A stretch of DNA of 64,000 bases from Vibrio spartinae (lineage in GTDB: Bacteria; Pseudomonadota; Gammaproteobacteria; Enterobacterales; Vibrionaceae): NCBI RefSeq assembly GCF_024347135.1, contig NZ_AP024908.1:744001-808000 (forward strand), in the 5' to 3' direction. Shown here piece by piece: positions 1-64,000 of this stretch (position 1 is its first letter; each line of letters opens with the position of its first letter). The position numbers and the translations under genes were made by a program. The notes under the pieces were generated by a model, which did not search any database, was not told the DNA's origin, and saw only the letters and a list, made by a program, of their open reading frames with translations.

Positions 1-241
1 AAAAGTTCGGGATAACCGTAAACGTGTTGACCTGCTTGATAACCTGCTAGATTACATCAAACCTGAAATGACACACGATGAGTTCATTGCCATCGTGAAA
101 AACATGAAAGCAGACTATGAAGATCGGGTGGATGATCACATCATCAAAAGTGCGGAAATTTCCAAAGAGCGCCGGGAAATGAGCCGTCGCATTAAAGAGC
201 TAACCGAACAAGATAAGCTCCAGACTCAGGGTAAAAAATAA
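1..241 (+). CDS. yeeX: DUF496 family protein YeeX, C-terminal fragment
   Basis: The frame is open from base 2 to the TAA at 239-241 and enters from outside the window, so only the last 79 residues are visible. The translation carries the block [19 protein letters not shown] and then [19 protein letters not shown], which match what I remember of E. coli YeeX (DUF496/UPF0265), a small, highly charged, helical protein of unknown function. The fragment is strongly charged and looks coiled-coil-like. The start, promoter and upstream neighbour lie outside the window. A terminator follows directly. Family assignment is confident; function is not known. Confidence 0.85.
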
Positions 242-270
242 TCCCTACAGCATCGTAATTGATCCAGATA

Positions 271-294
271 AACCCACAGCCATGTGGGTTTTTT
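271..294 (+). terminator. Rho-independent terminator after yeeX
   Basis: An 8-bp stem AACCCACA/TGTGGGTT with a 4-nt loop is followed by a run of Ts, 30 bases after the yeeX stop codon. Confidence 0.85.
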
Positions 295-308
295 ACGCTG
301 CCATATTT

Positions 309-396
309 TTCAACGTATAAGCTTTCAACGTATAAGCTTTCAACGCATGAGCTTTCAACAACATGAGCTTTCAACAACATGAGCTCTCAACGACAT
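309..396. repeat. Short tandem repeat, about five to six units of 15-16 bp
   Basis: Units of the form TTTCAACGTATAAGC, TTTCAACGCATGAGC and TTTCAACAACATGAGC follow one another, drifting slightly and lengthening from 15 to 16 bp. The array fills most of the roughly 300-bp gap between yeeX and the peroxiredoxin gene. A 62-codon frame on the minus strand here is only a by-product of the repetition. Nothing else is recognisable in the gap apart from the terminator and the ribosome binding site of the next gene. Confidence 0.8.
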
Positions 397-544
397 AATT
401 GTTCTCAGCGACATGGCAGCACACGCTTGTCACCATAGAAAACACCTTTATCTCGTCATAATCCCCTAATATTTTTATGTTTTTATTGATCTGATTTCAA
501 GCTAGACTCAATGGAAGCCCTCATATCAATAAAAGGAAAACATC

Positions 545-1018
545 ATGATCGAACAAGGTCAGAAACTCCCTGCAGCAACGTTAAGTCAACTGACAGCAGA
601 TGGCATCGTCAATCATCAGGTTCAAGAACTGTTTGCCGGTAAGAAAGCGGTTTTATTTGCTGTTCCCGGTGCATTTACACCAACCTGCTCGGAAGCTCAT
701 CTGCCCGGCTATGTTGTGCTGGCCGACCAGTTAAAAGCGAAAGGCATTGATATTATCGCATGTGTTTCTGTCAATGATGCATTTGTAATGCAAGCATGGG
801 GTGAAGCGCAGAATGCTTCAGAAATTATGATGCTGGCTGATGGCGGTGCCAGTTTCACCAAAGCGATCGGTCTGGAAATGGATACCGAGCAATTCGGTGG
901 CATTCGCTCGCAACGCTATGCCATGATCATTGAAGATGGCGTGGTCAAGCAGCTCAATGTTGAACCCCCGAAATCATTTGAAGTCAGCAACGCTGAAACA
1001 ATCCTTGCCAGTCTATAA
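545..1018 (+). CDS. Peroxiredoxin (Prx5/AhpC-TSA type)
   Basis: This 157-residue thiol peroxidase reduces hydrogen peroxide and organic peroxides in the cytoplasm. The active-site segment PGAFTPTCSEAHLPGY places the peroxidatic cysteine at about residue 48, with the conserved Pro and Thr of the PxxxTxxC motif present. The length is that of single-domain Prx5 proteins; some Vibrio homologues carry a C-terminal glutaredoxin domain, which is absent here. The ATG is preceded by AAAGGAAAA at the right distance. It is a single-gene unit between the tandem repeat and a strong hairpin terminator. The reductant (glutaredoxin/GSH or thioredoxin) cannot be read from the sequence. Confidence 0.93.
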   Translation: MIEQGQKLPAATLSQLTADGIVNHQVQELFAGKKAVLFAVPGAFTPTCSEAHLPGYVVLADQLKAKGIDIIACVSVNDAFVMQAWGEAQNASEIMMLADGGASFTKAIGLEMDTEQFGGIRSQRYAMIIEDGVVKQLNVEPPKSFEVSNAETILASL

Positions 1019-1041
1019 ATCGCATTGGCAGAGATCAAAAA

Positions 1042-1068
1042 AAAACGGAAACCGAGGTTTCCGTTTTT
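1042..1068. terminator. Bidirectional terminator between convergent peroxiredoxin and Nudix genes
   Basis: A stem of about 10 bp (ACGGAAACC/GGTTTCCGT) with a 2-nt loop is flanked by As on the left and Ts on the right, so it can stop transcription from either side. Confidence 0.85.
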
Positions 1069-1110
1069 CATGTATTGAGATTCACCGCACCACACAATCA
1101 GTCACGCTAT

Positions 1111-1527
1111 TCACGCCGTTAAATTCGGTAATATCGGGCTGCCTTTTAAACGATGGAATTCAGACAAGGCCACTTTATCTGCCAGCGTGTCAACGTGTGC
1201 TTCAGACAAGTCACACCAAAAGACTTCCTCAGCTTCGAAAGACGAGATACTGCCATCCCAAAAACTGACAACATAATAATGCAGAAGTTGTATCTCTGTT
1301 GTCGGGTGATAGAGCGAACAGAGATAGTGATAATTTTTCGGGGTAACACCGAGTTCTTCCTGAATTTCACGGAACAGCGCTTCTTTTTGCGACTCACCCA
1401 ATTCAATATGACCACCGGGAATAGCAACAATATCAGGATCACATGTTTTATCTTTCGAACGCTTTTCCAGCAGGACCTGGGTATCATCAACCAATAAAAA
1501 AGACACACATTCATGCACTTTCATCAT
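1111..1527 (-). CDS. Nudix hydrolase
   Basis: This 138-residue cytoplasmic pyrophosphohydrolase has a complete Nudix box (GGHIELGESQKEALFREI followed by QEELG, residues about 38-60), which binds the metal-substrate complex. The substrate (oxidised nucleotide, NDP-sugar or similar) cannot be inferred. The frame extends seven codons further to an ATG at 1548, but a good Shine-Dalgarno (GGAGGAAG) lies inside that extension, just ahead of the double ATG at 1522-1527, so I place the start there. It converges with the peroxiredoxin gene and shares its terminator. The cbiB stop lies about 40 bases to the right on the same strand, so read-through co-transcription is possible. Confidence 0.88.
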   Translation of the reverse strand: MMKVHECVSFLLVDDTQVLLEKRSKDKTCDPDIVAIPGGHIELGESQKEALFREIQEELGVTPKNYHYLCSLYHPTTEIQLLHYYVVSFWDGSISSFEAEEVFWCDLSEAHVDTLADKVALSEFHRLKGSPILPNLTA

Positions 1528-1569
1528 TTTATTCTTCCTCCGGGCCATAACTCACACACCAGCATCACT

Positions 1570-2532
1570 TCATGATAAACCGATTCCTATCGTCCAGCAT
1601 ACACCGATGTCAACCAACAGTGCTAATACCGATACCAGATACATCAGTCGAATCGTGCGCTGGATATCATCTCGCTCAATCGGACGGTGATACTCACCAA
1701 TCCAAGGCTTTTCTATCCGCTGGCCGAAATAATCATTTGCACCGCCAAGCTGTATACCCAAAGCACCGGCAACCGCCGCTTCCGACCATGCACAATTCGG
1801 GCTTTTATGTTGATAGCGATCCCGCCAACCAATGGTGAATGCGCCTCGCGCATCGTAACGCAACAACAAAGCAGCCAGAGAAAATAGTAACCAGCTCAAG
1901 CGCGCAGGTAACCAGTTCGCCAGATCGTCCATTTTGGCAGAAACATAGCCCAACGCTCGGTATTTTTCATGATGATAACCCACCATTGAATCCAACGTAT
2001 TGACCGCTTTATACGCCATTGCCAGCGGCACACCACCAAGAAACAGATAGAACATCGGTGCAATAACCCCATCAACCGTATTTTCTGCAACCGTTTCGAC
2101 CACAGCACGAGAAATCTGAGCATTGTCGAGGTGACGGGTATCGCGCCCCACAATATAAGATAATTGTCGGCGACTCTCTTCGATATCGCCCTGCCCCTGC
2201 GCCCGATAAACCAGATTGGCACAATCAGCCAAACATCGACCAGCCAATGTGGTATAAGCCAACCATGCGGTCACTATCACACCAACCCACGGATGAATCG
2301 CTGCGGCAGCTTGTAACACCAGCCAAGTCAGCCCCCAACTCAGCGCCACAATCACAATCCATAATCCGGCCCCTCCCGCATACAGCACACGCTCACTATG
2401 ACTCAAACGACGAATCATCTGTTCTGTACGCGTAATCGCCGTCCCGATCAACCGAATCGGGTGCGGCCAATGAGGCGGATCACCAAGGATTAAATCGAGA
2501 ATAAAGGCACTGCAATAAATCAACAGGCTCAT
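1570..2532 (-). CDS. cbiB: Adenosylcobinamide-phosphate synthase CbiB/CobD
   Basis: This 320-residue integral membrane protein attaches the aminopropanol (phosphate) arm to adenosylcobyric acid in cobamide synthesis. The family start is visible as LDLILGDPPHWPHPIRLIG, followed by hydrophobic spans and the internal block TVDGVIAPMFY. The frame runs upstream to 2643, but that extension lies inside cbiA. The natural start is the ATG at 2532, which overlaps the cbiA stop codon as ATGA, implying translational coupling. Together with cbiA it is a two-gene cobamide unit; the other corrin genes are not in this window. Confidence 0.9.
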   Translation of the reverse strand: MSLLIYCSAFILDLILGDPPHWPHPIRLIGTAITRTEQMIRRLSHSERVLYAGGAGLWIVIVALSWGLTWLVLQAAAAIHPWVGVIVTAWLAYTTLAGRCLADCANLVYRAQGQGDIEESRRQLSYIVGRDTRHLDNAQISRAVVETVAENTVDGVIAPMFYLFLGGVPLAMAYKAVNTLDSMVGYHHEKYRALGYVSAKMDDLANWLPARLSWLLFSLAALLLRYDARGAFTIGWRDRYQHKSPNCAWSEAAVAGALGIQLGGANDYFGQRIEKPWIGEYHRPIERDDIQRTIRLMYLVSVLALLVDIGVCWTIGIGLS

Positions 2533-3899
2533 GGGCGAACGCTTCCCCGTCGGAACCAATGCAACAATAAATCGGGATTCTGACCAAAATGGACATGGAG
2601 ATAACTCGCCAGCGTATTCTTGACTTGATACCCGCCTTGCCAACGCTGCAAAACCTGACCGTCCCGCACTTTAGTACAGGTGAAAACCGGAACAAGGTCG
2701 GTTGTGAATTCGGAGTAATGAAACTCATGCCCCCGAATCTCCTCACCTTGTGAAGCAATCAACACATCTTGGTTCGCAGCAACCTGACAATAACCAAATC
2801 GCTTCAGCGAAGTCGTCATCGAACTATACCCCTGAAAAATACCACTCATGGGATGGGTCTGCCCGGCTTGATCAACCAAACTTTCACCCAAATACATGAG
2901 TCCGCCACACTCTGCATAGATCGCAACCCCTTGCTCATGAGCACGCTTTAATGCTGCCAGCATGGGTTGGTTGGCTGACAACTGTTCGGCATACAATTCA
3001 GGGAAGCCCCCGCCAATATAAATCAGATCCGCATCAGGCAGAGCCTGATCCTGCAAAGGGCTGAAACGAACTATACGAACCCCGCTTGCTGCCAAGAGAT
3101 CAAGGTTATCCTGATAATAGAAATTAAAGGCATCATCATAAGCCATTGCTAATGTCAGCCCGTCTCCTTGCCCTGTTAGAGCCAGCGCCAGCGTGTCATC
3201 AGTTACTGGTGCCGGCGGCAACGCTGAGAGCTGAAGCAGTAAATCCAGATCAAGGTGCTGTTCAATCTGATCGGCCAGCTGATCCCAAGCGTCATCATAA
3301 GCCGCTTGCTCATGCGCCGTGACCAACCCGAGATGACGAGAAGGTAATTCAATCGCTTTGAGATGCGGTAAACGCCCGATCACCGGAATGTCGGTATAAC
3401 GTTCAATTGCGGTTTTCAATAAATCGAAGTGACCGTCCGAATTGACTTGATTGAGAATCACACCGGCGATGTTCAAGGTTGGGTCAAACTGCTGAAACCC
3501 CAGCACCGTTGCAGCTGCCGACGTTGATACCGCTTTTCCGTCAATCACCAGAATCACCGGACAAGCCAGTTGTTTTGCCATTCCGGCACTGCTGCAATAG
3601 TGAGGGTCCGTGCCGTAACCATCGTATAACCCCATCACCCCTTCAATGATGGCAACATCAACCTGAGCGACACGTTGGTAAAACGTATTCAATAACACCG
3701 CCTGCGGTAACATAAACTCGTCCAGATTTCTGGATGAGGTGCCAGAAACCCGCGAATGCCATGCCGTATCAATATAGTCGGGACCGACTTTGAACGGCTG
3801 AACCGACAAACCTCTGCGTCGAAATGCGTGCAGTAAACCTAAGGTGAGGGTCGTTTTGCCACTGCCACTGCTCGTGCCACCAATTAAGAATGCATTCAT
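2529..3899 (-). CDS. cbiA: Cobyrinate a,c-diamide synthase CbiA/CobB
   Basis: This 456-residue enzyme uses ATP and glutamine to amidate the a and c carboxylates of cobyrinate (or its hydrogenobyrinate counterpart). The N-terminal P-loop GGTSSGSGKTT (residues 7-17) belongs to the dethiobiotin-synthetase-like ATPase domain. The C-terminal class I glutamine amidotransferase domain has its nucleophile in YAECGGLMYLGE (about Cys331). The length is normal for the family. The gene is first in a two-gene unit with cbiB (ATGA overlap). I looked for a B12-riboswitch box in the 298 bases upstream and saw none. Confidence 0.92.
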   Translation of the reverse strand: MNAFLIGGTSSGSGKTTLTLGLLHAFRRRGLSVQPFKVGPDYIDTAWHSRVSGTSSRNLDEFMLPQAVLLNTFYQRVAQVDVAIIEGVMGLYDGYGTDPHYCSSAGMAKQLACPVILVIDGKAVSTSAAATVLGFQQFDPTLNIAGVILNQVNSDGHFDLLKTAIERYTDIPVIGRLPHLKAIELPSRHLGLVTAHEQAAYDDAWDQLADQIEQHLDLDLLLQLSALPPAPVTDDTLALALTGQGDGLTLAMAYDDAFNFYYQDNLDLLAASGVRIVRFSPLQDQALPDADLIYIGGGFPELYAEQLSANQPMLAALKRAHEQGVAIYAECGGLMYLGESLVDQAGQTHPMSGIFQGYSSMTTSLKRFGYCQVAANQDVLIASQGEEIRGHEFHYSEFTTDLVPVFTCTKVRDGQVLQRWQGGYQVKNTLASYLHVHFGQNPDLLLHWFRRGSVRP

Positions 3900-4197
3900 G
3901 TCGGTTTAACTCTCATGTCGGTTTAAAGCTGATTTCTAATCAAAACAACACCATAGCAGAAGTAACCAGACCTGATCACCACAAAGTTATCGTTCTGCCT
4001 CACTTGAATCTACAAAAGTGTTTACAAAAAGCGCCATCGCCGATAAAGCTGAGAAATCACCCAATATCCATCGGGATAACATGATGAACGGAATCGAACA
4101 TCAGATACGTTATCAGGATGATATCAAGAGCTTCATCAAATTTTCATATTGATGACCGATAATACAAAGATCAGACGACAGGACATCCGCAACCGGC

Positions 4198-4986
4198 TTG
4201 AAACCACTCAAACGCTATCAGTACGAACATTATGCCGTACTTTGTAAACTCGCCTACCCTCGAATATTCAGGCATACCCGGTATGGTTTTGATCCTAACG
4301 GGCAACGTATCATTCGTGATCGACACAGTAAAACCATGATCCGGGTACTATGGAGCCGCCAAAAGGACGAAGTCGTGGTTGTGTTTAAAGGCTCTCATTC
4401 CGTGAGTGATTGGGTGTTAAATCTCGCACTATGGATGAAAGACTGTCGGTCACTCGGGCTGCCTTATCATATTCATGCCGGTTTGTACTATCTGTTGCAA
4501 CAGGAAAGCCAGCCAGTTCGTAATGAAGATAAACTCGGTGTCAGTATACTGGAAAGGCTGGAAACGATTTTGTTACCACTGATTGAACAGGGGAAACGCA
4601 TCGTACTCACCGGACATTCATCCGGTGGAGCAATGGCATGTGTTGTGGCGGACTATCTGGAACGCAGAACACCGAAATGTATTAAACGCGTGGTCACCTT
4701 TGGTCAACCAGCCGTCGGCAACTGGCACTTCTATAGACAGTATACGTTAAAGCATAAAACCTATCGTATCTGTTGCGACATCGATATTGTGACCTTTTTA
4801 CCACCATTTCCGTTTATCTACTGGCATGTTGGTAAACTGCTCTGGCTTTATAACGGGCGTATTTATGAAAATACTCCGGCCTTGATCCGACTCGGGCGTT
4901 CGCTGCTTAGTTGGGTGATTCGTCCGTTTTCTTATCATTTGATGAGTAAGTACATTCGCAATAAGGATTTCTTTGACGAGCGCTAG
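4198..4986 (+). CDS. Lipase class 3 family protein
   Basis: This 262-residue alpha/beta-hydrolase has the nucleophile elbow in the form GHSSGGAMA (about residues 139-147) and the upstream strand VVVVFKGSHSVSDWVLNL, typical of class-3 (fungal-type) lipases. No signal peptide is visible, so it is probably cytoplasmic or membrane-associated; the substrate is unknown. No ATG is available near the N-terminus. In-frame TGA TGA codons at 4150-4155 bound the frame, and TTG at 4198 is the best start, with AGGACA some 15 bases upstream. The next in-frame Met is about residue 47, which would cut into the fold. It is a single gene converging on the tRNA operon. Confidence 0.8.
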   Translation: MKPLKRYQYEHYAVLCKLAYPRIFRHTRYGFDPNGQRIIRDRHSKTMIRVLWSRQKDEVVVVFKGSHSVSDWVLNLALWMKDCRSLGLPYHIHAGLYYLLQQESQPVRNEDKLGVSILERLETILLPLIEQGKRIVLTGHSSGGAMACVVADYLERRTPKCIKRVVTFGQPAVGNWHFYRQYTLKHKTYRICCDIDIVTFLPPFPFIYWHVGKLLWLYNGRIYENTPALIRLGRSLLSWVIRPFSYHLMSKYIRNKDFFDER

Positions 4987-5047
4987 AGATGGGATGAGGT
5001 AAAAAGACTGACCGGTAAGTCGGTGCCGGAAATATAAAAAGAGATAT

Positions 5048-5076
5048 AAAAAAAGACGCTTGAAGCGTCTTTTTTT
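5048..5076 (-). terminator. Terminator of the tRNA operon (usable from both sides)
   Basis: The stem AAGACGCTT/AAGCGTCTT is flanked by A-runs and T-runs, just past the 3' end of tRNA-Cys. It can also stop transcription from the lipase gene. Confidence 0.88.
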
Positions 5077-5085
5077 ATCACAATA

Positions 5086-5159
5086 TGGAGGCGCGTCCCG
5101 GAGTCGAACCGAGGTCCACGGATTTGCAATCCGCTGCATAGCCACTCTGCCAACGCGCC
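5086..5159 (-). tRNA. tRNA-Cys (anticodon GCA)
   Basis: The minus strand reads GGCGCGTTGGCAGAG at the 5' end, an anticodon loop TTTGCAA, a T-arm GGTTCGACTCC and an encoded 3' TCCA. The acceptor stem GGCGCGT/ACGCGCC pairs fully. It is second in a two-tRNA unit with tRNA-Leu, about 28 bases downstream of it. Confidence 0.95.
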
Positions 5160-5187
5160 AAATTATTTCGTTCTCAATCATCGTAGA

Positions 5188-5274
5188 TGGTGCCCCGGGC
5201 CGGACTTGAACCGGCACAGCGCGAACGCCGAGGGATTTTAAATCCCTTGTGTCTACCAATTCCACCACCAGGGC
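5188..5274 (-). tRNA. tRNA-Leu (anticodon TAA)
   Basis: The minus strand begins GCCCTGGTGGTGGAATTGG, has the anticodon stem-loop GGGATTTAAAATCCC, the long variable arm of class II leucine tRNAs, the T-arm GGTTCAAGTCC and an encoded CCA. It is first in the unit with tRNA-Cys. No integrase or att-like duplication is visible beside either tRNA. Confidence 0.95.
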
Positions 5275-5333
5275 AACGCTAAAAGCGATGGTAACACCAT
5301 CTCTCATCGGTATGAACCGTGAGAACGAAGCAT

Positions 5334-5361
5334 ACTTTATCGGATTAAAATTGGAGGTCAA
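5334..5361 (-). promoter_or_regulatory. Sigma-70 promoter of the tRNA-Leu/tRNA-Cys operon
   Basis: On the minus strand TTGACC (-35) and TAAAGT (-10) are separated by 16 bp, and tRNA-Leu begins about 60 bases downstream. Confidence 0.7.
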
Positions 5362-5691
5362 CAAAAATTTCTCTATTATCAATCAAATGGCTAATAAACA
5401 TGCGCATCGGTATAGACAGCGTACAATCCGGATAAAAACCAGTCACCCCCCTGTAGCCACAATCATGGCCTTTTCATGTCCAGCACTGCGCTGGTAACCG
5501 CGTTCATTCCATTTTCAAGCATTCAGGCATTTTCTCTTCATATTTTTATGTCATGTTACATGATTTTTGAATCTATCGGATTTCTCACAAACTGATTCCC
5601 CTTCTATATTCAACGGATTATGATGACCCCTATCATTAACGTTCAGCCACTCGGCTTACCAACAAGAGCGAAAAGAAAAGGGGAAATTCAG
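5362..5691. other. Intergenic stretch upstream of the GST gene, with a 13-bp palindrome
   Basis: No coding capacity is apparent between the tRNA promoter and the GST start. The only structure I see is the odd-length palindrome TCATGTTACATGA at 5551-5563, which could be an operator for the GST gene, and a good ribosome binding site (AGGGGAA) at about 5678-5685. Confidence 0.4.
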
Positions 5692-6552
5692 ATGAGTGAG
5701 AACCAATACGTACCACCTAAAGTCTGGAAGAATGAACCAAGTTCAGGGAATCAATGGGCGAATATTAACCGTCCGGAAGCAGGGGCAAGATTTGAGAAAG
5801 ATCTGCCTGTTGGTGGGCACCCATTCCAACTTTATTCATTAGGTACACCGAACGGCCAAAAAGTCACAATCCTGTTTGAAGAGCTATTAGCATTGGGCAT
5901 TAAAGCAGCCGAATATGACGCTCATCTCATTAACATCGGAGACTCTGAGCAATTTTCATCGGGATTCGTTGCCGTCAATCCAAACTCAAAAATCCCTGCT
6001 TTGGTTGATAACTCAGGAGATGAAGCTGTTAACGTGTTTGAGTCAGCTTCTATATTGGTCCACCTTGCTGAAAAATTTGGCAAGTTTTTACCGACAAGTG
6101 GTTCAGCAAGAACTCAAACATTGAACTGGTTGTTTTGGGCGCAAGGCTCCGCACCGTTTTTAGGCGGTGGTTTTGGTCATTTCTATGCGTATGCCGATGA
6201 AAAACAAGAGTATCCGATTAACCGTTTCGCGATGGAAGTGAAACGCCAGTTAGATGTGTTAGATAAACAACTCGCAGAAAATACTTACGTGGCTGGTGAG
6301 GAATATACCATTGCGGATATGGCCATTTGGCCGTGGTATGGCAACCTTGTGTTAGGTCAGGCATATAACGCTGCTGAGTTTTTACAGGCTCAGACATACG
6401 AGCATGTTGTCCGTTGGGCAAAACAAATTGAAGCTCGTGAAGCCGTCCAGCGTGGCCGTATTGTCAACCGTACGTTTGGTGAAGAATGGGAACAATTGGC
6501 TGAAAGACATAGCGCAGAAGATATTGATAAAGCTCTGAAACTAAAACCATAG
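5692..6552 (+). CDS. yghU: Glutathione S-transferase, YghU type
   Basis: This 286-residue protein closely follows E. coli YghU as I remember it: QLYSLGTPNGQKVTI then LEELLALGI in the thioredoxin-like N-terminal half, VNPNSKIPAL before the cis-proline, and NWLFWAQGSAPFLGGGFGHF in the helical half. YghU proteins are Nu-class GSTs that bind two glutathiones and have disulfide reductase activity. The frame extends 24 codons upstream to 5620, but the Shine-Dalgarno AAGGGGAAA sits directly before the ATG at 5692, which also matches the family start. It is a single gene with its own terminator. Confidence 0.93.
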   Translation: MSENQYVPPKVWKNEPSSGNQWANINRPEAGARFEKDLPVGGHPFQLYSLGTPNGQKVTILFEELLALGIKAAEYDAHLINIGDSEQFSSGFVAVNPNSKIPALVDNSGDEAVNVFESASILVHLAEKFGKFLPTSGSARTQTLNWLFWAQGSAPFLGGGFGHFYAYADEKQEYPINRFAMEVKRQLDVLDKQLAENTYVAGEEYTIADMAIWPWYGNLVLGQAYNAAEFLQAQTYEHVVRWAKQIEAREAVQRGRIVNRTFGEEWEQLAERHSAEDIDKALKLKP

Positions 6553-6564
6553 AACAATTCAATC

Positions 6565-6590
6565 AAGCGCACTTGTGAGAGTGCGCTTTT
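6565..6590 (+). terminator. Rho-independent terminator after yghU
   Basis: The stem AAGCGCACT/AGTGCGCTT has a 6-nt loop and a short T-run, 13 bases after the stop codon. Confidence 0.85.
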
Positions 6591-6787
6591 ATTCATGACA
6601 AATTGGTCTGCTCATATGCTGAGTCAGGACGCCATTCCCCGCTGTTCAAATCATTCTCCCTCGCTATCGATCACTCGATAAATATATTGCTTTTCTCTAA
6701 TGAAGTATTAGAATCCGCGTCGTTTTGATGCTGTCAAACAACCAACACGACAGTTTATTCCTCATCTATTTGTAAAGGTAAGTATTC

Positions 6788-7375
6788 ATGTCAATGAAAT
6801 TAGCCAACCCGGCCCCTCTTGGCTTAATGGGTTTTGGTATGACCACGGTATTGCTCAATATTCACAATGCCGGGTTCTTCCCCCTCGATTCAATGATTCT
6901 GGCCATGGGGATATTTTATGGCGGACTCAGTCAAGTCATTGTCGGCATTATGTGTTTTAAACGTGGTGACACATTCGGTACAACTGCGTTCACTTCTTAC
7001 GGTTTATTCTGGCTAACCTTAGTCGGCCTGATTGTCATGCCCAAAATGGGTCTGCCAGCCAGCCCTGCTCACTTTATGGGGTGCTACCTCGCATTGTGGG
7101 GAATTTTCACCGGATTTATGTTTATTGGGTCTTTGTGTTATCCAGTCGCCAAGCAAGTGGTATTCGGCTCTCTGACTATTCTGTTTGCATTGCTGGCAAT
7201 CCGGGATTTCACCGGTAATGAAACCATTGGTATGATTGCCGGTTTTGAAGGTATTTTCTGTGGTGCAAGCGCTATCTATTTCGCGATGGCGCAAGTGCTC
7301 AACCATGAATATGGTCGTGTGATTTTACCCGTGGGTGATAAACGCAAGGTCAAGGTTCAACCCGCTGCTGCTTGA
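6788..7375 (+). CDS. satP: Acetate/succinate permease of the GPR1/FUN34/YaaH family
   Basis: This 195-residue inner-membrane protein has about six hydrophobic spans and the family signature NPAPLGL at residues 7-13, diagnostic of AceTr transporters such as E. coli SatP (YaaH), a proton-coupled uptake system for acetate and succinate. AAAGGTAAG precedes the ATG. It is monocistronic with a hairpin downstream. An acetate kinase gene occurs in the same window but 55 kb away, so no operon link is implied. Confidence 0.9.
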
Positions 7376-7437
7376 TCTCATGTCGCCCTTGCCCACTGAA
7401 TCCCTCCCTATAGAACAACGGTGAGAATCATCATAAA

Positions 7438-7463
7438 AATCAGCCTGTTTCAACAGGCTGATT
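7438..7463 (+). terminator. Probable terminator after satP
   Basis: A perfect 12-bp stem AATCAGCCTGTT/AACAGGCTGATT has a 2-nt loop. The following CTGTTTG is only moderately T-rich, so termination may be partial. Confidence 0.65.
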
Positions 7464-7786
7464 CTGTTTGTGTCACTCAGTCATATTTATGATTCGGTAA
7501 ATCTGACAAAAATAAATACCAAAGCGTTCATCATCAAGACAGTCAATAATTCAACGCACCATGAATAAGTCATGATGCAACTGAAAATTGAACGTCACAA
7601 CTATCTGATTATAAATCTCGACCAAGCATATCATTTTGAACCATCATACAGACTGTGTTACTCTCAGTAAGCGTATTTTTATCAATGTAAATCTCTTTAC
7701 TCGTCTTGTCTGTAAAGCAAGAAATTACACTTTATATACATAGGGTAAATAATAAAAACAACTTTGTTAGGTGATCAGGAGCTTTA
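7464..7786. other. Intergenic region before the MipA/OmpV gene
   Basis: No reading frame of interest. The AT-rich stretch around 7690-7760 probably contains the promoter, but I cannot single out a convincing -35/-10 pair. AGGAGC just before 7787 is the ribosome binding site. Confidence 0.4.
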
Positions 7787-8551
7787 ATGTCAAACTTATA
7801 TTTAAAACAGGTTTTATGCCTTATTCCGGTATCATGCTTAATCGCTTTTCCGGGATATGCTGCAGAAAATGACTTCTCACTCGGTCTCGGTGCTGCATAT
7901 TCAACGTCAACTTATAAAGATTATGATGAAAATGTCTTTCCGCTACCGATAGTCAATTACGATAATAAGGTTTTCTTTGTTCATGGACTCTCAGCTGGGG
8001 CCTACTTGTATCAGGATGAATACAATGTGTTACAAGCGTCTGTGTCTTACTATGCTCAGGAGTTCGATCCGGATGATGCCAACAATAGCCAAATGAAATT
8101 GTTGGACAAAAGAGACAGCACAGCGATGGGCGCAATCTCTTATACATTTCGCTCCCCACTTGGAAATATCACTTCCTCGCTTGCGATCGATGTTCTCGAT
8201 GAAAGCGATGGCGGCATGATTGCTTCCGCACAATATAATTATCCAATTCCTTTTACTCAGCAATTAACCATCATTCCTGAAGCAGGTATCAAATATAGCA
8301 ACAGTGATTTGAACCAGCATTATTATGGTGTCAGTTCAAGCGAATCGGCGCGGAGTGGATTAACAGCTTATGATCCCGGCAGTGCAGTCACACCTTATTT
8401 CGGCGTCGCATTCAGATATAATGTTTCTGATACTTTAAGTGCATTTATTGCCAGCCGTTATCAAGTATTACCCGACGAAATCCAAGATAGTCCAATGGTT
8501 GATTCTAGTCACACCATTCAAACAAGTGCTGGTATTTCTTATCGCTTTTAA
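7787..8551 (+). CDS. MipA/OmpV family outer-membrane protein
   Basis: This 254-residue outer-membrane beta-barrel has a signal peptide (hydrophobic residues about 7-22, cleavage after GYAA), the family opening FSLGLGAAYSTSTYKDYDEN, and a C-terminus ending in aromatic ISYRF, the usual barrel-assembly signal. Alternating beta-strand patterning runs through the protein. MipA/OmpV proteins are described as scaffolds for peptidoglycan enzymes or as osmoregulated porins, and the sequence does not say which applies. The start follows AGGAGCTTTA. It is monocistronic, with a terminator directly after it. Confidence 0.88.
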   Translation: MSNLYLKQVLCLIPVSCLIAFPGYAAENDFSLGLGAAYSTSTYKDYDENVFPLPIVNYDNKVFFVHGLSAGAYLYQDEYNVLQASVSYYAQEFDPDDANNSQMKLLDKRDSTAMGAISYTFRSPLGNITSSLAIDVLDESDGGMIASAQYNYPIPFTQQLTIIPEAGIKYSNSDLNQHYYGVSSSESARSGLTAYDPGSAVTPYFGVAFRYNVSDTLSAFIASRYQVLPDEIQDSPMVDSSHTIQTSAGISYRF

Positions 8552-8564
8552 TTGCATAAAAACC

Positions 8565-8598
8565 AAAACAGAGAGTCAATCGACTCTCTGTTTTTTTT
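8565..8598. terminator. Terminator shared by ompV-like gene and viaA
   Basis: The stem AACAGAGAGTC/GACTCTCTGTT with a 4-nt loop is followed by eight Ts on the plus strand, with As on the other side. Confidence 0.88.
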
Positions 8599-8624
8599 AA
8601 ATGATTTGCTGTTTTTAAATAAAG

Positions 8625-10085
8625 TCATCTGACAGACGAACGACTTTTTATCAAACGACCGATAATACCGGGATAATAACGCCAGTTGTAATCAAATATT
8701 TCCATTAATTGTGGGTTCCCATAGCGAGAAAGGCTAATGGCATGAAAACGATTATGCTGTGCCTTTAGCGTATTGATTGCTTCATTTAACTCTTGAGAAG
8801 GTTTCGGTGCCATAAAATCAGAAATCACCACCAAATCAGCATTCTTATATCGATCACTGTGCATGGTCTTAATCGCATCCGATAATGCCAGTTCTAGGTC
8901 AGTGCCGCCTTTAAAGGTATAACTCAGAAAGTCACAAACTTCCCTCAGCCCATCTTGCTTCGTTAGTTGATAGGTAATGATTTGTGTTGAGAAAATCACA
9001 ACATAGCAGTCCCGGTTATCCGCCAGAGCAATCTGCATCAAAGCATAGGCGACCGCTTTGGCACACTGCTCCGGAAACCCGTTCATCGAACCGGACGCAT
9101 CAATACACACCACAAACGGCCCTTTTTCAATATCCACTTGAGCATTGGCTGGTTTTGTCGTGGTCACTTTTGATAATGTTCGCGATTTACCCTGCATACG
9201 ATAGTTCAACAACCGCTTATCAATCAAATGCTTATAAAAAATCACTTCCAGCTCAGGATGTGCTAAAAATAGCATCTCATTGGGAAGAATTTTATTCAAA
9301 TCATCACTCTGATGGACACCAACAATATCGTCGGTGGCCTGATCAGATTGTTCTTCAACCAACTGTAGTGTTTCGACACTTGCCTGCTGCAGATCAGGAT
9401 CATCCACCTCGCTGGCCATACGACCAAGATTTTCAGCGATCTGTTGAATTTCCTTATGTTTTTTAAGAAATTCAGCATGTTTTTTCATCACGGTCAAATC
9501 AACTTTGCCTAACTTGGCACCGGCCATATTCCACAAACGGCGGATACTTTTTATATCGTCGGTATCCGTGACTTGATCCATAGAGCGCAGTGTTTCAATC
9601 CGCTTATATAAGTCGTCCAATACCTTATCTTTATTCGCTTCCAGCTCCATCACCTGCGCCTGTTTGAGCGCATTGGATAAACTGTTATACCATTGATCGC
9701 AAAAGTAATGGGGAAACATCGGATTACTGAAATTTTTCTTTTGCCCACATAACTGGCGGGCGGTGGTATAAAATGCAGAATGCCATTCAAGTTGTTGTAA
9801 CACCTCAGGGATTTTCTGAAAAAATGTCTTTTCATCCCAATGAATCACTTCCTGATATAACGCTAATTCCTGTTGAAATCGCTCCGTTTCACAAACATTG
9901 GTCATTCTTTTCTTCACCTGACCACGCCACTTGAGCAAATGATTTTGTACCGAAGTATTCACACCTCGGTTTTCAACCGCGATCAACAGCTGAATGTTGT
10001 CCATCAGTTCATTCACCGCGGTATCAATTAAACCCGAATCGGCGATTATCATTGCGAGATTTAGTCCGTCAACACCTAACATCAC
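8625..10085 (-). CDS. viaA: VWA-domain protein ViaA
   Basis: This 486-residue protein has a helical N-terminal half and a C-terminal von Willebrand A domain with the MIDAS motif DASGSMNG (about residues 331-338), the conserved threonine in FKGGTDLELAL and the aspartate in VVISDFMAP. ViaA partners the MoxR-type ATPase RavA, and in E. coli the pair is linked to aminoglycoside uptake, respiratory complexes and membrane lipids. Here viaA follows ravA after 6 bases, as expected for a co-translated pair. The length agrees with E. coli ViaA (about 480). Confidence 0.93.
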   Translation of the reverse strand: MMLGVDGLNLAMIIADSGLIDTAVNELMDNIQLLIAVENRGVNTSVQNHLLKWRGQVKKRMTNVCETERFQQELALYQEVIHWDEKTFFQKIPEVLQQLEWHSAFYTTARQLCGQKKNFSNPMFPHYFCDQWYNSLSNALKQAQVMELEANKDKVLDDLYKRIETLRSMDQVTDTDDIKSIRRLWNMAGAKLGKVDLTVMKKHAEFLKKHKEIQQIAENLGRMASEVDDPDLQQASVETLQLVEEQSDQATDDIVGVHQSDDLNKILPNEMLFLAHPELEVIFYKHLIDKRLLNYRMQGKSRTLSKVTTTKPANAQVDIEKGPFVVCIDASGSMNGFPEQCAKAVAYALMQIALADNRDCYVVIFSTQIITYQLTKQDGLREVCDFLSYTFKGGTDLELALSDAIKTMHSDRYKNADLVVISDFMAPKPSQELNEAINTLKAQHNRFHAISLSRYGNPQLMEIFDYNWRYYPGIIGRLIKSRSSVR

Positions 10086-10091
10086 AATCTC

Positions 10092-11759
10092 CTAAGCGAA
10101 ATACTGACCGAAATGATTCATCTGCTGAGCGGCTTCTTCACTCGCAGTAATTGATTGCTCCAACTGTTGTTGTAATTGCTGTAATGAACTTTCCATCGCC
10201 ACAGGCAGCTCAGGATCGATGAAATGATGTGGCAATGCATCATGAAACTGCCGAGATGCCTGACGTAAATGCGTGGCGGCTTGCGCCAATTGATGATGAA
10301 CCTGTTCAATCCGTGTTTGCCATGCCTGAAAGAGTTGATGCTGATTTTGATGTTGTGTCGTCACGACAGAAACCAGTACCGAACGATTGGCAATATCTTT
10401 GATAATCAACAAGTCTTCTGAGTCAACGCCAAACTGAAAAGAACAAAGGGTGGTATTTTGGTTCACATAACCGAATAGCTCACCGCCCCCTTCGCGGATA
10501 ACCTTGTCAAACTCGGCTTTAGGGACATAAACCCAATGACAATACTTATCAGTATTCTCTGCATCGGTGACAGTTGTATGACTTTGGAGTAACACGATTT
10601 TGAGGAGATCTTTGCGATTACCGGATTGATATGTCTTCGCATGTGTCAAATCATAGCTATAGACCTGTTTCTTAATCAACCCTGCGGTTTTCTCAACCGC
10701 CAACGGCATTGTATATTTCTCTTCCAGTTCTCGTTGAATATCGGTCAACGCTTCCTGACCGATCTCCATTTGGTGCTCAACATCCTGCTGATCAAACGCA
10801 TATTTCAACGCAAACTCACGAATTACGTCCTTCACAATGGCAAGAGAATCAGGGCTATTCCACAAACAATCCTGTAACAGAAACAGATCCAGTGGATTAA
10901 TGCTGTCACGACCGTTAAAGAAAGCACAGGCTTTGAGCAGTTTGACGGCTTTTTTCCAACGTCGGTCAGAAACATACATCTCATCAGATGTCGTCAATGT
11001 ACTGTTTTCCGCTGCTGTATCAAGCATTGACTTGAGCTGGTAGAGTTTTTCAAAAACATCGTTACTCAACGTCAATTGGTCTAATGCCTGCTGCCACTCA
11101 TGATATTCCTGATCGGTAATCGCCAATCCTTCTGGAATATGGGCTTCTTGCGGTGTACCCACCGTCAGCATCGACTTAAAATTTTGTTTATCCTGGATGC
11201 GATTGACAAAGATCCGCACCAGAATCCGGTCAAATAACGCTTCCAGACCACTGTCTTTATCTGGTAACTCATTCGATGCCGACACCAACAGACGCATGGG
11301 TACTCGCTCAACTTCACTACCGTTGTTGAACGTTTTTTCATTCACGACCGTCAGCAATGTATTCAAGATAGCGGGGCCGGCTTTCCAGATTTCATCTAAG
11401 AAAACGACCTGAGCCGTGGGTAGATAACCTTTGGTTAACCGAAGGTAACGTCCGTTATCCTTTAATTCTTGAATGCTCAAGGGGCCGAACACCTCTTCAG
11501 GCGTTGAAAAACGCGTCATGAGGTATTCGAAATAAGAACTATTTTCGAAAGCTTGAATCAGACGTTTCGCAATCAAACTCTTTGCTATACCGGGAGGCCC
11601 CAACAGAAACACACTCTCACCAGCAAGGGCAGAAAGCAGACAAATTTTAATCGCGTGCTCCCGTTCATAGACACCATCAGCCAGTGCTCTGGCTAATTTA
11701 TTGATTCTTTCTGACAGCAACGCCTTCTGCGAATGACTCGCAGGAATTGAACTTACCAT
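10092..11759 (-). CDS. ravA: MoxR-family AAA+ ATPase RavA
   Basis: This protein has about 555 residues. The AAA+ module carries a Walker A in FLLGPPGIAKSL, Walker B VVFLDEIWKAGPAIL, sensor 1 LLVSASNELPD and the segment YVSDRRWKKA. It is followed by a long C-terminal region corresponding to the LARA/helical domains of RavA, with a Gln-rich coiled-coil-like end. RavA forms hexamers, interacts with ViaA and, in E. coli, with the lysine decarboxylase LdcI. The frame reaches ATG 11816, but alignment with E. coli RavA (start shortly before LLAERI) favours the ATG at 11759. No strong Shine-Dalgarno is visible at either. Confidence 0.92.
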   Translation of the reverse strand: MVSSIPASHSQKALLSERINKLARALADGVYEREHAIKICLLSALAGESVFLLGPPGIAKSLIAKRLIQAFENSSYFEYLMTRFSTPEEVFGPLSIQELKDNGRYLRLTKGYLPTAQVVFLDEIWKAGPAILNTLLTVVNEKTFNNGSEVERVPMRLLVSASNELPDKDSGLEALFDRILVRIFVNRIQDKQNFKSMLTVGTPQEAHIPEGLAITDQEYHEWQQALDQLTLSNDVFEKLYQLKSMLDTAAENSTLTTSDEMYVSDRRWKKAVKLLKACAFFNGRDSINPLDLFLLQDCLWNSPDSLAIVKDVIREFALKYAFDQQDVEHQMEIGQEALTDIQRELEEKYTMPLAVEKTAGLIKKQVYSYDLTHAKTYQSGNRKDLLKIVLLQSHTTVTDAENTDKYCHWVYVPKAEFDKVIREGGGELFGYVNQNTTLCSFQFGVDSEDLLIIKDIANRSVLVSVVTTQHQNQHQLFQAWQTRIEQVHHQLAQAATHLRQASRQFHDALPHHFIDPELPVAMESSLQQLQQQLEQSITASEEAAQQMNHFGQYFA

Positions 11760-12077
11760 GAAATGACTCACTAGATTCACAAGATACTGAGCTCTTGTTG
11801 TAATATTTTTATACAACTTCAGTTTATTATAATTTTATCGTTTTGTTAATTAGATGTTGCACAAGATTTAATTTGTACTGTTGTTTTTATATCAGATTCA
11901 TAATTCGTGCGATTGGTTGAAACCTATGTTTCCAAATATGAGTTCTGTATCATTATCAACACTGAGATTTATTCAAACTAAAAGCCTTTATTTTTGAGTG
12001 TCATAGCGGTATCGTTTCTCCAAGAATACCCGATCACATTTCCGAGCCATCACAGGCCGGATAAGTCAAAGGACTGC

Positions 12078-12593
12078 ATGCGTAAAACGATACATCAGTG
12101 GAAACAGATTTCTTTGGTTGAAGAAGAAATCATGCTACCAACCCACCATCCAATCCTTCATACGACGATCATTCATCCCGGAGCCGCGGTGATCCTGCCT
12201 GTCAATCAACAGGGAGAGATTGTCATGTTACGACAATTCCGCCCATCAATTCGAAAATGGCTCCTCGAATTACCCGCCGGTACCCGCGAAGCGCCAGAGA
12301 CACCACTGGCATGTGCACAACGAGAACTCGCTGAAGAAACGGGCTACCTTGCCAGCGAGTGGGTCGCTTTAGGGCAATTAACCCCGCTTGCCGGCTTTTG
12401 TGATGAAATTCAGCATCTGTTTGTGGCCAAAGGTCTCTCTGTGACACAAGATTACCAACGCGACGATGATGAGGTCATTGAGATCTTCTGCCTGTCCGTT
12501 CAAGCGCTGGAAAAAAAGATTATCGATGGTGAAATTACGGATACCAAAACCATCGCTTGTCTGAGTAAAGCCAAGCTTTGTGGCTATCTATGA
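12078..12593 (+). CDS. Nudix hydrolase, ADP-ribose pyrophosphatase-like
   Basis: This 171-residue protein has the sequence IVMLRQFRPSIRKWLLELPAG before a Nudix box around ACAQRELAEETGY, the layout of the NudF/ADP-sugar pyrophosphatase group in which an aromatic strand and ELPAG precede the box. It probably hydrolyses ADP-ribose or another nucleoside diphosphate sugar. The frame is open from 11994, but the ATG at 12078 has AAAGGA just upstream and matches the family length. It diverges from ravA across about 300 bases of AT-rich promoter region. The TetR gene follows after about 120 bases. Confidence 0.87.
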   Translation: MRKTIHQWKQISLVEEEIMLPTHHPILHTTIIHPGAAVILPVNQQGEIVMLRQFRPSIRKWLLELPAGTREAPETPLACAQRELAEETGYLASEWVALGQLTPLAGFCDEIQHLFVAKGLSVTQDYQRDDDEVIEIFCLSVQALEKKIIDGEITDTKTIACLSKAKLCGYL

Positions 12594-12712
12594 TAGCGAC
12601 TTATCAGTTGTCCCGTTGATAAATCGGAATACCATCAAAACAGCGCGCTCAAAAGTTGGATACAATTGGGGAAACGCTCAACACTGGAATCTCTCAACAC
12701 CAAAACATCGAA

Positions 12713-13444
12713 ATGACCATAAAAAGACAAGGGCGTCGAAGCGCTCACGATGCTGAACTGACGCGCCAGCAAATTTTACGAATTGCAACTGAGCTGTTTT
12801 GTGAGTTTGGTTATGCGCAAGTCTCGCTGCGAACCATCAGCGAAAAAGTAGGCATTTCACACAGCCTGATTCGCCACCATTTTGGCAGTAAAGAACAAAT
12901 CTGGTATTGCATTAACGACAACATGCATCAATTCATTACCCACTATTGTCAAACCATACTGATGCATTTATCCAAAGACATACCAGTCAATGAACTCCTT
13001 TATCAGTTTATTGTTCGGATGCTGGCTTTCACTCTCATGAACAAACAACCGATCCAGTTGATGGCAGATGTGGTGCGCCAAAAAGGCAGCAGATTCGACT
13101 ATTTCATTGATCAGTCCGGTGAAGTGGAGAAACTGATTTCCCATCTGGCTGAAGATTACAACCAACGTTTCCCGAAACGCGCCATTAAAATTTGGGAAAT
13201 TAAATGGCACATGATCATGTTTGCCCACGGTGCCGCCTCTCTGGGCCCTTTCTTGAATGAAACCTGGTCACAGGAATGTGATACTGAAAACGAATGTCTA
13301 TTGAAACATTGGCAGATGTGCGATGAAATCATGGCGAGAAAATTGATGATACCCGCGTCATCCCGTTTACAGCCTCAACAGCTTGACGAACTGGTCATTC
13401 AACTGGACGAGTCATACCCTACAACCCAAGTAAGGTCGATTTAA
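12713..13444 (+). CDS. TetR/AcrR family transcriptional regulator
   Basis: The N-terminal HTH is clear: TRQQILRIATELFCEFGYAQVSLRTISEKVGISHSLIRHHFGSKEQIW in pattern (residues about 15-62). The C-terminal ligand domain is unrecognised. The protein has about 243 residues from the ATG at 12713. The frame extends to 12656 through a TTG, but that part does not look like TetR sequence. No clear Shine-Dalgarno supports either start. The target is unknown: neighbours are the Nudix gene upstream and the convergent galE. The paired palindromes just downstream (13473-13501) could be binding sites, but their position after the gene makes this doubtful. Confidence 0.85.
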   Translation: MTIKRQGRRSAHDAELTRQQILRIATELFCEFGYAQVSLRTISEKVGISHSLIRHHFGSKEQIWYCINDNMHQFITHYCQTILMHLSKDIPVNELLYQFIVRMLAFTLMNKQPIQLMADVVRQKGSRFDYFIDQSGEVEKLISHLAEDYNQRFPKRAIKIWEIKWHMIMFAHGAASLGPFLNETWSQECDTENECLLKHWQMCDEIMARKLMIPASSRLQPQQLDELVIQLDESYPTTQVRSI

Positions 13445-13472
13445 AACGGTCCATCACTCATTTGACTCGATT

Positions 13473-13501
13473 GGTTTGCAAACGAATCACGTTTGCAAAC
13501 C
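13473..13501. repeat. Long inverted repeat made of two palindromic GTTTGCAAAC units
   Basis: GGTTTGCAAACG and CGTTTGCAAACC flank a 5-nt spacer, forming a perfect 12-bp stem; each arm is itself a palindrome. It lies between the convergent tetR-like gene and galE. No T-run follows on either strand, so it is either a poor terminator or a pair of protein binding sites. Confidence 0.6.
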
Positions 13502-13559
13502 TAAGGTCACTTTTTCAACAGTTTTTTCAACATGAGACCGACATCTTCAATCAGTCATC

Positions 13560-14576
13560 CTACATATCCGGATAACCATCCGGATTGTTTGACTGCCACC
13601 GCCAACTATCCTGAACCATGTCATCTAATGAGCGGGTGGCACACCATCCTAATTCTTGCGTTGCTTTGGCTGGGTCAGCCCAACACTCTGCAATATCCCC
13701 CGGACGGCGTTCAACCAATTGGTAAGGAATCGTTTGACCACACGCTTTTTCAAACGCATGAACCATATCCAGCACACTGTAGCCAATCCCGGTTCCGAGA
13801 TTGTACACATGCAATCCGCCTTTGGTGCCAACGTTTTGCAAGGCAGCAACATGTCCATCCGCGAGATCCATCACATGAATATAGTCCCGAACCCCCGTAC
13901 CATCTTTGGTCGGATAATCATCACCAAAAATAGAGAGACTCTCACGACGTCCGACAGCAACCTGGGCCACAAACGGCATCAGATTGTTCGGGATCCCTTG
14001 CGGATCTTCACCAATCTCACCCGACGGATGTGACCCCACCGGATTAAAATAACGAAGCAACGCGATACTCCAGTCCGGATTCGCGTGTTGGAAGTCAGTG
14101 AGACATTCCTCAACGATCAGTTTACTTCTGCCATATGGATTCGTCGCCTGAGTCGGAAAATCTTCGAGGATAGGCACTGAAGCCGGATCACCGTAAACCG
14201 TTGCAGATGAACTGAAAACCAATGTTTTCACATTCGCGATCCGCATCGCATCAACCAATACCAAAGTACCACTCACATTATTTTCATAATATTCCAGTGG
14301 TTTTTGAACCGATTCGCCAACCGCTTTTAAACCTGCAAAATGAATCACAGCATCAATCTGATGCTCATTCAGCACTTCAATCAATAGACTACGGTCACGA
14401 ACGTCACCTCGGATAAATACAGGTCGGTAACCAGAAATCTTTTCAATACGTTCCAACACGGCTGATTTGCTATTGTAAAGATTGTCTAAAATCACAGGCG
14501 TCATGCCTGCTTCAATCATCTGAATACAGGTATGGCTGCCAATATAGCCCATACCGCCGGTAATCAATACATTCAT
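13560..14576 (-). CDS. galE: UDP-glucose 4-epimerase
   Basis: This 338-residue short-chain dehydrogenase-type enzyme interconverts UDP-glucose and UDP-galactose. The NAD-binding GGMGYIGSH motif is at residues 7-15, the catalytic serine region FSSSATVYG at about 120-128, and the YxxxK pair occurs in NPYGRSKLIVEE at about 147-158. The length is normal for bacterial GalE. No galactose-operon partners are adjacent, so it is probably a stand-alone copy for surface polysaccharide precursors or galactose use; that role is inference. Confidence 0.95.
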   Translation of the reverse strand: MNVLITGGMGYIGSHTCIQMIEAGMTPVILDNLYNSKSAVLERIEKISGYRPVFIRGDVRDRSLLIEVLNEHQIDAVIHFAGLKAVGESVQKPLEYYENNVSGTLVLVDAMRIANVKTLVFSSSATVYGDPASVPILEDFPTQATNPYGRSKLIVEECLTDFQHANPDWSIALLRYFNPVGSHPSGEIGEDPQGIPNNLMPFVAQVAVGRRESLSIFGDDYPTKDGTGVRDYIHVMDLADGHVAALQNVGTKGGLHVYNLGTGIGYSVLDMVHAFEKACGQTIPYQLVERRPGDIAECWADPAKATQELGWCATRSLDDMVQDSWRWQSNNPDGYPDM

Positions 14577-14725
14577 TGCCTAGCCTCTCCCATGTAACAC
14601 TTACATTGGTGATATTACCACACCAATGTAATCGTAAAGTCATTCTAGCTTGAAATTCCTGCGACATCTGTCCGGATTATAAGAATCATGCGACGGATCC
14701 AGGCAAACGTAACGACGGGATGAGA

Positions 14726-16171
14726 TTAACAACCAACAGTTTTCGCCAGTTCAATGGGATAACCTCGCGCCTGAGCCAAATCAATCGCAAATTGTTCAAT
14801 GCTATCGGCTTCGAGCGAAAGACTAATCGGATGCAGTTGCTCAATCGACACTGACGTAGAGTCATGGGCTAACTGCCAGTGCGATATCAGCTTCCTTGCC
14901 GCTTCTAAAGCCGATGAACCTTTGACAATCTCGATCCGGGCATAATTGTGACCACTGAACGACACATCAGCGGCACGCAGCGTCTCATCTTTACCCGGGA
15001 TCTGTTGGGCTCCAAACAGTGGCTTACCGTCCGGGTAAGCGCGACAATAATCAGGCATAAACTTGCCGATATGCGCAATCGCATGGCGCGTTCTGGCTTC
15101 AACCACAGCAACCGGCCAACCGTTGGTCAGTTTCATCTGCAGCACATCAGGCAAAATTGGTTGTGATGAATGGATCGAACTCCGTGTTAACCCATCATCA
15201 AACAAAGTGATAGCTTTCGTCATACCATGCAACTGAAAAACGCCGTCAGCATATGGTGTCAACTGAGCCATTCCCTGCGGTGTGCCGCGCTGACCATGAA
15301 ATATCACCTCGGGCCAGAGACTATGCTCATCAGGCCATCTCGCAAGATATGCGGCTTTAAATTCAGCCATCCGGTACTGAGGATTCTTGGTGAGATCATC
15401 CAGTTTGCCCGTCTCATATCCACAGGCATTGACCAAATAATCCACAACCAACGTATGGGGTTGTGAATCTTGATCATGATAAGTTAGATGCCACTGTCCA
15501 TCATGCATTTGCGCATCGAGCAACGTACTGTTGGTGAGCAGTTGACAATGAGGCAGCTGTTGGAGGGTCAACATCGCGGTTGCAGCAAGGCGGAAAACAC
15601 TCCACCCATATTCTTGTACCGCAATAACAGGATACTGAATCAGCGCCAAATCCACATGCTTTGCAAAAGGAATCAGCCAGTCATCCATGCTGACAGGCTC
15701 ATTTGGCTGGGTGCATAACTTGAGTCGTTCTAAATCAGCTCGTTCATAGAGTTGATAGTATTCGTCCGGGTTCCCCAGAACTTCATTGCGGGCATCCTGT
15801 TGAACCATCGCTTGATAAGCCTGTTTTATTGCTTCTAACCGGGACAATAATGCTCGTGGATGTTCGGGATCAATCGTCGGGGTCGCGATCACAGTCGGAC
15901 GCTTGTTGACGGTATGTCGATATAGCCGGATCGTCTCAACGGACTGTCGTAATAATTCCAGACATTGTTGTTGAGAGATCTCTCGATATAGGTTTCCCCC
16001 GGCATGAAGATGACAGATTGGCGGACCATTAACCAAACTCGGGCCTCGTTCCATAAGAACGACGTCTAAGCCCTGTTCACCTAAATGAACCGCAGCCGTC
16101 GCTCCCGCAACGCCACCACCAATAATCGCAATCCGAGGTTTTTGGCGATTCGATGAATTATTCTGCATCAT
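14726..16171 (-). CDS. FAD-dependent oxidoreductase (DAO-like fold)
   Basis: This 481-residue flavoprotein has an N-terminal dinucleotide-binding motif IAIIGGGVAGATAAVHLGEQ (residues 14-33) ending in the acidic residue of LMERG. Later blocks VDYLVNACGYETG and SFSGHNYARIEIVKGSSALEAA are consistent with a D-amino-acid-oxidase-like FAD protein. I do not recognise the substrate. No signal peptide or transmembrane segment is visible, so it is likely cytoplasmic. It appears to be transcribed alone, with galE about 150 bases downstream on the same strand. Confidence 0.8.
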   Translation of the reverse strand: MMQNNSSNRQKPRIAIIGGGVAGATAAVHLGEQGLDVVLMERGPSLVNGPPICHLHAGGNLYREISQQQCLELLRQSVETIRLYRHTVNKRPTVIATPTIDPEHPRALLSRLEAIKQAYQAMVQQDARNEVLGNPDEYYQLYERADLERLKLCTQPNEPVSMDDWLIPFAKHVDLALIQYPVIAVQEYGWSVFRLAATAMLTLQQLPHCQLLTNSTLLDAQMHDGQWHLTYHDQDSQPHTLVVDYLVNACGYETGKLDDLTKNPQYRMAEFKAAYLARWPDEHSLWPEVIFHGQRGTPQGMAQLTPYADGVFQLHGMTKAITLFDDGLTRSSIHSSQPILPDVLQMKLTNGWPVAVVEARTRHAIAHIGKFMPDYCRAYPDGKPLFGAQQIPGKDETLRAADVSFSGHNYARIEIVKGSSALEAARKLISHWQLAHDSTSVSIEQLHPISLSLEADSIEQFAIDLAQARGYPIELAKTVGC

Positions 16172-16587
16172 TACTCTATCTTGTCTGACGTGTCCACATT
16201 GTATATGTACAAAAATTTAATTTAAATCACATTTTTGATAGGGTTTTCCTTGAATCATCCATTCATCTGCAAGAATAATTTTTTCAAAAAAAACACTTGA
16301 CGAGAACTCTATCTCCCTCGAATTTAGGGTGCTCAACACCTCAAAACTGACGGTAACATATTGAATGTACACATGTGATATCTCAAACGACCGGTCATGC
16401 TTGTCCACTTATCCCAAACTTTATCCACTGTTTTTGTGGATAACTGCTCCGACAACTGAACACGCAACACTTCAAATCAGAAGAGCAAGGGAATGGGTCA
16501 CGATTCACAACTCATAACCAACTTTACCTTGGCTTACTTCTCTATAACTGAGACACTTGTGTCGCAACTTACATTAGGCAAAACAAT
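16172..16587. other. Intergenic region between divergent FAD oxidoreductase and RRM genes
   Basis: This 416-bp divergent promoter region has no convincing gene; a 63-codon minus-strand frame starting with GTG at 16408 has no ribosome binding site and no recognisable content. The right-hand half contains the DnaA-box-like inverted repeat described separately. Confidence 0.5.
16421..16443. promoter_or_regulatory. Inverted pair of DnaA-box-like 9-mers
   Basis: TTATCCACT (16421-16429) faces TGTGGATAA (16435-16443); the second is a perfect reverse complement of the DnaA box TTATCCACA. A weaker TTATCCCAA precedes them at about 16409-16417. The pair also forms an 8-bp stem (TTATCCAC/GTGGATAA) with a T-rich loop, so a hairpin role is possible. 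Confidence 0.45.
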
Positions 16588-16827
16588 ATGAAACTTTTAG
16601 TCCGCAATCTAGCGCGTACAATGACTGAGCACGACATTCGTGTTCTTTTTTCTGCTCATGGCACCGTCACTGAGTGCAATTTGGTTCTAGACCAAACCAC
16701 GGGATTATCAAAAGGCTTCGCATTTGTCGAAATGCCCGACGACAATGAAGCAAAAGCTGCCATCCAAACCCTCAACCTTTCAAGCGTCGCGAAAAGTACC
16801 ATTCGGGTGAAAGTCGCGCACAACTAA
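16588..16827 (+). CDS. Small RRM-domain RNA-binding protein
   Basis: The 79 residues make up one RNA recognition motif: RNP2 as LLVRNL (residues 3-8) and RNP1 as KGFAFVEM (about 45-52), with aromatic Phe positions retained. Single-RRM proteins of this size are known in Vibrio and cyanobacteria as general RNA-binding, often cold- or stress-regulated, proteins, and its targets are unknown. AGG lies 9 bases before the ATG. It is monocistronic, with a long upstream untranslated region or promoter region and its own terminator. Confidence 0.9.
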   Translation: MKLLVRNLARTMTEHDIRVLFSAHGTVTECNLVLDQTTGLSKGFAFVEMPDDNEAKAAIQTLNLSSVAKSTIRVKVAHN

Positions 16828-16836
16828 TATTCCCCG

Positions 16837-16868
16837 GAGCCAGTCATATATAGCGACTGGCTCTTGTG
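16837..16868 (+). terminator. Terminator after the RRM gene
   Basis: The stem GAGCCAGTC/GACTGGCTC has a 9-nt loop, followed by CTTGTGG with few Ts, 10 bases after the stop codon. Confidence 0.65.
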
Positions 16869-17022
16869 GCCTGCCCCCTTTCTGGTCTTATCGATACTGA
16901 GCCATGTGATTCCACCAGCGGACTGCTCAAATATCATGTCTCGATAAACCGGAGTCGGTGACGGAAGCCAATCATTGAAACATCACTTCTGTTTTATCCC
17001 TGAACATCAGAGTTCATGAATA

Positions 17023-17415
17023 TCAATGACGAATACAAGTCGCCTGGTAATTTCCTTGTGACGTACTTAAATAATATTGATGATTGCGGAACACATAACC
17101 AACACCGATGACACGGTATTGGTCCTTGGCTGTAGGGAATACCACATATTCAGCGGCATCCTGACCATAATATGGCTGTTGATATTGCACATATATATTG
17201 GTCTTCACACCGTAAGGTTTATGCTCTCTCACGAGAGTGACTTTCCCCTCATGAATATCATTTGAATATTCAGTCACTTTTGCAGCAAGCGTTGCACTAT
17301 CCCAGGCAATCGTTTTGATGCCAAATTCACTCTCTTCTAATTGACAGGTCGTCGATTGTGCAACCACTATCGGGCTAAACAACATCAATACCCGGGTCAA
17401 AATCGATATCTTCAT
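17023..17415 (-). CDS. Hypothetical exported protein
   Basis: From the ATG at 17415 the protein has about 130 residues. MKISILTRVLMLFSPIVVAQS is a typical Sec signal peptide in pattern, leaving a mature domain of about 110 residues with two cysteines (in TTCQLEE and at the C-terminus, QATCIRH), possibly disulfide-linked in the periplasm. AAGGGA precedes a double ATG at 17413-17418; the frame extends to 17472 without support. I recognise no family. It lies alone between the RRM gene and the Gfo/Idh gene. Confidence 0.7.
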   Translation of the reverse strand: MKISILTRVLMLFSPIVVAQSTTCQLEESEFGIKTIAWDSATLAAKVTEYSNDIHEGKVTLVREHKPYGVKTNIYVQYQQPYYGQDAAEYVVFPTAKDQYRVIGVGYVFRNHQYYLSTSQGNYQATCIRH

Positions 17416-17494
17416 CATTTTCCCTTGGAATATAACGCGAAGGACCGTCGTCGAGCACTGAAAAAAGAACACCTCGGCTGCATTGTCTTACCTC

Positions 17495-17562
17495 ACTCGA
17501 TTAAATGTATGACTCGATTGAATTCACTACTTGATTGAATGTACTACTCGATTGAATGCACT
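17495..17562. repeat. Four tandem 17-bp repeats at the 3' end of the Gfo/Idh gene
   Basis: The units are ACTCGATTAAATGTATG, ACTCGATTGAATTCACT, ACTTGATTGAATGTACT and ACTCGATTGAATGCACT. The last unit lies inside the minus-strand gene that ends at 17544, encoding its C-terminal VHSIE and stop. The other three continue past it, as if the gene end had been duplicated. Confidence 0.85.
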
Positions 17563-18554
17563 AAATGTTCAAAGCCGTTTTCAACTAAGCTCGTTTCCAT
17601 GATTGCAATCACTTTTCGGCTCGTCTCAGCCGATATCAAGTCGGATTGATACTGCTGTTTAAGAATAAGCGCAGAGATGTGTTCAATCTCGTATTCAAAT
17701 CCACCGCCTCTCGCAGGGGAAATAATCTTATGGTTTTTGCCTTGATAGAACAGATCAATATGTTGCGGGTTCCACCATTTGTCATGAATTATGATTTTGA
17801 CTTCCGGCCCTTGAATGACCGCTGCGCGTTTTAGATCTCGTGTAATCGAAGCACCAATACGACCATCGATGTCACCATCAAAAATGAATTCAACATGTTC
17901 GTCGACTTCAGATTGCACATTATCTTGACAATAGTGCACCGTTGGTTTGAATACCGGGCTGTTCGTGAGTTGGCATAAATCGACATAGAGCCATAGCGCA
18001 TATACACCAACATCTAACGTTGCTCCGCCACATAAATCAGGATTGAATATGCGTGACAGGCTGTCGAACTCATGCCGATTACCAAAGGCCGCCTCAACCG
18101 TGTCGATTTTTATGTTGTGCTCCTGAATAAACTGCCGCAATGATTGATAAGCGGGGAAAACGACTGACTTCATGGCTTCAACTAACAGTAAGCCTTGTTC
18201 TTGTGCAAGTGAGGCCATGTCATCCCAGTCATTGACATTGGTAAATGCTGGTTTTTCAACCAAAACATGTTTCCCGTGTTTTAGAAACAGCTCAACCACA
18301 TTTTTGTGAAAAGGATGAATGGTCGCAACATAGACAACATCAACGTTTGGGTCTTGTGCGAGCGCCTGATATGAACCATAACTTCTGTGACACTGATATT
18401 CATCAGCAAACGCCGCTGCTCGCTGCGGGTCTTTTGCAGCGACTGCATATAACTCACCATTTGGAACATGCTGGGTCAGGTCTTTCACAAAACGATGTGC
18501 GATTTGGCCTAAACCAGCAATCCCCCAACGCACTTTCTCATCAATCACAGACAT
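17544..18554 (-). CDS. Gfo/Idh/MocA family oxidoreductase
   Basis: This 336-residue NAD(P)-dependent dehydrogenase has the N-terminal Rossmann motif WGIAGLGQIAHR (residues 10-21) and the EKP signature in HVLVEKPAFTN (about 94-104), where the lysine is catalytic in this family. The substrate, probably a sugar or cyclitol derivative, is unknown. GAGG lies too close to the ATG at 18554 and better suits the GTG two codons in (18548), so either start is possible. Its extreme C-terminus is part of the 17-bp tandem repeat. Confidence 0.87.
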   Translation of the reverse strand: MSVIDEKVRWGIAGLGQIAHRFVKDLTQHVPNGELYAVAAKDPQRAAAFADEYQCHRSYGSYQALAQDPNVDVVYVATIHPFHKNVVELFLKHGKHVLVEKPAFTNVNDWDDMASLAQEQGLLLVEAMKSVVFPAYQSLRQFIQEHNIKIDTVEAAFGNRHEFDSLSRIFNPDLCGGATLDVGVYALWLYVDLCQLTNSPVFKPTVHYCQDNVQSEVDEHVEFIFDGDIDGRIGASITRDLKRAAVIQGPEVKIIIHDKWWNPQHIDLFYQGKNHKIISPARGGGFEYEIEHISALILKQQYQSDLISAETSRKVIAIMETSLVENGFEHLVHSIE

Positions 18555-18696
18555 ACCTCACTAAGTTAAAATTCTAAGTTCAAAATTGAAGCACAATATT
18601 ACCGCTGGCATTCAAAGTACCACGTATCGTCACCTGTGTTTGAATCCGGTTGAGGGATTCACGGTTGCTCGGTATCAGAACCAATACCCGATTCAC

Positions 18697-19608
18697 TTAG
18701 CCGACATCCAGTTGAGACCGGACCACAGACAAACGCTCTTCAGCTTTGCGCTTGCGCCTATCCTGATGACTCAAATATGCCAACGGCAAAATAATAAATA
18801 AAGCACCGATCACCAGGAATAAATCGACCGGCTCGTTAAAGATAATCCAGCCCAGTATCGCTGCAAATAACAACCCTGAATACTCAGCACTGCTCACTTG
18901 ACTGGACGCCACATAACGATAACCTTGTAAGCACGCCAAACTATAAAAAATTGAGCACACGGCAGAACCGCCAGCGTAAAGTAAGCCATCAAAATTCCAC
19001 GGTTCCCCTTCCCAAAGCGCCAGACAAGCTGTTAATGGCAAAGCAGAAACATGGGTAATCAACAGCCCGAAAAACAGATTCTGATCTTTCGGCAACTTAC
19101 GGATTAACAAACTATTGGTCGCCAGCACCACAGAAAACGACACGGCACTGATCATGCCCCAGCTGAATTCTGAAGGACGCAAAATAATCAGCACCCCCAC
19201 AAAGCCAGACACCGCAGCAATCACAATACCTGCGGTAATTTTCTCTTTAAAGAAAATGACCGCAAACAAAACAATCAGAATTGGAGCGATATAAAACACC
19301 GCATTCGCTGTAGCCAAAGGGAGCTGCGTCAAAGAGAAGGCCAGTAAGAGACTCGCCAACACCCAAAGGTTGCCTCTCAACACATGCAGTTTAAGACCAA
19401 CATCCCCTTTAAAGTGAATATGCTTATAGGCCAGTGGCAGCACAACAATACAGCTCATCAGCAGCCGCATGAAGGTAAACTGATACACCGCCACACTACT
19501 GCCCGCCATCTTAATAAACACGTCACAAAGAATCGCGAAGAGATTACCGATCACGAGGATCAAAATCGCACTACCAACCGTTTTTCCAGACACTGTTCCT
19601 CCTCGCAT
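18697..19608 (-). CDS. DMT-superfamily transporter (EamA type)
   Basis: This 303-residue inner-membrane protein has about ten hydrophobic spans in two homologous EamA halves. Indicative segments are FTFMRLLMSCIVVLPLAY near the start and SSAEYSGLLFAAILGWIIF in the second half. It is followed by a highly charged cytoplasmic tail (HQDRRKRKAEERL). These proteins export metabolites or amino acids, and the substrate cannot be deduced. The start follows GAGGAACAGTG-like sequence at low confidence. It is probably transcribed alone. Confidence 0.87.
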   Translation of the reverse strand: MRGGTVSGKTVGSAILILVIGNLFAILCDVFIKMAGSSVAVYQFTFMRLLMSCIVVLPLAYKHIHFKGDVGLKLHVLRGNLWVLASLLLAFSLTQLPLATANAVFYIAPILIVLFAVIFFKEKITAGIVIAAVSGFVGVLIILRPSEFSWGMISAVSFSVVLATNSLLIRKLPKDQNLFFGLLITHVSALPLTACLALWEGEPWNFDGLLYAGGSAVCSIFYSLACLQGYRYVASSQVSSAEYSGLLFAAILGWIIFNEPVDLFLVIGALFIILPLAYLSHQDRRKRKAEERLSVVRSQLDVG

Positions 19609-19803
19609 TGATCAGATAAATCAAACATTACAGCCTAGCCCTAGCCTTGAACGTCACCAAGCATAAAATGATATATCCTGACTATAAAGGTCAACTAAAA
19701 CCGCACATAAAAATGTCAGCACCAAATCGGGGCCGCGAGGGAACAAGATCAATACGGGGAGAACCATCCACCACAACCGATGGATGAGACAGTGGAAAGC
19801 AGG

Positions 19804-20157
19804 TCAATTGTGATGCGTGCTGGCTTGGACTTGATTAATCTTTAACCAAAAATCTTCTTGGCACTGATTGGTAAAACTTTTCCGGTTCGGGGTGATTGTC
19901 AAAGAATCAGGCTGCGAGAGAACTTCATAAGTGATCCAACATTCAGAGCAAATTTCATCGTTAACGGGTGCAATCTGATCAACTTCGGTTTGCTTTCTTA
20001 GGATGACTCCATTGTCGAATCTTACAACGAATTCACTGCTTTCTATGAAATCGTCATCATCTTCAACACAGCTATCGTATTGTGTTTTTTCCACGACAGA
20101 TAAACCGACGATATTCTTTTTCATCGCTAAAACATAAGTAAACAAATGATTCATCAT
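19804..20157 (-). CDS. Hypothetical protein
   Basis: This frame has 117 codons with an acidic stretch (VEDDDDFIESSEF) and two cysteines spaced as CSEC, followed by WITYEV. I recognise no family. The start is uncertain: ATG at 20157 or 20154, or the Met at about residue 12 (MKKNIVGLSVVEK), none with a good Shine-Dalgarno. Plausible composition and lack of any overlapping gene argue that it is real. Neighbours are the DMT transporter and the GH9 gene, both on the same strand but widely spaced. Confidence 0.45.
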   Translation of the reverse strand: MMNHLFTYVLAMKKNIVGLSVVEKTQYDSCVEDDDDFIESSEFVVRFDNGVILRKQTEVDQIAPVNDEICSECWITYEVLSQPDSLTITPNRKSFTNQCQEDFWLKINQVQASTHHN

Positions 20158-20260
20158 ATGAGTATATTCACCTGATTTTATATTACACTAAACAATGCTG
20201 GCGCTCATTTTCAATCGCCAAATCGTGGCAATGCGAGGTCACGGCATATTCTAATCAATA

Positions 20261-20286
20261 AAAAAGCTACCCGTAAGTAGCTTTTT
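20261..20286. terminator. Terminator after the first GH9 gene
   Basis: The perfect 10-bp stem AAAAAGCTAC/GTAGCTTTTT with a 6-nt loop works in both orientations; on the minus strand it follows the GH9 stop codon. Confidence 0.85.
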
Positions 20287-20382
20287 CTCTCGTTGTTGCT
20301 TAATCGGTCTGATGACTGCTTGTATCAGTGTCAAAAGCCATATATTTATCCTAAAGATAAACTTATCGAAGAGACGGATCCT

Positions 20383-22716
20383 TTACCAGGATGCATGCTC
20401 ATCCAAGAAGCTAGTCACCCAGAAGAAAGGCGCATTCCAGTTGACGGTCACTTCATTCATTGTCCAAGCACCAATATCATCAATCCAGCAGGTTTGCCCG
20501 GTACAATTTCCCTTCAATGTAGCCGCAACCGGATCACTGAAGTCGATAGAGTTTGGCCCGCCAGAAATAACTCCGGGTGGGACCATGGGGAGCTCAGCAT
20601 TTTCAGAATATGCCCAGAATCGATGATGAGGATTGAGCAACGGATAAGTGCCATATCCTGAAACATAAGAATGATCCATCGGGTTACGTCCTAAAATATA
20701 ATCGATTGAATCAGACATAGCCTGTAAATACTTTTGGGTTCTCGTCCAGTCAAACGCAAGCCCGAGGAAAATACTGCGGTTCATCAGATTAGAGTTTGAA
20801 CCCCATGGATATTGATCGCTTTGATAAGGAATCAGATATCCTTGCGTCTTCACACTGGCTTCATAGGCATCCGCTGTTTTGAGCAGATTTGAACGGGCCT
20901 TCTCAATGGTGCTTTCATCAAGATCGTTCGGTACGAGTGCTAATGAAACCGTTCCGGCACTGCCCATATTTGACCATGTCAGATCATCGCTTGTCGTCGG
21001 TGTGGTTAAATAATAAGGGGATTGTTCAAGCGCGGTTTTATATTCATTTTTCCCAGTCGTAACAAACAATTCAGCCGCTGCCCAGTAGAATTCATCCTTC
21101 AGACGGGTATCGCCATAAGGACCGGAGCCGTCAAAGTTATCATAGGCATACACATCTTTGTGAACATTTGCCGCCCGCCATGCTTTTTCAGCCGCCGATA
21201 AACATTTGTCTGCATAAGTGGCGTTTAGCGGACGCCAGATACGGGCACATTGTGCCGCTGTGGCTGCCAGATTCAGTGTTGCCGCAGTACTTGGATAACT
21301 CAGGAAACGAGGTTGAGGATCTTCATAAGGCGGAAGTGGTACACCGGTCCATTTGGCATCGGCGATTTTATGAAAAACCATGCCGCCAGCATCGATTTCG
21401 GTCAGTTTTAATTCTGACAAATTACCGGATTGATCGCCAATAGGCACCGATACTTTTTGATGTTCCGGTACTTGCATTGCCAGCATAAAGTCCATCATCC
21501 ATTTGGCTTCATCAAGTAAATCGTTGTACTGATTAGACTGCTCCGGGATTTGAACCATGCCATCAGAAAACGCACTGGTATGATCGGCTTTATAGAGATT
21601 CTCACGTTCGTAATAATTCATCAGGGTCCAGACAGAAATTCCGCCATTCACCACATATTTGCCGTGGTCACCGGCATCATACCATCCCCCGGTGACATCC
21701 AGAGAAAAATTACATCCGGGCCAATCATTGCCTTGAGCATCAGTTTGATCAAAACAGGTTACAATTTCCTGAGGATGACCTGCCGGGCGGGCTAAATCAG
21801 CACGCTGAACATAGGCATTTTCAATTTCAATCCCGCTGCGTTGTTGGTAGAAGAAAGACAGCGCATCATATTTCATCGTCTTGTAAATATCATGACTGAT
21901 ATCAAACGGATGACTTTTCTGACCATCGACTTCAAGGATGACATCCTCTTCCGGGGTCTGAACCTGGCTGAAATCAGCAATCTGAACCTGCTCTCCTGAA
22001 GCACTATTAAGACCAAACGGCGTTGTTTGACCTTCGGCAATAACCTCTCCCTGAGCATCTAACAAATGCCACGGCAACGATGTTTGCGTTTTGGTCTGAA
22101 TGGTTGCCCGTTTTTTGGCATTTAACAGATAACCAACCTGATTGACGCGGACTGCTGAGCGCAGATCTTCCTCTTCGTATTTTGGACCATACAAGGAAAC
22201 ATCACTCAGGCACACGGTATTCGGCTCCTGCCCCCCGACTTGAAAAGCCAACTGTGCTTTTTTATCATTAGCAGATGGTTTCACCTGAAATTCAAATGAT
22301 TGAACCGTATTATTTAAGGGCAACATCTGATTCAGATAGTTGGTATAGGGTTCACCATCGTGCTGGACCACAGCTTTTAAATTGGCTGTATTCTGAGCCA
22401 TCGCACTAAATCGGAGGGTATATATTTCATCTTTGAGTAATTTTAGCTTCGACTGACCTAAAACCACATCCCACGGATTCTCTCCGCCATTGGTGAATGT
22501 AATACATCCCATTTGATCCTGAGTCTTGAAGGTACCACCAGATGCCCACCAACCGGTATCTCCCTGAAAATTACCATTGATCAGAATCTCTACTGCTGAA
22601 TCTTGTTGATTTTGTATATTCTTCGGAGCGGGTGAACTTTGCGCAGCATAGCTGCCGTTCACACCAATCAGGCTGCAAACAATCGCAGCGAATACTGTGG
22701 ATTGAATATTTTTCAT
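20383..22716 (-). CDS. Secreted glycoside hydrolase family 9 (endo-beta-1,4-glucanase type)
   Basis: This 777-residue enzyme has a Sec signal peptide (residues 1-25). A CBM4/9-like beta-sandwich follows at about 45-178, starting with ILINGNFQGDTGWWASGG. An Ig-like CelD_N domain (about 188-272, VRVNQVGYLL) precedes the GH9 (alpha/alpha)6 barrel. The DVTGGWYDAGDHGKYVVNGG block (339-358) holds the catalytic base region, LNPHHRFW is conserved, and NEVTVNWNAPFFW contains the catalytic acid at about Glu755. It should cleave beta-1,4-glucan or mixed-linkage glucan outside the inner membrane. AGAGGCTTAG precedes the ATG. A close paralogue, a lipoprotein, lies at 37.5 kb. Confidence 0.93.
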   Translation of the reverse strand: MKNIQSTVFAAIVCSLIGVNGSYAAQSSPAPKNIQNQQDSAVEILINGNFQGDTGWWASGGTFKTQDQMGCITFTNGGENPWDVVLGQSKLKLLKDEIYTLRFSAMAQNTANLKAVVQHDGEPYTNYLNQMLPLNNTVQSFEFQVKPSANDKKAQLAFQVGGQEPNTVCLSDVSLYGPKYEEEDLRSAVRVNQVGYLLNAKKRATIQTKTQTSLPWHLLDAQGEVIAEGQTTPFGLNSASGEQVQIADFSQVQTPEEDVILEVDGQKSHPFDISHDIYKTMKYDALSFFYQQRSGIEIENAYVQRADLARPAGHPQEIVTCFDQTDAQGNDWPGCNFSLDVTGGWYDAGDHGKYVVNGGISVWTLMNYYERENLYKADHTSAFSDGMVQIPEQSNQYNDLLDEAKWMMDFMLAMQVPEHQKVSVPIGDQSGNLSELKLTEIDAGGMVFHKIADAKWTGVPLPPYEDPQPRFLSYPSTAATLNLAATAAQCARIWRPLNATYADKCLSAAEKAWRAANVHKDVYAYDNFDGSGPYGDTRLKDEFYWAAAELFVTTGKNEYKTALEQSPYYLTTPTTSDDLTWSNMGSAGTVSLALVPNDLDESTIEKARSNLLKTADAYEASVKTQGYLIPYQSDQYPWGSNSNLMNRSIFLGLAFDWTRTQKYLQAMSDSIDYILGRNPMDHSYVSGYGTYPLLNPHHRFWAYSENAELPMVPPGVISGGPNSIDFSDPVAATLKGNCTGQTCWIDDIGAWTMNEVTVNWNAPFFWVTSFLDEHASW

Positions 22717-23117
22717 CTAAGCCTCTTATGTATTAATGCCACTGTAAATAAATCCGTTAACTTATTGACTGTTATTAGGATTCGAAACAATTTTAAATCA
22801 TAGCCAATGAATACCCTTTGCCCAGCAAGTTCAAGACGCATCTTTAATGTTTATGAACAAGGTTCAATATATTCATGTATTAGTTATCTCTAATAACAAT
22901 AAGCATTGAGTGCTGGGATGGAGAGCTTTATATGGCGGGTTTTATGTGGCGGGCTTTATGTGGTGAGAGTTACCCATGGTTCAGCGACCAGATATATGGC
23001 AATACATGGCAAAAATATCAACGGTGAAAACTTTGGATATAGTATCTACGGGGAAAGACCTAGGTATTGCAGTGAGTTACTGACCGGTATGACGTCATTG
23101 AAATTCGCCATTTGACG
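22717..23117. other. Intergenic promoter region of the first GH9 gene
   Basis: This 401-bp stretch contains no convincing gene; a 69-codon plus-strand frame at 22906 is composed of near-repeated TTTATGTGGCGGG-like words and has no ribosome binding site. The AT-rich part next to 22717 should hold the GH9 promoter, but no clear operator could be identified. Confidence 0.4.
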
Positions 23118-23813
23118 CTAATTGAGCGCCCTTTGTACAATTTCACGGCAATGAATTTCCGTGGTTGAGAACAGAGGAATCCCCTGATGTTCAGAAGCTG
23201 TGAGTAATAAAGGAATTTCAGTACAGCCTAAAATGACACCCTGCACATTCTGCGCAACTAATTCTTCAATGACGGATAAAAAACCATGCTTTGTTGCCAC
23301 GCTAAATTCATTGAGTACCAACTCTGATATGATTTTGTCATGAACATACTGTCTAGACGCTAACTCAGGCACGACGACTTCAATGCGAAGACTTTGCAGC
23401 ACCGCTTTATAGAACTCTGTTGCCATCGTTTTCTGTACACCAATCAGTCCAACACGCTCTAAACCCACTTTTTGGATAGCTTGAGCAGTCGCCTCTCGAA
23501 TATCCACGAATTCAACATCATACTTCGCTTCTATCGCAGGCATAAAACGGTGCAAACCGTTGGCACATAACGCAACGACCTCTGCACCGCCACAAACCAG
23601 CACATCCACTGCGTCGGTAATCATTTCCTCACACAATTTTTCGGTTGGATCTTTGCTTTGATTTTCGAGAAATAGCCCCTCATCAAGACTCTCAATGAGG
23701 ATGTGAGCACTCCGATGACCACCGAGATATTGGTTGGTCAATCCATTGATAAGTTTGTAATATTCAAGTGTCGAGACCCAACCGAGACCACCCACTAATC
23801 CAACCTTTTTCAA
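23118..23813 (-). CDS. Aspartate/glutamate racemase family protein
   Basis: This 231-residue PLP-independent racemase-like protein has the N-terminal KKVGLVGGLGWVSTLEYYK (residues 2-20). The first catalytic cysteine region reads VVALCANGLHRF (about 80-91), where most aspartate racemases have a C-x-T or C-x-N-T-x-H pattern. The second cysteine is in GVILGCTEIPLLL (about 194-206). Both cysteines are present, so it is probably active, but the altered first motif makes the substrate uncertain. The start codon is TTG, supported by a strong AGGAGG seven bases upstream. MarC lies upstream, about 50 bases away on the same strand. Confidence 0.85.
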   Translation of the reverse strand: MKKVGLVGGLGWVSTLEYYKLINGLTNQYLGGHRSAHILIESLDEGLFLENQSKDPTEKLCEEMITDAVDVLVCGGAEVVALCANGLHRFMPAIEAKYDVEFVDIREATAQAIQKVGLERVGLIGVQKTMATEFYKAVLQSLRIEVVVPELASRQYVHDKIISELVLNEFSVATKHGFLSVIEELVAQNVQGVILGCTEIPLLLTASEHQGIPLFSTTEIHCREIVQRALN

Positions 23814-23862
23814 TGTCTATCCTCCTTTATATTTTTTGCTTCGTTTTTCATAAACGGCCGCA

Positions 23863-24519
23863 TTAGCTGCTGATATTCGAACTCTGGAAGAGTATATATG
23901 CATCGTGGACGCCTTGTATGAACATTTGAGCGCCGATGATGGTGAGAATAAGGCCCATTAATCTTGTGGTAATACTCACTCCCGCCTCGCCGATTTTCTC
24001 AATTAATTTGGCGCCATACAAAAAGCACACGAAAGTAATGAGGCACAGTGAAGCAAATGAAATAATCGTGATCACAATATGCAGCATTTCTCCGGACGCT
24101 GAGTAGTTCATGGCGGTCGCAATCGTGCCGGGGCCAGCCAGAATTGGCAGCGCCAAAGGCGAGATGGCAATATCTTTATCGTCATCGTCGTCATCTGCCG
24201 TGGTCGTTGAATGGGAGTGAAGCTTGGAAGCGCTACCATGTAGCATATTATAACCGACGATAAAGACTAAAATACCACCAGAAAGGCGTAATGCCGGCAA
24301 GGTAATCCCAAAAACTTCGAAGATACCTTTGCCCAGCAGACAGAAAGCGGTGATGATAAGAAAAGCAGTGAGTAACGCTTTAATAGTGGTATTTTTTCGT
24401 TGTTGCTGATTTTGGTTCGCTGTCATTCCGATGAATACGGCTGTATTCGCAATAGGATTCATCATGGCAAAAAAGCCCATAAAGACAGTAATCGCCATCG
24501 TTGTTATATCGTGCATCAT
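23863..24519 (-). CDS. MarC family integral membrane protein
   Basis: This 218-residue protein of about six transmembrane spans has the family segment FFAMMNPIANTAVFIGMT near the start and ALPILAGPGTIATAMN in the second half. MarC (UPF0056) proteins sit in the inner membrane; their transport function is undefined and the historical link to multiple antibiotic resistance has not held up. A hydrophilic loop at about residues 96-116 is unusual, with histidines followed by six consecutive aspartates encoded by GAT/GAC repeats. The racemase gene follows on the same strand. Confidence 0.88.
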   Translation of the reverse strand: MMHDITTMAITVFMGFFAMMNPIANTAVFIGMTANQNQQQRKNTTIKALLTAFLIITAFCLLGKGIFEVFGITLPALRLSGGILVFIVGYNMLHGSASKLHSHSTTTADDDDDDKDIAISPLALPILAGPGTIATAMNYSASGEMLHIVITIISFASLCLITFVCFLYGAKLIEKIGEAGVSITTRLMGLILTIIGAQMFIQGVHDAYILFQSSNISS

Positions 24520-24680
24520 GAGGGGAGCTAGCTTGATCTGATTGATAAGAAGTAGTTAGTTATCATGTTTCATGGTGGCTTGTCTATAGATGAATTTGCA
24601 TTTGTGTATCGATGAAATATCAGTAACGCACCCTCAAATTTAAGCATCCAGCACTCCTGAAAAATCAGGAACCACGCAAG

Positions 24681-24704
24681 TTCCCCGCCAAATACCGGGG
24701 AACC
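24681..24704 (-). terminator. Possible terminator after the ABC permease
   Basis: The 8-bp GC-rich stem GTTCCCCG/CGGGGAAC has an 8-nt loop, 11 bases after the stop codon on the minus strand. There is no T-run, so this is tentative. Confidence 0.45.
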
Positions 24705-24714
24705 CGAACGCCAA

Positions 24715-27168
24715 CTACTGCACATTCAACCCACTCATCAGGGAATGCCGCGAATGGGTCAGTTGATAAATCAAACGCCCGACCACCACCATCACCATCA
24801 CCAAAGCGAACACGGGCTGTATCCCCCATAACAGCAGATGAACGCGTGGCGTGAGTTCAAAAGCATAATGGATAATTGCTGCCACCATCGCATCCGCCCC
24901 CAAACCTGACACACAACCCGCCACAACCGCAATCAAACCGAATTCGGCCAGCACCGTCCACATCAGCCGCCGTCGGCTCATTCCCAAGGTGCGGTAGAGT
25001 TTCATTTCTTCCTGCCGCTGCATCAGACTCAAGCGAAGTAACGTATAAATCAGCAGTAAACCGGCAATCACCCCAACCACAGCCAGAATTGAAATGGCAT
25101 TGATAATTTGCGAGAGCAACCCTTGAATTTTTTCGGTCATCTCACGCAAATCAAGCAGACTGACCGTTGGGTAAGCATGGGCTAATTGTGATAGCTGATG
25201 AGCGGCATCGGCGCCGAGACCAAAACTCACCATCCAAGTTGCCGGCAGCGGAGCCAGACGATCCGGTGTGAATATAAAGTAAAAATTAGGCTTCATTTCA
25301 CGCCATTCCACTTGCCGAATCGAATTGACTTGGGCGGTGACGGATTGACTGTTGATCATGAAGGTTAATTGATCACCGACTTTCACCCCCAATTCACGCG
25401 CGACACTTTCTTCCACCGAAACCCCATTGCTTGGCTGCCAACGCCCGGCAACGATCTGATTATAGGTTGGTAACTGTTCGGCCCACGTGAAATTGACTTC
25501 CCGACGCAGCACATTACTGGCTTCTCGCCCACCCGCGTACTTGATCGCATCAGTGCCATTAATCAACGCCAGACGGCCGCGAATGATCGGAAAAATAGGC
25601 GAATGGACAATATCGAGTTGCTGTAGCTGATGCAGATAATCATCTTTCTCGTGTGTCGCAATATTCAGCGCAAACACATCGGGGGCATTGTCAGGAAACA
25701 CACTTGACCAGTCCGAAAGTAAATCCGTTCTGACTAACCATAAAGCCGCAAATAACATCAGCGACAAAGACAACGCTCCCAACTGAATTCCCGAGGCCAA
25801 TGGCGTGCGATTGACCCGTTTCAGTGCCAGTTTGAATGCTGCGTTTAACGGCAATGCCTGAACGGCCCGAAACAGCAGCAACCCGATCCCGGCAAGAAGT
25901 GCAGAGGATAGCACGATCCCTCCCAAGACCAGCCAGACCATAAACTGGTTGCCCCAGTACAACGCAGCACCTGCACAGGGAAAAACCCATAATCCCCACA
26001 GATAAATCGATTTGTGCTGCCCTTGGGTATGACTTTGCAGGCTGGCAAGCGCATCAGTCTCAATCAATCGATAAAGTGGAATCCCGAGCCCCGGAATCGC
26101 AACCAGCAAACAACTAAGCAATGCCATCACAAACGGGGTCATGCCCAGTTCAGGCAATGGTGATGGCAGTAACCCAACTAACGGCAACCTTAATAATCGT
26201 TCCAAGCCGTATCCCAGCGGTAATCCCAACAACAGTGCAATGCTCATCAGCATTACCACTTGAACGGTCAACCAGCGCCAAACCCAGCGTTTCGATGCAC
26301 CGAGACTTTTCAGCATCGCCACAGTCTGGCGACGAGAAGCGACATAATGCTGACATGTCAGCAACAACGTCATCGTCGCCATCAACACCACGATAATCAC
26401 AACCAGCGATAGATATTGCTCTGATTTGTTGAAAATATCCTGTGTTCTGGACCGCTCTCCGACATCACGCCATTCGTCACTGGGCGTCAATTTCACTTGT
26501 TGCTTTAACTGTTGAATGATGTCATCCCGGGCGTTAAGGAACAGTTGATATTCGACGCGACTGCCGACTTGCAGAGCCCCCGTCTCTGGGATCTGAGACT
26601 GATGGATGAATACGGTTGGCATCTGACGGAATGGATTAAAGCTAAATCCCGGGGCTTCGGTGATGGTGCCAGAAACCACATGTTCCATGTCACCGATGCT
26701 GATCCGGTCGCCGATTTTGATCCCGAGATCGGACAATAACTGCGGATCCAGCCAAACTTCGTCTGGCGCAACATGAGACGCAATGGCGTGACCGTCAGAT
26801 AATTGTAGTGTCCCGCGCAGCGGGAATACGTCGTCCACCGCTTTGACAAGGACCAGCTTCATCCCCTCTCCGCCAAAAAGCATGGTGGAAAACTGCGTCA
26901 TCTGCGAGGTTGTCCCTCCCAACGCCCGGGCTTGGGTTATCAATGTGTCAGGAATCGGATTGGCACTGACAAAAACCGTATCCGCCATTAAGGCATCTTT
27001 GCCTTGTTTGACAATGACCTGATCCATACGCTGAGCAATTGCAGATAGCGCAAACACACTGGCAATAATCAGTACAAACGCCATCACCACCAGCCACAAC
27101 TGTCCCTGTCGAAGCTCCTGCCAGCACCATCGCACCAGTGAGCGATTGACCAGATACGATGACTTCAT
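24715..27168 (-). CDS. ybbP: ABC transporter permease, FtsX/YbbP type
   Basis: This 817-residue inner-membrane protein has an N-terminal transmembrane helix, a large periplasmic domain, and two FtsX-like blocks (around 255-370 and 690-800, for example QRQEEMKLYRTLGMSRRRLMW). This is the layout of E. coli YbbP. It overlaps the ATPase gene upstream by 4 bases (ATGA). Such transporters are often mechanotransmission or lipid/lipoprotein-handling systems; the substrate here is unknown. The arrangement divergent from tesA is the same as in E. coli. Confidence 0.87.
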   Translation of the reverse strand: MKSSYLVNRSLVRWCWQELRQGQLWLVVMAFVLIIASVFALSAIAQRMDQVIVKQGKDALMADTVFVSANPIPDTLITQARALGGTTSQMTQFSTMLFGGEGMKLVLVKAVDDVFPLRGTLQLSDGHAIASHVAPDEVWLDPQLLSDLGIKIGDRISIGDMEHVVSGTITEAPGFSFNPFRQMPTVFIHQSQIPETGALQVGSRVEYQLFLNARDDIIQQLKQQVKLTPSDEWRDVGERSRTQDIFNKSEQYLSLVVIIVVLMATMTLLLTCQHYVASRRQTVAMLKSLGASKRWVWRWLTVQVVMLMSIALLLGLPLGYGLERLLRLPLVGLLPSPLPELGMTPFVMALLSCLLVAIPGLGIPLYRLIETDALASLQSHTQGQHKSIYLWGLWVFPCAGAALYWGNQFMVWLVLGGIVLSSALLAGIGLLLFRAVQALPLNAAFKLALKRVNRTPLASGIQLGALSLSLMLFAALWLVRTDLLSDWSSVFPDNAPDVFALNIATHEKDDYLHQLQQLDIVHSPIFPIIRGRLALINGTDAIKYAGGREASNVLRREVNFTWAEQLPTYNQIVAGRWQPSNGVSVEESVARELGVKVGDQLTFMINSQSVTAQVNSIRQVEWREMKPNFYFIFTPDRLAPLPATWMVSFGLGADAAHQLSQLAHAYPTVSLLDLREMTEKIQGLLSQIINAISILAVVGVIAGLLLIYTLLRLSLMQRQEEMKLYRTLGMSRRRLMWTVLAEFGLIAVVAGCVSGLGADAMVAAIIHYAFELTPRVHLLLWGIQPVFALVMVMVVVGRLIYQLTHSRHSLMSGLNVQ

Positions 27169-27848
27169 GATTCAATCTCCTCGATCCGCCCTTCACTCAT
27201 TTGCAACCGTCGCTGGCACCGTTGTGCCAGATGGTGATCATGGGTGACTAATACCAGTGTGGTCCCGAATTCTTCATTGAGCTGAAACAGGAGTTCAATC
27301 ACCACGGCAGCCGTCTTTTGATCGAGGTTTCCGGTCGGTTCATCCGCGAACAGAATTTTAGGCTGAATCATAAACGCCCGTGCGATTGCGACCCGCTGCT
27401 GCTCCCCTCCGGAAAGCTGAGCCGGTGTATGATGGAGCCGATCCCCCAGCCCGACAGCGTTTAACAGCGATGTTGCCCGCTCCCGATCTTCAGCCTCTCC
27501 CCGAAGTAGACAGGGCAAAGTGACATTATCTAATGCAGACAAACTGGGAATCAGTAAAAAGTTCTGAAAAATAAAGCCGACCGATTCACTGCGTATCGCG
27601 GCACGTTGCTCATCATCGAGCGTACTCAATGGCTGCCCAAACAACGCAACATCTCCTGAGGACGCGATATCCAGCCCGGATAACAGTGCCATCAATGTTG
27701 ACTTACCCGCCCCGGAAGTCCCGACAATTGCCACGCTTTCTGTTGGATAAATATCAAAATGAGCCGCTTTAACAATTGTCAAATCCTGCTGATTCATAGA
27801 CACTGTTTTACTCAGATATTTTGCAGAAATCACAGGTGTGTTCGTCAT
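27165..27848 (-). CDS. ybbA: ABC transporter ATP-binding protein, YbbA type
   Basis: This 227-residue ATPase of the LolD/MacB-like class has Walker A GTSGAGKST (about residues 43-51), signature LSGGEQQRVAIARAF, Walker B ILFADEPTGNLD and the H-loop VTHDHH. It pairs with the FtsX-type permease, whose gene overlaps it by four bases. AAAGGAT lies about 10 bases before its ATG. That ATG sits at 27846-27848, interlocked with the tesA ATG on the other strand (shared CATG). Confidence 0.92.
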   Translation of the reverse strand: MTNTPVISAKYLSKTVSMNQQDLTIVKAAHFDIYPTESVAIVGTSGAGKSTLMALLSGLDIASSGDVALFGQPLSTLDDEQRAAIRSESVGFIFQNFLLIPSLSALDNVTLPCLLRGEAEDRERATSLLNAVGLGDRLHHTPAQLSGGEQQRVAIARAFMIQPKILFADEPTGNLDQKTAAVVIELLFQLNEEFGTTLVLVTHDHHLAQRCQRRLQMSEGRIEEIES

Positions 27849-28476
27849 GCGATGGTTATCCTTTCTTCTGGTTTTGACTTTTTCATTACAGGCTCATAGT
27901 GCCGCCCGGTTACTGATTGTCGGTGATAGTTTGAGTGCCGGTTATCAAATGTCGGCCGATCAGGCATGGCCGAGTTTACTCCATCAAGCCTTACAAAAGT
28001 ACAATCGCTCGGTCACCGTCGTCAATGCCAGTGTCTCTGGTGATACAACTGGTAACAGTTTGGCTCGTTTACCGCAGCTGTTACAGCAACATACCCCAGA
28101 TTATGTGCTGCTCGAGCTGGGAGCCAACGACGGGCTCCGCGGTTTCTCACCACAAATTCCGGAGCAAAATCTGGCCCAAATGATTGATCTCATCACTCAG
28201 TCCGGCTCACGGGTCATTCTGATGCAGATTCGGATCCCACCGAATTATGGGCAGCGTTATAGCAAAGCTTTCGCCTCTATATATCCGAAACTGGCGACGG
28301 AAAAACAGGTTCCGTTACTGCCGTTTTTTCTGGAACAAGTCATTCTTCGCCCGAAATGGATGAAATCCGATGGACTCCATCCCAATGAACAAGCACAACC
28401 TTGGATTGCCGAATGGATGGCACAGCATCTGCACCCCTTACTAGAGCAACCCGCAACCCCAGAGAAGCAATCATGA
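27847..28476 (+). CDS. tesA: Arylesterase/acyl-CoA thioesterase I (SGNH hydrolase)
   Basis: This 209-residue periplasmic esterase has a signal peptide (residues 1-20, LLVLTFSLQAHSA). Block I GDSLSAGYQ carries the nucleophile Ser, block III is GANDG, and DGLHPN supplies the catalytic Asp/His. TesA hydrolyses acyl-CoA, lysophospholipids and aryl esters. An in-frame GTG three codons upstream (27838) is possible, but AGGTG at 27835-27839 better serves the ATG at 27847. The gene diverges from ybbA with overlapping start codons, so its promoter must lie inside ybbA. Confidence 0.92.
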   Translation: MRWLSFLLVLTFSLQAHSAARLLIVGDSLSAGYQMSADQAWPSLLHQALQKYNRSVTVVNASVSGDTTGNSLARLPQLLQQHTPDYVLLELGANDGLRGFSPQIPEQNLAQMIDLITQSGSRVILMQIRIPPNYGQRYSKAFASIYPKLATEKQVPLLPFFLEQVILRPKWMKSDGLHPNEQAQPWIAEWMAQHLHPLLEQPATPEKQS

Positions 28477-28617
28477 TTCATAGTTCAGCTTTTTACTGCC
28501 CTAGCTCAATAAACATCAGGTAATTTTGCGTTAATGTAGCTGATGTGTTAACTGAAAAGTCAACATATTTAACTTGTTCATCATCATGATATTTACCACC
28601 ATCATAGGGTAACCGAC

Positions 28618-29826
28618 ATGCACATAACCCCACAGATCAATGGTGTTGTTGCACATAGCGCACATCCTTACGGTTGCGAGCAATCGATTATACAACAAAT
28701 TCAGTATGCGAAGACCGCAACTCCGATTCAACACGGCCCCAAACGCGTACTCATCTTAGGTGCATCTTCCGGACTGGGGCTTGCTGCTCGGATCGCACTG
28801 ACGTTTGGCGGTGCTGAAGCGGACACAATCGGTGTCTCTCTCGATAAGCAACCACAGACAAATCAATCCGGTAGTGCCGGGTTTTACAACAACTACTACT
28901 TCAAGCAGTATGCGCAGCGTGAAGGTCGAACCGCAATTAATATTCAGGGGGATGTCTTTTCCCGCGGCACCAAAGAAGCGGTAATCGAAGCCATTGAAAC
29001 TTATTTCGAAGGCGAAGTTGATCTCATCATCTATAGTGTTGCCTCCGGTAAACGCAGACAAGCAGAAGGCAGTGACCGCTTCTGGTATTCCGCGATTAAA
29101 CCGATTGGTCACTCAATGGAGAGTGTATTGCTCGATTTGGGTCTGGACCAATGGCACGATGTCATGCTTGAACCCGCTTTAGAAGAAGAGATCGACGCAA
29201 CCCTTAAAGTCATGGGCGGAGAAGACTGGGAAGCATGGATCGATACATTGATTAATGCGGAATCGATTGCTGATGGTTGTCAATCCGTTGCATTTTCTTA
29301 TATCGGTTCACCATTAACCCATCCCATCTATCTGGACGGTACACTGGGACGGGCGAAAGTCGATTTACATCAAACCAGCCATTCCCTTAATCTGAAGCTC
29401 GCCAACTATGGCGGTCATGCTTATGCGGTAGTCTGTCAGGCGTTACTCACCCGGGCCAGTGTCTTTATTCCCGGTCTGAGCCCTTATTTGATTGCTTTGA
29501 ATCAGGCCATGCAAGCTTTAGGCGTGAATGAAAACTGCAACAGTCAGATGCAACGCCTGTTCACGACAAAACTGTATGGTCCTGAGACCGTCCCTGTCGA
29601 TGGCGAACGACTTATTCGCTTGGATGAGCGCGAACTTTCTCCGGAAGTGCAAACCAAAACGCAGCAGTTATTGGCAGCAATCAATGCCGATAATTTTTCT
29701 CAGCTCGATGCTTATCAGACATTCAAAGAAGCATTTATGCAGTTGAACGGTTTTCACTGGCCAGCCGTTGATGCTCACGCACCGGTTGACCTCCAACCTT
29801 TTATCAGGTTCTCAGCCAAAGAATAA
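28618..29826 (+). CDS. fabV: Trans-2-enoyl-ACP/CoA reductase FabV
   Basis: This 402-residue NADH-dependent enoyl reductase is of the FabV type. The N-terminal GVVAHSAHPYGCEQSI, the nucleotide-binding segment VLILGASSGLGLAARIALTFGG (read as two parts, about 44-65), and the catalytic Y-x8-K pattern in PIYLDGTLGRAK (about 239-250) are present. FabV completes each fatty-acid elongation cycle and is typically insensitive to triclosan. It differs noticeably from the V. cholerae protein I remember (for example RAK instead of KAK), so it could be a second, divergent paralogue. It is a single gene with a terminator. Confidence 0.9.
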   Translation: MHITPQINGVVAHSAHPYGCEQSIIQQIQYAKTATPIQHGPKRVLILGASSGLGLAARIALTFGGAEADTIGVSLDKQPQTNQSGSAGFYNNYYFKQYAQREGRTAINIQGDVFSRGTKEAVIEAIETYFEGEVDLIIYSVASGKRRQAEGSDRFWYSAIKPIGHSMESVLLDLGLDQWHDVMLEPALEEEIDATLKVMGGEDWEAWIDTLINAESIADGCQSVAFSYIGSPLTHPIYLDGTLGRAKVDLHQTSHSLNLKLANYGGHAYAVVCQALLTRASVFIPGLSPYLIALNQAMQALGVNENCNSQMQRLFTTKLYGPETVPVDGERLIRLDERELSPEVQTKTQQLLAAINADNFSQLDAYQTFKEAFMQLNGFHWPAVDAHAPVDLQPFIRFSAKE

Positions 29827-29859
29827 CGATGATATCGTTCTCACCATTGACATTTTTAT

Positions 29860-29890
29860 AGCTTCGGGTATGTGCTCGAAGCTTTTTTTT
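29860..29890 (+). terminator. Terminator after fabV
   Basis: The stem AGCTTCG/CGAAGCT has a 10-nt loop and eight Ts. Confidence 0.85.
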
Positions 29891-29950
29891 GCTAGATTAT
29901 AAGGAGAGTGCTGACTTTCATGAAACAGCTGAGCTCAGGAAAATCACAAC

Positions 29951-31846
29951 ATGCCTAATAATCACCCGAACCATTTGATCATCCCGGAACACATTCTGGA
30001 TAACTGGCAGAATATTGTGAATCTCGCTGCTGGGATTCTCTCTTCTTCGACGGTGGTGCTGCTACGTTGTCGTGAAGGTATGAACGAGCGAATATGCCAT
30101 AATCATCACTCACAGAGCGAGCTTAATCTTGATGAGCTCAGTGCGAGTCAACTCCATCAGATTGTTCTCGAATCAGGTCAGCCGCTATGGGTCTCCGATA
30201 TAGAAGAAGAGCCGACTCTATCGACGTATTTACCGGATTCGGTCATGTCCTATGCGGGGTTACCACTCTATTTTCCCAATCAAATACCATTTGGCATGTT
30301 GGTGATTATCGATAACCAAGTCCATCATTTTCATGAGCTTGAATTTCAATTATTGGAAAACCTTCAGTCCGCGATCGAATCTCATTTGAACGTATTGACG
30401 CAACAATCTGAGATCAACCGACTCAATCACTACATTGAAAACACGCTTTCTCACGACACCGTTGATTACGTCAATCTGACGCAGACGCTCCATCAAGAAA
30501 TCGATCGTCGCAAAGTTGTCGAACGTCAGTTGCAATATAATCAGCGTCATGACCCCAGTACCGGTTTTCTCAACCGTTTCGCACTTGAAGACGAACTGAA
30601 GAATCGCCTAATAAACTGTGCTGCTTGCGGGGAAAGATTTGCAGTGATCCATATCGGTTTCAGCAATGCCCGGCATTTGCAAACCCGCTTTGGTTATCAA
30701 GAGTGGGAAGGCGTCCTGAAACACTATCATACGCAACTCGAAGCGCTGGGACTTGAAGAGATTGAATGGTTAACGGCTCGCCCTAATTCCACCGACCTGG
30801 TGCTGGTCGTGCAATCCAGTCATCTGAAACGGGACGTGGATATGCTGTGTGAAAAATTGGTATCGATCAGCAAAGCTGCCTTTAACATTCATCATCAGTC
30901 GATTCACTTACATGCTTATATTGGCATTGCCATTTCCGGTGAAGATACCACAGTGACCGAACTGCTAGGACAAGCTTCCGCAGCCATGATTTCGTGCAAA
31001 GACTCCGGCCATTTCTATTACTACCACTCCGAAGCACTCGCCCAATCCCAACTCCGTCTTCATCAGTTAGAAAACTACCTGCTCCACGCGGTGAGAAATG
31101 GCGATCTGATGCTCTATTTTCAGCCGAAAGTCTGTCCGACAACACGGCTTTGGATGGGTGCAGAAGCGTTACTGCGCTGGCGTCATCCTGTTCTGGGGGA
31201 AATCTCCAGTGAAACGCTGATTCACTTGGCAGAAAAAAATGGTCTGATCTTTGAAGTGGGTAACTTTGTGCTGAAAACGGCAATCGAAAAAGCCAGCCAA
31301 TGGACGCGCTATATGACCGATTTTAAAATTGCGGTCAATGTTTCAGCCAAGCAGCTACGGGACATTCGCTTTGTTGAGCAAGTCAAACAGTTTTTGGAAG
31401 CCTATCAACTGCCGGCCCATCATCTGGAAATCGAAGTCACTGAAAGCGGTTTGATCACCGATGAAAAAGTGGCCAGCGATATTCTTCAGATTCTTCATCA
31501 ACTCGGCGTGACGCTATCACTTGATGACTTCGGTACCGGATATGCGTCGTTCAGTTATCTGAAAAAGTTTCCGTTCGATTGTATTAAGATCGATAAAAGC
31601 TTTGTGCATTCACTGGCAGAAAGTGAAGAGGACAAAGAAATTGTGCGCTCTATCATCCAAGTCGCCAAGAAGCTCAAATTACAGATCATCATTGAAGGGG
31701 TTGAGACAGAAGCACAAGAGCAGTTTATCATTGCGGAAGGCTGCCACTATGGACAAGGCTTTTTATACGGACGGCCAGTCCCTGCTGATGTGTTTGAAAA
31801 AAGTCTGGACCAACAAATGCAATCGCAATTCCGGCAGATCAATTAA
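29951..31846 (+). CDS. GAF-like / degenerate GGDEF / EAL protein (probable c-di-GMP phosphodiesterase)
   Basis: The protein has 631 residues. A GAF-like sensor (about 15-150) leads into a helical linker, then a GGDEF fold at about 195-360. The GGDEF signature is gone (the strand-turn reads TARPNSTDLVLVV), so no cyclase activity is expected. The EAL domain (about 375-620) looks intact: EALLRWRHP, NVSAKQL, EVTESG, DDFGTGYASFSYLK, EGVETEAQ and GQGFLYGRP. It should hydrolyse c-di-GMP, with the dead GGDEF possibly sensing GTP. No transmembrane segment is present. It is a single gene. Confidence 0.9.
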   Translation: MPNNHPNHLIIPEHILDNWQNIVNLAAGILSSSTVVLLRCREGMNERICHNHHSQSELNLDELSASQLHQIVLESGQPLWVSDIEEEPTLSTYLPDSVMSYAGLPLYFPNQIPFGMLVIIDNQVHHFHELEFQLLENLQSAIESHLNVLTQQSEINRLNHYIENTLSHDTVDYVNLTQTLHQEIDRRKVVERQLQYNQRHDPSTGFLNRFALEDELKNRLINCAACGERFAVIHIGFSNARHLQTRFGYQEWEGVLKHYHTQLEALGLEEIEWLTARPNSTDLVLVVQSSHLKRDVDMLCEKLVSISKAAFNIHHQSIHLHAYIGIAISGEDTTVTELLGQASAAMISCKDSGHFYYYHSEALAQSQLRLHQLENYLLHAVRNGDLMLYFQPKVCPTTRLWMGAEALLRWRHPVLGEISSETLIHLAEKNGLIFEVGNFVLKTAIEKASQWTRYMTDFKIAVNVSAKQLRDIRFVEQVKQFLEAYQLPAHHLEIEVTESGLITDEKVASDILQILHQLGVTLSLDDFGTGYASFSYLKKFPFDCIKIDKSFVHSLAESEEDKEIVRSIIQVAKKLKLQIIIEGVETEAQEQFIIAEGCHYGQGFLYGRPVPADVFEKSLDQQMQSQFRQIN

Positions 31847-31970
31847 CGCTGTGAGTCAATGACTATCAAAGACTAGTGTCCAAATCTCCCACCACCACCC
31901 AAAAAAGTTCTCGTCTGTTTTGGATGACGGGCTGACAATTGACTCGCTTCGTTGGTTTTTTTAAGGACAC

Positions 31971-31992
31971 AAAAAGGTGACAACGTCACCTT
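31971..31992 (-). terminator. Terminator after the DnaJ-related gene
   Basis: On the minus strand AAGGTGAC, a 3-nt loop and GTCACCTT are followed by TTTG, immediately at the stop codon, which forms part of the stem base. Confidence 0.75.
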
Positions 31993-32632
31993 ATATCATT
32001 TTATCCGCAGCCGTCTGACGCAAGATATGCCATGCTTCACACAAGGTGCGGAACCTTTCGGTATCTCCATTATCTCGATCCGGATGCCAGCGTAGCGCCA
32101 GCTTGCGCCATGTTTTACGGATTTCCGTATCACTGGCATCCACGGGTAATTCAAATAACCGTAACGCTCTGGCTCGATCCATATCGGTCACATTGTCATC
32201 CTGACCAATATATTGCCGATAACGAGTCCAGAATTCATTCAGCAGTCGTTTGACTTCACCTTCACTCGCTTCATAATTACTCCAGTCGGTATAATACATG
32301 CGTAGCGGATCTGCCTGATCAATGAAATACGCAACATGACTACTCACCAACCGTAACTCAATATCCATCGCCTCAACTTGAAGCCAACGCTCGGGATAAA
32401 GTATCTCTTGCAGTTGATAGAGTGCATTCATAATCAAAAAATTGCGTTTAAAGATATCCTTTCCCGGTGATGCGTCTAACTCTGGGACATAACCCAACTC
32501 ATTCAACCGAGCTGAAAGCGTGTGGACTTTCCAGCCCGAACATTCCCGCTTCAGCACTTCCAAAATAGGCCAAATGAGTGGATTTTCCATCTGGGTGTGG
32601 AACACCGTTTGTAAGTTCTGATTTCCTGACAT
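31991..32632 (-). CDS. DnaJ-related protein (N-terminal DNAJ_related domain plus J domain)
   Basis: The protein has 213 residues. The first 130 match the gammaproteobacterial DNAJ_related architecture in outline (NPLIWPILEVLKR, LVSSHVAYFIDQADPLRMYYTDW). The C-terminal J domain has RALRLFELPVDASDTEIRK and the essential HPD in LRWHPDRDNGD (about 183-193). It is likely a co-chaperone stimulating DnaK for unknown clients. No zinc-finger or substrate-binding region of canonical DnaJ is present. It is probably monocistronic. Confidence 0.88.
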   Translation of the reverse strand: MSGNQNLQTVFHTQMENPLIWPILEVLKRECSGWKVHTLSARLNELGYVPELDASPGKDIFKRNFLIMNALYQLQEILYPERWLQVEAMDIELRLVSSHVAYFIDQADPLRMYYTDWSNYEASEGEVKRLLNEFWTRYRQYIGQDDNVTDMDRARALRLFELPVDASDTEIRKTWRKLALRWHPDRDNGDTERFRTLCEAWHILRQTAADKMI

Positions 32633-32866
32633 TACTGCACTCCTTGAGAGCCTTTTTACTGCCGTCTATCTATTTAAGGATATTCAATACAGATTATCCT
32701 GTTCTTCCCTATTTTCCTATACTCACATCAGTATCCGGTCTTCTTTCTGTGACGTCATTGCCAGCGTCACGCAATAACCATTGCCTTTACTCATTGTCGT
32801 TACAGTAAACATGCTCGTCAGTGATCCAAAGACACCGTTCCAACCACCAGCGGGGAAGCCGTAGAT

Positions 32867-33205
32867 TTATCCCTGCTCTTCCGGATGCTGTGTCACTGTT
32901 TCTATCCAATGAAGATAAGCCTGAAATCCATCCGTCACTGGGATTTGAATAATTTGTGGGACCTCGTAACAATGGACTTCCCGAATCGCCAACTCAACCG
33001 CCTGATAGTGACGACTCTGCGTTTTCATCAACAGTAATATCTCCTGATCGGTACAAATTTCTCCCTCCCAGCGGTAATGGCTATTGATCGGGAATGTCTG
33101 AATACAAGCAACCAGTTGTGCAGACAACAGACGTGAGATAATCGTCTGACAACCTTCCTGACTATTGATGGTGGTCAGCACCATACAAAACGGTGTTTCA
33201 GCCAT
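32867..33205 (-). CDS. cutA: Divalent-cation tolerance protein CutA
   Basis: The 112 residues form a ferredoxin-like trimer-forming protein: FCMVLTTINSQEGCQTII at the N-terminus, LVACIQTFPINSHYRWEGE in the middle, EILLLMKTQSRHY and EVPQIIQIPV towards the end. CutA was linked to copper tolerance in E. coli, though its biochemical role is unclear. The frame is open to 33469, but AAAGGATAAG eight bases before the ATG at 33205 and the family length fix the start there. Confidence 0.92.
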   Translation of the reverse strand: MAETPFCMVLTTINSQEGCQTIISRLLSAQLVACIQTFPINSHYRWEGEICTDQEILLLMKTQSRHYQAVELAIREVHCYEVPQIIQIPVTDGFQAYLHWIETVTQHPEEQG

Positions 33206-33524
33206 CTGACTTATCCTTTGTCCTCTTATCATTTCCTGATTATAGCGCAGTCGCGGAAAACATGACCGACCATCAAAAACGATGAGATATCGGCCCCATA
33301 AAATCATAGTATCGATGAGGAAAACCATCATTATGGTGCGGCAGGAGGCTGACGCAAGCCATGAGTAGCGATTATCAGGGGAGACGAGGAACAAGCAGTA
33401 GTGCAGTAGAGAAATAGAGAAATGGAACAATCCGTTGAACAATGTGAGACCGCAGAGACAAAATATCAACCTTACTGAACGATCAATAAGGTTGATATGA
33501 ATTACTGATCAGGATGCTTGAGCA
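33206..33524. other. Intergenic region between porin and cutA
   Basis: A 12-bp stem (ATATCAACCTTA/TAAGGTTGATAT) with a 12-nt loop at 33463-33498 is the probable terminator of the porin gene, followed by TTTTG on the minus strand. The rest has no gene that I can support; the cutA promoter should lie near 33210-33280. Confidence 0.6.
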
Positions 33525-34715
33525 TTACCACCAAGCTTCAAACATTGCCCCGACTGTCAGTGTGTCTAACTGAGTCGATTGCATATTACCTGTCTTAGTA
33601 TCGAAGCCAACATATTCATTGTCTGCTTTACCGACCGTGGTATAAAAACGCAACATTGGACGAGCGGCCATTGGAGAACCAATCACAATATTTTGAGAAA
33701 GTGTAAGTTTCCACGAACTGTTTTTAGCATTAATATCTTTATAATCAACAACGCTGTAGCCCGCTTCTAACCAAGTAGAATTAATACTATCCCAATTATA
33801 GGTAGGTCGCACAATCACGTTATAGTTTGCCCGATCTTCAACACCTGCCACATCTAAAAACTGGTATGCGGCAAGGTACTCGATAGCAGCTTGCTCAGAA
33901 ATATTGGTCGCACCGTCAAAACTGGCTAACCAAGCGCGCTGATCTTTAGCCAACTCAAATACACTATCTTTCGCATTATCAGCATAACGGAAAAGGAGGT
34001 GATGACCCGACATCGATATATCAGCCGCTAACTGATACGCCCTGGTACCATAATAAGACTGGTCTTGTGCTTTCTTCGATGTAAAACCGTAGTTAGCATA
34101 AAACGCCAGCGACGCATCATCAAACAAGTTGATACCGTGTACTTTTGACGTCACGGCATATTTGCCGTTATCACCAACCAGATCGCCATCGACTTGACCG
34201 ACAGCACCGAAGTCGAGTTTTACGCCACCCAGATTCAGATTATAAAAGCCGGCACCTTGTCCATCATGCGTCATCCAGAAATAGTCATTCAGACCCGTTT
34301 GTGGGCGCTGATGGAAATCTCGCCCGGCCCATACCTTTAACTCAGGTTGAGAATCAATGAAGTTGGTGACACTCGCATACGCTTTTTTGACTTTGAGACC
34401 ACCGGTTCCACTTGTCGCCCAAGGTTCATCAGAATAGTGGTCAAACAACACCACAATATCCCATTGATCACCAAGATCACTGGTGTACCCTTTTGATAAA
34501 CCAAACTCCCCACCATTACTCTCGTTCCCCAACCGGCCAGTTGCGTTCCCATTCAACGCACCCGCTGTTGAGACTTTCTTTTCATCCTTATCCTGAAAAG
34601 CGGCACCATAACGTGCATATCCGGAAAATCTAAATCCGTCATCAGCAAAAGCTGAATGAGATATAATTGGTAAACCCACTGCTGTACATACAGCAATTAA
34701 TTTTAATGCTTTCAT
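33525..34715 (-). CDS. LamB/maltoporin-like carbohydrate porin
   Basis: This 396-residue outer-membrane beta-barrel has a signal peptide (1-24, ending SAFA), the LamB-type opening FRFSGYARYGAAFQ, and the conserved VWAGRDFHQRPQTGLNDYFW segment (about 127-146). The final aromatic residues are EAWW. LamB-type trimers provide facilitated diffusion of oligosaccharides through an aromatic greasy slide. Its position beside the lipoprotein and GH16 genes suggests beta-glucan oligosaccharides rather than maltodextrins as substrate, an inference from context. AGGGAC lies before the ATG. Confidence 0.9.
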   Translation of the reverse strand: MKALKLIAVCTAVGLPIISHSAFADDGFRFSGYARYGAAFQDKDEKKVSTAGALNGNATGRLGNESNGGEFGLSKGYTSDLGDQWDIVVLFDHYSDEPWATSGTGGLKVKKAYASVTNFIDSQPELKVWAGRDFHQRPQTGLNDYFWMTHDGQGAGFYNLNLGGVKLDFGAVGQVDGDLVGDNGKYAVTSKVHGINLFDDASLAFYANYGFTSKKAQDQSYYGTRAYQLAADISMSGHHLLFRYADNAKDSVFELAKDQRAWLASFDGATNISEQAAIEYLAAYQFLDVAGVEDRANYNVIVRPTYNWDSINSTWLEAGYSVVDYKDINAKNSSWKLTLSQNIVIGSPMAARPMLRFYTTVGKADNEYVGFDTKTGNMQSTQLDTLTVGAMFEAWW

Positions 34716-34837
34716 GTTTATGTCCCTATTTATTGGAATTTAAAACAACATAAATTATTTTTTATATCTGTTTTTAATATCACTACTGAATAAAAATACG
34801 AGTGGCGTAATTTAAAAAGCCTCCTTAATTAAAATAT

Positions 34838-36043
34838 TTACAAAGCTATACATGGCTTAGTTGATTGATAATCTTTCCTCGGTTTTGTCACGGCTACATT
34901 GGCGAATGAAAATTCAAGATTATTCATTTGATCCCATACACCACTAACATAGAATGCTTTCTTCACTGAACTCAGGTTAGAAGTCGGGATCATTGAAGAG
35001 ACGGGCATCTGGCAGCGATACCATTTGTCGTCTGCCGGTAACGAACTACTATCCAGCGAGAAGAATGTCCCCGTATCAGCCGTCTGACCATCCATCCGGG
35101 CTTGAATACTGCCTGAGTCACCATAACTCTTGACTTTCATATCAACGGTCACAACATCCGTTGTATGGGAAGAAAAATCACCTTTAGCATCATCAGTGCC
35201 TAAGAACACCCCATTATTCTTGCTGAACGATACGGTAATGATATTATTGACACTCTTAACATTGCCGCTAAAATCATTAGGTGGATAAGCACTACTCAAA
35301 TCTTGTGCTTCGGTCATATCGCCTGAATAAAATAACGCGGTGTCCCCTGCAACCAAATCCGGGGCTTGGTTGACAATATTTTTTGCCGCAACATCACCAC
35401 AGGTAATGGGATCGACAACCGGTGTTTGATCGGTGGTTAACCGATAGGAAATATCGGTAATTTCGTAATTAAATGCTTCTTTTACATCAAGATGGAATGG
35501 ATTCTTGACCTGACTCAAATCAACGGCCGTCGCACCATCAAAAGGTTTCATACACGCAACCGGTACCGCGAGCGTTTGCCAGCTAGCGTCGTCCGCCAGC
35601 TTGCCAGATAAAACCAGACTACTTCTGACCGGCCACTCATTATCAATCGAGAGGGTTATTGCTGATGGCGGGGTACTTTTCGGCCGAATTTTAAATTGAA
35701 TATACCCAGACTTATATTGACTCACGTCTATTTCAGATGTCGACTGCATCATCAATATACCGCTGCCCGAACCCGCAACCTGAACATCAACGGTGTCATC
35801 GATTAATGCGGCACTGATACTGGTCATGCTGGTTTGACTTGCAGTGACAGCCGCAAGGTTCCAGGCATCTTTTTCAGACTGAATCCAAGGTGATGTATCA
35901 CTACTTGAACCAGCACTTAATAGGACTAAATCATTACTTTTTTTACTCACATCGATATGGTCAATATTCTTTTCAAAATTACACCCGGCAAGAATCATCG
36001 GTGTAAGCGATAAGATAAGGGATTTCGCTGTTATTTGTTTCAT
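34838..36043 (-). CDS. Surface lipoprotein with two tandem carbohydrate-binding-like modules
   Basis: The protein has about 401 residues. The signal peptide ends in a lipobox (PMILAGC, Cys about 20), so the protein is lipidated. Two related segments follow: about 45-205, with DAWNLAAVTASQTS and ASWQTLAVPVACMKPF, and about 225-395, with DKWYRCQMPVSSMIP and LEFSFANVAV. Their pattern resembles the galactose-binding-like (ExoP-type) modules of marine exo-glucanases. No catalytic domain is present. It likely captures glucans at the outer membrane for the neighbouring porin and GH16 enzyme. Codon 1 of the open frame is TTG; ATG at 36043 is the better start. Confidence 0.7.
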   Translation of the reverse strand: MKQITAKSLILSLTPMILAGCNFEKNIDHIDVSKKSNDLVLLSAGSSSDTSPWIQSEKDAWNLAAVTASQTSMTSISAALIDDTVDVQVAGSGSGILMMQSTSEIDVSQYKSGYIQFKIRPKSTPPSAITLSIDNEWPVRSSLVLSGKLADDASWQTLAVPVACMKPFDGATAVDLSQVKNPFHLDVKEAFNYEITDISYRLTTDQTPVVDPITCGDVAAKNIVNQAPDLVAGDTALFYSGDMTEAQDLSSAYPPNDFSGNVKSVNNIITVSFSKNNGVFLGTDDAKGDFSSHTTDVVTVDMKVKSYGDSGSIQARMDGQTADTGTFFSLDSSSLPADDKWYRCQMPVSSMIPTSNLSSVKKAFYVSGVWDQMNNLEFSFANVAVTKPRKDYQSTKPCIAL

Positions 36044-36204
36044 AATATTCAACCGCTCTAAATTAAATATAAAGATAATTATATTTGTATTAAATTAATC
36101 TCTTACCAACGTTGTTTTATATTAAATTGATTTCTTATTGTTTCTATTTCTTATTTTTCTTATATGAATTTTATTCTGTTTATTATTTCTACTTTTAATT
36201 AAGC

Positions 36205-36288
36205 AACTATGTTCAACATAGTTCAGGTATAAATAAGGTATAAATAAGGTATAAAGGTCCGCGGCGCGGGGGATGCGCTGCGGAAACC
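36205..36288. repeat. Composite element: perfect palindrome, three 11-bp repeats and a GC-rich hairpin
   Basis: AACTATGTT-C-AACATAGTT is a perfect palindrome (36205-36223). Three AGGTATAAATA-type units follow (36225-36257), then a GC-rich inverted repeat with arms CCGCGGCGC and GCGCTGCGG (36259-36283) in otherwise very AT-rich DNA. It sits between GH16 (stop at 36371) and the lipoprotein start, both on the minus strand. The rest of this 327-bp gap is AT-rich without a gene. Confidence 0.7.
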
Positions 36289-36370
36289 TGATAATAAATT
36301 AATATATGTTTAATATTTGATCGATGCTTCAATAGCCAGTCATAAAGGCAGCGATTGAAATACAGCAAGA

Positions 36371-37069
36371 TCAATCATAACGGTTGATTCTTACATATCT
36401 ATATTTTGCGTAAGCTGGACGGCCATTATAACGGCTAGGTGGGAAATTAGGGTTGGCACTAATCCAGTCATTCATAAATAATTGCATATAACTTGTAACA
36501 CGTTGATTAACACGTCTGACCGTTACCCAAGAATTATTATAGCGACTAAAGACTTCCCATGTCACGCCATTCGCATCAATGGTAAATGCATACTTTTCCA
36601 TACTCCAGATAGACATCCCATACTGGCCTAAATCAATATCTAATGGGAACTGACGGCCACCGATCCATACATTGGTATGCAATAAGTTCGTGCCACCCAT
36701 TAATTCGATATCCACTTCATAATGGCTGGATGTACCGGATTGACCCGTGTAGGTAAAAAAGGAGCTAATTGTACCGGGAACCGCCGCGGCTTGCATTTCG
36801 ACTTCATAGCGACCACGCCGGTAATAATTCGTTGTTCTCACTTCTGAACAACTCTTATAACTTCCTTCATTCTTCGCATGCAATATCAAAACACCTGATT
36901 CTTGCCATACGTTTTTGGCTTGCCATGTACAGTCAAACTCACTGCCGCCATTTTTCCAGCCGTTTGAAACAGACCAATTCAAACCACTCCAACCAAGAGC
37001 GAAACTGGAAGATACAAATAAAATATTTAATAAAACTACCTGAAAAACTAATCGGAATGTTGTCATCAT
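36371..37069 (-). CDS. Secreted GH16 beta-glucanase (lichenase-like)
   Basis: This protein of about 232 residues has a signal peptide ending VSSSFALG. The mature part carries SEVRTTNYYRRGRYEVEMQ and SSFFTYTGQSG, then the GH16 catalytic motif in the form YEVDIELMGG (E-x-D-x-E, nucleophile and acid/base glutamates). This spacing is that of Bacillus-type 1,3-1,4-beta-glucanases, so mixed-linkage or 1,3-glucan endohydrolysis is expected. The frame starts four codons earlier, but GAGG precedes the double ATG at 37064-37069. It heads a minus-strand trio with the lipoprotein and porin, and diverges from the GH9 lipoprotein gene. Confidence 0.9.
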   Translation of the reverse strand: MMTTFRLVFQVVLLNILFVSSSFALGWSGLNWSVSNGWKNGGSEFDCTWQAKNVWQESGVLILHAKNEGSYKSCSEVRTTNYYRRGRYEVEMQAAAVPGTISSFFTYTGQSGTSSHYEVDIELMGGTNLLHTNVWIGGRQFPLDIDLGQYGMSIWSMEKYAFTIDANGVTWEVFSRYNNSWVTVRRVNQRVTSYMQLFMNDWISANPNFPPSRYNGRPAYAKYRYVRINRYD

Positions 37070-37528
37070 GTTCAACCTCATATCCTTGTTGTGGCAGACG
37101 TATTCTGATGCTTACACATAAAAATGCATAGACATCAAACCTTTTTGCTTCTCGGAACCGTGAATTGACTTTAATGATATTTATAAAAATTTGTCTATAA
37201 CTAGATTTGAAAACTAGATTTCGAATAACCACAAAAAATAAAAATGAAGGCGTTAGTCACAATTTATTCATCATCCATGAAATGTTTCTTTTCATTAATT
37301 CTGATGATTTGAATAGTATAGAAAAACAAAAATAACAATAAGCTTCACAATTTAAAAACTAACACTTGCATTATTATTTTAACTGTCGTTTTATCAATAA
37401 TATCGAGTGTGTCAATTCTAAATACGATCTAACCCAATTTATCAAGGGAAGACAACCATACAGATATAATTATTTTTTATTCAACAATGAATATCTATCT
37501 GTATTCTTTAAAAAATAAAGAGGTTAAA
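37070..37528. other. Divergent promoter region between GH16 and GH9 genes
   Basis: This 459-bp, very AT-rich stretch separates two divergently transcribed glucanase genes and should hold both promoters and any shared operator. I see no gene and no LacI-type palindrome clear enough to report. Confidence 0.5.
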
Positions 37529-39868
37529 ATGAATCAAAAGCGGTTAACTATCGCGACTATTATTAGTTGCGGTGTTATTGGATTAGGTGGTTGCTCGGTG
37601 AAGTCCGCTTCATCCAACCATCATGACAGTGTCCATTCAGAAAATTTACTCACCAATGGTCATTTTTCTCAAGGAACCGATGGATGGTGGGCCGCTGGTG
37701 CGACACTGAAATCGAGCGATCAAATGGGGTGTATTACCTTTGATAAAAAAGGTGCTAACCCTTGGGATGTCATTTTAGGCCAATCCGGACTCGCTCTGAA
37801 AAAGGGAGAAGTTTACCAAATTCAATTTCAGGCGAAGGCATACCAACCGATCCGGGTAAAAACCTTGGTCCAACATGATGGCGCGCCCTACACCAGCTAC
37901 TTTCTCAAAGATACAGCCTTGAATCAGGAACTGAAGTCATTCCACTATTCATTCAAACCCTCAGCCAACGATGCTAAGGTGCAACTTCAGTTTCAAATGG
38001 GAACGGCACAGCCGACGACTGTTTGCGTCAAAGATATTTCACTCTCCGGCCCTCAATACATCAAGAAAGCGAACCTCTCGAAGGTTCAGGTCAATCAAGT
38101 TGGCTACTTCGTTGATGGTCCTAAGCGAGCTGTGATTGCCACACAAAAAACATCGCCCTTAGCATGGAAACTGTTAGACGCCAACAATCATGAGATTGCT
38201 CAAGGAAAAACCACACCATTTGGTCTGAATAAAGCCTCCGGTGAACAAGTTCAAATGATCGATTTTAGCAATGTTCACAAACCTGTCAGCAAAGCAGTAC
38301 TCGAAGTTGATGGTCAACGTAGCCATCCCTTTACCATTGATAACGCGATTTACCGGAAAATGAAATACGATGCGCTTTCTTTCTTTTACCAACAGCGGAG
38401 CGGCATTGATATTTTACCCGAATATGTACAGCGAAAAAATCTGGCTCGTCCGGCGGGACATCTTCCGGAGGTGGTTACTTGTTTCAATAAAACCGATGCC
38501 AAAGGCAATGATTGGCCGGGATGTGATCTCTCTTTAGATGTGACCGGTGGATGGTATGACGCCGGGGATCAAGGGAAGTATGTTGTCAATGGTGGCATCT
38601 CTGTCTGGACCTTGATGAACTACTACGAACGAGAAAAACTGGCCCACCCGAACCACACCAGTGCGTTTGCTGACGGTCAGGTGAAAATCCCAGAAAACCA
38701 TAACAAATATAATGACTTGTTAGATGAATCCAGATGGATGATGAGTTTTATGCTGGCGATGCAAGCCCCTGAACATTCAAAAGTCTGGGTACCGGTTGGT
38801 GACCAATCTAAACAATTGAACCATTTGAAACTGACACAGATTGATGCCAGTGGAATGGTTTTCCACAAAGTTGCGGATGATGCGTGGACAGGCATGCCGC
38901 TGCCACCGCATAAAGACCCCAAAAAACGTTTCTTAAGCTACCCAACCACCGCAGCAACGCTGAATCTGGCAGCCACTGCCGCACAATGTGCACGAGTCTG
39001 GGAAAACACGGATCCAGCCTTTGCTAAACGGTGCCTTGTTTCAGCAGAAAAAGCATGGAAAGCCGCGAATTTACATAAAAATGTGTATGCTTATGACAAC
39101 TTTGTCGGCTCCGGCCCATATGATGACACCCAATTAAGTGATGAATTCTACTGGGCAGCCGCTGAATTATTTACCACCACAGGCAAGAAAGAGTATCGAG
39201 ATGCCATCCAGTCTTCACCTTATTATCTGACCACGCCTAAAGGGGATGCCAATGCGACCGGTGATCTCTACTGGCAAGGCGTCAGCACTGCGGGAACGAT
39301 CACGCTGGCCATGGTACCAAATCAGTTACCTAAGGCAGACAAAGCAAAAGCACGAGCGAATATTATTCATACTGCCGATATGTATCTGCGCGCAATCGCC
39401 AAAGAAGGTTACCACATTCCTTACAGTGCAACTGAGTATACATGGGGGTCAAACTCTAATTTCATGAACCGGAGTATCTTCTTAGGCATTGCTTATGACT
39501 TTACCCATAATCCGAAATACGCTGACGCAGTCATTGATGCCATGGACTACATTTTAGGACGCAATCCGCTTGATCAGTCTTACGTGTCTGGTTATGGCAG
39601 TCGCCCGCTGATGAATCCGCATCATCGTTTTTGGGCCCATTCAATCGACCAGAACTCACCACTGGTCCCACCCGGTGTGTTGTCTGGTGGCCCGAACTCG
39701 ATCAGCTTCAGTGATCCAGTCGCATCATCAATGAAAGGGAAATGTATCGGACAAATGTGTTGGAAAGATGACATTGGTGCGTGGACGCTAAATGAAGTAA
39801 CCGTTAACTGGAATGCGCCATTCTTCTGGACAGCGAGTTTCCTCGATGATTTTAGAGCACATAAATAA
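37529..39868 (+). CDS. GH9 glucanase lipoprotein
   Basis: This 779-residue paralogue of the GH9 enzyme at 20.4 kb has the same domain order: CBM4/9-like (about 40-175), Ig-like CelD_N, GH9 barrel. A lipobox (VIGLGGC, Cys22) replaces the cleavable signal of the other copy, so it is membrane-anchored. DVTGGWYDAGDQGKYVVNGG has Gln where the other has His. NPHHRFW and NEVTVNWNAPFFW (acid about Glu756) are intact. The frame extends upstream to 37487, but AAAGAGG before ATG 37529 fixes the start. It ends in a terminator. Confidence 0.93.
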   Translation: MNQKRLTIATIISCGVIGLGGCSVKSASSNHHDSVHSENLLTNGHFSQGTDGWWAAGATLKSSDQMGCITFDKKGANPWDVILGQSGLALKKGEVYQIQFQAKAYQPIRVKTLVQHDGAPYTSYFLKDTALNQELKSFHYSFKPSANDAKVQLQFQMGTAQPTTVCVKDISLSGPQYIKKANLSKVQVNQVGYFVDGPKRAVIATQKTSPLAWKLLDANNHEIAQGKTTPFGLNKASGEQVQMIDFSNVHKPVSKAVLEVDGQRSHPFTIDNAIYRKMKYDALSFFYQQRSGIDILPEYVQRKNLARPAGHLPEVVTCFNKTDAKGNDWPGCDLSLDVTGGWYDAGDQGKYVVNGGISVWTLMNYYEREKLAHPNHTSAFADGQVKIPENHNKYNDLLDESRWMMSFMLAMQAPEHSKVWVPVGDQSKQLNHLKLTQIDASGMVFHKVADDAWTGMPLPPHKDPKKRFLSYPTTAATLNLAATAAQCARVWENTDPAFAKRCLVSAEKAWKAANLHKNVYAYDNFVGSGPYDDTQLSDEFYWAAAELFTTTGKKEYRDAIQSSPYYLTTPKGDANATGDLYWQGVSTAGTITLAMVPNQLPKADKAKARANIIHTADMYLRAIAKEGYHIPYSATEYTWGSNSNFMNRSIFLGIAYDFTHNPKYADAVIDAMDYILGRNPLDQSYVSGYGSRPLMNPHHRFWAHSIDQNSPLVPPGVLSGGPNSISFSDPVASSMKGKCIGQMCWKDDIGAWTLNEVTVNWNAPFFWTASFLDDFRAHK

Positions 39869-39895
39869 TCAGTACTGACTAAAATATTGGTTTGC

Positions 39896-39928
39896 AAGGC
39901 CGGAAATAATCCTATTTCCGGCCTTTGC
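39896..39928. terminator. Terminator after the GH9 lipoprotein gene
   Basis: The stem AAGGCCGGAAATA/TATTTCCGGCCTT has a 4-nt loop; a short T-run follows on the plus strand. It also lies downstream of the convergent LacI-type gene. Confidence 0.8.
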
Positions 39929-39985
39929 TATTGATAATTAATATTTATTAATAACCGACATTTATTGATATGTATTATTAATAAA

Positions 39986-41005
39986 TTATTGATACCTCGA
40001 TTTAGTGGAATCCCGGGTAATTAAACTCATTGGTGGCAGCCTGACAACCTCTGTTTCACCACTTAACAGCTTTAAAATACATCGCGCACTAATCGCACCT
40101 AATTCATCTAAAGGCTGGTGTAAAGTCGTCAACGACGGCGTAAAATAAGGAGAAATGGGGAGATCATCAAAGCCGATCACAGAAACGTCATCCGGAACTG
40201 TATACCCATACTCGTTGAGTGCCCGAATGACGCCATAGGCAGTTAAGTCATTCGCGGCAAAAACGGCTGAAAAATAGACTTTGGATTCAATCAGTTCAAC
40301 CATCTTCTCATAGCCGGTCTTGATACTAAAATCACCTTCGACAACGAGTTTATCTTTGAATCCGATACCGGCTTCATCGAGTGCCTTTTTATATCCTTCA
40401 AACCGAGAAATCGCATCGTCATGATCCGCTAACCCTTTGATATGGGCAATATTCACATGGCCTAGCTGGATTAAATGCAACGTTGCTAAATATCCTCCCA
40501 TTGTATTATCCAAAGAGATCGATTTAATTCTTTCACCTTCAATATTGTACCCAACCGCAACGACCGGCATTTTCTCTGAGCACTTTTGGATCAATTTTTT
40601 ATCAACATTGCCGGAAATGATGATAATCGCATCGACATTGCTTTTAAGCAGATAATCTAAAGAGTGTGAGATCAACGTCGCCTGCCAGCTATTGACGGAA
40701 ATCAGAAGAGAATACCCATGTTCTACGAGTACCTTTTCCATATCAATCAGCAAACTACTGGTATATGGACTGTCGGGGTTTTGCACCAGCACACCAATTG
40801 TCATCGAACGTGTTTTTTCGAGTCGATCAACATGAATATGAGGTTTATACCCTAACGCCCGAATTGCTTCTTCTATTTTGGCGGTCTTGTCATTGGACAC
40901 ATAAGACGTTCGGTTAAAGTACCGGGAAACGGTACTGGGGGATACATTCGCAAGCTTCGCTACTTCGTAAGCGGTAGGTGCCATGTTCTTATTAGTCTTA
41001 TCCAT
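39986..41005 (-). CDS. LacI-family transcriptional regulator
   Basis: The protein has about 339 residues from the ATG at 41005. The HTH reads TAYEVAKLANVSPSTVSRYFN (about 10-30, in two parts), with a hinge helix region and a periplasmic-binding-protein-like ligand domain containing MTIGVLVQNPDSPYTSSL and VIGFDDLPISPYFTP. The frame continues to 41056 but upstream residues do not look like LacI, and AGG lies six bases before the internal ATG. It follows the GH116 gene at the end of the cytoplasmic gene train and converges with GH9, so it probably responds to a glucan-derived oligosaccharide. Confidence 0.9.
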   Translation of the reverse strand: MDKTNKNMAPTAYEVAKLANVSPSTVSRYFNRTSYVSNDKTAKIEEAIRALGYKPHIHVDRLEKTRSMTIGVLVQNPDSPYTSSLLIDMEKVLVEHGYSLLISVNSWQATLISHSLDYLLKSNVDAIIIISGNVDKKLIQKCSEKMPVVAVGYNIEGERIKSISLDNTMGGYLATLHLIQLGHVNIAHIKGLADHDDAISRFEGYKKALDEAGIGFKDKLVVEGDFSIKTGYEKMVELIESKVYFSAVFAANDLTAYGVIRALNEYGYTVPDDVSVIGFDDLPISPYFTPSLTTLHQPLDELGAISARCILKLLSGETEVVRLPPMSLITRDSTKSRYQ

Positions 41006-41122
41006 AATCAACCTATTTAATAATATTAATCTACTCACACTAAACACTTTTAGCATAAGTCATATACCCAAGTCACCATAAGGTGTGCAGGATTCAGCGT
41101 ATATTCAATTTGCTTCATTCAG

Positions 41123-41146
41123 AGGATATTCCGGCCGGAATATCCT
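41123..41146. repeat. Perfect 24-bp palindrome
   Basis: AGGATATTCCGG is followed directly by its reverse complement, and then by TTTTT on the plus strand. It lies between the GH116 gene and the second lacI-type gene. Confidence 0.75.
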
Positions 41147-41181
41147 TTTTAGTCACTTGAGGATGTAAATAAGTGAAGAAT

Positions 41182-41209
41182 AAGGGCTGCATTTCATCAC
41201 AACCCTTAT
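41182..41209 (-). terminator. Possible terminator at the end of the cytoplasmic operon
   Basis: On the minus strand ATAAGGG and CCCTTAT arms enclose a 14-nt loop, a few bases after the GH116 stop codon. The following TTCTTC is only weakly T-rich. Confidence 0.45.
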
Positions 41210-41222
41210 GATGACAACAGGA

Positions 41223-44200
41223 TTAACGATAAATATAAGAAAAAATCATCCCCGGTCTAAAATAACGCCCTGCGGTATATTTCATACTTTGTCTGATGAG
41301 CCACGTATACAGTGTTTCAACTTGCTCCTCATCGAACCCCTTGTCGACAAACTCACGCATGAATTCCGCCTTCTCAGCACAAAGCGTCGGACTAACGCGC
41401 CCGTCTTCAAGCATCGCATGAACCGATTTTAAAGACTGTAGGCATCGGTTTGCCTCAGTCTCATTCAGCGCAAGTAACATCTGTAAATCACAGGCGGTCA
41501 CCCGGGCAGATCCATTGAATCCTTCCGGTGCTGCAAACGGAATTTTGGCGGAGTGATACAGCGTATTATAAACGGTCTTCAGTAACGTCTCGGCCTGATC
41601 ATATTTCCCGGCTAATTTAAGCGCACTCGCGACACTAAACTGAACCCCACCCCAAACATCCTGAGCCTGGAAAGCATCATGCGGTGCACCGTCAGCAAGG
41701 GTCATATTGGCAACCCCCAAATGGGGACTGTTTTCTAAGTAATTAGTTTGGTAGATAAAATCGAGTGTCCGGTTCACTCGATCTGGACGAAATAGTCCAT
41801 CCATCCCCATCAGTTTCAGATAGGTATCTGCAACCAACGCATCACCGAAACTATTATCAGAATCCATGGCCATCGCATGATATTCTTGGCTGAATGCCAG
41901 CGGAGCAATTGTTAAAAGCTGCTGTTTCTTCTCCAATCGCTGTTCAAATCGAGACTGTTCACTGTGTTGATCAACACGATTAAGATAGTCATTCAAGAGC
42001 CGGACATCGGCCATACGATCCCCCGACAGGGCCAGCCCTAACTGTTTGAGAGGCTGGTAGTCGTGCCCAGTCAGGTGTTTCACTTGAATCGGGGTTGCAG
42101 AGAAATGGTAATAGCCTTTTTGCTCATCCCACAAACTCTGTTCTAAGGTTTCAAGAGCAGCATCCGCGCGTTGTTGATATTCGCTTGCGAGTAGTTGTTC
42201 CCCCATCATTTGGGCTAATTGACTCGCCACCTGCAACCCTGCAACCCACAAACTCGCACAATAAATGGCAACGCCATGTGAAGAGAGATTATCAAATGTA
42301 TCATCGGTTCCATGCACTAACGGCAGCGTGTCACCGGGTTCAATCAGAGAAGACAAATAATGAATACTCTCTTGCACCGCAGGCCAGCAAGCCTCAATGA
42401 TCGCGTGATTGCCGGTCTCCTGATAATGACGATAAACCATTAAAATAAACTTAGGCGCAAGGTCTTTCCATTCTTTAACATTATGCCAGCTATAAGCATC
42501 TGGCTGGATATCGAACGGGCTGCCTAAATCATGAATAACGGCACCGTAAACCGCACGGACCCCTAAATATTTATCATCACTCACGTCAGCACAAGGCCGC
42601 TCGGCATATTCCCAATAACGCCGGGGGGTATCATCCTCAGACAAGATAGCCTGCGCAAATGCCTCCATCACTTTGCCATCTAAGCGTGGTAACAGATAAA
42701 GAATCGCAAAAGAGCCATAGAAATAGACATCCAGCGAATTAAAGAACGGATAATCCACACACTCTTTAACTAAAAACCGATCATCACAGTCCCAAACCGT
42801 TGACTCTGCAAGAAACGATAAGGTATTCATCGCCATGGTAGAAAAGCTGACCGCACTCTCGCGCGCTTTCATCTGTTGGGCAACCGAGTCATAGAGTGCG
42901 ATCTGTTGCCGGATGATACGTTCTTCAATCGATTCCAGTTGAGACAGCATTTCTGTCGCCATGAGTGTCGCTCTGTCACGCTTCGGGAAAAAGCGGCTAT
43001 AGGCCTTTTCGGAATGCCAATTATCCAGCCAAATTTTACTGTGATCCATCACTTGTAAAAATCTTAAATCCAGCGATTCTCCGGGCTGTAATTCGACTTG
43101 TACAACCACTAAAGCTGACAGTGATTCGCGCCCCGTGTAAGTTCCACAATCAAAATAGCGATTGGTGCTTCCGATATTTAATGCCGCAACTAACACCTCA
43201 TCCAGTTGCGAGCCATACAGGGTCGGTTTTACGGTAATCGTCACTTTACCTGAATTCAGGTCCGCATGATCCGCCACCACACCATATAGAACTTCCCCTT
43301 CAATATCAGAACGATATGGAGAGTCACTGGTTAAACTCACTCCGATAAACTGCCGCTGTTCATCGCTTATTTCGGCTGCGTGATGCTGCTGTTGAATCGC
43401 GTTGCGAACCAGTGAACATGATGAATCCTGAACACCTTGACGGCTTTTCTGATAGGTTGAACCAATCAGGTTATCAAAAGGCTGCGCTAACGTGACTAAC
43501 TTGGTGACCCCGGAACAGTTTTCTAAATGAAAGTGATTCCAGTGCAGCGGCAGAGAACACAGTTTTTCATCCCCTTTCATGATCGGAGACACGACTTTAC
43601 GCTGTACTTTAACCTCATCAAAGTGGGTGTATTCATACTGTGCAATCGGGTATAAGGCTTGATAATGGATATCTTCTGATTTTACGGCATCAATATCAGT
43701 GGTGCGACGAGACGCCAGAGAGGATATCTCGGCTGACTCATTGACCAGTAACCCATTAAAGAACTCCATCGCGACCCAAAGTTGGGTTGCCAGCGCCTGA
43801 GGCGCTTGGTGAATCAAATGCTGTGTTTTCTCGGTAAATTCAATTTGCCAACGAGCAAATCGTTCCTGATTCTCAAGATAGAAATTTAAACCACACAGAC
43901 CCTGTTTTATTCTTGATAAGGTGTTCGATTCATCATCGATTTCGAGCTCAACCCCAGCAAAAGTCACTGGATAGAATGTCAGGAAGCGCTCTAACTCCTC
44001 AAGATGACGAATACGGAGATTATCAACATCAAGGTCATCCATCACCGAAATATAAAAATCATTAAAATTAATTTGTTCTTGGGAACAATCAATATAGATG
44101 CCGGGAATAAAACTGAAATTCGGCGTCTCGCCTTTTGGGGTCAGTGTGAATGTCGACCCAATGCCACCGACAGCCATCCCCGTATTTTCTGGCGTGGTCG

Positions 44201-44306
44201 AGACGGGTGTATACCACGGCTGAAGAAACTCAACGGCTTCGCCTTGACTGCAGAGTTCACTCGCAAGCCCATAATAACTTGTATAGGGTATTTTGTTATT
44301 CATCAT
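41223..44306 (-). CDS. Large cytoplasmic glycosidase, GH116-like
   Basis: This 1027-residue protein has no signal peptide. The opening ENTGMAVGGIGSTFTLTPKG fits the N-terminal domain of the GBA2/DUF608 (GH116) family. The C-terminal half is a long (alpha/alpha)6-type region with QDVWGGVQFSVASALKLAG and a late aromatic-rich segment, also as in GH116. Characterised bacterial members are beta-glucosidases. It is the last gene of the ABC/GH1/GH94 train, 106 bases after GH94 with a hairpin between. Assignment is from overall pattern; the catalytic residues cannot be pinned without alignment. Confidence 0.7.
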   Translation of the reverse strand: MMNNKIPYTSYYGLASELCSQGEAVEFLQPWYTPVSTTPENTGMAVGGIGSTFTLTPKGETPNFSFIPGIYIDCSQEQINFNDFYISVMDDLDVDNLRIRHLEELERFLTFYPVTFAGVELEIDDESNTLSRIKQGLCGLNFYLENQERFARWQIEFTEKTQHLIHQAPQALATQLWVAMEFFNGLLVNESAEISSLASRRTTDIDAVKSEDIHYQALYPIAQYEYTHFDEVKVQRKVVSPIMKGDEKLCSLPLHWNHFHLENCSGVTKLVTLAQPFDNLIGSTYQKSRQGVQDSSCSLVRNAIQQQHHAAEISDEQRQFIGVSLTSDSPYRSDIEGEVLYGVVADHADLNSGKVTITVKPTLYGSQLDEVLVAALNIGSTNRYFDCGTYTGRESLSALVVVQVELQPGESLDLRFLQVMDHSKIWLDNWHSEKAYSRFFPKRDRATLMATEMLSQLESIEERIIRQQIALYDSVAQQMKARESAVSFSTMAMNTLSFLAESTVWDCDDRFLVKECVDYPFFNSLDVYFYGSFAILYLLPRLDGKVMEAFAQAILSEDDTPRRYWEYAERPCADVSDDKYLGVRAVYGAVIHDLGSPFDIQPDAYSWHNVKEWKDLAPKFILMVYRHYQETGNHAIIEACWPAVQESIHYLSSLIEPGDTLPLVHGTDDTFDNLSSHGVAIYCASLWVAGLQVASQLAQMMGEQLLASEYQQRADAALETLEQSLWDEQKGYYHFSATPIQVKHLTGHDYQPLKQLGLALSGDRMADVRLLNDYLNRVDQHSEQSRFEQRLEKKQQLLTIAPLAFSQEYHAMAMDSDNSFGDALVADTYLKLMGMDGLFRPDRVNRTLDFIYQTNYLENSPHLGVANMTLADGAPHDAFQAQDVWGGVQFSVASALKLAGKYDQAETLLKTVYNTLYHSAKIPFAAPEGFNGSARVTACDLQMLLALNETEANRCLQSLKSVHAMLEDGRVSPTLCAEKAEFMREFVDKGFDEEQVETLYTWLIRQSMKYTAGRYFRPGMIFSYIYR

Positions 44307-44370
44307 TCATATCCATCGTAATTTAATCTTTCACACGATTGAAAAATATTGATTCTGTGTTTTGAGATGG

Positions 44371-44393
44371 AAGGGCACACCGATGTGCCCTTT
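44371..44393 (-). other. Intercistronic hairpin between GH94 and GH116 genes
   Basis: The stem AAGGGCACA/TGTGCCCTT has a 4-nt loop. There is little T-run on the minus strand, so RNA stabilisation or partial termination is more likely than full termination. Confidence 0.6.
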
Positions 44394-44412
44394 ATTGATT
44401 ATTCACCGAAGA

Positions 44413-46827
44413 TTATTCACCTAAAGTGATCTCGATGTGATGCACACCATCGGTAAATATCGGTGCTTTGTTTCCTTGGACCACAACACCATCGACGCGC
44501 ATCTCTGCGACGCCCCGATTGACTTGATGCGGATTGACGACATGAATCTGGTAAATCGCCCCTCTGAATTTCCGCTGCACGGAAAATTCGGGCCAATCAC
44601 TGGGAATACAAGGATCAACACATAAACCATCGACTTCAGGGCGAACCCCCAAAATCCACTGCGTGCCGGCGACGTAGGTCCATGATGAAGTGCCTGAGAG
44701 CCATGCATTACGACCTAAGCCAAATTGTGGATGCTCGTCGCCCAATATATTTTGCGGATAACAGTAGGGCTCGGATTCAAAAACCTCGACCTGATCATTC
44801 TTAGACGCCGGGTTAATTTGTCGGTAATATTGGTAAGCGCGATCACCATTGCCGACTTTGGTTTCAGCAATCATCATCCATGGGTTCGCGTGCAAGAAGA
44901 TCCCACCATTCTCTTTCGCTCCGGGCGGATACGTAGACACCCCACCCAGTTCGGGCGAGAATCCGTTATATCCGGGCGTCGAGAGCTTAATCCCATTTGC
45001 AGTATTTAATTTTGTATAGACGGCATCCAAAGCTTGCGTCGCACGCTCAGGTGTTGCAAACCCAGAAATCACCGACCAGCTTTGTCCATTGGTATAGATC
45101 TGTCCTTGGGCATTGGTATGCGATCCGATTGGTGCCCCTTTTTCATCAAAGTAACGGACGAACCACTCTCCGTCCCAGCCATGCTGATTGACGATGTGTT
45201 GCATCTGTTCATATTGGTCTTGATAACGCTGTGCGAGCGATGTCTCACCACGCAATTGACACAGATCGAGCATATCCAGTAACGCTTTACCGTACATATG
45301 AGCGACCATCAGTGACTCAGCCCCCGTCGGTAAATTCACCGTATCATTCCAGTCCGCAAATCCCAGTAGCGGTAAACCATGTTGCCCGGTATGCGTTTGT
45401 GTAAACGCAATCGCACGGCAGAGATGATCCCAGACTGTCCCTGAATCAACCGGCTTGCCCTGCTTATCTTTTTGATAGTAAGGAATGGTTTGATTGAGGA
45501 AATCCGCATTGCCGGTTTCTTTGACATATTGAGTGACGGCATAGACGATCCACAGGTGATCATCACCATAATAATCCGGGCGATCTTCCTCTTCACGCGA
45601 GTCACCGGCATTGGCTTCCATCGTTGAAGGGAAGAATTGATGCATGGCAGAGCCATCGGTATTCTGTACCGAGAGTAAACGTTCGATAAATTCCCGCGCT
45701 TCTTCAGGCATGTGCGTCATCACACCCAGAATATCCTGCGATGAATCACGGAATCCGATCCCACGCGCCCCATAACCAAGCTGATACAGCGATAAATAGC
45801 GAGACCAGTTTTTAGTGGTATGACACTGGCGAGGGTTGTGCACATTCAGCATTGAGTTCATCGCTGAATCAGGTGTTGTTACTTGAATAGCCGACAAATA
45901 GCCATCCCAGAATTCGCCCAGGTCAGCAAAAGCCTGATCGACTACTTGATGATCGCGATATTTCTCTAACAGCGGTTGCGCGATAGCGAGGCTCGCCATT
46001 TGGGTCAATTGGACAACGGTACGTTCGGTTTGCTGTGGCTTCAGCCAGCCTAAACGTAAGTTCAGCGCCCCGATATTATCCCCGCGCAAACATTCGCTGT
46101 TGGTCAGCTCAGCACCATTTAATGCTTCAGGTGCCGCCCAGCTCCCATAACCGTGATTCCCGAGGAACTGCTGGCGATCTCCGTCAAATGACGTCGCTGG
46201 CCGGTCAGCGGTCAATAAATTCACCGCATAGTCTCGCTTCATGAACGCATACTGTTCCAAAACGGTATGTCCCTGCGCTTGTTGATGCGCTTTCAAGATC
46301 ATCGTCTGAGGGACCCAGTCAGCATTGACCAGTTGCTTTAATGCATCAAAGTGGGTGAATTCAACCACCGGAATGACATCGACATGCAAATCGTCACCGG
46401 AAATATTAGTGATTTTAATATCTTGCAGTAAAACCGGATCTTGTTTCGGTACAAAGAAGGTGCTCTCACATCGCACACCATACGCTTCTGCAATAATGGT
46501 GGTGTAAGATAGTCCGGTATGATTCTCAAATTTATCCAACGGCTTCAGGGTCGGTGTATAAAATGGCGAGAAAATCGTAACTTCCCCATTTTGATGACGA
46601 ACCTTTAGATATAATGTCGAACCTTTAAAGTCGGCATTTGGCATCTGGGTAATATATTTGGTGATGCGATTCAGTGCGGGATCCTCCTTACAGAGTAAAA
46701 TTCCGCCGTTACTATCCACCAAACCACCGAAATTTAAGGTTCCTACATAATTACACCATTTGATTGGTGTACAGGGTGTTGTAGCAACATATTCTTTATT
46801 TTTATCGTCAAAATATCCGAATTTCAT
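44413..46827 (-). CDS. GH94 cellobiose/cello-oligosaccharide phosphorylase
   Basis: This 804-residue cytoplasmic enzyme cleaves a beta-linked disaccharide with phosphate to glucose 1-phosphate and glucose. The N-terminal MKFGYFDDKNKEYV is typical. The GIGFRDSSQDILG block (356-368), YYGDDHLWIVYAV (419-431), and GFADWNDTVNL (489-499, general-acid Asp in the ADWND motif) mark the catalytic barrel. C-terminal DPCIPSDWPEF resembles Vibrio chitobiose phosphorylase, but the surrounding genes (GH1, GH9, GH16) favour cellobiose or laminaribiose. It lies 93 bases downstream of the ATPase gene in the same orientation. Confidence 0.88.
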   Translation of the reverse strand: MKFGYFDDKNKEYVATTPCTPIKWCNYVGTLNFGGLVDSNGGILLCKEDPALNRITKYITQMPNADFKGSTLYLKVRHQNGEVTIFSPFYTPTLKPLDKFENHTGLSYTTIIAEAYGVRCESTFFVPKQDPVLLQDIKITNISGDDLHVDVIPVVEFTHFDALKQLVNADWVPQTMILKAHQQAQGHTVLEQYAFMKRDYAVNLLTADRPATSFDGDRQQFLGNHGYGSWAAPEALNGAELTNSECLRGDNIGALNLRLGWLKPQQTERTVVQLTQMASLAIAQPLLEKYRDHQVVDQAFADLGEFWDGYLSAIQVTTPDSAMNSMLNVHNPRQCHTTKNWSRYLSLYQLGYGARGIGFRDSSQDILGVMTHMPEEAREFIERLLSVQNTDGSAMHQFFPSTMEANAGDSREEEDRPDYYGDDHLWIVYAVTQYVKETGNADFLNQTIPYYQKDKQGKPVDSGTVWDHLCRAIAFTQTHTGQHGLPLLGFADWNDTVNLPTGAESLMVAHMYGKALLDMLDLCQLRGETSLAQRYQDQYEQMQHIVNQHGWDGEWFVRYFDEKGAPIGSHTNAQGQIYTNGQSWSVISGFATPERATQALDAVYTKLNTANGIKLSTPGYNGFSPELGGVSTYPPGAKENGGIFLHANPWMMIAETKVGNGDRAYQYYRQINPASKNDQVEVFESEPYCYPQNILGDEHPQFGLGRNAWLSGTSSWTYVAGTQWILGVRPEVDGLCVDPCIPSDWPEFSVQRKFRGAIYQIHVVNPHQVNRGVAEMRVDGVVVQGNKAPIFTDGVHHIEITLGE

Positions 46828-46843
46828 GATGACTATCCCTAGT

Positions 46844-46863
46844 CCCCTTTATCAATAAAGGGA
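46844..46863 (-). other. Intercistronic hairpin between ATPase and GH94 genes
   Basis: The stem CCCTTTA/TAAAGGG with a TCAA loop lies just upstream of the GH94 start codon on the minus strand. Confidence 0.55.
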
Positions 46864-46920
46864 ACAATTGATTTAAATATATTGTGATTTAAAAACTAAT
46901 TTATATTTAAAATAGCGACA

Positions 46921-48012
46921 CTAACTGGCTAAAGAATTTTCACTTAATGCATCAAATAAATGGATTGAATCCAGATCTAAATAAAGTTTTAATTCATCGG
47001 TATTCACTTCAGCCGCTTGTGTTTCCACCGTCAGTGGTTGACCCGCAATTTCAGTTTTCAACAAAATACTGGCGCCGAGTAATTCTTTGTCTTTAATTTT
47101 TACGGAGAATGGGAACACACGATCATGATCGATATGTTGCGCGCGTAAATGAATGTCCGTCGGACGAACCCCCAAATGTAATGCTAAGTTTTTCGAAGCG
47201 AGTGCTTTAAATCGTTCAGGCAGCGGGATCAGATTGTCGCCCAATTGAATATAAAATGCTTCCTCTTGACTGATGAGCTTCGCATCCAACATGTTCATTG
47301 ACGGGCTACCGATAAACTGAGCAACAAATTTATTGGCTGGTCGTTGGAAGACATCGGTTGGCGTCCCGACCTGCGCAACATACCCATCTTTCAGGATCAC
47401 AATCCGATCCGCGAGTGTCATGGCTTCAATCTGGTCATGGGTAACGTAAATCGTCGTTGTTTTCAGCTCGCGGTGCAGCTGTTTAATCTCTTCACGCATC
47501 ACACCCCGGAGTTTCGCATCGAGGTTAGAGAGCGGTTCATCGAATAAAAAGACTTTGGGTGTACGAACCATCGCGCGTCCCATCGCGACCCGCTGACGCT
47601 GACCACCCGATAACGCTTTCGGTTTGCGATCCAGTAATGGCTCCAGTTCCAGCATTTTCGCTGCTTTACGAACTTCTGTATCGATATCCTTTTTGGCCAT
47701 GCCTTTGAGTTTTAACGCGAATGCGATATTTTCGTAAACGGTCATGTGGGGATAGAGCGCATAACTTTGGAAAACCATGGCGAGGTCCCGGTCTTTCGCA
47801 TCCACTTTATTGACCAGCTTATCTCCGACATAAATATCGCCGGAAGTAATATCTTCAAGCCCGGCCAACATCCGCAATGTCGTTGATTTACCGCAACCTG
47901 ACGGCCCGAGGAATACCACGAACTCACCATCATTCACGGTGAAGTCGAAATGCTTCACGACATCAACATCACCAAAAGATTTCTTGATATTTCTGAATTC
48001 AACTTTAGCCAT
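46921..48012 (-). CDS. ABC sugar transporter ATPase, MsmK/UgpC/MalK type
   Basis: This 363-residue ATPase has Walker A GPSGCGKST (about residues 37-45), signature LSGGQRQRVAMGRAM, Walker B VFLFDEPLSNLD and H-loop YVTHDQIEAMT. A C-terminal TOBE/regulatory region follows (GVRPTDIHL). It energises the two permeases encoded upstream in the same train. The start codon overlaps the last base of the GH1 stop, indicating tight coupling. Confidence 0.92.
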   Translation of the reverse strand: MAKVEFRNIKKSFGDVDVVKHFDFTVNDGEFVVFLGPSGCGKSTTLRMLAGLEDITSGDIYVGDKLVNKVDAKDRDLAMVFQSYALYPHMTVYENIAFALKLKGMAKKDIDTEVRKAAKMLELEPLLDRKPKALSGGQRQRVAMGRAMVRTPKVFLFDEPLSNLDAKLRGVMREEIKQLHRELKTTTIYVTHDQIEAMTLADRIVILKDGYVAQVGTPTDVFQRPANKFVAQFIGSPSMNMLDAKLISQEEAFYIQLGDNLIPLPERFKALASKNLALHLGVRPTDIHLRAQHIDHDRVFPFSVKIKDKELLGASILLKTEIAGQPLTVETQAAEVNTDELKLYLDLDSIHLFDALSENSLAS

Positions 48013-49367
48013 TACTTGTTCTCCTCAGCTCGCTCTAACAACATATTTTTATAAGCAATAGCGCTTTGTTTCAGTGTTCTCTCTTGGGTCTGATAATCCA
48101 CATAAACCAAACCGAATCGCTGACGATAACCAAATGCCCACTCAAAATTATCCATTAAACTCCAGGCAAAATAGCCGTCGATCCGTACTCCGGCTCGGAT
48201 GGCCTGATCGATGGCTTCAAGATGCGTCTGAAAATAACGGATACGTTGTTCATCGTTAACTTGGCCATCAACACAAGTGTCGTCGGTCGCCGCACCATTT
48301 TCAGTCACATAAATGGGTGGCATATTGTCATAGCGTTCATTTAAACGGACGAGTAAATCCGTCAGACCTTGAGGATACATTTCCCAGCCGATATAGGTAT
48401 GCTCATTCTCAGGTTGGGGAACGATTTTAATCTCACCATGCTCATCATAACGAACCACATTACGGGTATAGTAATTGATACCAATATAATCGACAGGCGC
48501 GGAAATAATCTCGAGATCCCCTTCCAGAATCATCGGCATATGCATTGCCTGATGCTCAGTGATTAAAGCCGGATATTCACCTTTCAGTACCGGGTCAATA
48601 AACCATTGGTAATTGTCAGCATCTGAATAATTGGCGGCACCGATATCTTTGTCTTCCAAAGGGTAAGCCGGTGATGCACTGAATACCACGCCATGTTTCG
48701 CATTCGGAGCATTCTTACGCAGTACGGGCATGGCTAACCCATGTCCTAACATCAGGTGATGGGATGCGAGAAAACCTTCACGTTCTCCGACAACGCCCGG
48801 CGCATGAATCCCCCAGCGATACCCTAAGAAAGCCGCCACAAACGGTTCATTTAATGTGGTATAAACATCGATCTTATCGCCAAAATGACGGCTGACGACA
48901 TCCGCATACTCAGCAAACTTATACGCGGTTTCACGGTTGAGCCAGCCCCCTTTATCTTCGAGATATTGGGGCAGATCCCAGTGATACAGCGTGACGTACA
49001 CCGTCATTCCCCGGGCATGACATGCATCGATGATCTGCTCATAAAACGCCAGACCTTGCGGATTAACAACCCCGTCTTCGGGCAGAATACGCGGCCAGGC
49101 AATCGACAAGCGATAGGCATCCACACCTAAATCACTGATCATTTCAATATCTTGTTGCCAAAGATGGTAGTGATCACAAGCCACGTCACCATTATCACCA
49201 TCGTCCACTTTACCCGGCTTTTGACAGAACGTATCCCATATCGATGGTGTCCGGCCACCTTCTGCGACACCACCTTCAATCTGATAAGACGAAGTAGCCA
49301 CACCAAAAACAAAATCTTTATGACGTAATTGAGAGTCTTGAGGAAGTTCGTATTTATTCATGATCAT
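48012..49367 (-). CDS. GH1 beta-glucosidase (cytoplasmic)
   Basis: This 451-residue enzyme has no signal peptide. It opens with FVFGVATSSYQIEGG, has the acid/base glutamate in TLNEPF (about Glu174) and the nucleophile in YVTENGAA (about Glu356), and ends with the aglycone-site block YFAWSLMDNFEWAFGY. It hydrolyses imported cellobiose or beta-gluco-oligosaccharides to glucose, in parallel with the GH94 phosphorylase. Two in-frame ATGs are close together; AAAGGTT is better spaced for the second (third codon). It lies between permease and ATPase genes. Confidence 0.94.
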   Translation of the reverse strand: MIMNKYELPQDSQLRHKDFVFGVATSSYQIEGGVAEGGRTPSIWDTFCQKPGKVDDGDNGDVACDHYHLWQQDIEMISDLGVDAYRLSIAWPRILPEDGVVNPQGLAFYEQIIDACHARGMTVYVTLYHWDLPQYLEDKGGWLNRETAYKFAEYADVVSRHFGDKIDVYTTLNEPFVAAFLGYRWGIHAPGVVGEREGFLASHHLMLGHGLAMPVLRKNAPNAKHGVVFSASPAYPLEDKDIGAANYSDADNYQWFIDPVLKGEYPALITEHQAMHMPMILEGDLEIISAPVDYIGINYYTRNVVRYDEHGEIKIVPQPENEHTYIGWEMYPQGLTDLLVRLNERYDNMPPIYVTENGAATDDTCVDGQVNDEQRIRYFQTHLEAIDQAIRAGVRIDGYFAWSLMDNFEWAFGYRQRFGLVYVDYQTQERTLKQSAIAYKNMLLERAEENK

Positions 49368-49381
49368 AACCTTTAAAATCT

Positions 49382-50278
49382 TTAACCTTTCACTGCACCA
49401 GACGTGAGCCCGCTGATCATCTGTTTAGACGCAAACAAGTAAGTCACGACAAGAGGCAGTATCGAAATTGTTGTCCCCAACATCACCGCGCCCCAAGGGG
49501 TATTCGGGATCCCCTGAACACTACGGAGTGCCTGGGTGATGACGTAATTCTCAGGTGTTGTCAGCACCACCAAAGGCTGCATAAACATGTTCCAGAAGAA
49601 GACAAACTGGACGATTGCTAATGTCGCCAAGGCCGGTTTCATCAACGGCAAGACAACACTCCAGTAAGTTCGCAGCTGACCGGCACCATCAAGTTTCGCC
49701 GCTTCCAACAACTCTTTTGGCACAGAAGCCACGATATGTTGACGCATCAGAAAAATCCCGAATGGCGTGGTCGTAAACGGCAGCCATACCGCAATGTGGT
49801 TATCTAACAAACCCAGAAACTTAATAATCATGAAATAAGGAATCAGACTCAGCACCGGGGGAATCATCATGGAGCCGACTAACATCCCGAATATCAGTTT
49901 CTTGCCTTTAAATTGAAAGACACCGAATGCGTAGCCACCCATGCTACAAAACAGCAGTGAGACCGCCGTCCCAAGGAAGGCCACATAGATCGAATTAAAC
50001 ATCGCCTGCCAAAATGGCATGATTTCTTGCAGCTTGGCATAGTTGATTGCCAAGCTATCCCCAATCGCAAAACTAATGCCCGAACCAAAAATTTCAGTCC
50101 GGTCACGGGTTGATAACAGCGCCGACCAAACAAACGGAAACACTGTCACAATTGCAGAGATAATTAAGATAAACGCTAAGACAATCATGGCTAACTTTGT
50201 CATCACCGCGATGGTTTGATCACTCGGTTTTAAAGCACTCAGGCCCGAAGGTTTTTTCTCTAATGAGTTCGCCAACAT
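49382..50278 (-). CDS. ABC sugar transporter permease (MalG-like, CUT1)
   Basis: This 298-residue inner-membrane protein has about six transmembrane helices and the EAA loop in ELLEAAKLDGAGQLRTYWSVVLPLMKP, divided around residues 190-216. It forms the translocation pore with the permease encoded immediately upstream (1 base apart). The long cytoplasmic N-terminus before the first helix is ordinary for this class. Confidence 0.92.
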   Translation of the reverse strand: MLANSLEKKPSGLSALKPSDQTIAVMTKLAMIVLAFILIISAIVTVFPFVWSALLSTRDRTEIFGSGISFAIGDSLAINYAKLQEIMPFWQAMFNSIYVAFLGTAVSLLFCSMGGYAFGVFQFKGKKLIFGMLVGSMMIPPVLSLIPYFMIIKFLGLLDNHIAVWLPFTTTPFGIFLMRQHIVASVPKELLEAAKLDGAGQLRTYWSVVLPLMKPALATLAIVQFVFFWNMFMQPLVVLTTPENYVITQALRSVQGIPNTPWGAVMLGTTISILPLVVTYLFASKQMISGLTSGAVKG

Positions 50279-50279
50279 T

Positions 50280-51266
50280 TTATTGTTCCCCCAGTCCTTT
50301 TTTGCCGAAGAAGAAAAATTGAATCAAAGTACATATTGCAATCAGAGCAAACAGCAGCCATGAAATTGCAGAAGCGGTGCCCATTTCTAACCATTCCCAA
50401 CCCACTTTGTAGAGATACATTGAAATCGTTAAACCTGACTGGCCGGTACCACCGGTACCACGGGTCAGAACAAACGGTTCTTCAAATAGTTGTAAGTTGC
50501 CAATAATCGTCATGGTGACGGCAAAGAAGATAAAAGGACGAATCATCGGCAATGAAATGCTCCAGAAACGACGGATAGCATTGGCACCATCCATCCGGGC
50601 CGCTTCTAAAATATCTTTCGGGATCGTCATCAGCCCGGTGGTATATAAAACAATATTGAAACCGGTGTATTTCCAGAACACCATAATCGCGATAGACGGT
50701 TTTACCATGGTTGCATCATCAAGCCAGCGGATCGGCTGAAATTGATTAACCCACGCAAAAGCCCAACCGAATAAAGAGCTATCAGCAAGTGAAGTCAGCG
50801 TCTGATTAATAATGCCCGAATGGGGCGAATACATATTAAAAAAGATCAGAGACGCGGCAACGGTGGAAGTAATGTAAGGCAGAAAATAAGCAGACGTTAA
50901 CCAATGGCGTAGTCGATCTGCCATTGAGACCAAAATATAAGCGACCGGAATCGCGATGAGGTGTTGTGCGACACCGGAAGTAATCGCGAGCCAAAATGTG
51001 TTTTTAAGAGAACGCCAAAGCCACGGGTCGGTTAAAGCGATTGAATAGTTCTCAAACCCGACAAATTTCATCGCCTCTAAACCTTCAACAGGGTTCCATG
51101 CGTGAAATGAAAGATAAACAGAAAAAACTAATGGAAAAACACCAAACACCGAAAAAATACATAAGAATGGGAATAAAAAACCATAGGGTGTAAGCGCTTT
51201 CAAATATCTATTTAAAAAACGCTCATCCGATGGGCTTCTATTTTCATCTCTTGACGAATGCTTCAT
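50280..51266 (-). CDS. ABC sugar transporter permease (MalF/UgpA-like, CUT1)
   Basis: This 328-residue inner-membrane protein has about six transmembrane helices after a charged N-terminus (HSSRDENRSPSDER). The EAA loop appears as DILEAARMDGANAIRRFWSI, contacting the ATPase. It pairs with the downstream permease. AGAGGTTG precedes the ATG. It lies 61 bases after the binding-protein gene. Confidence 0.92.
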   Translation of the reverse strand: MKHSSRDENRSPSDERFLNRYLKALTPYGFLFPFLCIFSVFGVFPLVFSVYLSFHAWNPVEGLEAMKFVGFENYSIALTDPWLWRSLKNTFWLAITSGVAQHLIAIPVAYILVSMADRLRHWLTSAYFLPYITSTVAASLIFFNMYSPHSGIINQTLTSLADSSLFGWAFAWVNQFQPIRWLDDATMVKPSIAIMVFWKYTGFNIVLYTTGLMTIPKDILEAARMDGANAIRRFWSISLPMIRPFIFFAVTMTIIGNLQLFEEPFVLTRGTGGTGQSGLTISMYLYKVGWEWLEMGTASAISWLLFALIAICTLIQFFFFGKKGLGEQ

Positions 51267-51327
51267 AATTACAACCTCTTTACAAGGAAGTCATACTGAC
51301 TTCCTTGTATACATACCAATACATGAA

Positions 51328-52584
51328 TTAAAGATTACGAGTACGACGCTTAATTAAACGCTCAGCTTCTTTTAGTGCAGTTTTGATGTCTTTATTCTCA
51401 TCAAGAACTTCCATGAGTGCATTTTCGAAAATAATTGAGCGAGCAATATGATCCCCTTTTGAAGGTTGAACCGGTTTGATATTTCGTGCCACTTCAGCAA
51501 ATAACAACCGAGCCTGTTGCCCTCCCAGAAAATCAATTTTCTCTTTAAACATGTCGTCATCGTACGTGGTGACATTAGCAGGGAACGCGGCAATCGTTGC
51601 AAAGTGCTTCAGCTGGATGGCACGGTTGGTCGTCATGTACTTAATCAACTCCCACGCTTCATCCTGATGTTTAGATTGCTTCGGAATCGACAAGAACGAT
51701 CCGCCCCAACTGCCGTAAATCCCATTCGGTAAATGTGAAACTGCCCATTTGCCTGATGTTTCCGGTGCGATCCAGTTCTGCAAATGACCGAGCAACCAAG
51801 CCCCTGACAATTGCGTCGCAAAAGTACCTTTACGGAATCCTTCATACCATTCATTTGACCAAGCCAGAATCTGACCATCTAACCCTTTATCACGAATTTC
51901 TTTGGCCACTTGAAACGCATGCACAAAGCGCTCGGATGTAACAACCGATTTACCATTCTTATCGAAATAGATGCCTTCACCCTCAGGGACCGTGGTAAAA
52001 ATGATAGTTTGTGCGACATCAGCAGCAGACGGGATTAATTGAATCCCAATTTTTTTAAGCTTTTCACCCGCAGCAATGTATGAGTCCCAGCTTTTGATCA
52101 CATCATCGACTTTGAGCCCGGCTTTTTTAAAAATATCGGTACGGTAATACATCACCCCCGGACCTAAATCCACCGGCATCCCATAGACATCACCATCCCC
52201 GCCTTTTCCTTGAGACCAGGCATAAGGTGCAAAACGGTCTGCGTACTGATCAGCACCATATTTTTTAGAGAGATCAACCAAACCACCCGAGGCGACGAAT
52301 GGACCGATTTTCTCAACATCAACAACAATGACATCACCAGCACCCGAGCCTGTTGCCAAGTTGGTTGTGAGCTTGGTGTGATGGTCACCGTGGTTATTCA
52401 TCAGGTAATCAACATGAATCCCTGTTTTTTTCTCGAAATCAGGCAGTATCACTTTCAGGCTGCTATCAAAATCAGGGAATCCATCAAAGCGAATGCGCTT
52501 ATCCGCATCCGCAGAAAAAGAAGGCGCAGACACGATTCCCATCAGTACAACCGAGGTGAGTGTTAAGGCTTTTATTTTCATCAT
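51328..52584 (-). CDS. ABC transporter sugar-binding protein (family 1)
   Basis: This 418-residue periplasmic solute-binding protein has a signal peptide (residues 1-25, VLMGIVSAPSFSA). The mature part has the family pattern FEKKTGIHVDYLMNNHGD at the first lobe and GPGVMYYRTDIFKKAGL, FATQLSGAWLLGHL in the cleft region. It should deliver beta-gluco-oligosaccharides to the two permeases that follow; specificity is inferred from the enzymes in the same train. AAGGAT precedes a double ATG at 52579-52584. Confidence 0.9.
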   Translation of the reverse strand: MMKIKALTLTSVVLMGIVSAPSFSADADKRIRFDGFPDFDSSLKVILPDFEKKTGIHVDYLMNNHGDHHTKLTTNLATGSGAGDVIVVDVEKIGPFVASGGLVDLSKKYGADQYADRFAPYAWSQGKGGDGDVYGMPVDLGPGVMYYRTDIFKKAGLKVDDVIKSWDSYIAAGEKLKKIGIQLIPSAADVAQTIIFTTVPEGEGIYFDKNGKSVVTSERFVHAFQVAKEIRDKGLDGQILAWSNEWYEGFRKGTFATQLSGAWLLGHLQNWIAPETSGKWAVSHLPNGIYGSWGGSFLSIPKQSKHQDEAWELIKYMTTNRAIQLKHFATIAAFPANVTTYDDDMFKEKIDFLGGQQARLLFAEVARNIKPVQPSKGDHIARSIIFENALMEVLDENKDIKTALKEAERLIKRRTRNL

Positions 52585-52599
52585 TTATCCTTAAATAAC

Positions 52600-53607
52600 T
52601 TATAGGGTATTTATTACGTTCTTGACTGAATCTCTAATGACTAGAGAAGGTACAAGTTTAAGATTCACATCAGATTTATTTTTATTGATTTTATGAATTG
52701 CTAGTTTTACTGCTTCTTTGCTCATTTTCTCAATCGGAAAATCAATGGTTGTTAACCCCGGAGTGAGATAACGAGCAAAAAGAATATTGTCAAAGCCAAC
52801 TAACGAAATATCATCCGGCACAGAAAGTCCGACTGACTTCAGCACTTCACGCGCACCGAATGCCATGTGATCATTCGCTGCAAATACAGCAGAGAACGGA
52901 CATCCGCGATTGAGCAATTTGTTCATGGCGCTCATCCCTGTTTCTTCGGTAAATCCGGCCTCGGAAACAAGCATTTCGTTATATTCCAACCCGGCATTTT
53001 CCAATGCTTTTCTATAGCCTTGCAAGCGGCCCCTTGCATCAGATTTATTCAGCGGCCCGGTAATGCAAGCAATATGTTTGTGCCCCATTTTGATCAAATA
53101 TTGCGTCGCAAGTAACCCACCGGCTTCATTATCGATATCAATGCAACTGGTCACCATTTCAGGTACGACCCGGTTAATTAAAATAATCGGTAACCCTCGC
53201 TCTTCTAACATGATTAAATAATCATCATCGAGTTGTTGTGTATGGAGAATAAGTGCATCAACCCGGCGGCCTAAAAGAAATTCAACAGCTTCTTTCTGAC
53301 TTTGCTCAGTATTTGCTCCTGCCGTAATAACAGCATGATAACCGAGCTGACGTAACTGTCCTTCAATACTTTGTAATATCCCTGAATAAAATGGGCCACC
53401 TAATTCGGGGACAACAATACCAACACTTTCTGTACGGCTAGAAGCCAATGCTTGAGCAATAGAATTGGGGCGATAACCCAATTCTTTAATGGCTCTTTCA
53501 ACTTTTAATTGTTTTTCCCGACTGACTCGGGTCGACCCATTGATAACTCTGGAAACGGTTGCTTGTGATACACCTGCTCGTTCTGATACATGTTTAATAG
53601 TGACCAA
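52600..53607 (-). CDS. LacI-family regulator of the beta-glucoside operon
   Basis: The protein has about 335 residues. The HTH VTIKHVSERAGVSQATVSRV with VINGSTRVS and a hinge-like LGYRPNSIAQALAS are at the N-terminus. The effector domain contains SVGIVVPELGGPFYSGIL and DDISLVGFDNILFARYLTP. The open frame reaches 53661, but TTG at 53607 with AGAGG five bases upstream matches the family start. It is first in the train and lies 15 bases from the binding-protein gene, so it probably autoregulates. A TGAAATCATTTCA palindrome lies about 140 bases upstream. Confidence 0.9.
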   Translation of the reverse strand: MVTIKHVSERAGVSQATVSRVINGSTRVSREKQLKVERAIKELGYRPNSIAQALASSRTESVGIVVPELGGPFYSGILQSIEGQLRQLGYHAVITAGANTEQSQKEAVEFLLGRRVDALILHTQQLDDDYLIMLEERGLPIILINRVVPEMVTSCIDIDNEAGGLLATQYLIKMGHKHIACITGPLNKSDARGRLQGYRKALENAGLEYNEMLVSEAGFTEETGMSAMNKLLNRGCPFSAVFAANDHMAFGAREVLKSVGLSVPDDISLVGFDNILFARYLTPGLTTIDFPIEKMSKEAVKLAIHKINKNKSDVNLKLVPSLVIRDSVKNVINTL

Positions 53608-53748
53608 ATGAACCTCTGCTTGAAATCGCTTACAACTGGAGTATTCAAGATTATTGGTCACTTAAGCGTGACATTAATCACGGTAAACCTGAAATTTATT
53701 TAGTGATTAAGAAAAAATTGAAAAGCTTTGCAGTTTTCTAATAAGTCA

Positions 53749-53761
53749 TGAAATCATTTCA
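53749..53761. promoter_or_regulatory. Candidate operator: 13-bp palindrome upstream of the lacI-type gene
   Basis: TGAAAT-C-ATTTCA is a perfect odd-length palindrome in the AT-rich region between the MCP gene and the regulator. LacI-family sites more often have a central CG, so the protein that binds it is uncertain. Confidence 0.35.
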
Positions 53762-53853
53762 CATCGGTACGGTTGTTATCATTCATGACATAAAAAACCC
53801 TACATACTCAATGTGTTTATTTTATTCACACTGAATACTAATTGAATTGCTTA

Positions 53854-55848
53854 TCATAATTTAAACGAGGATGTGAGTTCAGATTGATATTCTGCCATTT
53901 GTTCTAATGCTTTACTCTGCTCTGCTAAATTTTCAGATCGAATCATATTTTGATGAGACAACATCTGAATCTTATTAATATTTTCTTTGACTTGAATTGC
54001 AGCAAACTGATGTTGCTCCGTCGATGCTGATATTTTATGACTACGCTCTTCAATTTTATTCAGATTCATATGCACCTCATTTAAAGAGGCATCGACATCC
54101 TGAGTCTGAATGATACAATTTTCCATATCATCCACACATTCTGATATTTGTTTCACTGCTAAAACAGAGCTTTGTTGTAGTTGTTCAATTTTTGATTGTA
54201 TTTCTTGGGTACTTGCTGTGGTTTTTTCAGCTAACCCTCTCACTTCATCTGCAACCACAGAAAAACCACGACCTTGTTCTCCGGCTCTTGCCGCCTCAAT
54301 CGCCGCATTCAAAGCGAGCAGATTCGTTTGTGAAGAAATATTAGAAATAATATCCAGAATCGACTCGATACCGGCACAATAGCTTTCTAGCTGATATATC
54401 GTTTGGGTCGAATCTTTCAAGCGCTGAGACAGGTGATTCAATAACTCAACATTTTTCTGCATCAATACCTGTCCGGAATTCGAACCGTTTACTGCAACGG
54501 TTGCGATAGATAACGTCTCACTGACCGACTCTGAAATATCTTTCACTGTGTACTCAATTTCTTCCATTGCTGTGGCAGTCGATGCGGTTTGTGAGGTTTG
54601 TTCTGCAATCGCAAGACTCAATTCTTCACTGGTCTGTTGATTATCGAGAGAAGCATCATTCAGTTGCTTCGCCGTCGAGCGCATTTGATGAATGATATGG
54701 GATAAATCATCGATGACCATATTCACCGCCTTAGACAACATCCCAAATTCATTATTGGTTTGATAGTTAACACGTGAACTGAGATCTTTTTCTGCGACCT
54801 GACCAAGCACGCGTTGCAAGCGTCTGCTTGGCCTGCGAATCATTGTCGCAATCACAATGCCGATCAAGAGAGCAACCACGACGGACGCAATTGACAGTAT
54901 CACCAGTGTAATCACGGATTCCTTCGCCTGATCGGTTGATTCAACATAACGTTGCTCTGCGATTTGAGTTGCATATGCTGAAAAGTCATCAATATTTTTC
55001 AATTGTGCATCAATATCTAATTTGACATCACCTTGCTGTTCAGTCAGCTGGTCATAGAGTTCAACCGACGCAATATGCCTTAAGACAGCCCCATCAGCGG
55101 AGAAGGCTTGCTGCTCCAATAGCTTCAGCGGTGTTTCACTTTGACGAAAAAATGATGGTGATGCAGACTGGAAGGTTGCAATCGCTTGATCTAAACGCGT
55201 TTTCCGTATTTTAAAGCGCCGCTCTAATGCACGTGTCTCAATCACATCTTGTAAAGAAAACGCTTCATTCACTTCACCAACCAGCAAGCCGATTTGGGTG
55301 AGCAGTGCTTCAATCGACTGACGTGCATCAGGCTGATTTTCTGCGGCAAGATTTTCTAACAAATTATTATTAATTTGCATAATGAGCGATTGAAGTAATG
55401 CCCGTTGTTTGACATTTTTATCTTTCATTTCCAGATACTTCTTATAAGCATCCAGTGTTACATTGATATCTTGAAATGTCTCCACTGCTGTTGATTCTAT
55501 TTTCTCTACAAACGCGCCAATGTGATGATCGGGGTCAGGTAGCGCCTTAAACCATGCAAGCTTGGTCCGGAAATCTTGCATCGATTGCTCAATAGACTGA
55601 CTTAAAGGCTCTAAATCTTCCGGGTATAGCGTTGATAAATATGACATCATCGTACGATCAATATTCAAATAGTTGATCGTCAATTCACCCGAACGTAATA
55701 TGAATGGTGCTGATTGTTTCAACATGAATTCCATATTGGCAGAAACTTTATGATTACTATTTAATAATGCACCGGCTGAAATTAACATGGTTAGAATAAT
55801 AGTAAAAAAACCCAGATAAACTCTAGATACAATTAAATTAAGGTTCAT
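53854..55848 (-). CDS. Methyl-accepting chemotaxis protein
   Basis: The protein has about 664 residues from the ATG at 55848. The first transmembrane helix is at about 9-30 ([19 protein letters not shown]). A long helical periplasmic sensor follows to about 290, then a second transmembrane helix ([19 protein letters not shown]), a HAMP domain, and the signalling domain with the invariant hairpin tip [20 protein letters not shown]. The frame begins 20 codons earlier at 55908, where a terminator-like hairpin would be translated as RHGCAFFF. Proximity to the glucan locus may mean it senses an oligosaccharide-binding protein, which is speculative. Confidence 0.92.
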
Positions 55849-55875
55849 ATTACAGCTCTTCAATATCACATGAGT

Positions 55876-55900
55876 AAAAAAAAAGGCACAACCGTGCCTT
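55876..55900 (-). terminator. Terminator-like hairpin in the MCP leader
   Basis: On the minus strand AAGGCAC, a 4-nt loop and GTGCCTT are followed by nine Ts, ending 27 bases before the MCP start codon. It could terminate an upstream transcript or act as an attenuator of MCP. Confidence 0.7.
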
Positions 55901-56099
55901 AAATTCATTAGAATAAAACAGTCTTGAAAAAAACTCGCCGAGTAGATTTATTTAAAATCACTTGACTATTAAAAATATTAAACAATGAAACGGCTGAAAA
56001 CATCGCTAGAATTCACATTAATCTATAAATTTCGATATTACTTAGACAAACCATTACAATTCAACTGTTTATAAAAAATTGCTTAATGATATTGCATAA

Positions 56100-56300
56100 A
56101 AAAAGTCGATAGTAATCACAAAACATGACGCCATATTGGAGATTGACTATCGAATATTTGAAAATATTGTCATGCTTTTGAATATGTTTCATAAAAATAA
56201 TAGTGGACAATACCTCTTAGCGGATACACTAGACTGTGCAGTAACCGATTTGCTCCCTGATTCGAATACAGAAATACTCGAGGATCTTAGATCCAAGTAG
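56100..56300 (+). pseudogene. Possible 3' remnant of a protein gene
   Basis: After the TAA at 56097-56099 a plus-strand frame stays open for 66 codons to TAG at 56300. Its residues look protein-like rather than random: EIDYRIFENIVMLLNMFHKN, then LADTLDCAVTDLLPDSNTEI and LEDLRSK. No start codon has a Shine-Dalgarno (candidates TTG 56136, ATG 56172, ATG 56184). A hairpin follows 12 bases after the stop. It could be a truncated gene end left by island insertion or a small gene with an unusual start. I recognise no family. Confidence 0.35.
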
Positions 56301-56312
56301 ATATGTAGAATA

Positions 56313-56336
56313 AAAAGGAGCAGCTATGCTCCTTTT
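56313..56336. terminator. Terminator of the four-gene operon
   Basis: The stem AAAAGGAGCA/TGCTCCTTTT with a 4-nt loop is followed by TTTTTA on the minus strand; it can also act on the plus strand. Confidence 0.8.
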
Positions 56337-56351
56337 GCTACTTACGATCAA

Positions 56352-56373
56352 CAACACTGCGTGAGCAGTGTTG
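56352..56373. other. Second hairpin downstream of the four-gene operon
   Basis: CAACACTGC, loop GTGA, GCAGTGTTG is a perfect 9-bp stem with no T-run, lying between the last stop codon and the terminator on the minus strand. It may protect the transcript's 3' end. Confidence 0.6.
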
Positions 56374-56429
56374 CTTCACCTCTTTTCTAATTCAGGTTAT
56401 TTACTTAAAAGACATACCAAAACCCTTGC

Positions 56430-56993
56430 CTAATTGTATGTGTTGAACAACCTGTCGCCCGTATCAGGCCCCTTCCCATTTGAAATAACCTGAACCTTCG
56501 CTCCCTCATATTTGTTACTTGAAACTCGCACAGTATACAAATCGTGACTTTTAAGTAATTCTGTAGAAGTGCTTGGGATGACCGTTGTAACAAGTTTTAT
56601 AGGGTTAGTGTCTGGCAGTTGCTCAATCAAACTAAATACACTTTTCCCCGAATTTATAACAGCATCAACAATGATGATTTCTTTTCCTTTAACCAGTTCT
56701 AGATCTTCTTTAGAAATCTTATCATCGCTAACAAAAATGATTGATACAGTTCCGCCAAGTTGTTCTAGCTTGTCAGCAATACCATTACCAAAGCACAGAC
56801 CTGCACGCATCAGAATCAGTACAGCATAGTTTTGCTGATGATTCGAAGACTGTGAGATTGGTTTTGCAATGATCTCACCTAGCTGATAGTGTGCGTTTCG
56901 AAGTTTGTAGCCCATCGACATTGAACTGCTTTTACAAATCTCAATCAGTTGATCAAAACTATGCTTTTGAGTGCTTTCATTTAATATATACAT
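56430..56993 (-). CDS. Uracil-phosphoribosyltransferase-like protein
   Basis: This 187-residue cytoplasmic PRTase-fold protein has the UPRT-like sequence VLILMRAGLCFGNGIADKL (about 58-76). The PRPP-binding loop is in IIIVDAVINSGKS (106-118), and the C-terminal GPDTGDRLF (175-183) parallels the GDAGDRxFGT end of E. coli Upp. Genuine Upp proteins are about 208 residues and have GLGDAGDR, so this is a divergent member whose base or acceptor may differ from uracil. It is last in the operon, two bases after the kinase-HAD gene. Like its partners it is visibly AT-rich. Confidence 0.8.
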   Translation of the reverse strand: MYILNESTQKHSFDQLIEICKSSSMSMGYKLRNAHYQLGEIIAKPISQSSNHQQNYAVLILMRAGLCFGNGIADKLEQLGGTVSIIFVSDDKISKEDLELVKGKEIIIVDAVINSGKSVFSLIEQLPDTNPIKLVTTVIPSTSTELLKSHDLYTVRVSSNKYEGAKVQVISNGKGPDTGDRLFNTYN

Positions 56994-56995
56994 AA

Positions 56996-58258
56996 TTATG
57001 CTTCTTCTAATTCACAACATCTTTTAAGGTTATAAGATACTTCAACGTCAAATAGTTGATCGATATTTGTACATCCTACTCTAGCTATGTAAGACTCCAC
57101 AGCTTTGTTCAATTTTTCGTGAGCGACCAAATACCCTTGATTTGCTATTTCTAACATTGGAATGTCAATCATCGAATCACCAATAGCTACTACGTGTTTG
57201 CCTTTGTCTCTTAGTCGCTGCGCTATTGCTTTCTTGAAATATGGAGTTACAAGGTATTCAAGTTCTGGTTTACTTGTGTTGCCTAACAAAACATCAAAAA
57301 TTTTATATTTGTCATTAACTAAAGTCCAAATATCAAATACACCTGAAGTAACACCAATAACAACAGAATCTTTCTGACACCTTAAGTATTCGAAAACATT
57401 CTGACTTAGATATATATTATCCAAGGCTTGATTAGCGGATTCTTCTACTTTTATAGGGCTTTGCTTTTTGTACATATTCCATACTTTAAAAAATTGGTAT
57501 GACGTATATCTATCATTTCTAAATACAGATTTTAATTTTTCTTTCCTGATTCCCAATTTTTCACAAAAATCATATGTACCATCATTAATTGAAACTGTTT
57601 TGTCACAGTCAATAAGTATAATCTGTGTTGGTTTTTCTAGTAACTCTTGGTATTCAGTATAAAACTTATTAGCGAAGGTTTGACTACAAAGTTTTGATGA
57701 GTATGAGTCCAACCAATAATAAATAAATTGAACGCTAGATTTAGTATCTTCATCTAAGATAACTAACTCTTTGTGATGATAATTGCAGATCTTATCTAGT
57801 TCATTTTTTTCAAACTCTTTCCAATTTCGTACCTGACCTTCAGTAATATCTAAATTTTTTCTATCACCTTTGCTTTTTCTTGAAAATTCTACAATCATTT
57901 CTGATGGAGTATCCAAATAGAAGAAGTGATCGTAAACATTTTCATCTTGTTCAGTGAAGACTACTTTGTAAGAATCGCCATCTATAAAAGAATAGTGACC
58001 ATCTACTAGTACGAGATCGTATTCTGAATTTTTTTCATCCACTATTTCAGTAAATTTTTCTCGTAAAATTTTTTTGCTTGATTCTTCGAGACTTTTAAAA
58101 GGTTTTTGGAACATATCTTGAGCAATTTCATTCAATGTCTTTGAACCCTGAATATGAATAGCAGTTAACTGAGTAGTTTGCTGTAGATAGGCTATTACAT
58201 TGTTGATCAAATAATCTTTACCAGCTCTAGATACACCATAGATAGCTAACTTCATCAT
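56996..58258 (-). CDS. P-loop kinase-like domain fused to a HAD phosphatase
   Basis: The protein has 420 residues. The N-terminal half (1-195) starts with a P-loop, AIYGVSRAGKDYLI (residues 5-18), and has a Walker-B-like LVLVDGHYS (83-91), resembling nucleoside/nucleotide or adenylate-type kinases. The second half (about 210-400) is a HAD fold of SerB type: motif I IDCDKTVS (DxDxT, Asp217/Asp219), motif II VTSG, motif III lysine in YFKKAIAQRL, motif IV GDSMIDIPM (Asp361, Asp365). The fusion suggests phosphorylation and dephosphorylation of related metabolites. Its start overlaps the radical SAM stop by 4 bases. Confidence 0.8.
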   Translation of the reverse strand: MMKLAIYGVSRAGKDYLINNVIAYLQQTTQLTAIHIQGSKTLNEIAQDMFQKPFKSLEESSKKILREKFTEIVDEKNSEYDLVLVDGHYSFIDGDSYKVVFTEQDENVYDHFFYLDTPSEMIVEFSRKSKGDRKNLDITEGQVRNWKEFEKNELDKICNYHHKELVILDEDTKSSVQFIYYWLDSYSSKLCSQTFANKFYTEYQELLEKPTQIILIDCDKTVSINDGTYDFCEKLGIRKEKLKSVFRNDRYTSYQFFKVWNMYKKQSPIKVEESANQALDNIYLSQNVFEYLRCQKDSVVIGVTSGVFDIWTLVNDKYKIFDVLLGNTSKPELEYLVTPYFKKAIAQRLRDKGKHVVAIGDSMIDIPMLEIANQGYLVAHEKLNKAVESYIARVGCTNIDQLFDVEVSYNLKRCCELEEA

Positions 58259-59163
58259 TTAACCTCAACATACTTATCGTAGTAACATTCACCGTCCTCT
58301 AAAGGCTTCATCTTACCCATTTGAAACTCTAAATTTTCAAGATCCATATCGAATGCACCATAATTGTAACCTTCATTTCCATAGAACCTACCACACGGAT
58401 AGATGCCACGTTTAGTGATGAAGATATTTGTGCGACCTACTCCACAGAGCGTGCCATACATTGTACAGTCATATTTCTTTTTATTATTTTCATCGAGTTG
58501 GCGAACTTCAAACTGACTACCTTTGAAATCCTCAAGTAAGGATTGGTATTCGTCTTTTGATATAGTCATGCTCTCATCGTGAGAATCAAAAAGGCGCGAG
58601 AATGTTACATCTTTAAAGTTGTTGTATTCAAGATAATGTCTAAGTTTAGTTTTGTTTAAAATTGTTTTACTATGCACTGTACAGTTTATAGGAGGCTTAT
58701 GACCAAATTTAGACTCATACTTTTTTATACCTTTAAAAACAACGTTATATTTCTCTCTACCCAGATTATGAAGCTCTTCATAACCATCTAGTGAAAAACA
58801 CATTTTTATCGAATCCTGGTGGTCCAAGAAAAAACTTAATATCTTATCTGTTAATATTGTCCCATTTGTTATGGTATAAAATGCCAACCGATCCAGATTA
58901 TTTTGTTTTACATATTCGATAAGACTAACAATTTTTCTATATTGTAATATTGGCTCACCAGAACCAACTATCCCGATTTTGAATATTTTTAGCTTGTTAA
59001 CTACTGCATAGTCATTTAAATTTTTAGCTATTTTTATTAACTCATCAGTAGTAAACTCTTGTGGTATTCCACTTAACTTACCATTACCTTCATTATGAAA
59101 ATGGCAGTAAGCACACTTCAAGTTACACTTCTCACCAAGAGATATACAAGCTCGATCAATCAC
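58255..59163 (-). CDS. Radical SAM protein with SPASM-like C-terminus
   Basis: This 302-residue protein binds the SAM [4Fe-4S] cluster through CNLKCAYC (Cys13, 17, 20) in the canonical CxxxCxxC spacing; GSGEP (about 67-71) is the SAM-amino-group motif. The C-terminal region has Cys233, 240, 257 and 293, with CGVGRTNIFITKRGIYPCGR in the pattern of SPASM/twitch auxiliary-cluster domains. Such enzymes modify peptides, nucleosides or sugars; no precursor peptide is visible nearby. ATGA overlaps couple it to the genes on both sides. It is not viperin-like at the N-terminus. Confidence 0.85.
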   Translation of the reverse strand: MIDRACISLGEKCNLKCAYCHFHNEGNGKLSGIPQEFTTDELIKIAKNLNDYAVVNKLKIFKIGIVGSGEPILQYRKIVSLIEYVKQNNLDRLAFYTITNGTILTDKILSFFLDHQDSIKMCFSLDGYEELHNLGREKYNVVFKGIKKYESKFGHKPPINCTVHSKTILNKTKLRHYLEYNNFKDVTFSRLFDSHDESMTISKDEYQSLLEDFKGSQFEVRQLDENNKKKYDCTMYGTLCGVGRTNIFITKRGIYPCGRFYGNEGYNYGAFDMDLENLEFQMGKMKPLEDGECYYDKYVEVK

Positions 59164-60389
59164 TTCAACTTTCCTTTGAATAATTCAAATATCTCACTAC
59201 TTTTCAGATTATCAGTATCTAAATAGTCAATTGCAGTTTTGTTATTTCTACACCGAATCATCAAGTCTGTTTTATCTATTAACTTTTCGACCATTTCTAA
59301 ATTATGCTTAATACAAGCCTTCATTAAAGGTGTGTAACCATTATTATCTTGTTGGTTTGTACAAGAGTCGTGAGATAAAAAGTAATCTGCTGCTTGTAGA
59401 AACCCACTCCACGCAGCAATCATTAGTGGCGTATTCCCAGCATTCTTGCCTCCACTCCCAAAGTCAATATCAGCTCCGTTTTCGACCAATAGCTTTATCA
59501 CTTCGATTTCTTTTATCTGTGTAGCGTGATGAATGGCTGAGAATCCGTATTTGTGCTTATCTCTCACATCAAGGTTGATTTCTTTCAATGTGACAAGGTA
59601 TTTGATCATTGGTAAATCACGATTTCGTACAGCACACATCAATGGTGTTAAGCCACTATCAGGACTATGAAAATTGACATCAATGCCACGCATATCAAAC
59701 TCCATTATATGTTGAAGTTTCCTTCCTTTAACTAAAGAACCGAACTCAATAGAACGTACAACATCATAATCGTTGTCTGTGGTGTGAAACTTCTCTATAT
59801 AGATATTGGGGGTAATTGCTGTGAGATTTCTTGGCTCTCTTGTCAAGAACTGAAAATAGATATCATCACTTAGTAAATACACGTCATCGTAAGGGCAAGC
59901 TTTGGATCTCTTTATTGCTATATCAGCGATCTTTTCATCATTGTTTCCATCTGTTTTGAAGGCTTTTTCTATACAAAACTTTGCTTTCTTCTCAGTAATG
60001 GATTTCATTACCAACCAAGCTTTTTGTTTTGTAGAGGGGTTCCCTCTGTCTTTCAGGTTATTCAATTCTGAAATGACTACTTCTGGTATCACAACCTCCT
60101 CAAAAAACTCTTCAAGCTCATCAATGATCGATGGTCTTTTGATCAATGCAGAGGTATCTACAACGATAACTTTCTTCGTGATCGAAGTATTTCCAACTAA
60201 CTCATCAGTCGAAGTTTTGAATACTTTCGACAGTTTGAACAACTGAGACGAAGATGGCTCATTTTTTCCATTTTCCCAGTTTGATATCACAGGCCTAGCA
60301 ACGTTAAGTTGTTCTGCAAGTTCTTTTTGAGACAACTTTTTTTCATCTCTACATGCTTTGATGTTCTTTCCAATTAGCTCTGTCAGCAT
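59160..60389 (-). CDS. HTH-PIN-ankyrin repeat fusion protein
   Basis: The protein has 409 residues in three parts. An Xre-type HTH (about 5-62, LSQKELAEQLNVARPVISNW) is followed by a PIN domain (73-203) of the PhoH-associated kind. Its acidic residues look complete: Asp78 in VVDTSALI, Glu108 in VISELNNLKD, Asp151/156 in NNDEKIADIA, Asp175 in LLSDDIY. Four to five ankyrin repeats (about 246-395) follow, with TPLMCAV, SAIHHAT, TPLMIAA and TPLMKAC cores. It probably binds DNA, may cleave RNA, and senses a partner protein. It is first in the operon. No good Shine-Dalgarno is seen. Confidence 0.85.
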   Translation of the reverse strand: MLTELIGKNIKACRDEKKLSQKELAEQLNVARPVISNWENGKNEPSSSQLFKLSKVFKTSTDELVGNTSITKKVIVVDTSALIKRPSIIDELEEFFEEVVIPEVVISELNNLKDRGNPSTKQKAWLVMKSITEKKAKFCIEKAFKTDGNNDEKIADIAIKRSKACPYDDVYLLSDDIYFQFLTREPRNLTAITPNIYIEKFHTTDNDYDVVRSIEFGSLVKGRKLQHIMEFDMRGIDVNFHSPDSGLTPLMCAVRNRDLPMIKYLVTLKEINLDVRDKHKYGFSAIHHATQIKEIEVIKLLVENGADIDFGSGGKNAGNTPLMIAAWSGFLQAADYFLSHDSCTNQQDNNGYTPLMKACIKHNLEMVEKLIDKTDLMIRCRNNKTAIDYLDTDNLKSSEIFELFKGKLK

Positions 60390-60678
60390 AATTTACATTC
60401 ATATCCTTTGGCTATGCAATCAACGTCTTATGTGTATTGAAACATAACAGGCCGCTAGAAAAAGCACAAGGAGCAAGTCACTGATGTATAAATACTTTAC
60501 AGCGTGTAACTATGCGTGACACATTTCTTACTTACATAACTCTGAACATATACCCGTTTAAAGCCACTCTGACTATAAAATTTTCAGACAACTTCCAATT
60601 ATCAACTAAATTGCATACTTTTCTGCTCGGGAATCTGGTTGAATATATCTATGTGTCTGATCTTCAGGAAGTTTGGTT
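60390..60678. promoter_or_regulatory. Promoter region of the four-gene operon
   Basis: On the minus strand TTGTGC and TTATGT, 16 bp apart (about 60443-60470), are a possible promoter. An imperfect TGTA-N9-TACA dyad (60485-60501) could be an operator for the HTH protein. A 75-codon plus-strand frame (60512-60739) has no ribosome binding site and is not called. Confidence 0.3.
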
Positions 60679-60891
60679 ATGCTATCTAGTACTCAAAGAA
60701 TGGGAATTCGGTTCTGTCTCAATAACAATGGTGTTTTGATAGATTCAAAGGAAAGTCATAACTTAGCGGGGCGTTGTCGTGTTTGCGGCAAGAGCGTCCA
60801 ACGTAAGAAAAGCTTTCAACTATTTCAACATTCGGATAAGCAATGTGATCACCTTGTCTTATCCGGGATCTTCATTATGCTCTCGGCTTAG
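60679..60891 (+). CDS. Small CxxC protein, candidate zinc-binding
   Basis: A 70-codon frame with a good Shine-Dalgarno (CAGGAAG, nine bases before the ATG). The centre reads AGRCRVCGKSVQRKKSFQLF and then HSDKQCDHLVL, giving a CxxC knuckle and a second Cys/His cluster that could bind zinc. It is divergent from the HTH-PIN-ankyrin gene and lies between that operon and IS200. I recognise no family; it might be an associated small regulator or a fragment. Being short, it remains a candidate. Confidence 0.45.
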   Translation: MLSSTQRMGIRFCLNNNGVLIDSKESHNLAGRCRVCGKSVQRKKSFQLFQHSDKQCDHLVLSGIFIMLSA

Positions 60892-61053
60892 TTATCGGAT
60901 ATATAACTAATAACACACACCCAAAAACTGAAAATGAAATAATTCATATAAATCAACAATTTGAAAAGATTTGTTAATTATAGTCATCTGAAGATTTATG
61001 CACTTCATCGTTTAGTAAGTTATTCATTTTTTTCAATGACATAATCATTAGAC
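60892..61053. other. AT-rich spacer before IS200
   Basis: No gene or clear structure apart from a weak AGTTAT/ATAACT inverted repeat directly after the small ORF. Confidence 0.4.
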
Positions 61054-61064
61054 ATAAAAAGTAT

Positions 61065-61083
61065 CCACCGGCATAGCCGGTGG
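61065..61083. repeat. Subterminal hairpin, tnpA-distal end of IS200
   Basis: An 8-bp stem CCACCGGC/GCCGGTGG with a 3-nt loop ATA is followed by TTTTT. Confidence 0.85.
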
Positions 61084-61149
61084 TTTTTCATATGCGCCTA
61101 TAAGGCTCTCCTACTGGCAGGCGCGTAGTGATCTGACATTTGCATATGA

Positions 61150-61611
61150 CTAGTTCCTGCGGCCCGTAAACGGGCTACCTGAATACGGGATCGACAATTG
61201 CTCTCCCATTTTATCCTGCTCTAGTTGCTGCTTGATGTAATTTTGTATCTTGCTCGTATTCTTACCTACCGTATCTACATAATAACCTCGGCACCAAAAT
61301 TCTCGATTTCTATATTTAAACTTCAAATCCCCGAATCGTTCATAAAGCATTAGGCTACTTTTACCTTTCAAATACCCCATAAACCCTGAAATACTCATTT
61401 TGGGCGGTATTTCTAAAAGCATGTGGATATGATCCGCGCAACATTCCGCTTCAAGAATGTTCACATTTTTCCATTCACATAGTTTCCTTAATATTTCACC
61501 TATTGCTCTACGTTTTTCTCCGTAGAACACTTGCCTTCTATATTTCGGTGCAAAGACTATGTGGTATTTACAGTTCCAGCGCGTGTGCGCTAAGCTCTTT
61601 TCGTCCCCCAT
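61150..61611 (-). CDS. tnpA: IS200 transposase TnpA (Y1 HUH)
   Basis: This 153-residue Y1 transposase is nearly the same, as far as I remember it, as the enterobacterial IS200 protein: SLAHTRWNCKYHIVFAPKYR at the N-terminus, the HUH metal motif in DHIHMLLEIPP (about 60-70), and the catalytic tyrosine region REFWCRGYYVDTVGKNTSKI. It moves single-stranded DNA by peel-and-paste. The full length is intact. GGGGG lies just before the ATG, and GTCCC/GGGAC arms enclose the start codon, consistent with the translational repression known for IS200. Confidence 0.95.
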   Translation of the reverse strand: MGDEKSLAHTRWNCKYHIVFAPKYRRQVFYGEKRRAIGEILRKLCEWKNVNILEAECCADHIHMLLEIPPKMSISGFMGYLKGKSSLMLYERFGDLKFKYRNREFWCRGYYVDTVGKNTSKIQNYIKQQLEQDKMGEQLSIPYSGSPFTGRRN

Positions 61612-61720
61612 TGGGACCCCCTTTCAATTCTTAATTAATTCTTGTAGTTGCCAGACCACAAGACGTTTTTATCAAATTGAAAGGGGTTATATAACTGACT
61701 TATAGCTGTAAGCTTTACGG

Positions 61721-61743
61721 AACCCCCAGCCTAGCTGGGGGTT
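61721..61743. repeat. Subterminal hairpin, tnpA-proximal end of IS200
   Basis: A 10-bp stem AACCCCCAGC/GCTGGGGGTT with a 3-nt loop CTA; TTTTC follows on the plus strand. Confidence 0.85.
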
Positions 61744-61753
61744 TTCTCTATAC

Positions 61754-61781
61754 AAAAAAGCCAACCTCATCAAAGGTTGGC
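61754..61781 (-). terminator. Terminator after ackA
   Basis: On the minus strand GCCAACCT, a short loop and AGGTTGGC are followed by six Ts. It abuts the IS200 border. Confidence 0.85.
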
Positions 61782-61816
61782 CTGCAATACTTGAATATCA
61801 ATGATATCGAGTCATA

Positions 61817-63013
61817 TTAATCTAGTAATGCAACTGACTGCTGTACAATCACCAACTCTTCATTGGTCGGGATCACCATCGCAACTGTATTGTGCATTTC
61901 AGAACGCGCAATCACACCGGAATGACCAAACCGTGCCGCCTCATTACCTGCTTCATCTTCCACAAATCCGAATACCCGCAAAGCATTCAAAATTTCGCGC
62001 CGAATCGGTAGTGCATTCTCGCCGATTCCGCCAGTAAATATAATCGCATCAACGCGCTGAAGCGGAATCATGTACGATGCAATATATTTTGCAACCCGAT
62101 AGGTAAACACTTCAAAAGCAAGTTTGGCATCTTCATTGCCCTGCTCCATAGCTTCTAACACACCACGGGCATCGGAAGTCAGGCCGGATACGCCCAGAAA
62201 ACCTGACTTTTTATACAACATGTCGAACACTTGTTCTTGTGTCCAGCCTTTCTTTAATAAAAACTCAATAACGGCCGGATCAATGTCACCACAGCGCGTC
62301 CCCATCATCAATCCAGCCTGCGGGGTAAATCCCATCGACGTATCAACACACTGACCATCGCGAATCGCACAGACAGATGCCCCATTGCCCAGATGAACAG
62401 AAATGACATTGGTGGCATTGACATCTTTATCCAGCATTTTTGCCGCTTCACGGCTGACATAATAATGGCTGGTGCCATGAAAACCATAACGGCGAATCGC
62501 ATATTGATCGTATAACTCCGTTGGAATCGCATATCTGTAGGCTTTGGGCGGCATGGTTTGGTGGAACGCAGTATCGAATACGGCAAACTGAGGTAGCGAA
62601 GGGAATGCTTTCATGGCAGCACGAATCCCTTTACCATGGGCGAGATTGTGTAAAGGTGCCAGTTCCGCCAGTTGCTCAATTTCGTCAACAACCTGTTCAT
62701 TGATTCGAACCGTCGAAGTGAATTTTTCGCCCCCGTGGACAATCCGGTGTCCGGCGGCAATGATTTGGTCACTCAACCCAAGTGCATCAATCAGTTTGAC
62801 AATCCGATCAACCGCATGTTGGTGATGATTATCAGGATAACCGATCATCTCCTCAGTTTTTTCACCCTGATACTTCCAGCTGATAGCCGCCTCGGGTAAC
62901 CCGAAACACTCACCTAATCCACTCACAATGGCTTCACCACTTTGAGCATCAATCACTGCAAATTTAAGGGATGAACTACCTGAATTAACGACCAACACAT
63001 ACGAGCTCGACAT
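61817..63013 (-). CDS. ackA: Acetate kinase
   Basis: This 398-residue ASKHA-fold kinase interconverts acetyl phosphate plus ADP with acetate plus ATP. VLVVNSGSSSLKFAV (7-21) is the phosphate-1 motif; RRYGFHGTSHYYV and ISVHLGNGASVCAI are signature blocks; IIFTGGIGENA is the adenosine motif. The length is normal. No pta gene is downstream; a terminator and IS200 follow directly, so this may be a stand-alone or second ackA copy (Vibrio species often have two). Confidence 0.96.
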   Translation of the reverse strand: MSSSYVLVVNSGSSSLKFAVIDAQSGEAIVSGLGECFGLPEAAISWKYQGEKTEEMIGYPDNHHQHAVDRIVKLIDALGLSDQIIAAGHRIVHGGEKFTSTVRINEQVVDEIEQLAELAPLHNLAHGKGIRAAMKAFPSLPQFAVFDTAFHQTMPPKAYRYAIPTELYDQYAIRRYGFHGTSHYYVSREAAKMLDKDVNATNVISVHLGNGASVCAIRDGQCVDTSMGFTPQAGLMMGTRCGDIDPAVIEFLLKKGWTQEQVFDMLYKKSGFLGVSGLTSDARGVLEAMEQGNEDAKLAFEVFTYRVAKYIASYMIPLQRVDAIIFTGGIGENALPIRREILNALRVFGFVEDEAGNEAARFGHSGVIARSEMHNTVAMVIPTNEELVIVQQSVALLD

Positions 63014-63210
63014 AAGGTTTTATCCTGTATCCAAATGAATATTGAAGCAAATGCTTCTCCTAACAATCAACGGTTCCATTATTCAATATTTTTTGAATGT
63101 TTCAACTTTATTTTATTTTGCAACGATCCTTAAGCCATTCTTTTATGATCGAAAACAAGGAATAGTTTATTTTCAAACTAAAAATATATGAATTTTCTCA
63201 GTCAGTACGT

Positions 63211-63708
63211 CTATGCCTGTAACTCAACGCAGCAAGCGCGGGCGGTCTCATTCACTTGGCTGTGCTTTAAGATCTGATATGCAAAATCGAGCGGAACATC
63301 ATAAGCTGAACAAGTTTTCGCAATGACTAAATCAGACACCAGAATATCGGTTTCTGTCTGGGTTAAAATCCCTGCGGCAACGGGTTTACCCTGTTCAAAA
63401 CCAAGATACAATTCACAAGGCGGCGAATAGATAATTTGTGTAAAGAACTCGATAATGGCTTCTTGTTCTGTCAAGGCGTGGTATTGCGTGGCTTGGAGCT
63501 GCGCAAACATGACCGTTAAGCGATGAAAATCAACGCGATAAACATCCTGAGGCATCAACTCAGTCACCGTCTTTAATTCGATATTTTGATATGCGCATTG
63601 CTGAACCGATGCCAGATAAAGATCACGACCCGCTAAACTTTGAGGCGTTGGATACGCAACATCTACTTGAGCCGATAACCACTGGTTTTTTATTTGTGCG
63701 ATATTCAT
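63211..63708 (-). CDS. Unassigned protein, possibly GNAT-like
   Basis: The protein has about 165 residues from the ATG at 63708. EQEAIIEFFTQIIYSPPCEL and LGFEQGKPVAAGILTQTETD followed by ILVSDLVIA resemble the strand-turn-strand pattern of GNAT acetyltransferase folds, but the acetyl-CoA loop (R/Q-x-x-G-x-G/A) is not evident, so this is weak. The frame is open to 63816 through residues of unlikely composition; AGGG lies close upstream of ATG 63708. It lies upstream of ackA on the same strand, about 200 bases away, with no evidence of an operon. Confidence 0.6.
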   Translation of the reverse strand: MNIAQIKNQWLSAQVDVAYPTPQSLAGRDLYLASVQQCAYQNIELKTVTELMPQDVYRVDFHRLTVMFAQLQATQYHALTEQEAIIEFFTQIIYSPPCELYLGFEQGKPVAAGILTQTETDILVSDLVIAKTCSAYDVPLDFAYQILKHSQVNETARACCVELQA

Positions 63709-63948
63709 AAACCCTATCATTTCAATATCAGGGAGATACACCATCTTACGCGAATCTGTGCCGAAAAGGGGATAAAAGTGGTCCCTGTGTTGATCACGAA
63801 CCGAAATCTTCCACAATAAGCATCATCATTCCACTGCGGTATTGAGATACCCTATCAAGGTAATCCTTTTACCTGACTCACTTTATTTGGGAATCATCGA
63901 ATATCTTGATATGATGGGCACCACTCATTTGACGGCTGGAAACCAAAC

Positions 63949-64000
63949 ATGAGACTCAAGAATATATTCATCGCGTCACTACTTTCTCTGGGGCTCACCG
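63949..64000 (+). CDS. Start of an exported protein (truncated by window end)
   Basis: The ATG opens MRLKNIFIASLLSLGLT, a typical signal-peptide start (charged n-region followed by a hydrophobic core). The mature part lies outside the window. Only a weak purine-rich stretch (GGAAACC) precedes the ATG. Confidence 0.5.
   Translation, partial: MRLKNIFIASLLSLGLT

Follow-up and report, generated by a model that had tools for sequence, protein, structure and literature searches.

Gene content and local setting

What do four tightly packed genes do that join a helix-turn-helix (HTH), PIN and ankyrin protein to a radical SAM enzyme, a kinase-HAD fusion and a phosphoribosyltransferase (PRTase), and do they form a system of their own? 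The genes lie in the Vibrio spartinae window (the whole stretch of DNA analysed, 64,000 nucleotides), which sits on C2 (1.19 Mb) of a two-contig genome. All four open reading frames were recovered on the minus strand, spanning 56430-60389; in gene order, the first two junctions are 4-base overlaps and the third is a 2-base gap, as an earlier note on this DNA had described. The domain names given there were upheld by Pfam (HTH_3, PIN_4, Ank_2, Radical_SAM, HAD, UPRTase) and, for the kinase part, by an AF2 model. The features were as follows.

59160..60389, minus strand: gene 1, XRE-type HTH-PIN-ankyrin protein, 409 aa (ORF and Pfam)
60198..60362, minus strand: HTH_3 domain, aa 10-64 (Pfam, 1.1e-17)
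59856..60167, minus strand: PIN domain, aa 75-178 (Pfam PIN_4, 4e-12)
59190..59690, minus strand: ankyrin repeats, aa ~234-400 (Pfam Ank_2, 4e-26)
58255..59163, minus strand: gene 2, radical SAM enzyme, 302 aa, GTG start (Pfam Radical_SAM, 2e-10)
56996..58258, minus strand: gene 3, NMP-kinase-like P-loop domain fused to a HAD phosphatase, 420 aa (Pfam HAD, 9e-8; AF2 model)
57704..58258, minus strand: kinase domain, aa 1-185, predicted archaeal adenylate-kinase fold (AF2 model)
57044..57637, minus strand: HAD domain, aa 208-405, SerB-like (Pfam; AF2 model)
56430..56993, minus strand: gene 4, uracil-PRTase-like enzyme, 187 aa (Pfam UPRTase, 8e-11)
60390..60522, minus strand: upstream (promoter/operator) region, conserved in 5 of 6 Vibrio-family copies
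56313..56336, minus strand: terminator-like hairpin after gene 4 (folding)

The terminator claimed for the end of the operon was recovered by folding as a 10-pair hairpin followed by a T-rich tail; a pattern scan listed none. A promoter scan returned 11 sites against a shuffle mean of 20. The cassette is AT-rich, as had been noticed (G+C 34.2% vs 44.8% for window bases 1-53800); the value of about 58% quoted for ackA came from an unrepresentative line, 1-kb windows over that gene giving 43-47%. A chemotaxis receptor gene flanks the cassette on one side. On the other lie the IS200 neighbour that had been reported (Y1_Tnp transposase at 61150-61611, 1.5e-39) and a match to STnc490 RNA; the gene called ackA comes next.

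Linkage and distribution

Loci were collected by kinase-HAD protein and profile searches and, in viral contigs, also with radical SAM and PIN-ankyrin profiles. In all, 19 independent loci carry the kinase-HAD gene, 14 of them in genomes and 5 in IMG/VR viral contigs (L060, L061, L062, L064 and L135). The genome loci were those of the window, Enterovibrio (G036), Vibrio sp. HA2012 (G250), V. mimicus CAIM 602 (G288; locus L017), Lonepinella koalarum (G1011, Pasteurellaceae), Shewanella holmiensis (G503), Anaerobiospirillum (G554), G173, G091 and G366, together with L055 and L057 (Clostridia, Oscillospiraceae) and with two that the class sample around L057 supplied, G1377 and G1407. No kinase-HAD match came from the collections of plasmid and phage records. 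A scan of genome contigs with two short patterns yielded 8 loci with limited sensitivity; the scan of viral contigs with the radical SAM profile was likewise of limited sensitivity, and its matches are to be read as "at least".

The earlier note had proposed scoring how often all four genes are neighbours. All components were adjacent in 18 of the 19 independent loci, one of them (V. mimicus) with a broken kinase-HAD gene and its PIN-ankyrin, radical SAM and PRTase genes uninterrupted; in Anaerobiospirillum three components are followed by the contig end. Because 18 of 19 independent loci keep all components side by side, the association is far beyond chance. The PIN-ankyrin gene was present in all 19. 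Identity to the window proteins fell to ~23-39% in the most distant members. Gene order differs in L057; the linkage is therefore more than an inherited order. Of 20 gene-by-pair comparisons among Vibrio-family copies, 18 gave a dN/dS of 0.05-0.29 and two were saturated, and all four genes are therefore maintained by purifying selection.

The operon is rare. In the window's family, 6 of 296 genomes had a full-length kinase-HAD match, counting the broken V. mimicus copy; the figures were 4 of 394 for its order, 2 of 398 for the phylum sample, 2 of 121 for the G366 family, 1 of 116 for the G503 family and 3 of 391 for the class sample centred on L057; each count includes the sample's own or centre genome, and the samples overlap. 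The kinase-HAD profile matched in 124 of the 398 phylum genomes, with whole-protein matches in the window's own genome and G366 only; the next match scored 32.2 bits, and the others among the matches listed started at profile position 208 or later, in the HAD part, and were left uncounted. Weak HAD-only matches, including those in G196 and G320, were excluded from the counts.

Mobility, flanks and defence context

The operon is a real, conserved unit that has been spread by horizontal transfer. Of the 16 loci in which cassette and flank G+C were compared, 14 had the lower value in the cassette (by very little in L058), whereas L057 and L059 had the higher one there; L135, L136 and L137 were left out of this comparison. 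Five of the six Vibrio-family copies have the upstream region in common, with pairwise matches of 133-143 bp that run up to the gene start and are longer in two pairs; in L016 only stretches of 26-43 bp matched. Beyond this region, short flanks were common to only two pairs (the window with L013, and L014 with L017), so the Vibrio-family cassettes sit in several places. The G173 cassette is bracketed by a 62-bp repeat (95%) and the G366 cassette by a 527-bp repeat (97%). Of 61 genomes, 59 carry the rnf/nth flank of G173; the right flank of that cassette was unmatched within 6 kb in the five taken further, and no clean empty site was obtained. The chemotaxis-gene flank of the window matched its relatives over ~320 bp or less among the matches listed.

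Defence families were found among 114 neighbour proteins from 15 loci (among the best 25 of 171). L057 adjoins DruE (E = 0) and a weak DruD match (Druantia); L059 adjoins a type I methyltransferase, a specificity subunit and a UG5-nitrilase reverse transcriptase; and a PDC-S01 candidate defence gene lies ~4.8 kb from the L019 cassette. A known or candidate defence neighbour was thus placed in 3 of 11 scanned genome loci, a scan that leaves out G1377 and most of the G1407 flanks. Among the viral contigs, the L060 cassette lies between a terminase large subunit gene and a portal-like gene (Pfam 30.3 bits, short of the 39.1 cut-off), after which comes a minor head protein gene. The L061 cassette lies between tail/lysin genes and large serine recombinases, and L062 and L064 are also near serine recombinases. 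The mobile, defence-island-like setting that had been suggested for the locus held in part: defence, phage and recombinase genes adjoin some relatives, whereas the 8 flanking proteins scanned in the window gave no defence match. This neighbourhood evidence is supportive, not decisive, as it has no random-gene baseline and the viral contigs were drawn from a collection of viruses in the first place. Beside the L137 cassette lies an ABC-transporter-like gene, identified by eye; the PADLOC mad3 match of its product covered 96 residues only, and it was not counted as defence.

HTH-PIN-ankyrin protein

The PIN-ankyrin alignment held 20 proteins from 19 loci, two of them from L061. The PIN acids D78, E108, D151 and D176 were kept in 19, 20, 19 and 20 of the 20 proteins, respectively. 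The HTH-bearing copy of L061 carries D78H and D151K and retains its HTH and ankyrin parts; directly after it lies the second copy, without an HTH and with all four PIN acids, and the regulator and nuclease roles appear to be split between the two. HTH_3 was missing from this second copy and from the L059 protein.

Besides structural Gly and Thr, the ankyrin residues H288, N316, N319, N345, D348, N350 and K357 were invariant in 20 of 20 proteins, and position 327 was aromatic in all (W in 17, F in 2, Y in 1). The seven invariant residues persist also in the L061 copy that lost PIN acids. Invariant ankyrin residues include repeat positions 2, 3, 5 and 13, which we take to be among those varied in designed ankyrin proteins, as well as position 10 of two repeats. 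We read the conserved residues as a putative binding site, for which a partner protein or RNA would be alternative ligands. Gene 1 is proposed to encode an autorepressor that is also an RNase effector.

Enzymes of the operon

In the radical SAM proteins, C13, C17 and C20 of the core and C233, C240, C257 and C293 of the auxiliary-cluster region were invariant in 12 of 12, the arrangement of anSME/SPASM-type maturases. A full SPASM domain has seven auxiliary cysteines; four are conserved here, and extra ones near the C-terminus were present only in L059 among the 12 aligned. Viperin and MoaA both turned up in the profile and fold lists, ranking lower than anSME/SPASM enzymes; both identities were rejected, and the enzyme is not called a viperin because of this ranking. 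Plasmid and phage record collections gave radical SAM matches in 17 and 6 records, respectively, with identity <32% among the matches listed. Distant radical SAM relatives also exist without the other three parts, as in the radical SAM-only locus L063.

The kinase part matched no Pfam family above cut-off. Adenylate kinases and SerB headed the fold list of the AF2 model, in which the kinase part has a predicted archaeal adenylate-kinase fold and the HAD part is SerB-like. HAD residues D217, D219, T221, K342 and D365 were invariant in 12 of 12 proteins. The PRTase scored 42.2 bits against Pfam UPRTase (gathering score 27), and its PRPP-loop-like and C-terminal base-binding UPRT-like motifs align to 1o5o; it fell short of the NCBIfam upp equivalog (TIGR01091, 22.1 bits vs 208.35). 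Kinase-HAD and PRTase are one fused chain in L055 and L057 (Clostridia).

Proposed function and alternatives

The operon is read as a mobile four-gene conflict system, probably anti-phage, in which a modified nucleotide would gate an ankyrin-controlled PIN RNase; we put the probability of this reading at about 0.5. Judged by family and fold, the PRTase would join a base to PRPP to give a pyrimidine-like nucleoside monophosphate, the adenylate-kinase-like domain would phosphorylate that product, the radical SAM enzyme would alter the nucleotide or its precursor, and the HAD phosphatase would trim it. The conserved polar and aromatic ankyrin patch suggests that the nucleotide product may bind there and gate both the PIN RNase and HTH repression. 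Upon infection RNA cleavage would be released and growth arrested, with autoregulation provided by the HTH. Activation of the PIN RNase by the ligand is favoured over inhibition as the assumed direction.

A more specific form of this reading is put forward tentatively. The operon would be an OAS-RNase L analogue built from unrelated parts, and a radical-SAM-modified pyrimidine nucleotide would be a new class of immune second messenger. This messenger would be made by PRTase, NMP-kinase/HAD and radical SAM enzyme and would switch a PIN RNase through an ankyrin pocket, with a NERD protein as a second effector under the same operator in one branch.

With the same anatomy, the operon could instead be a metabolic toxin-antitoxin system, in which a ligand produced all the time by the enzymes keeps the PIN RNase off, and upset of PRPP, SAM, Fe-S or nucleotide pools by phage or stress lowers the ligand and frees the RNase. 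The tight packing of RNase and enzyme genes, the regulator-type HTH on the first gene and the upstream region conserved in five of six Vibrio-family copies are consistent with this. An RNase of this kind is expected to be lethal without its enzymes, yet V. mimicus keeps the PIN-ankyrin gene with a broken kinase-HAD gene, which argues weakly against a toxin-antitoxin function, and we consider it unlikely.

It is distinctly unlikely that the radical SAM enzyme modifies the PIN-ankyrin protein by an anSME-like maturation, with the nucleotide enzymes doing a separate step such as sensing or cofactor supply. The best fold and sequence matches of the enzyme (anSME, CteB and ChlB) point that way, as do the three of four auxiliary cysteines that align with anSME cysteines. 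Between the genes there was no room for a precursor peptide gene in 12 of 14 loci measured (L057 and L061 have wider gaps, of 72 and 182 bp), which fits a modified partner protein and, as far as the space between the genes goes, disfavours a RiPP cluster. However, the Asp directly after the third aligned cysteine of anSME, which we take to be the catalytic base for formylglycine formation, has no acidic counterpart in the 12 aligned proteins (Gly258 and Arg259 in the window protein), and no Cys or Ser is invariant across the 20 PIN-ankyrin proteins.

A viperin-like route, in which a modified nucleotide poisons phage polymerases and the PIN-ankyrin protein is mainly a regulator, was judged improbable. 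The radical SAM enzyme weakly matched the PADLOC class of viperins associated with kinases (profile 1.6e-14), as other radical SAM enzymes do, and the L061 copy that lost two PIN acids and kept its HTH and ankyrin parts would suit a regulator. Against this, the PIN acids are kept in 19 or 20 of 20 proteins, the L059 protein has no HTH, and viperin ranks well below anSME, the viperin model NF038283 giving 50.1 bits vs a curated cut-off of 180.

A mobile nucleoside-antibiotic or salvage pathway was considered very improbable. HAD and UPRT would then be housekeeping or self-resistance parts, as in minimycin clusters, where the available part of one study has MinC (HAD) and MinD (UPRT) acting jointly in self-resistance (PMC8724604). 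The ABC-transporter-like gene at L137 would fit such a pathway, but no exporter belongs to the unit common to the loci, the PIN-ankyrin gene is in every locus, and some loci have defence neighbours. RNA damage and repair, with PIN cutting RNA and kinase-HAD healing the ends as in T4 Pnkp, whose kinase-then-HAD domain order is the same, was set aside as scarcely credible, as adenylate kinases and SerB lead the fold list; Pnkp was not among the matches listed, which excludes nothing.

Relation to known systems

The reading of the operon as a nucleotide-gated RNase system was compared with published and catalogued systems. The ankyrin repeats of RNase L recognise 2-5A, and the available part of one report names W60 and K89 of repeat 2 as taking part, among other residues (PMC5927464). 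The operon resembles OAS/RNase L in logic only: ankyrin repeats are joined to an RNase, and the ankyrin part conserves an aromatic residue, Lys and His. It differs in having PIN for the RNase L nuclease domain, no pseudokinase and no OAS-type synthase; a Pfam search of the four proteins found no nucleotidyltransferase family, pseudokinase or RNase L nuclease domain, and RNase L (1wdy) was one of many ankyrin structure matches. The best reading is that the operon would be analogous to RNase L without being homologous to it.

Among published ideas the Ter-type module comes nearest; in it, according to the available part of one account, PRTases and HAD phosphatases are proposed to make a nucleoside-derived signal and sensor domains bind ligands (PMC7824862). 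The components named in that part of the account are TerB/TerD, TerC, TelA and TerF vWA; a radical SAM, PIN or ankyrin protein is not among them (PMC7824862). Pfam found no TerD, TerB, TerC or TerF among the four proteins. pVip systems likewise have a radical SAM enzyme that can accompany kinases; the operon enzyme differs by its auxiliary-cluster cysteines, its better anSME/SPASM match and its place in a four-gene unit with a PIN protein. CBASS and type III CRISPR systems share the logic proposed here, a nucleotide ligand switching a nuclease, but no cyclase or polymerase family is among the four proteins, and no CD-NTase cyclase was found in them by Pfam, NCBIfam or PADLOC-DB. XRE-PIN toxin-antitoxin arrangements also combine HTH and PIN, with autoregulation likely; the operon has both on one chain with ankyrin repeats, plus three enzymes.

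No system model of PADLOC-DB 2.0 was matched by the proteins as a set, the matches being partial or generic (for instance ankyrin, HTH and radical SAM core; for protein 4, among the best 25 of 28 families), and none of the NCBIfam matches listed for the set reached cut-off. The claim that no named system has this composition thus stood in PADLOC-DB, NCBIfam and the openly licensed PMC literature searched. A nucleotide signal gating a nuclease is a logic of an already known kind; this parts list appears to be new. Moving between unrelated bacteria and phages, and pairing a probable RNA-cleaving switch with enzymes apparently suited to making an unusual nucleotide, the four-gene set is a strong candidate for a bacterial self-defence system not described before. 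If the proposed reading is true, radical SAM and phosphoribosyl transfer would be new chemistry in bacterial nucleotide signalling, and ankyrin-gated RNases may have had separate origins in animals and in bacteria. Should the signal reading prove wrong, a unit without a name and with such close linkage in Gammaproteobacteria, Clostridia and viral contigs would still be an obvious subject for study.

NERD-domain neighbour

Homologous genes lie beside the cassette in six loci (L057, L061, L062, L064, L135 and L136), and a NERD domain was found by Pfam in the three scanned singly (L057, L135 and L136). The NERD protein may act as a co-regulated effector, or it may belong to the element that carries the cassette. 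A shared operator was sought in all six: no significant repeat was present in L061, L062, L064, L136 or L057, and in L135 a 70-bp repeat containing an inverted repeat (by eye) precedes both the PIN-ankyrin gene and the NERD gene, with a score of 64 vs 28 for the best of 100 shuffles.

Genes and repeats around the cassette

A homologous NERD-type gene of 326-390 aa adjoined the cassette at six loci:
L057:8797-9846
L061:12507-13679 (viral contig)
L062:4998-5978 (viral contig)
L064:13101-14165 (viral contig)
L135:12445-13527 (viral contig)
L136:160-1278

In L135, copies of one operator-like repeat were located upstream of the PIN-ankyrin gene and of the NERD-type gene. L061 carried two PIN-ankyrin genes in tandem (7480-9983), of which the copy with an HTH had lost two PIN acids and the copy without an HTH kept all four (D78, E108, D151 and D176, window numbering). 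Two radical SAM genes, distant relatives of that of the cassette, were found side by side on a further viral contig (L063:1501-3686), with the other cassette parts absent within the 6 kb examined.

Direct repeats lay on both sides of the cassette in two genomes:
L019:6239-6766 and 11386-11912, 527 bp, 97%, right copy inside an AraC/DJ-1-type regulator gene
L015, flanks of 8447-12393, 62 bp, 95%, terminator-like sequence

The repeat-bounded cassette of L015 adjoined a flank present in many relatives. Near the window cassette, an IS200-type Y1 transposase gene adjoined an STnc490 RNA family match (61150-61743, minus strand; RNA match 113 bits), and the insertion sequence may include this RNA.

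An ABC-transporter-like gene, recognized by eye 3' of the cassette in locus L137 (11021-12772), partially matched the PADLOC mad3 model. In V. mimicus (L017), the kinase-HAD gene was broken (9333-10582), although the remaining three cassette genes were uninterrupted.
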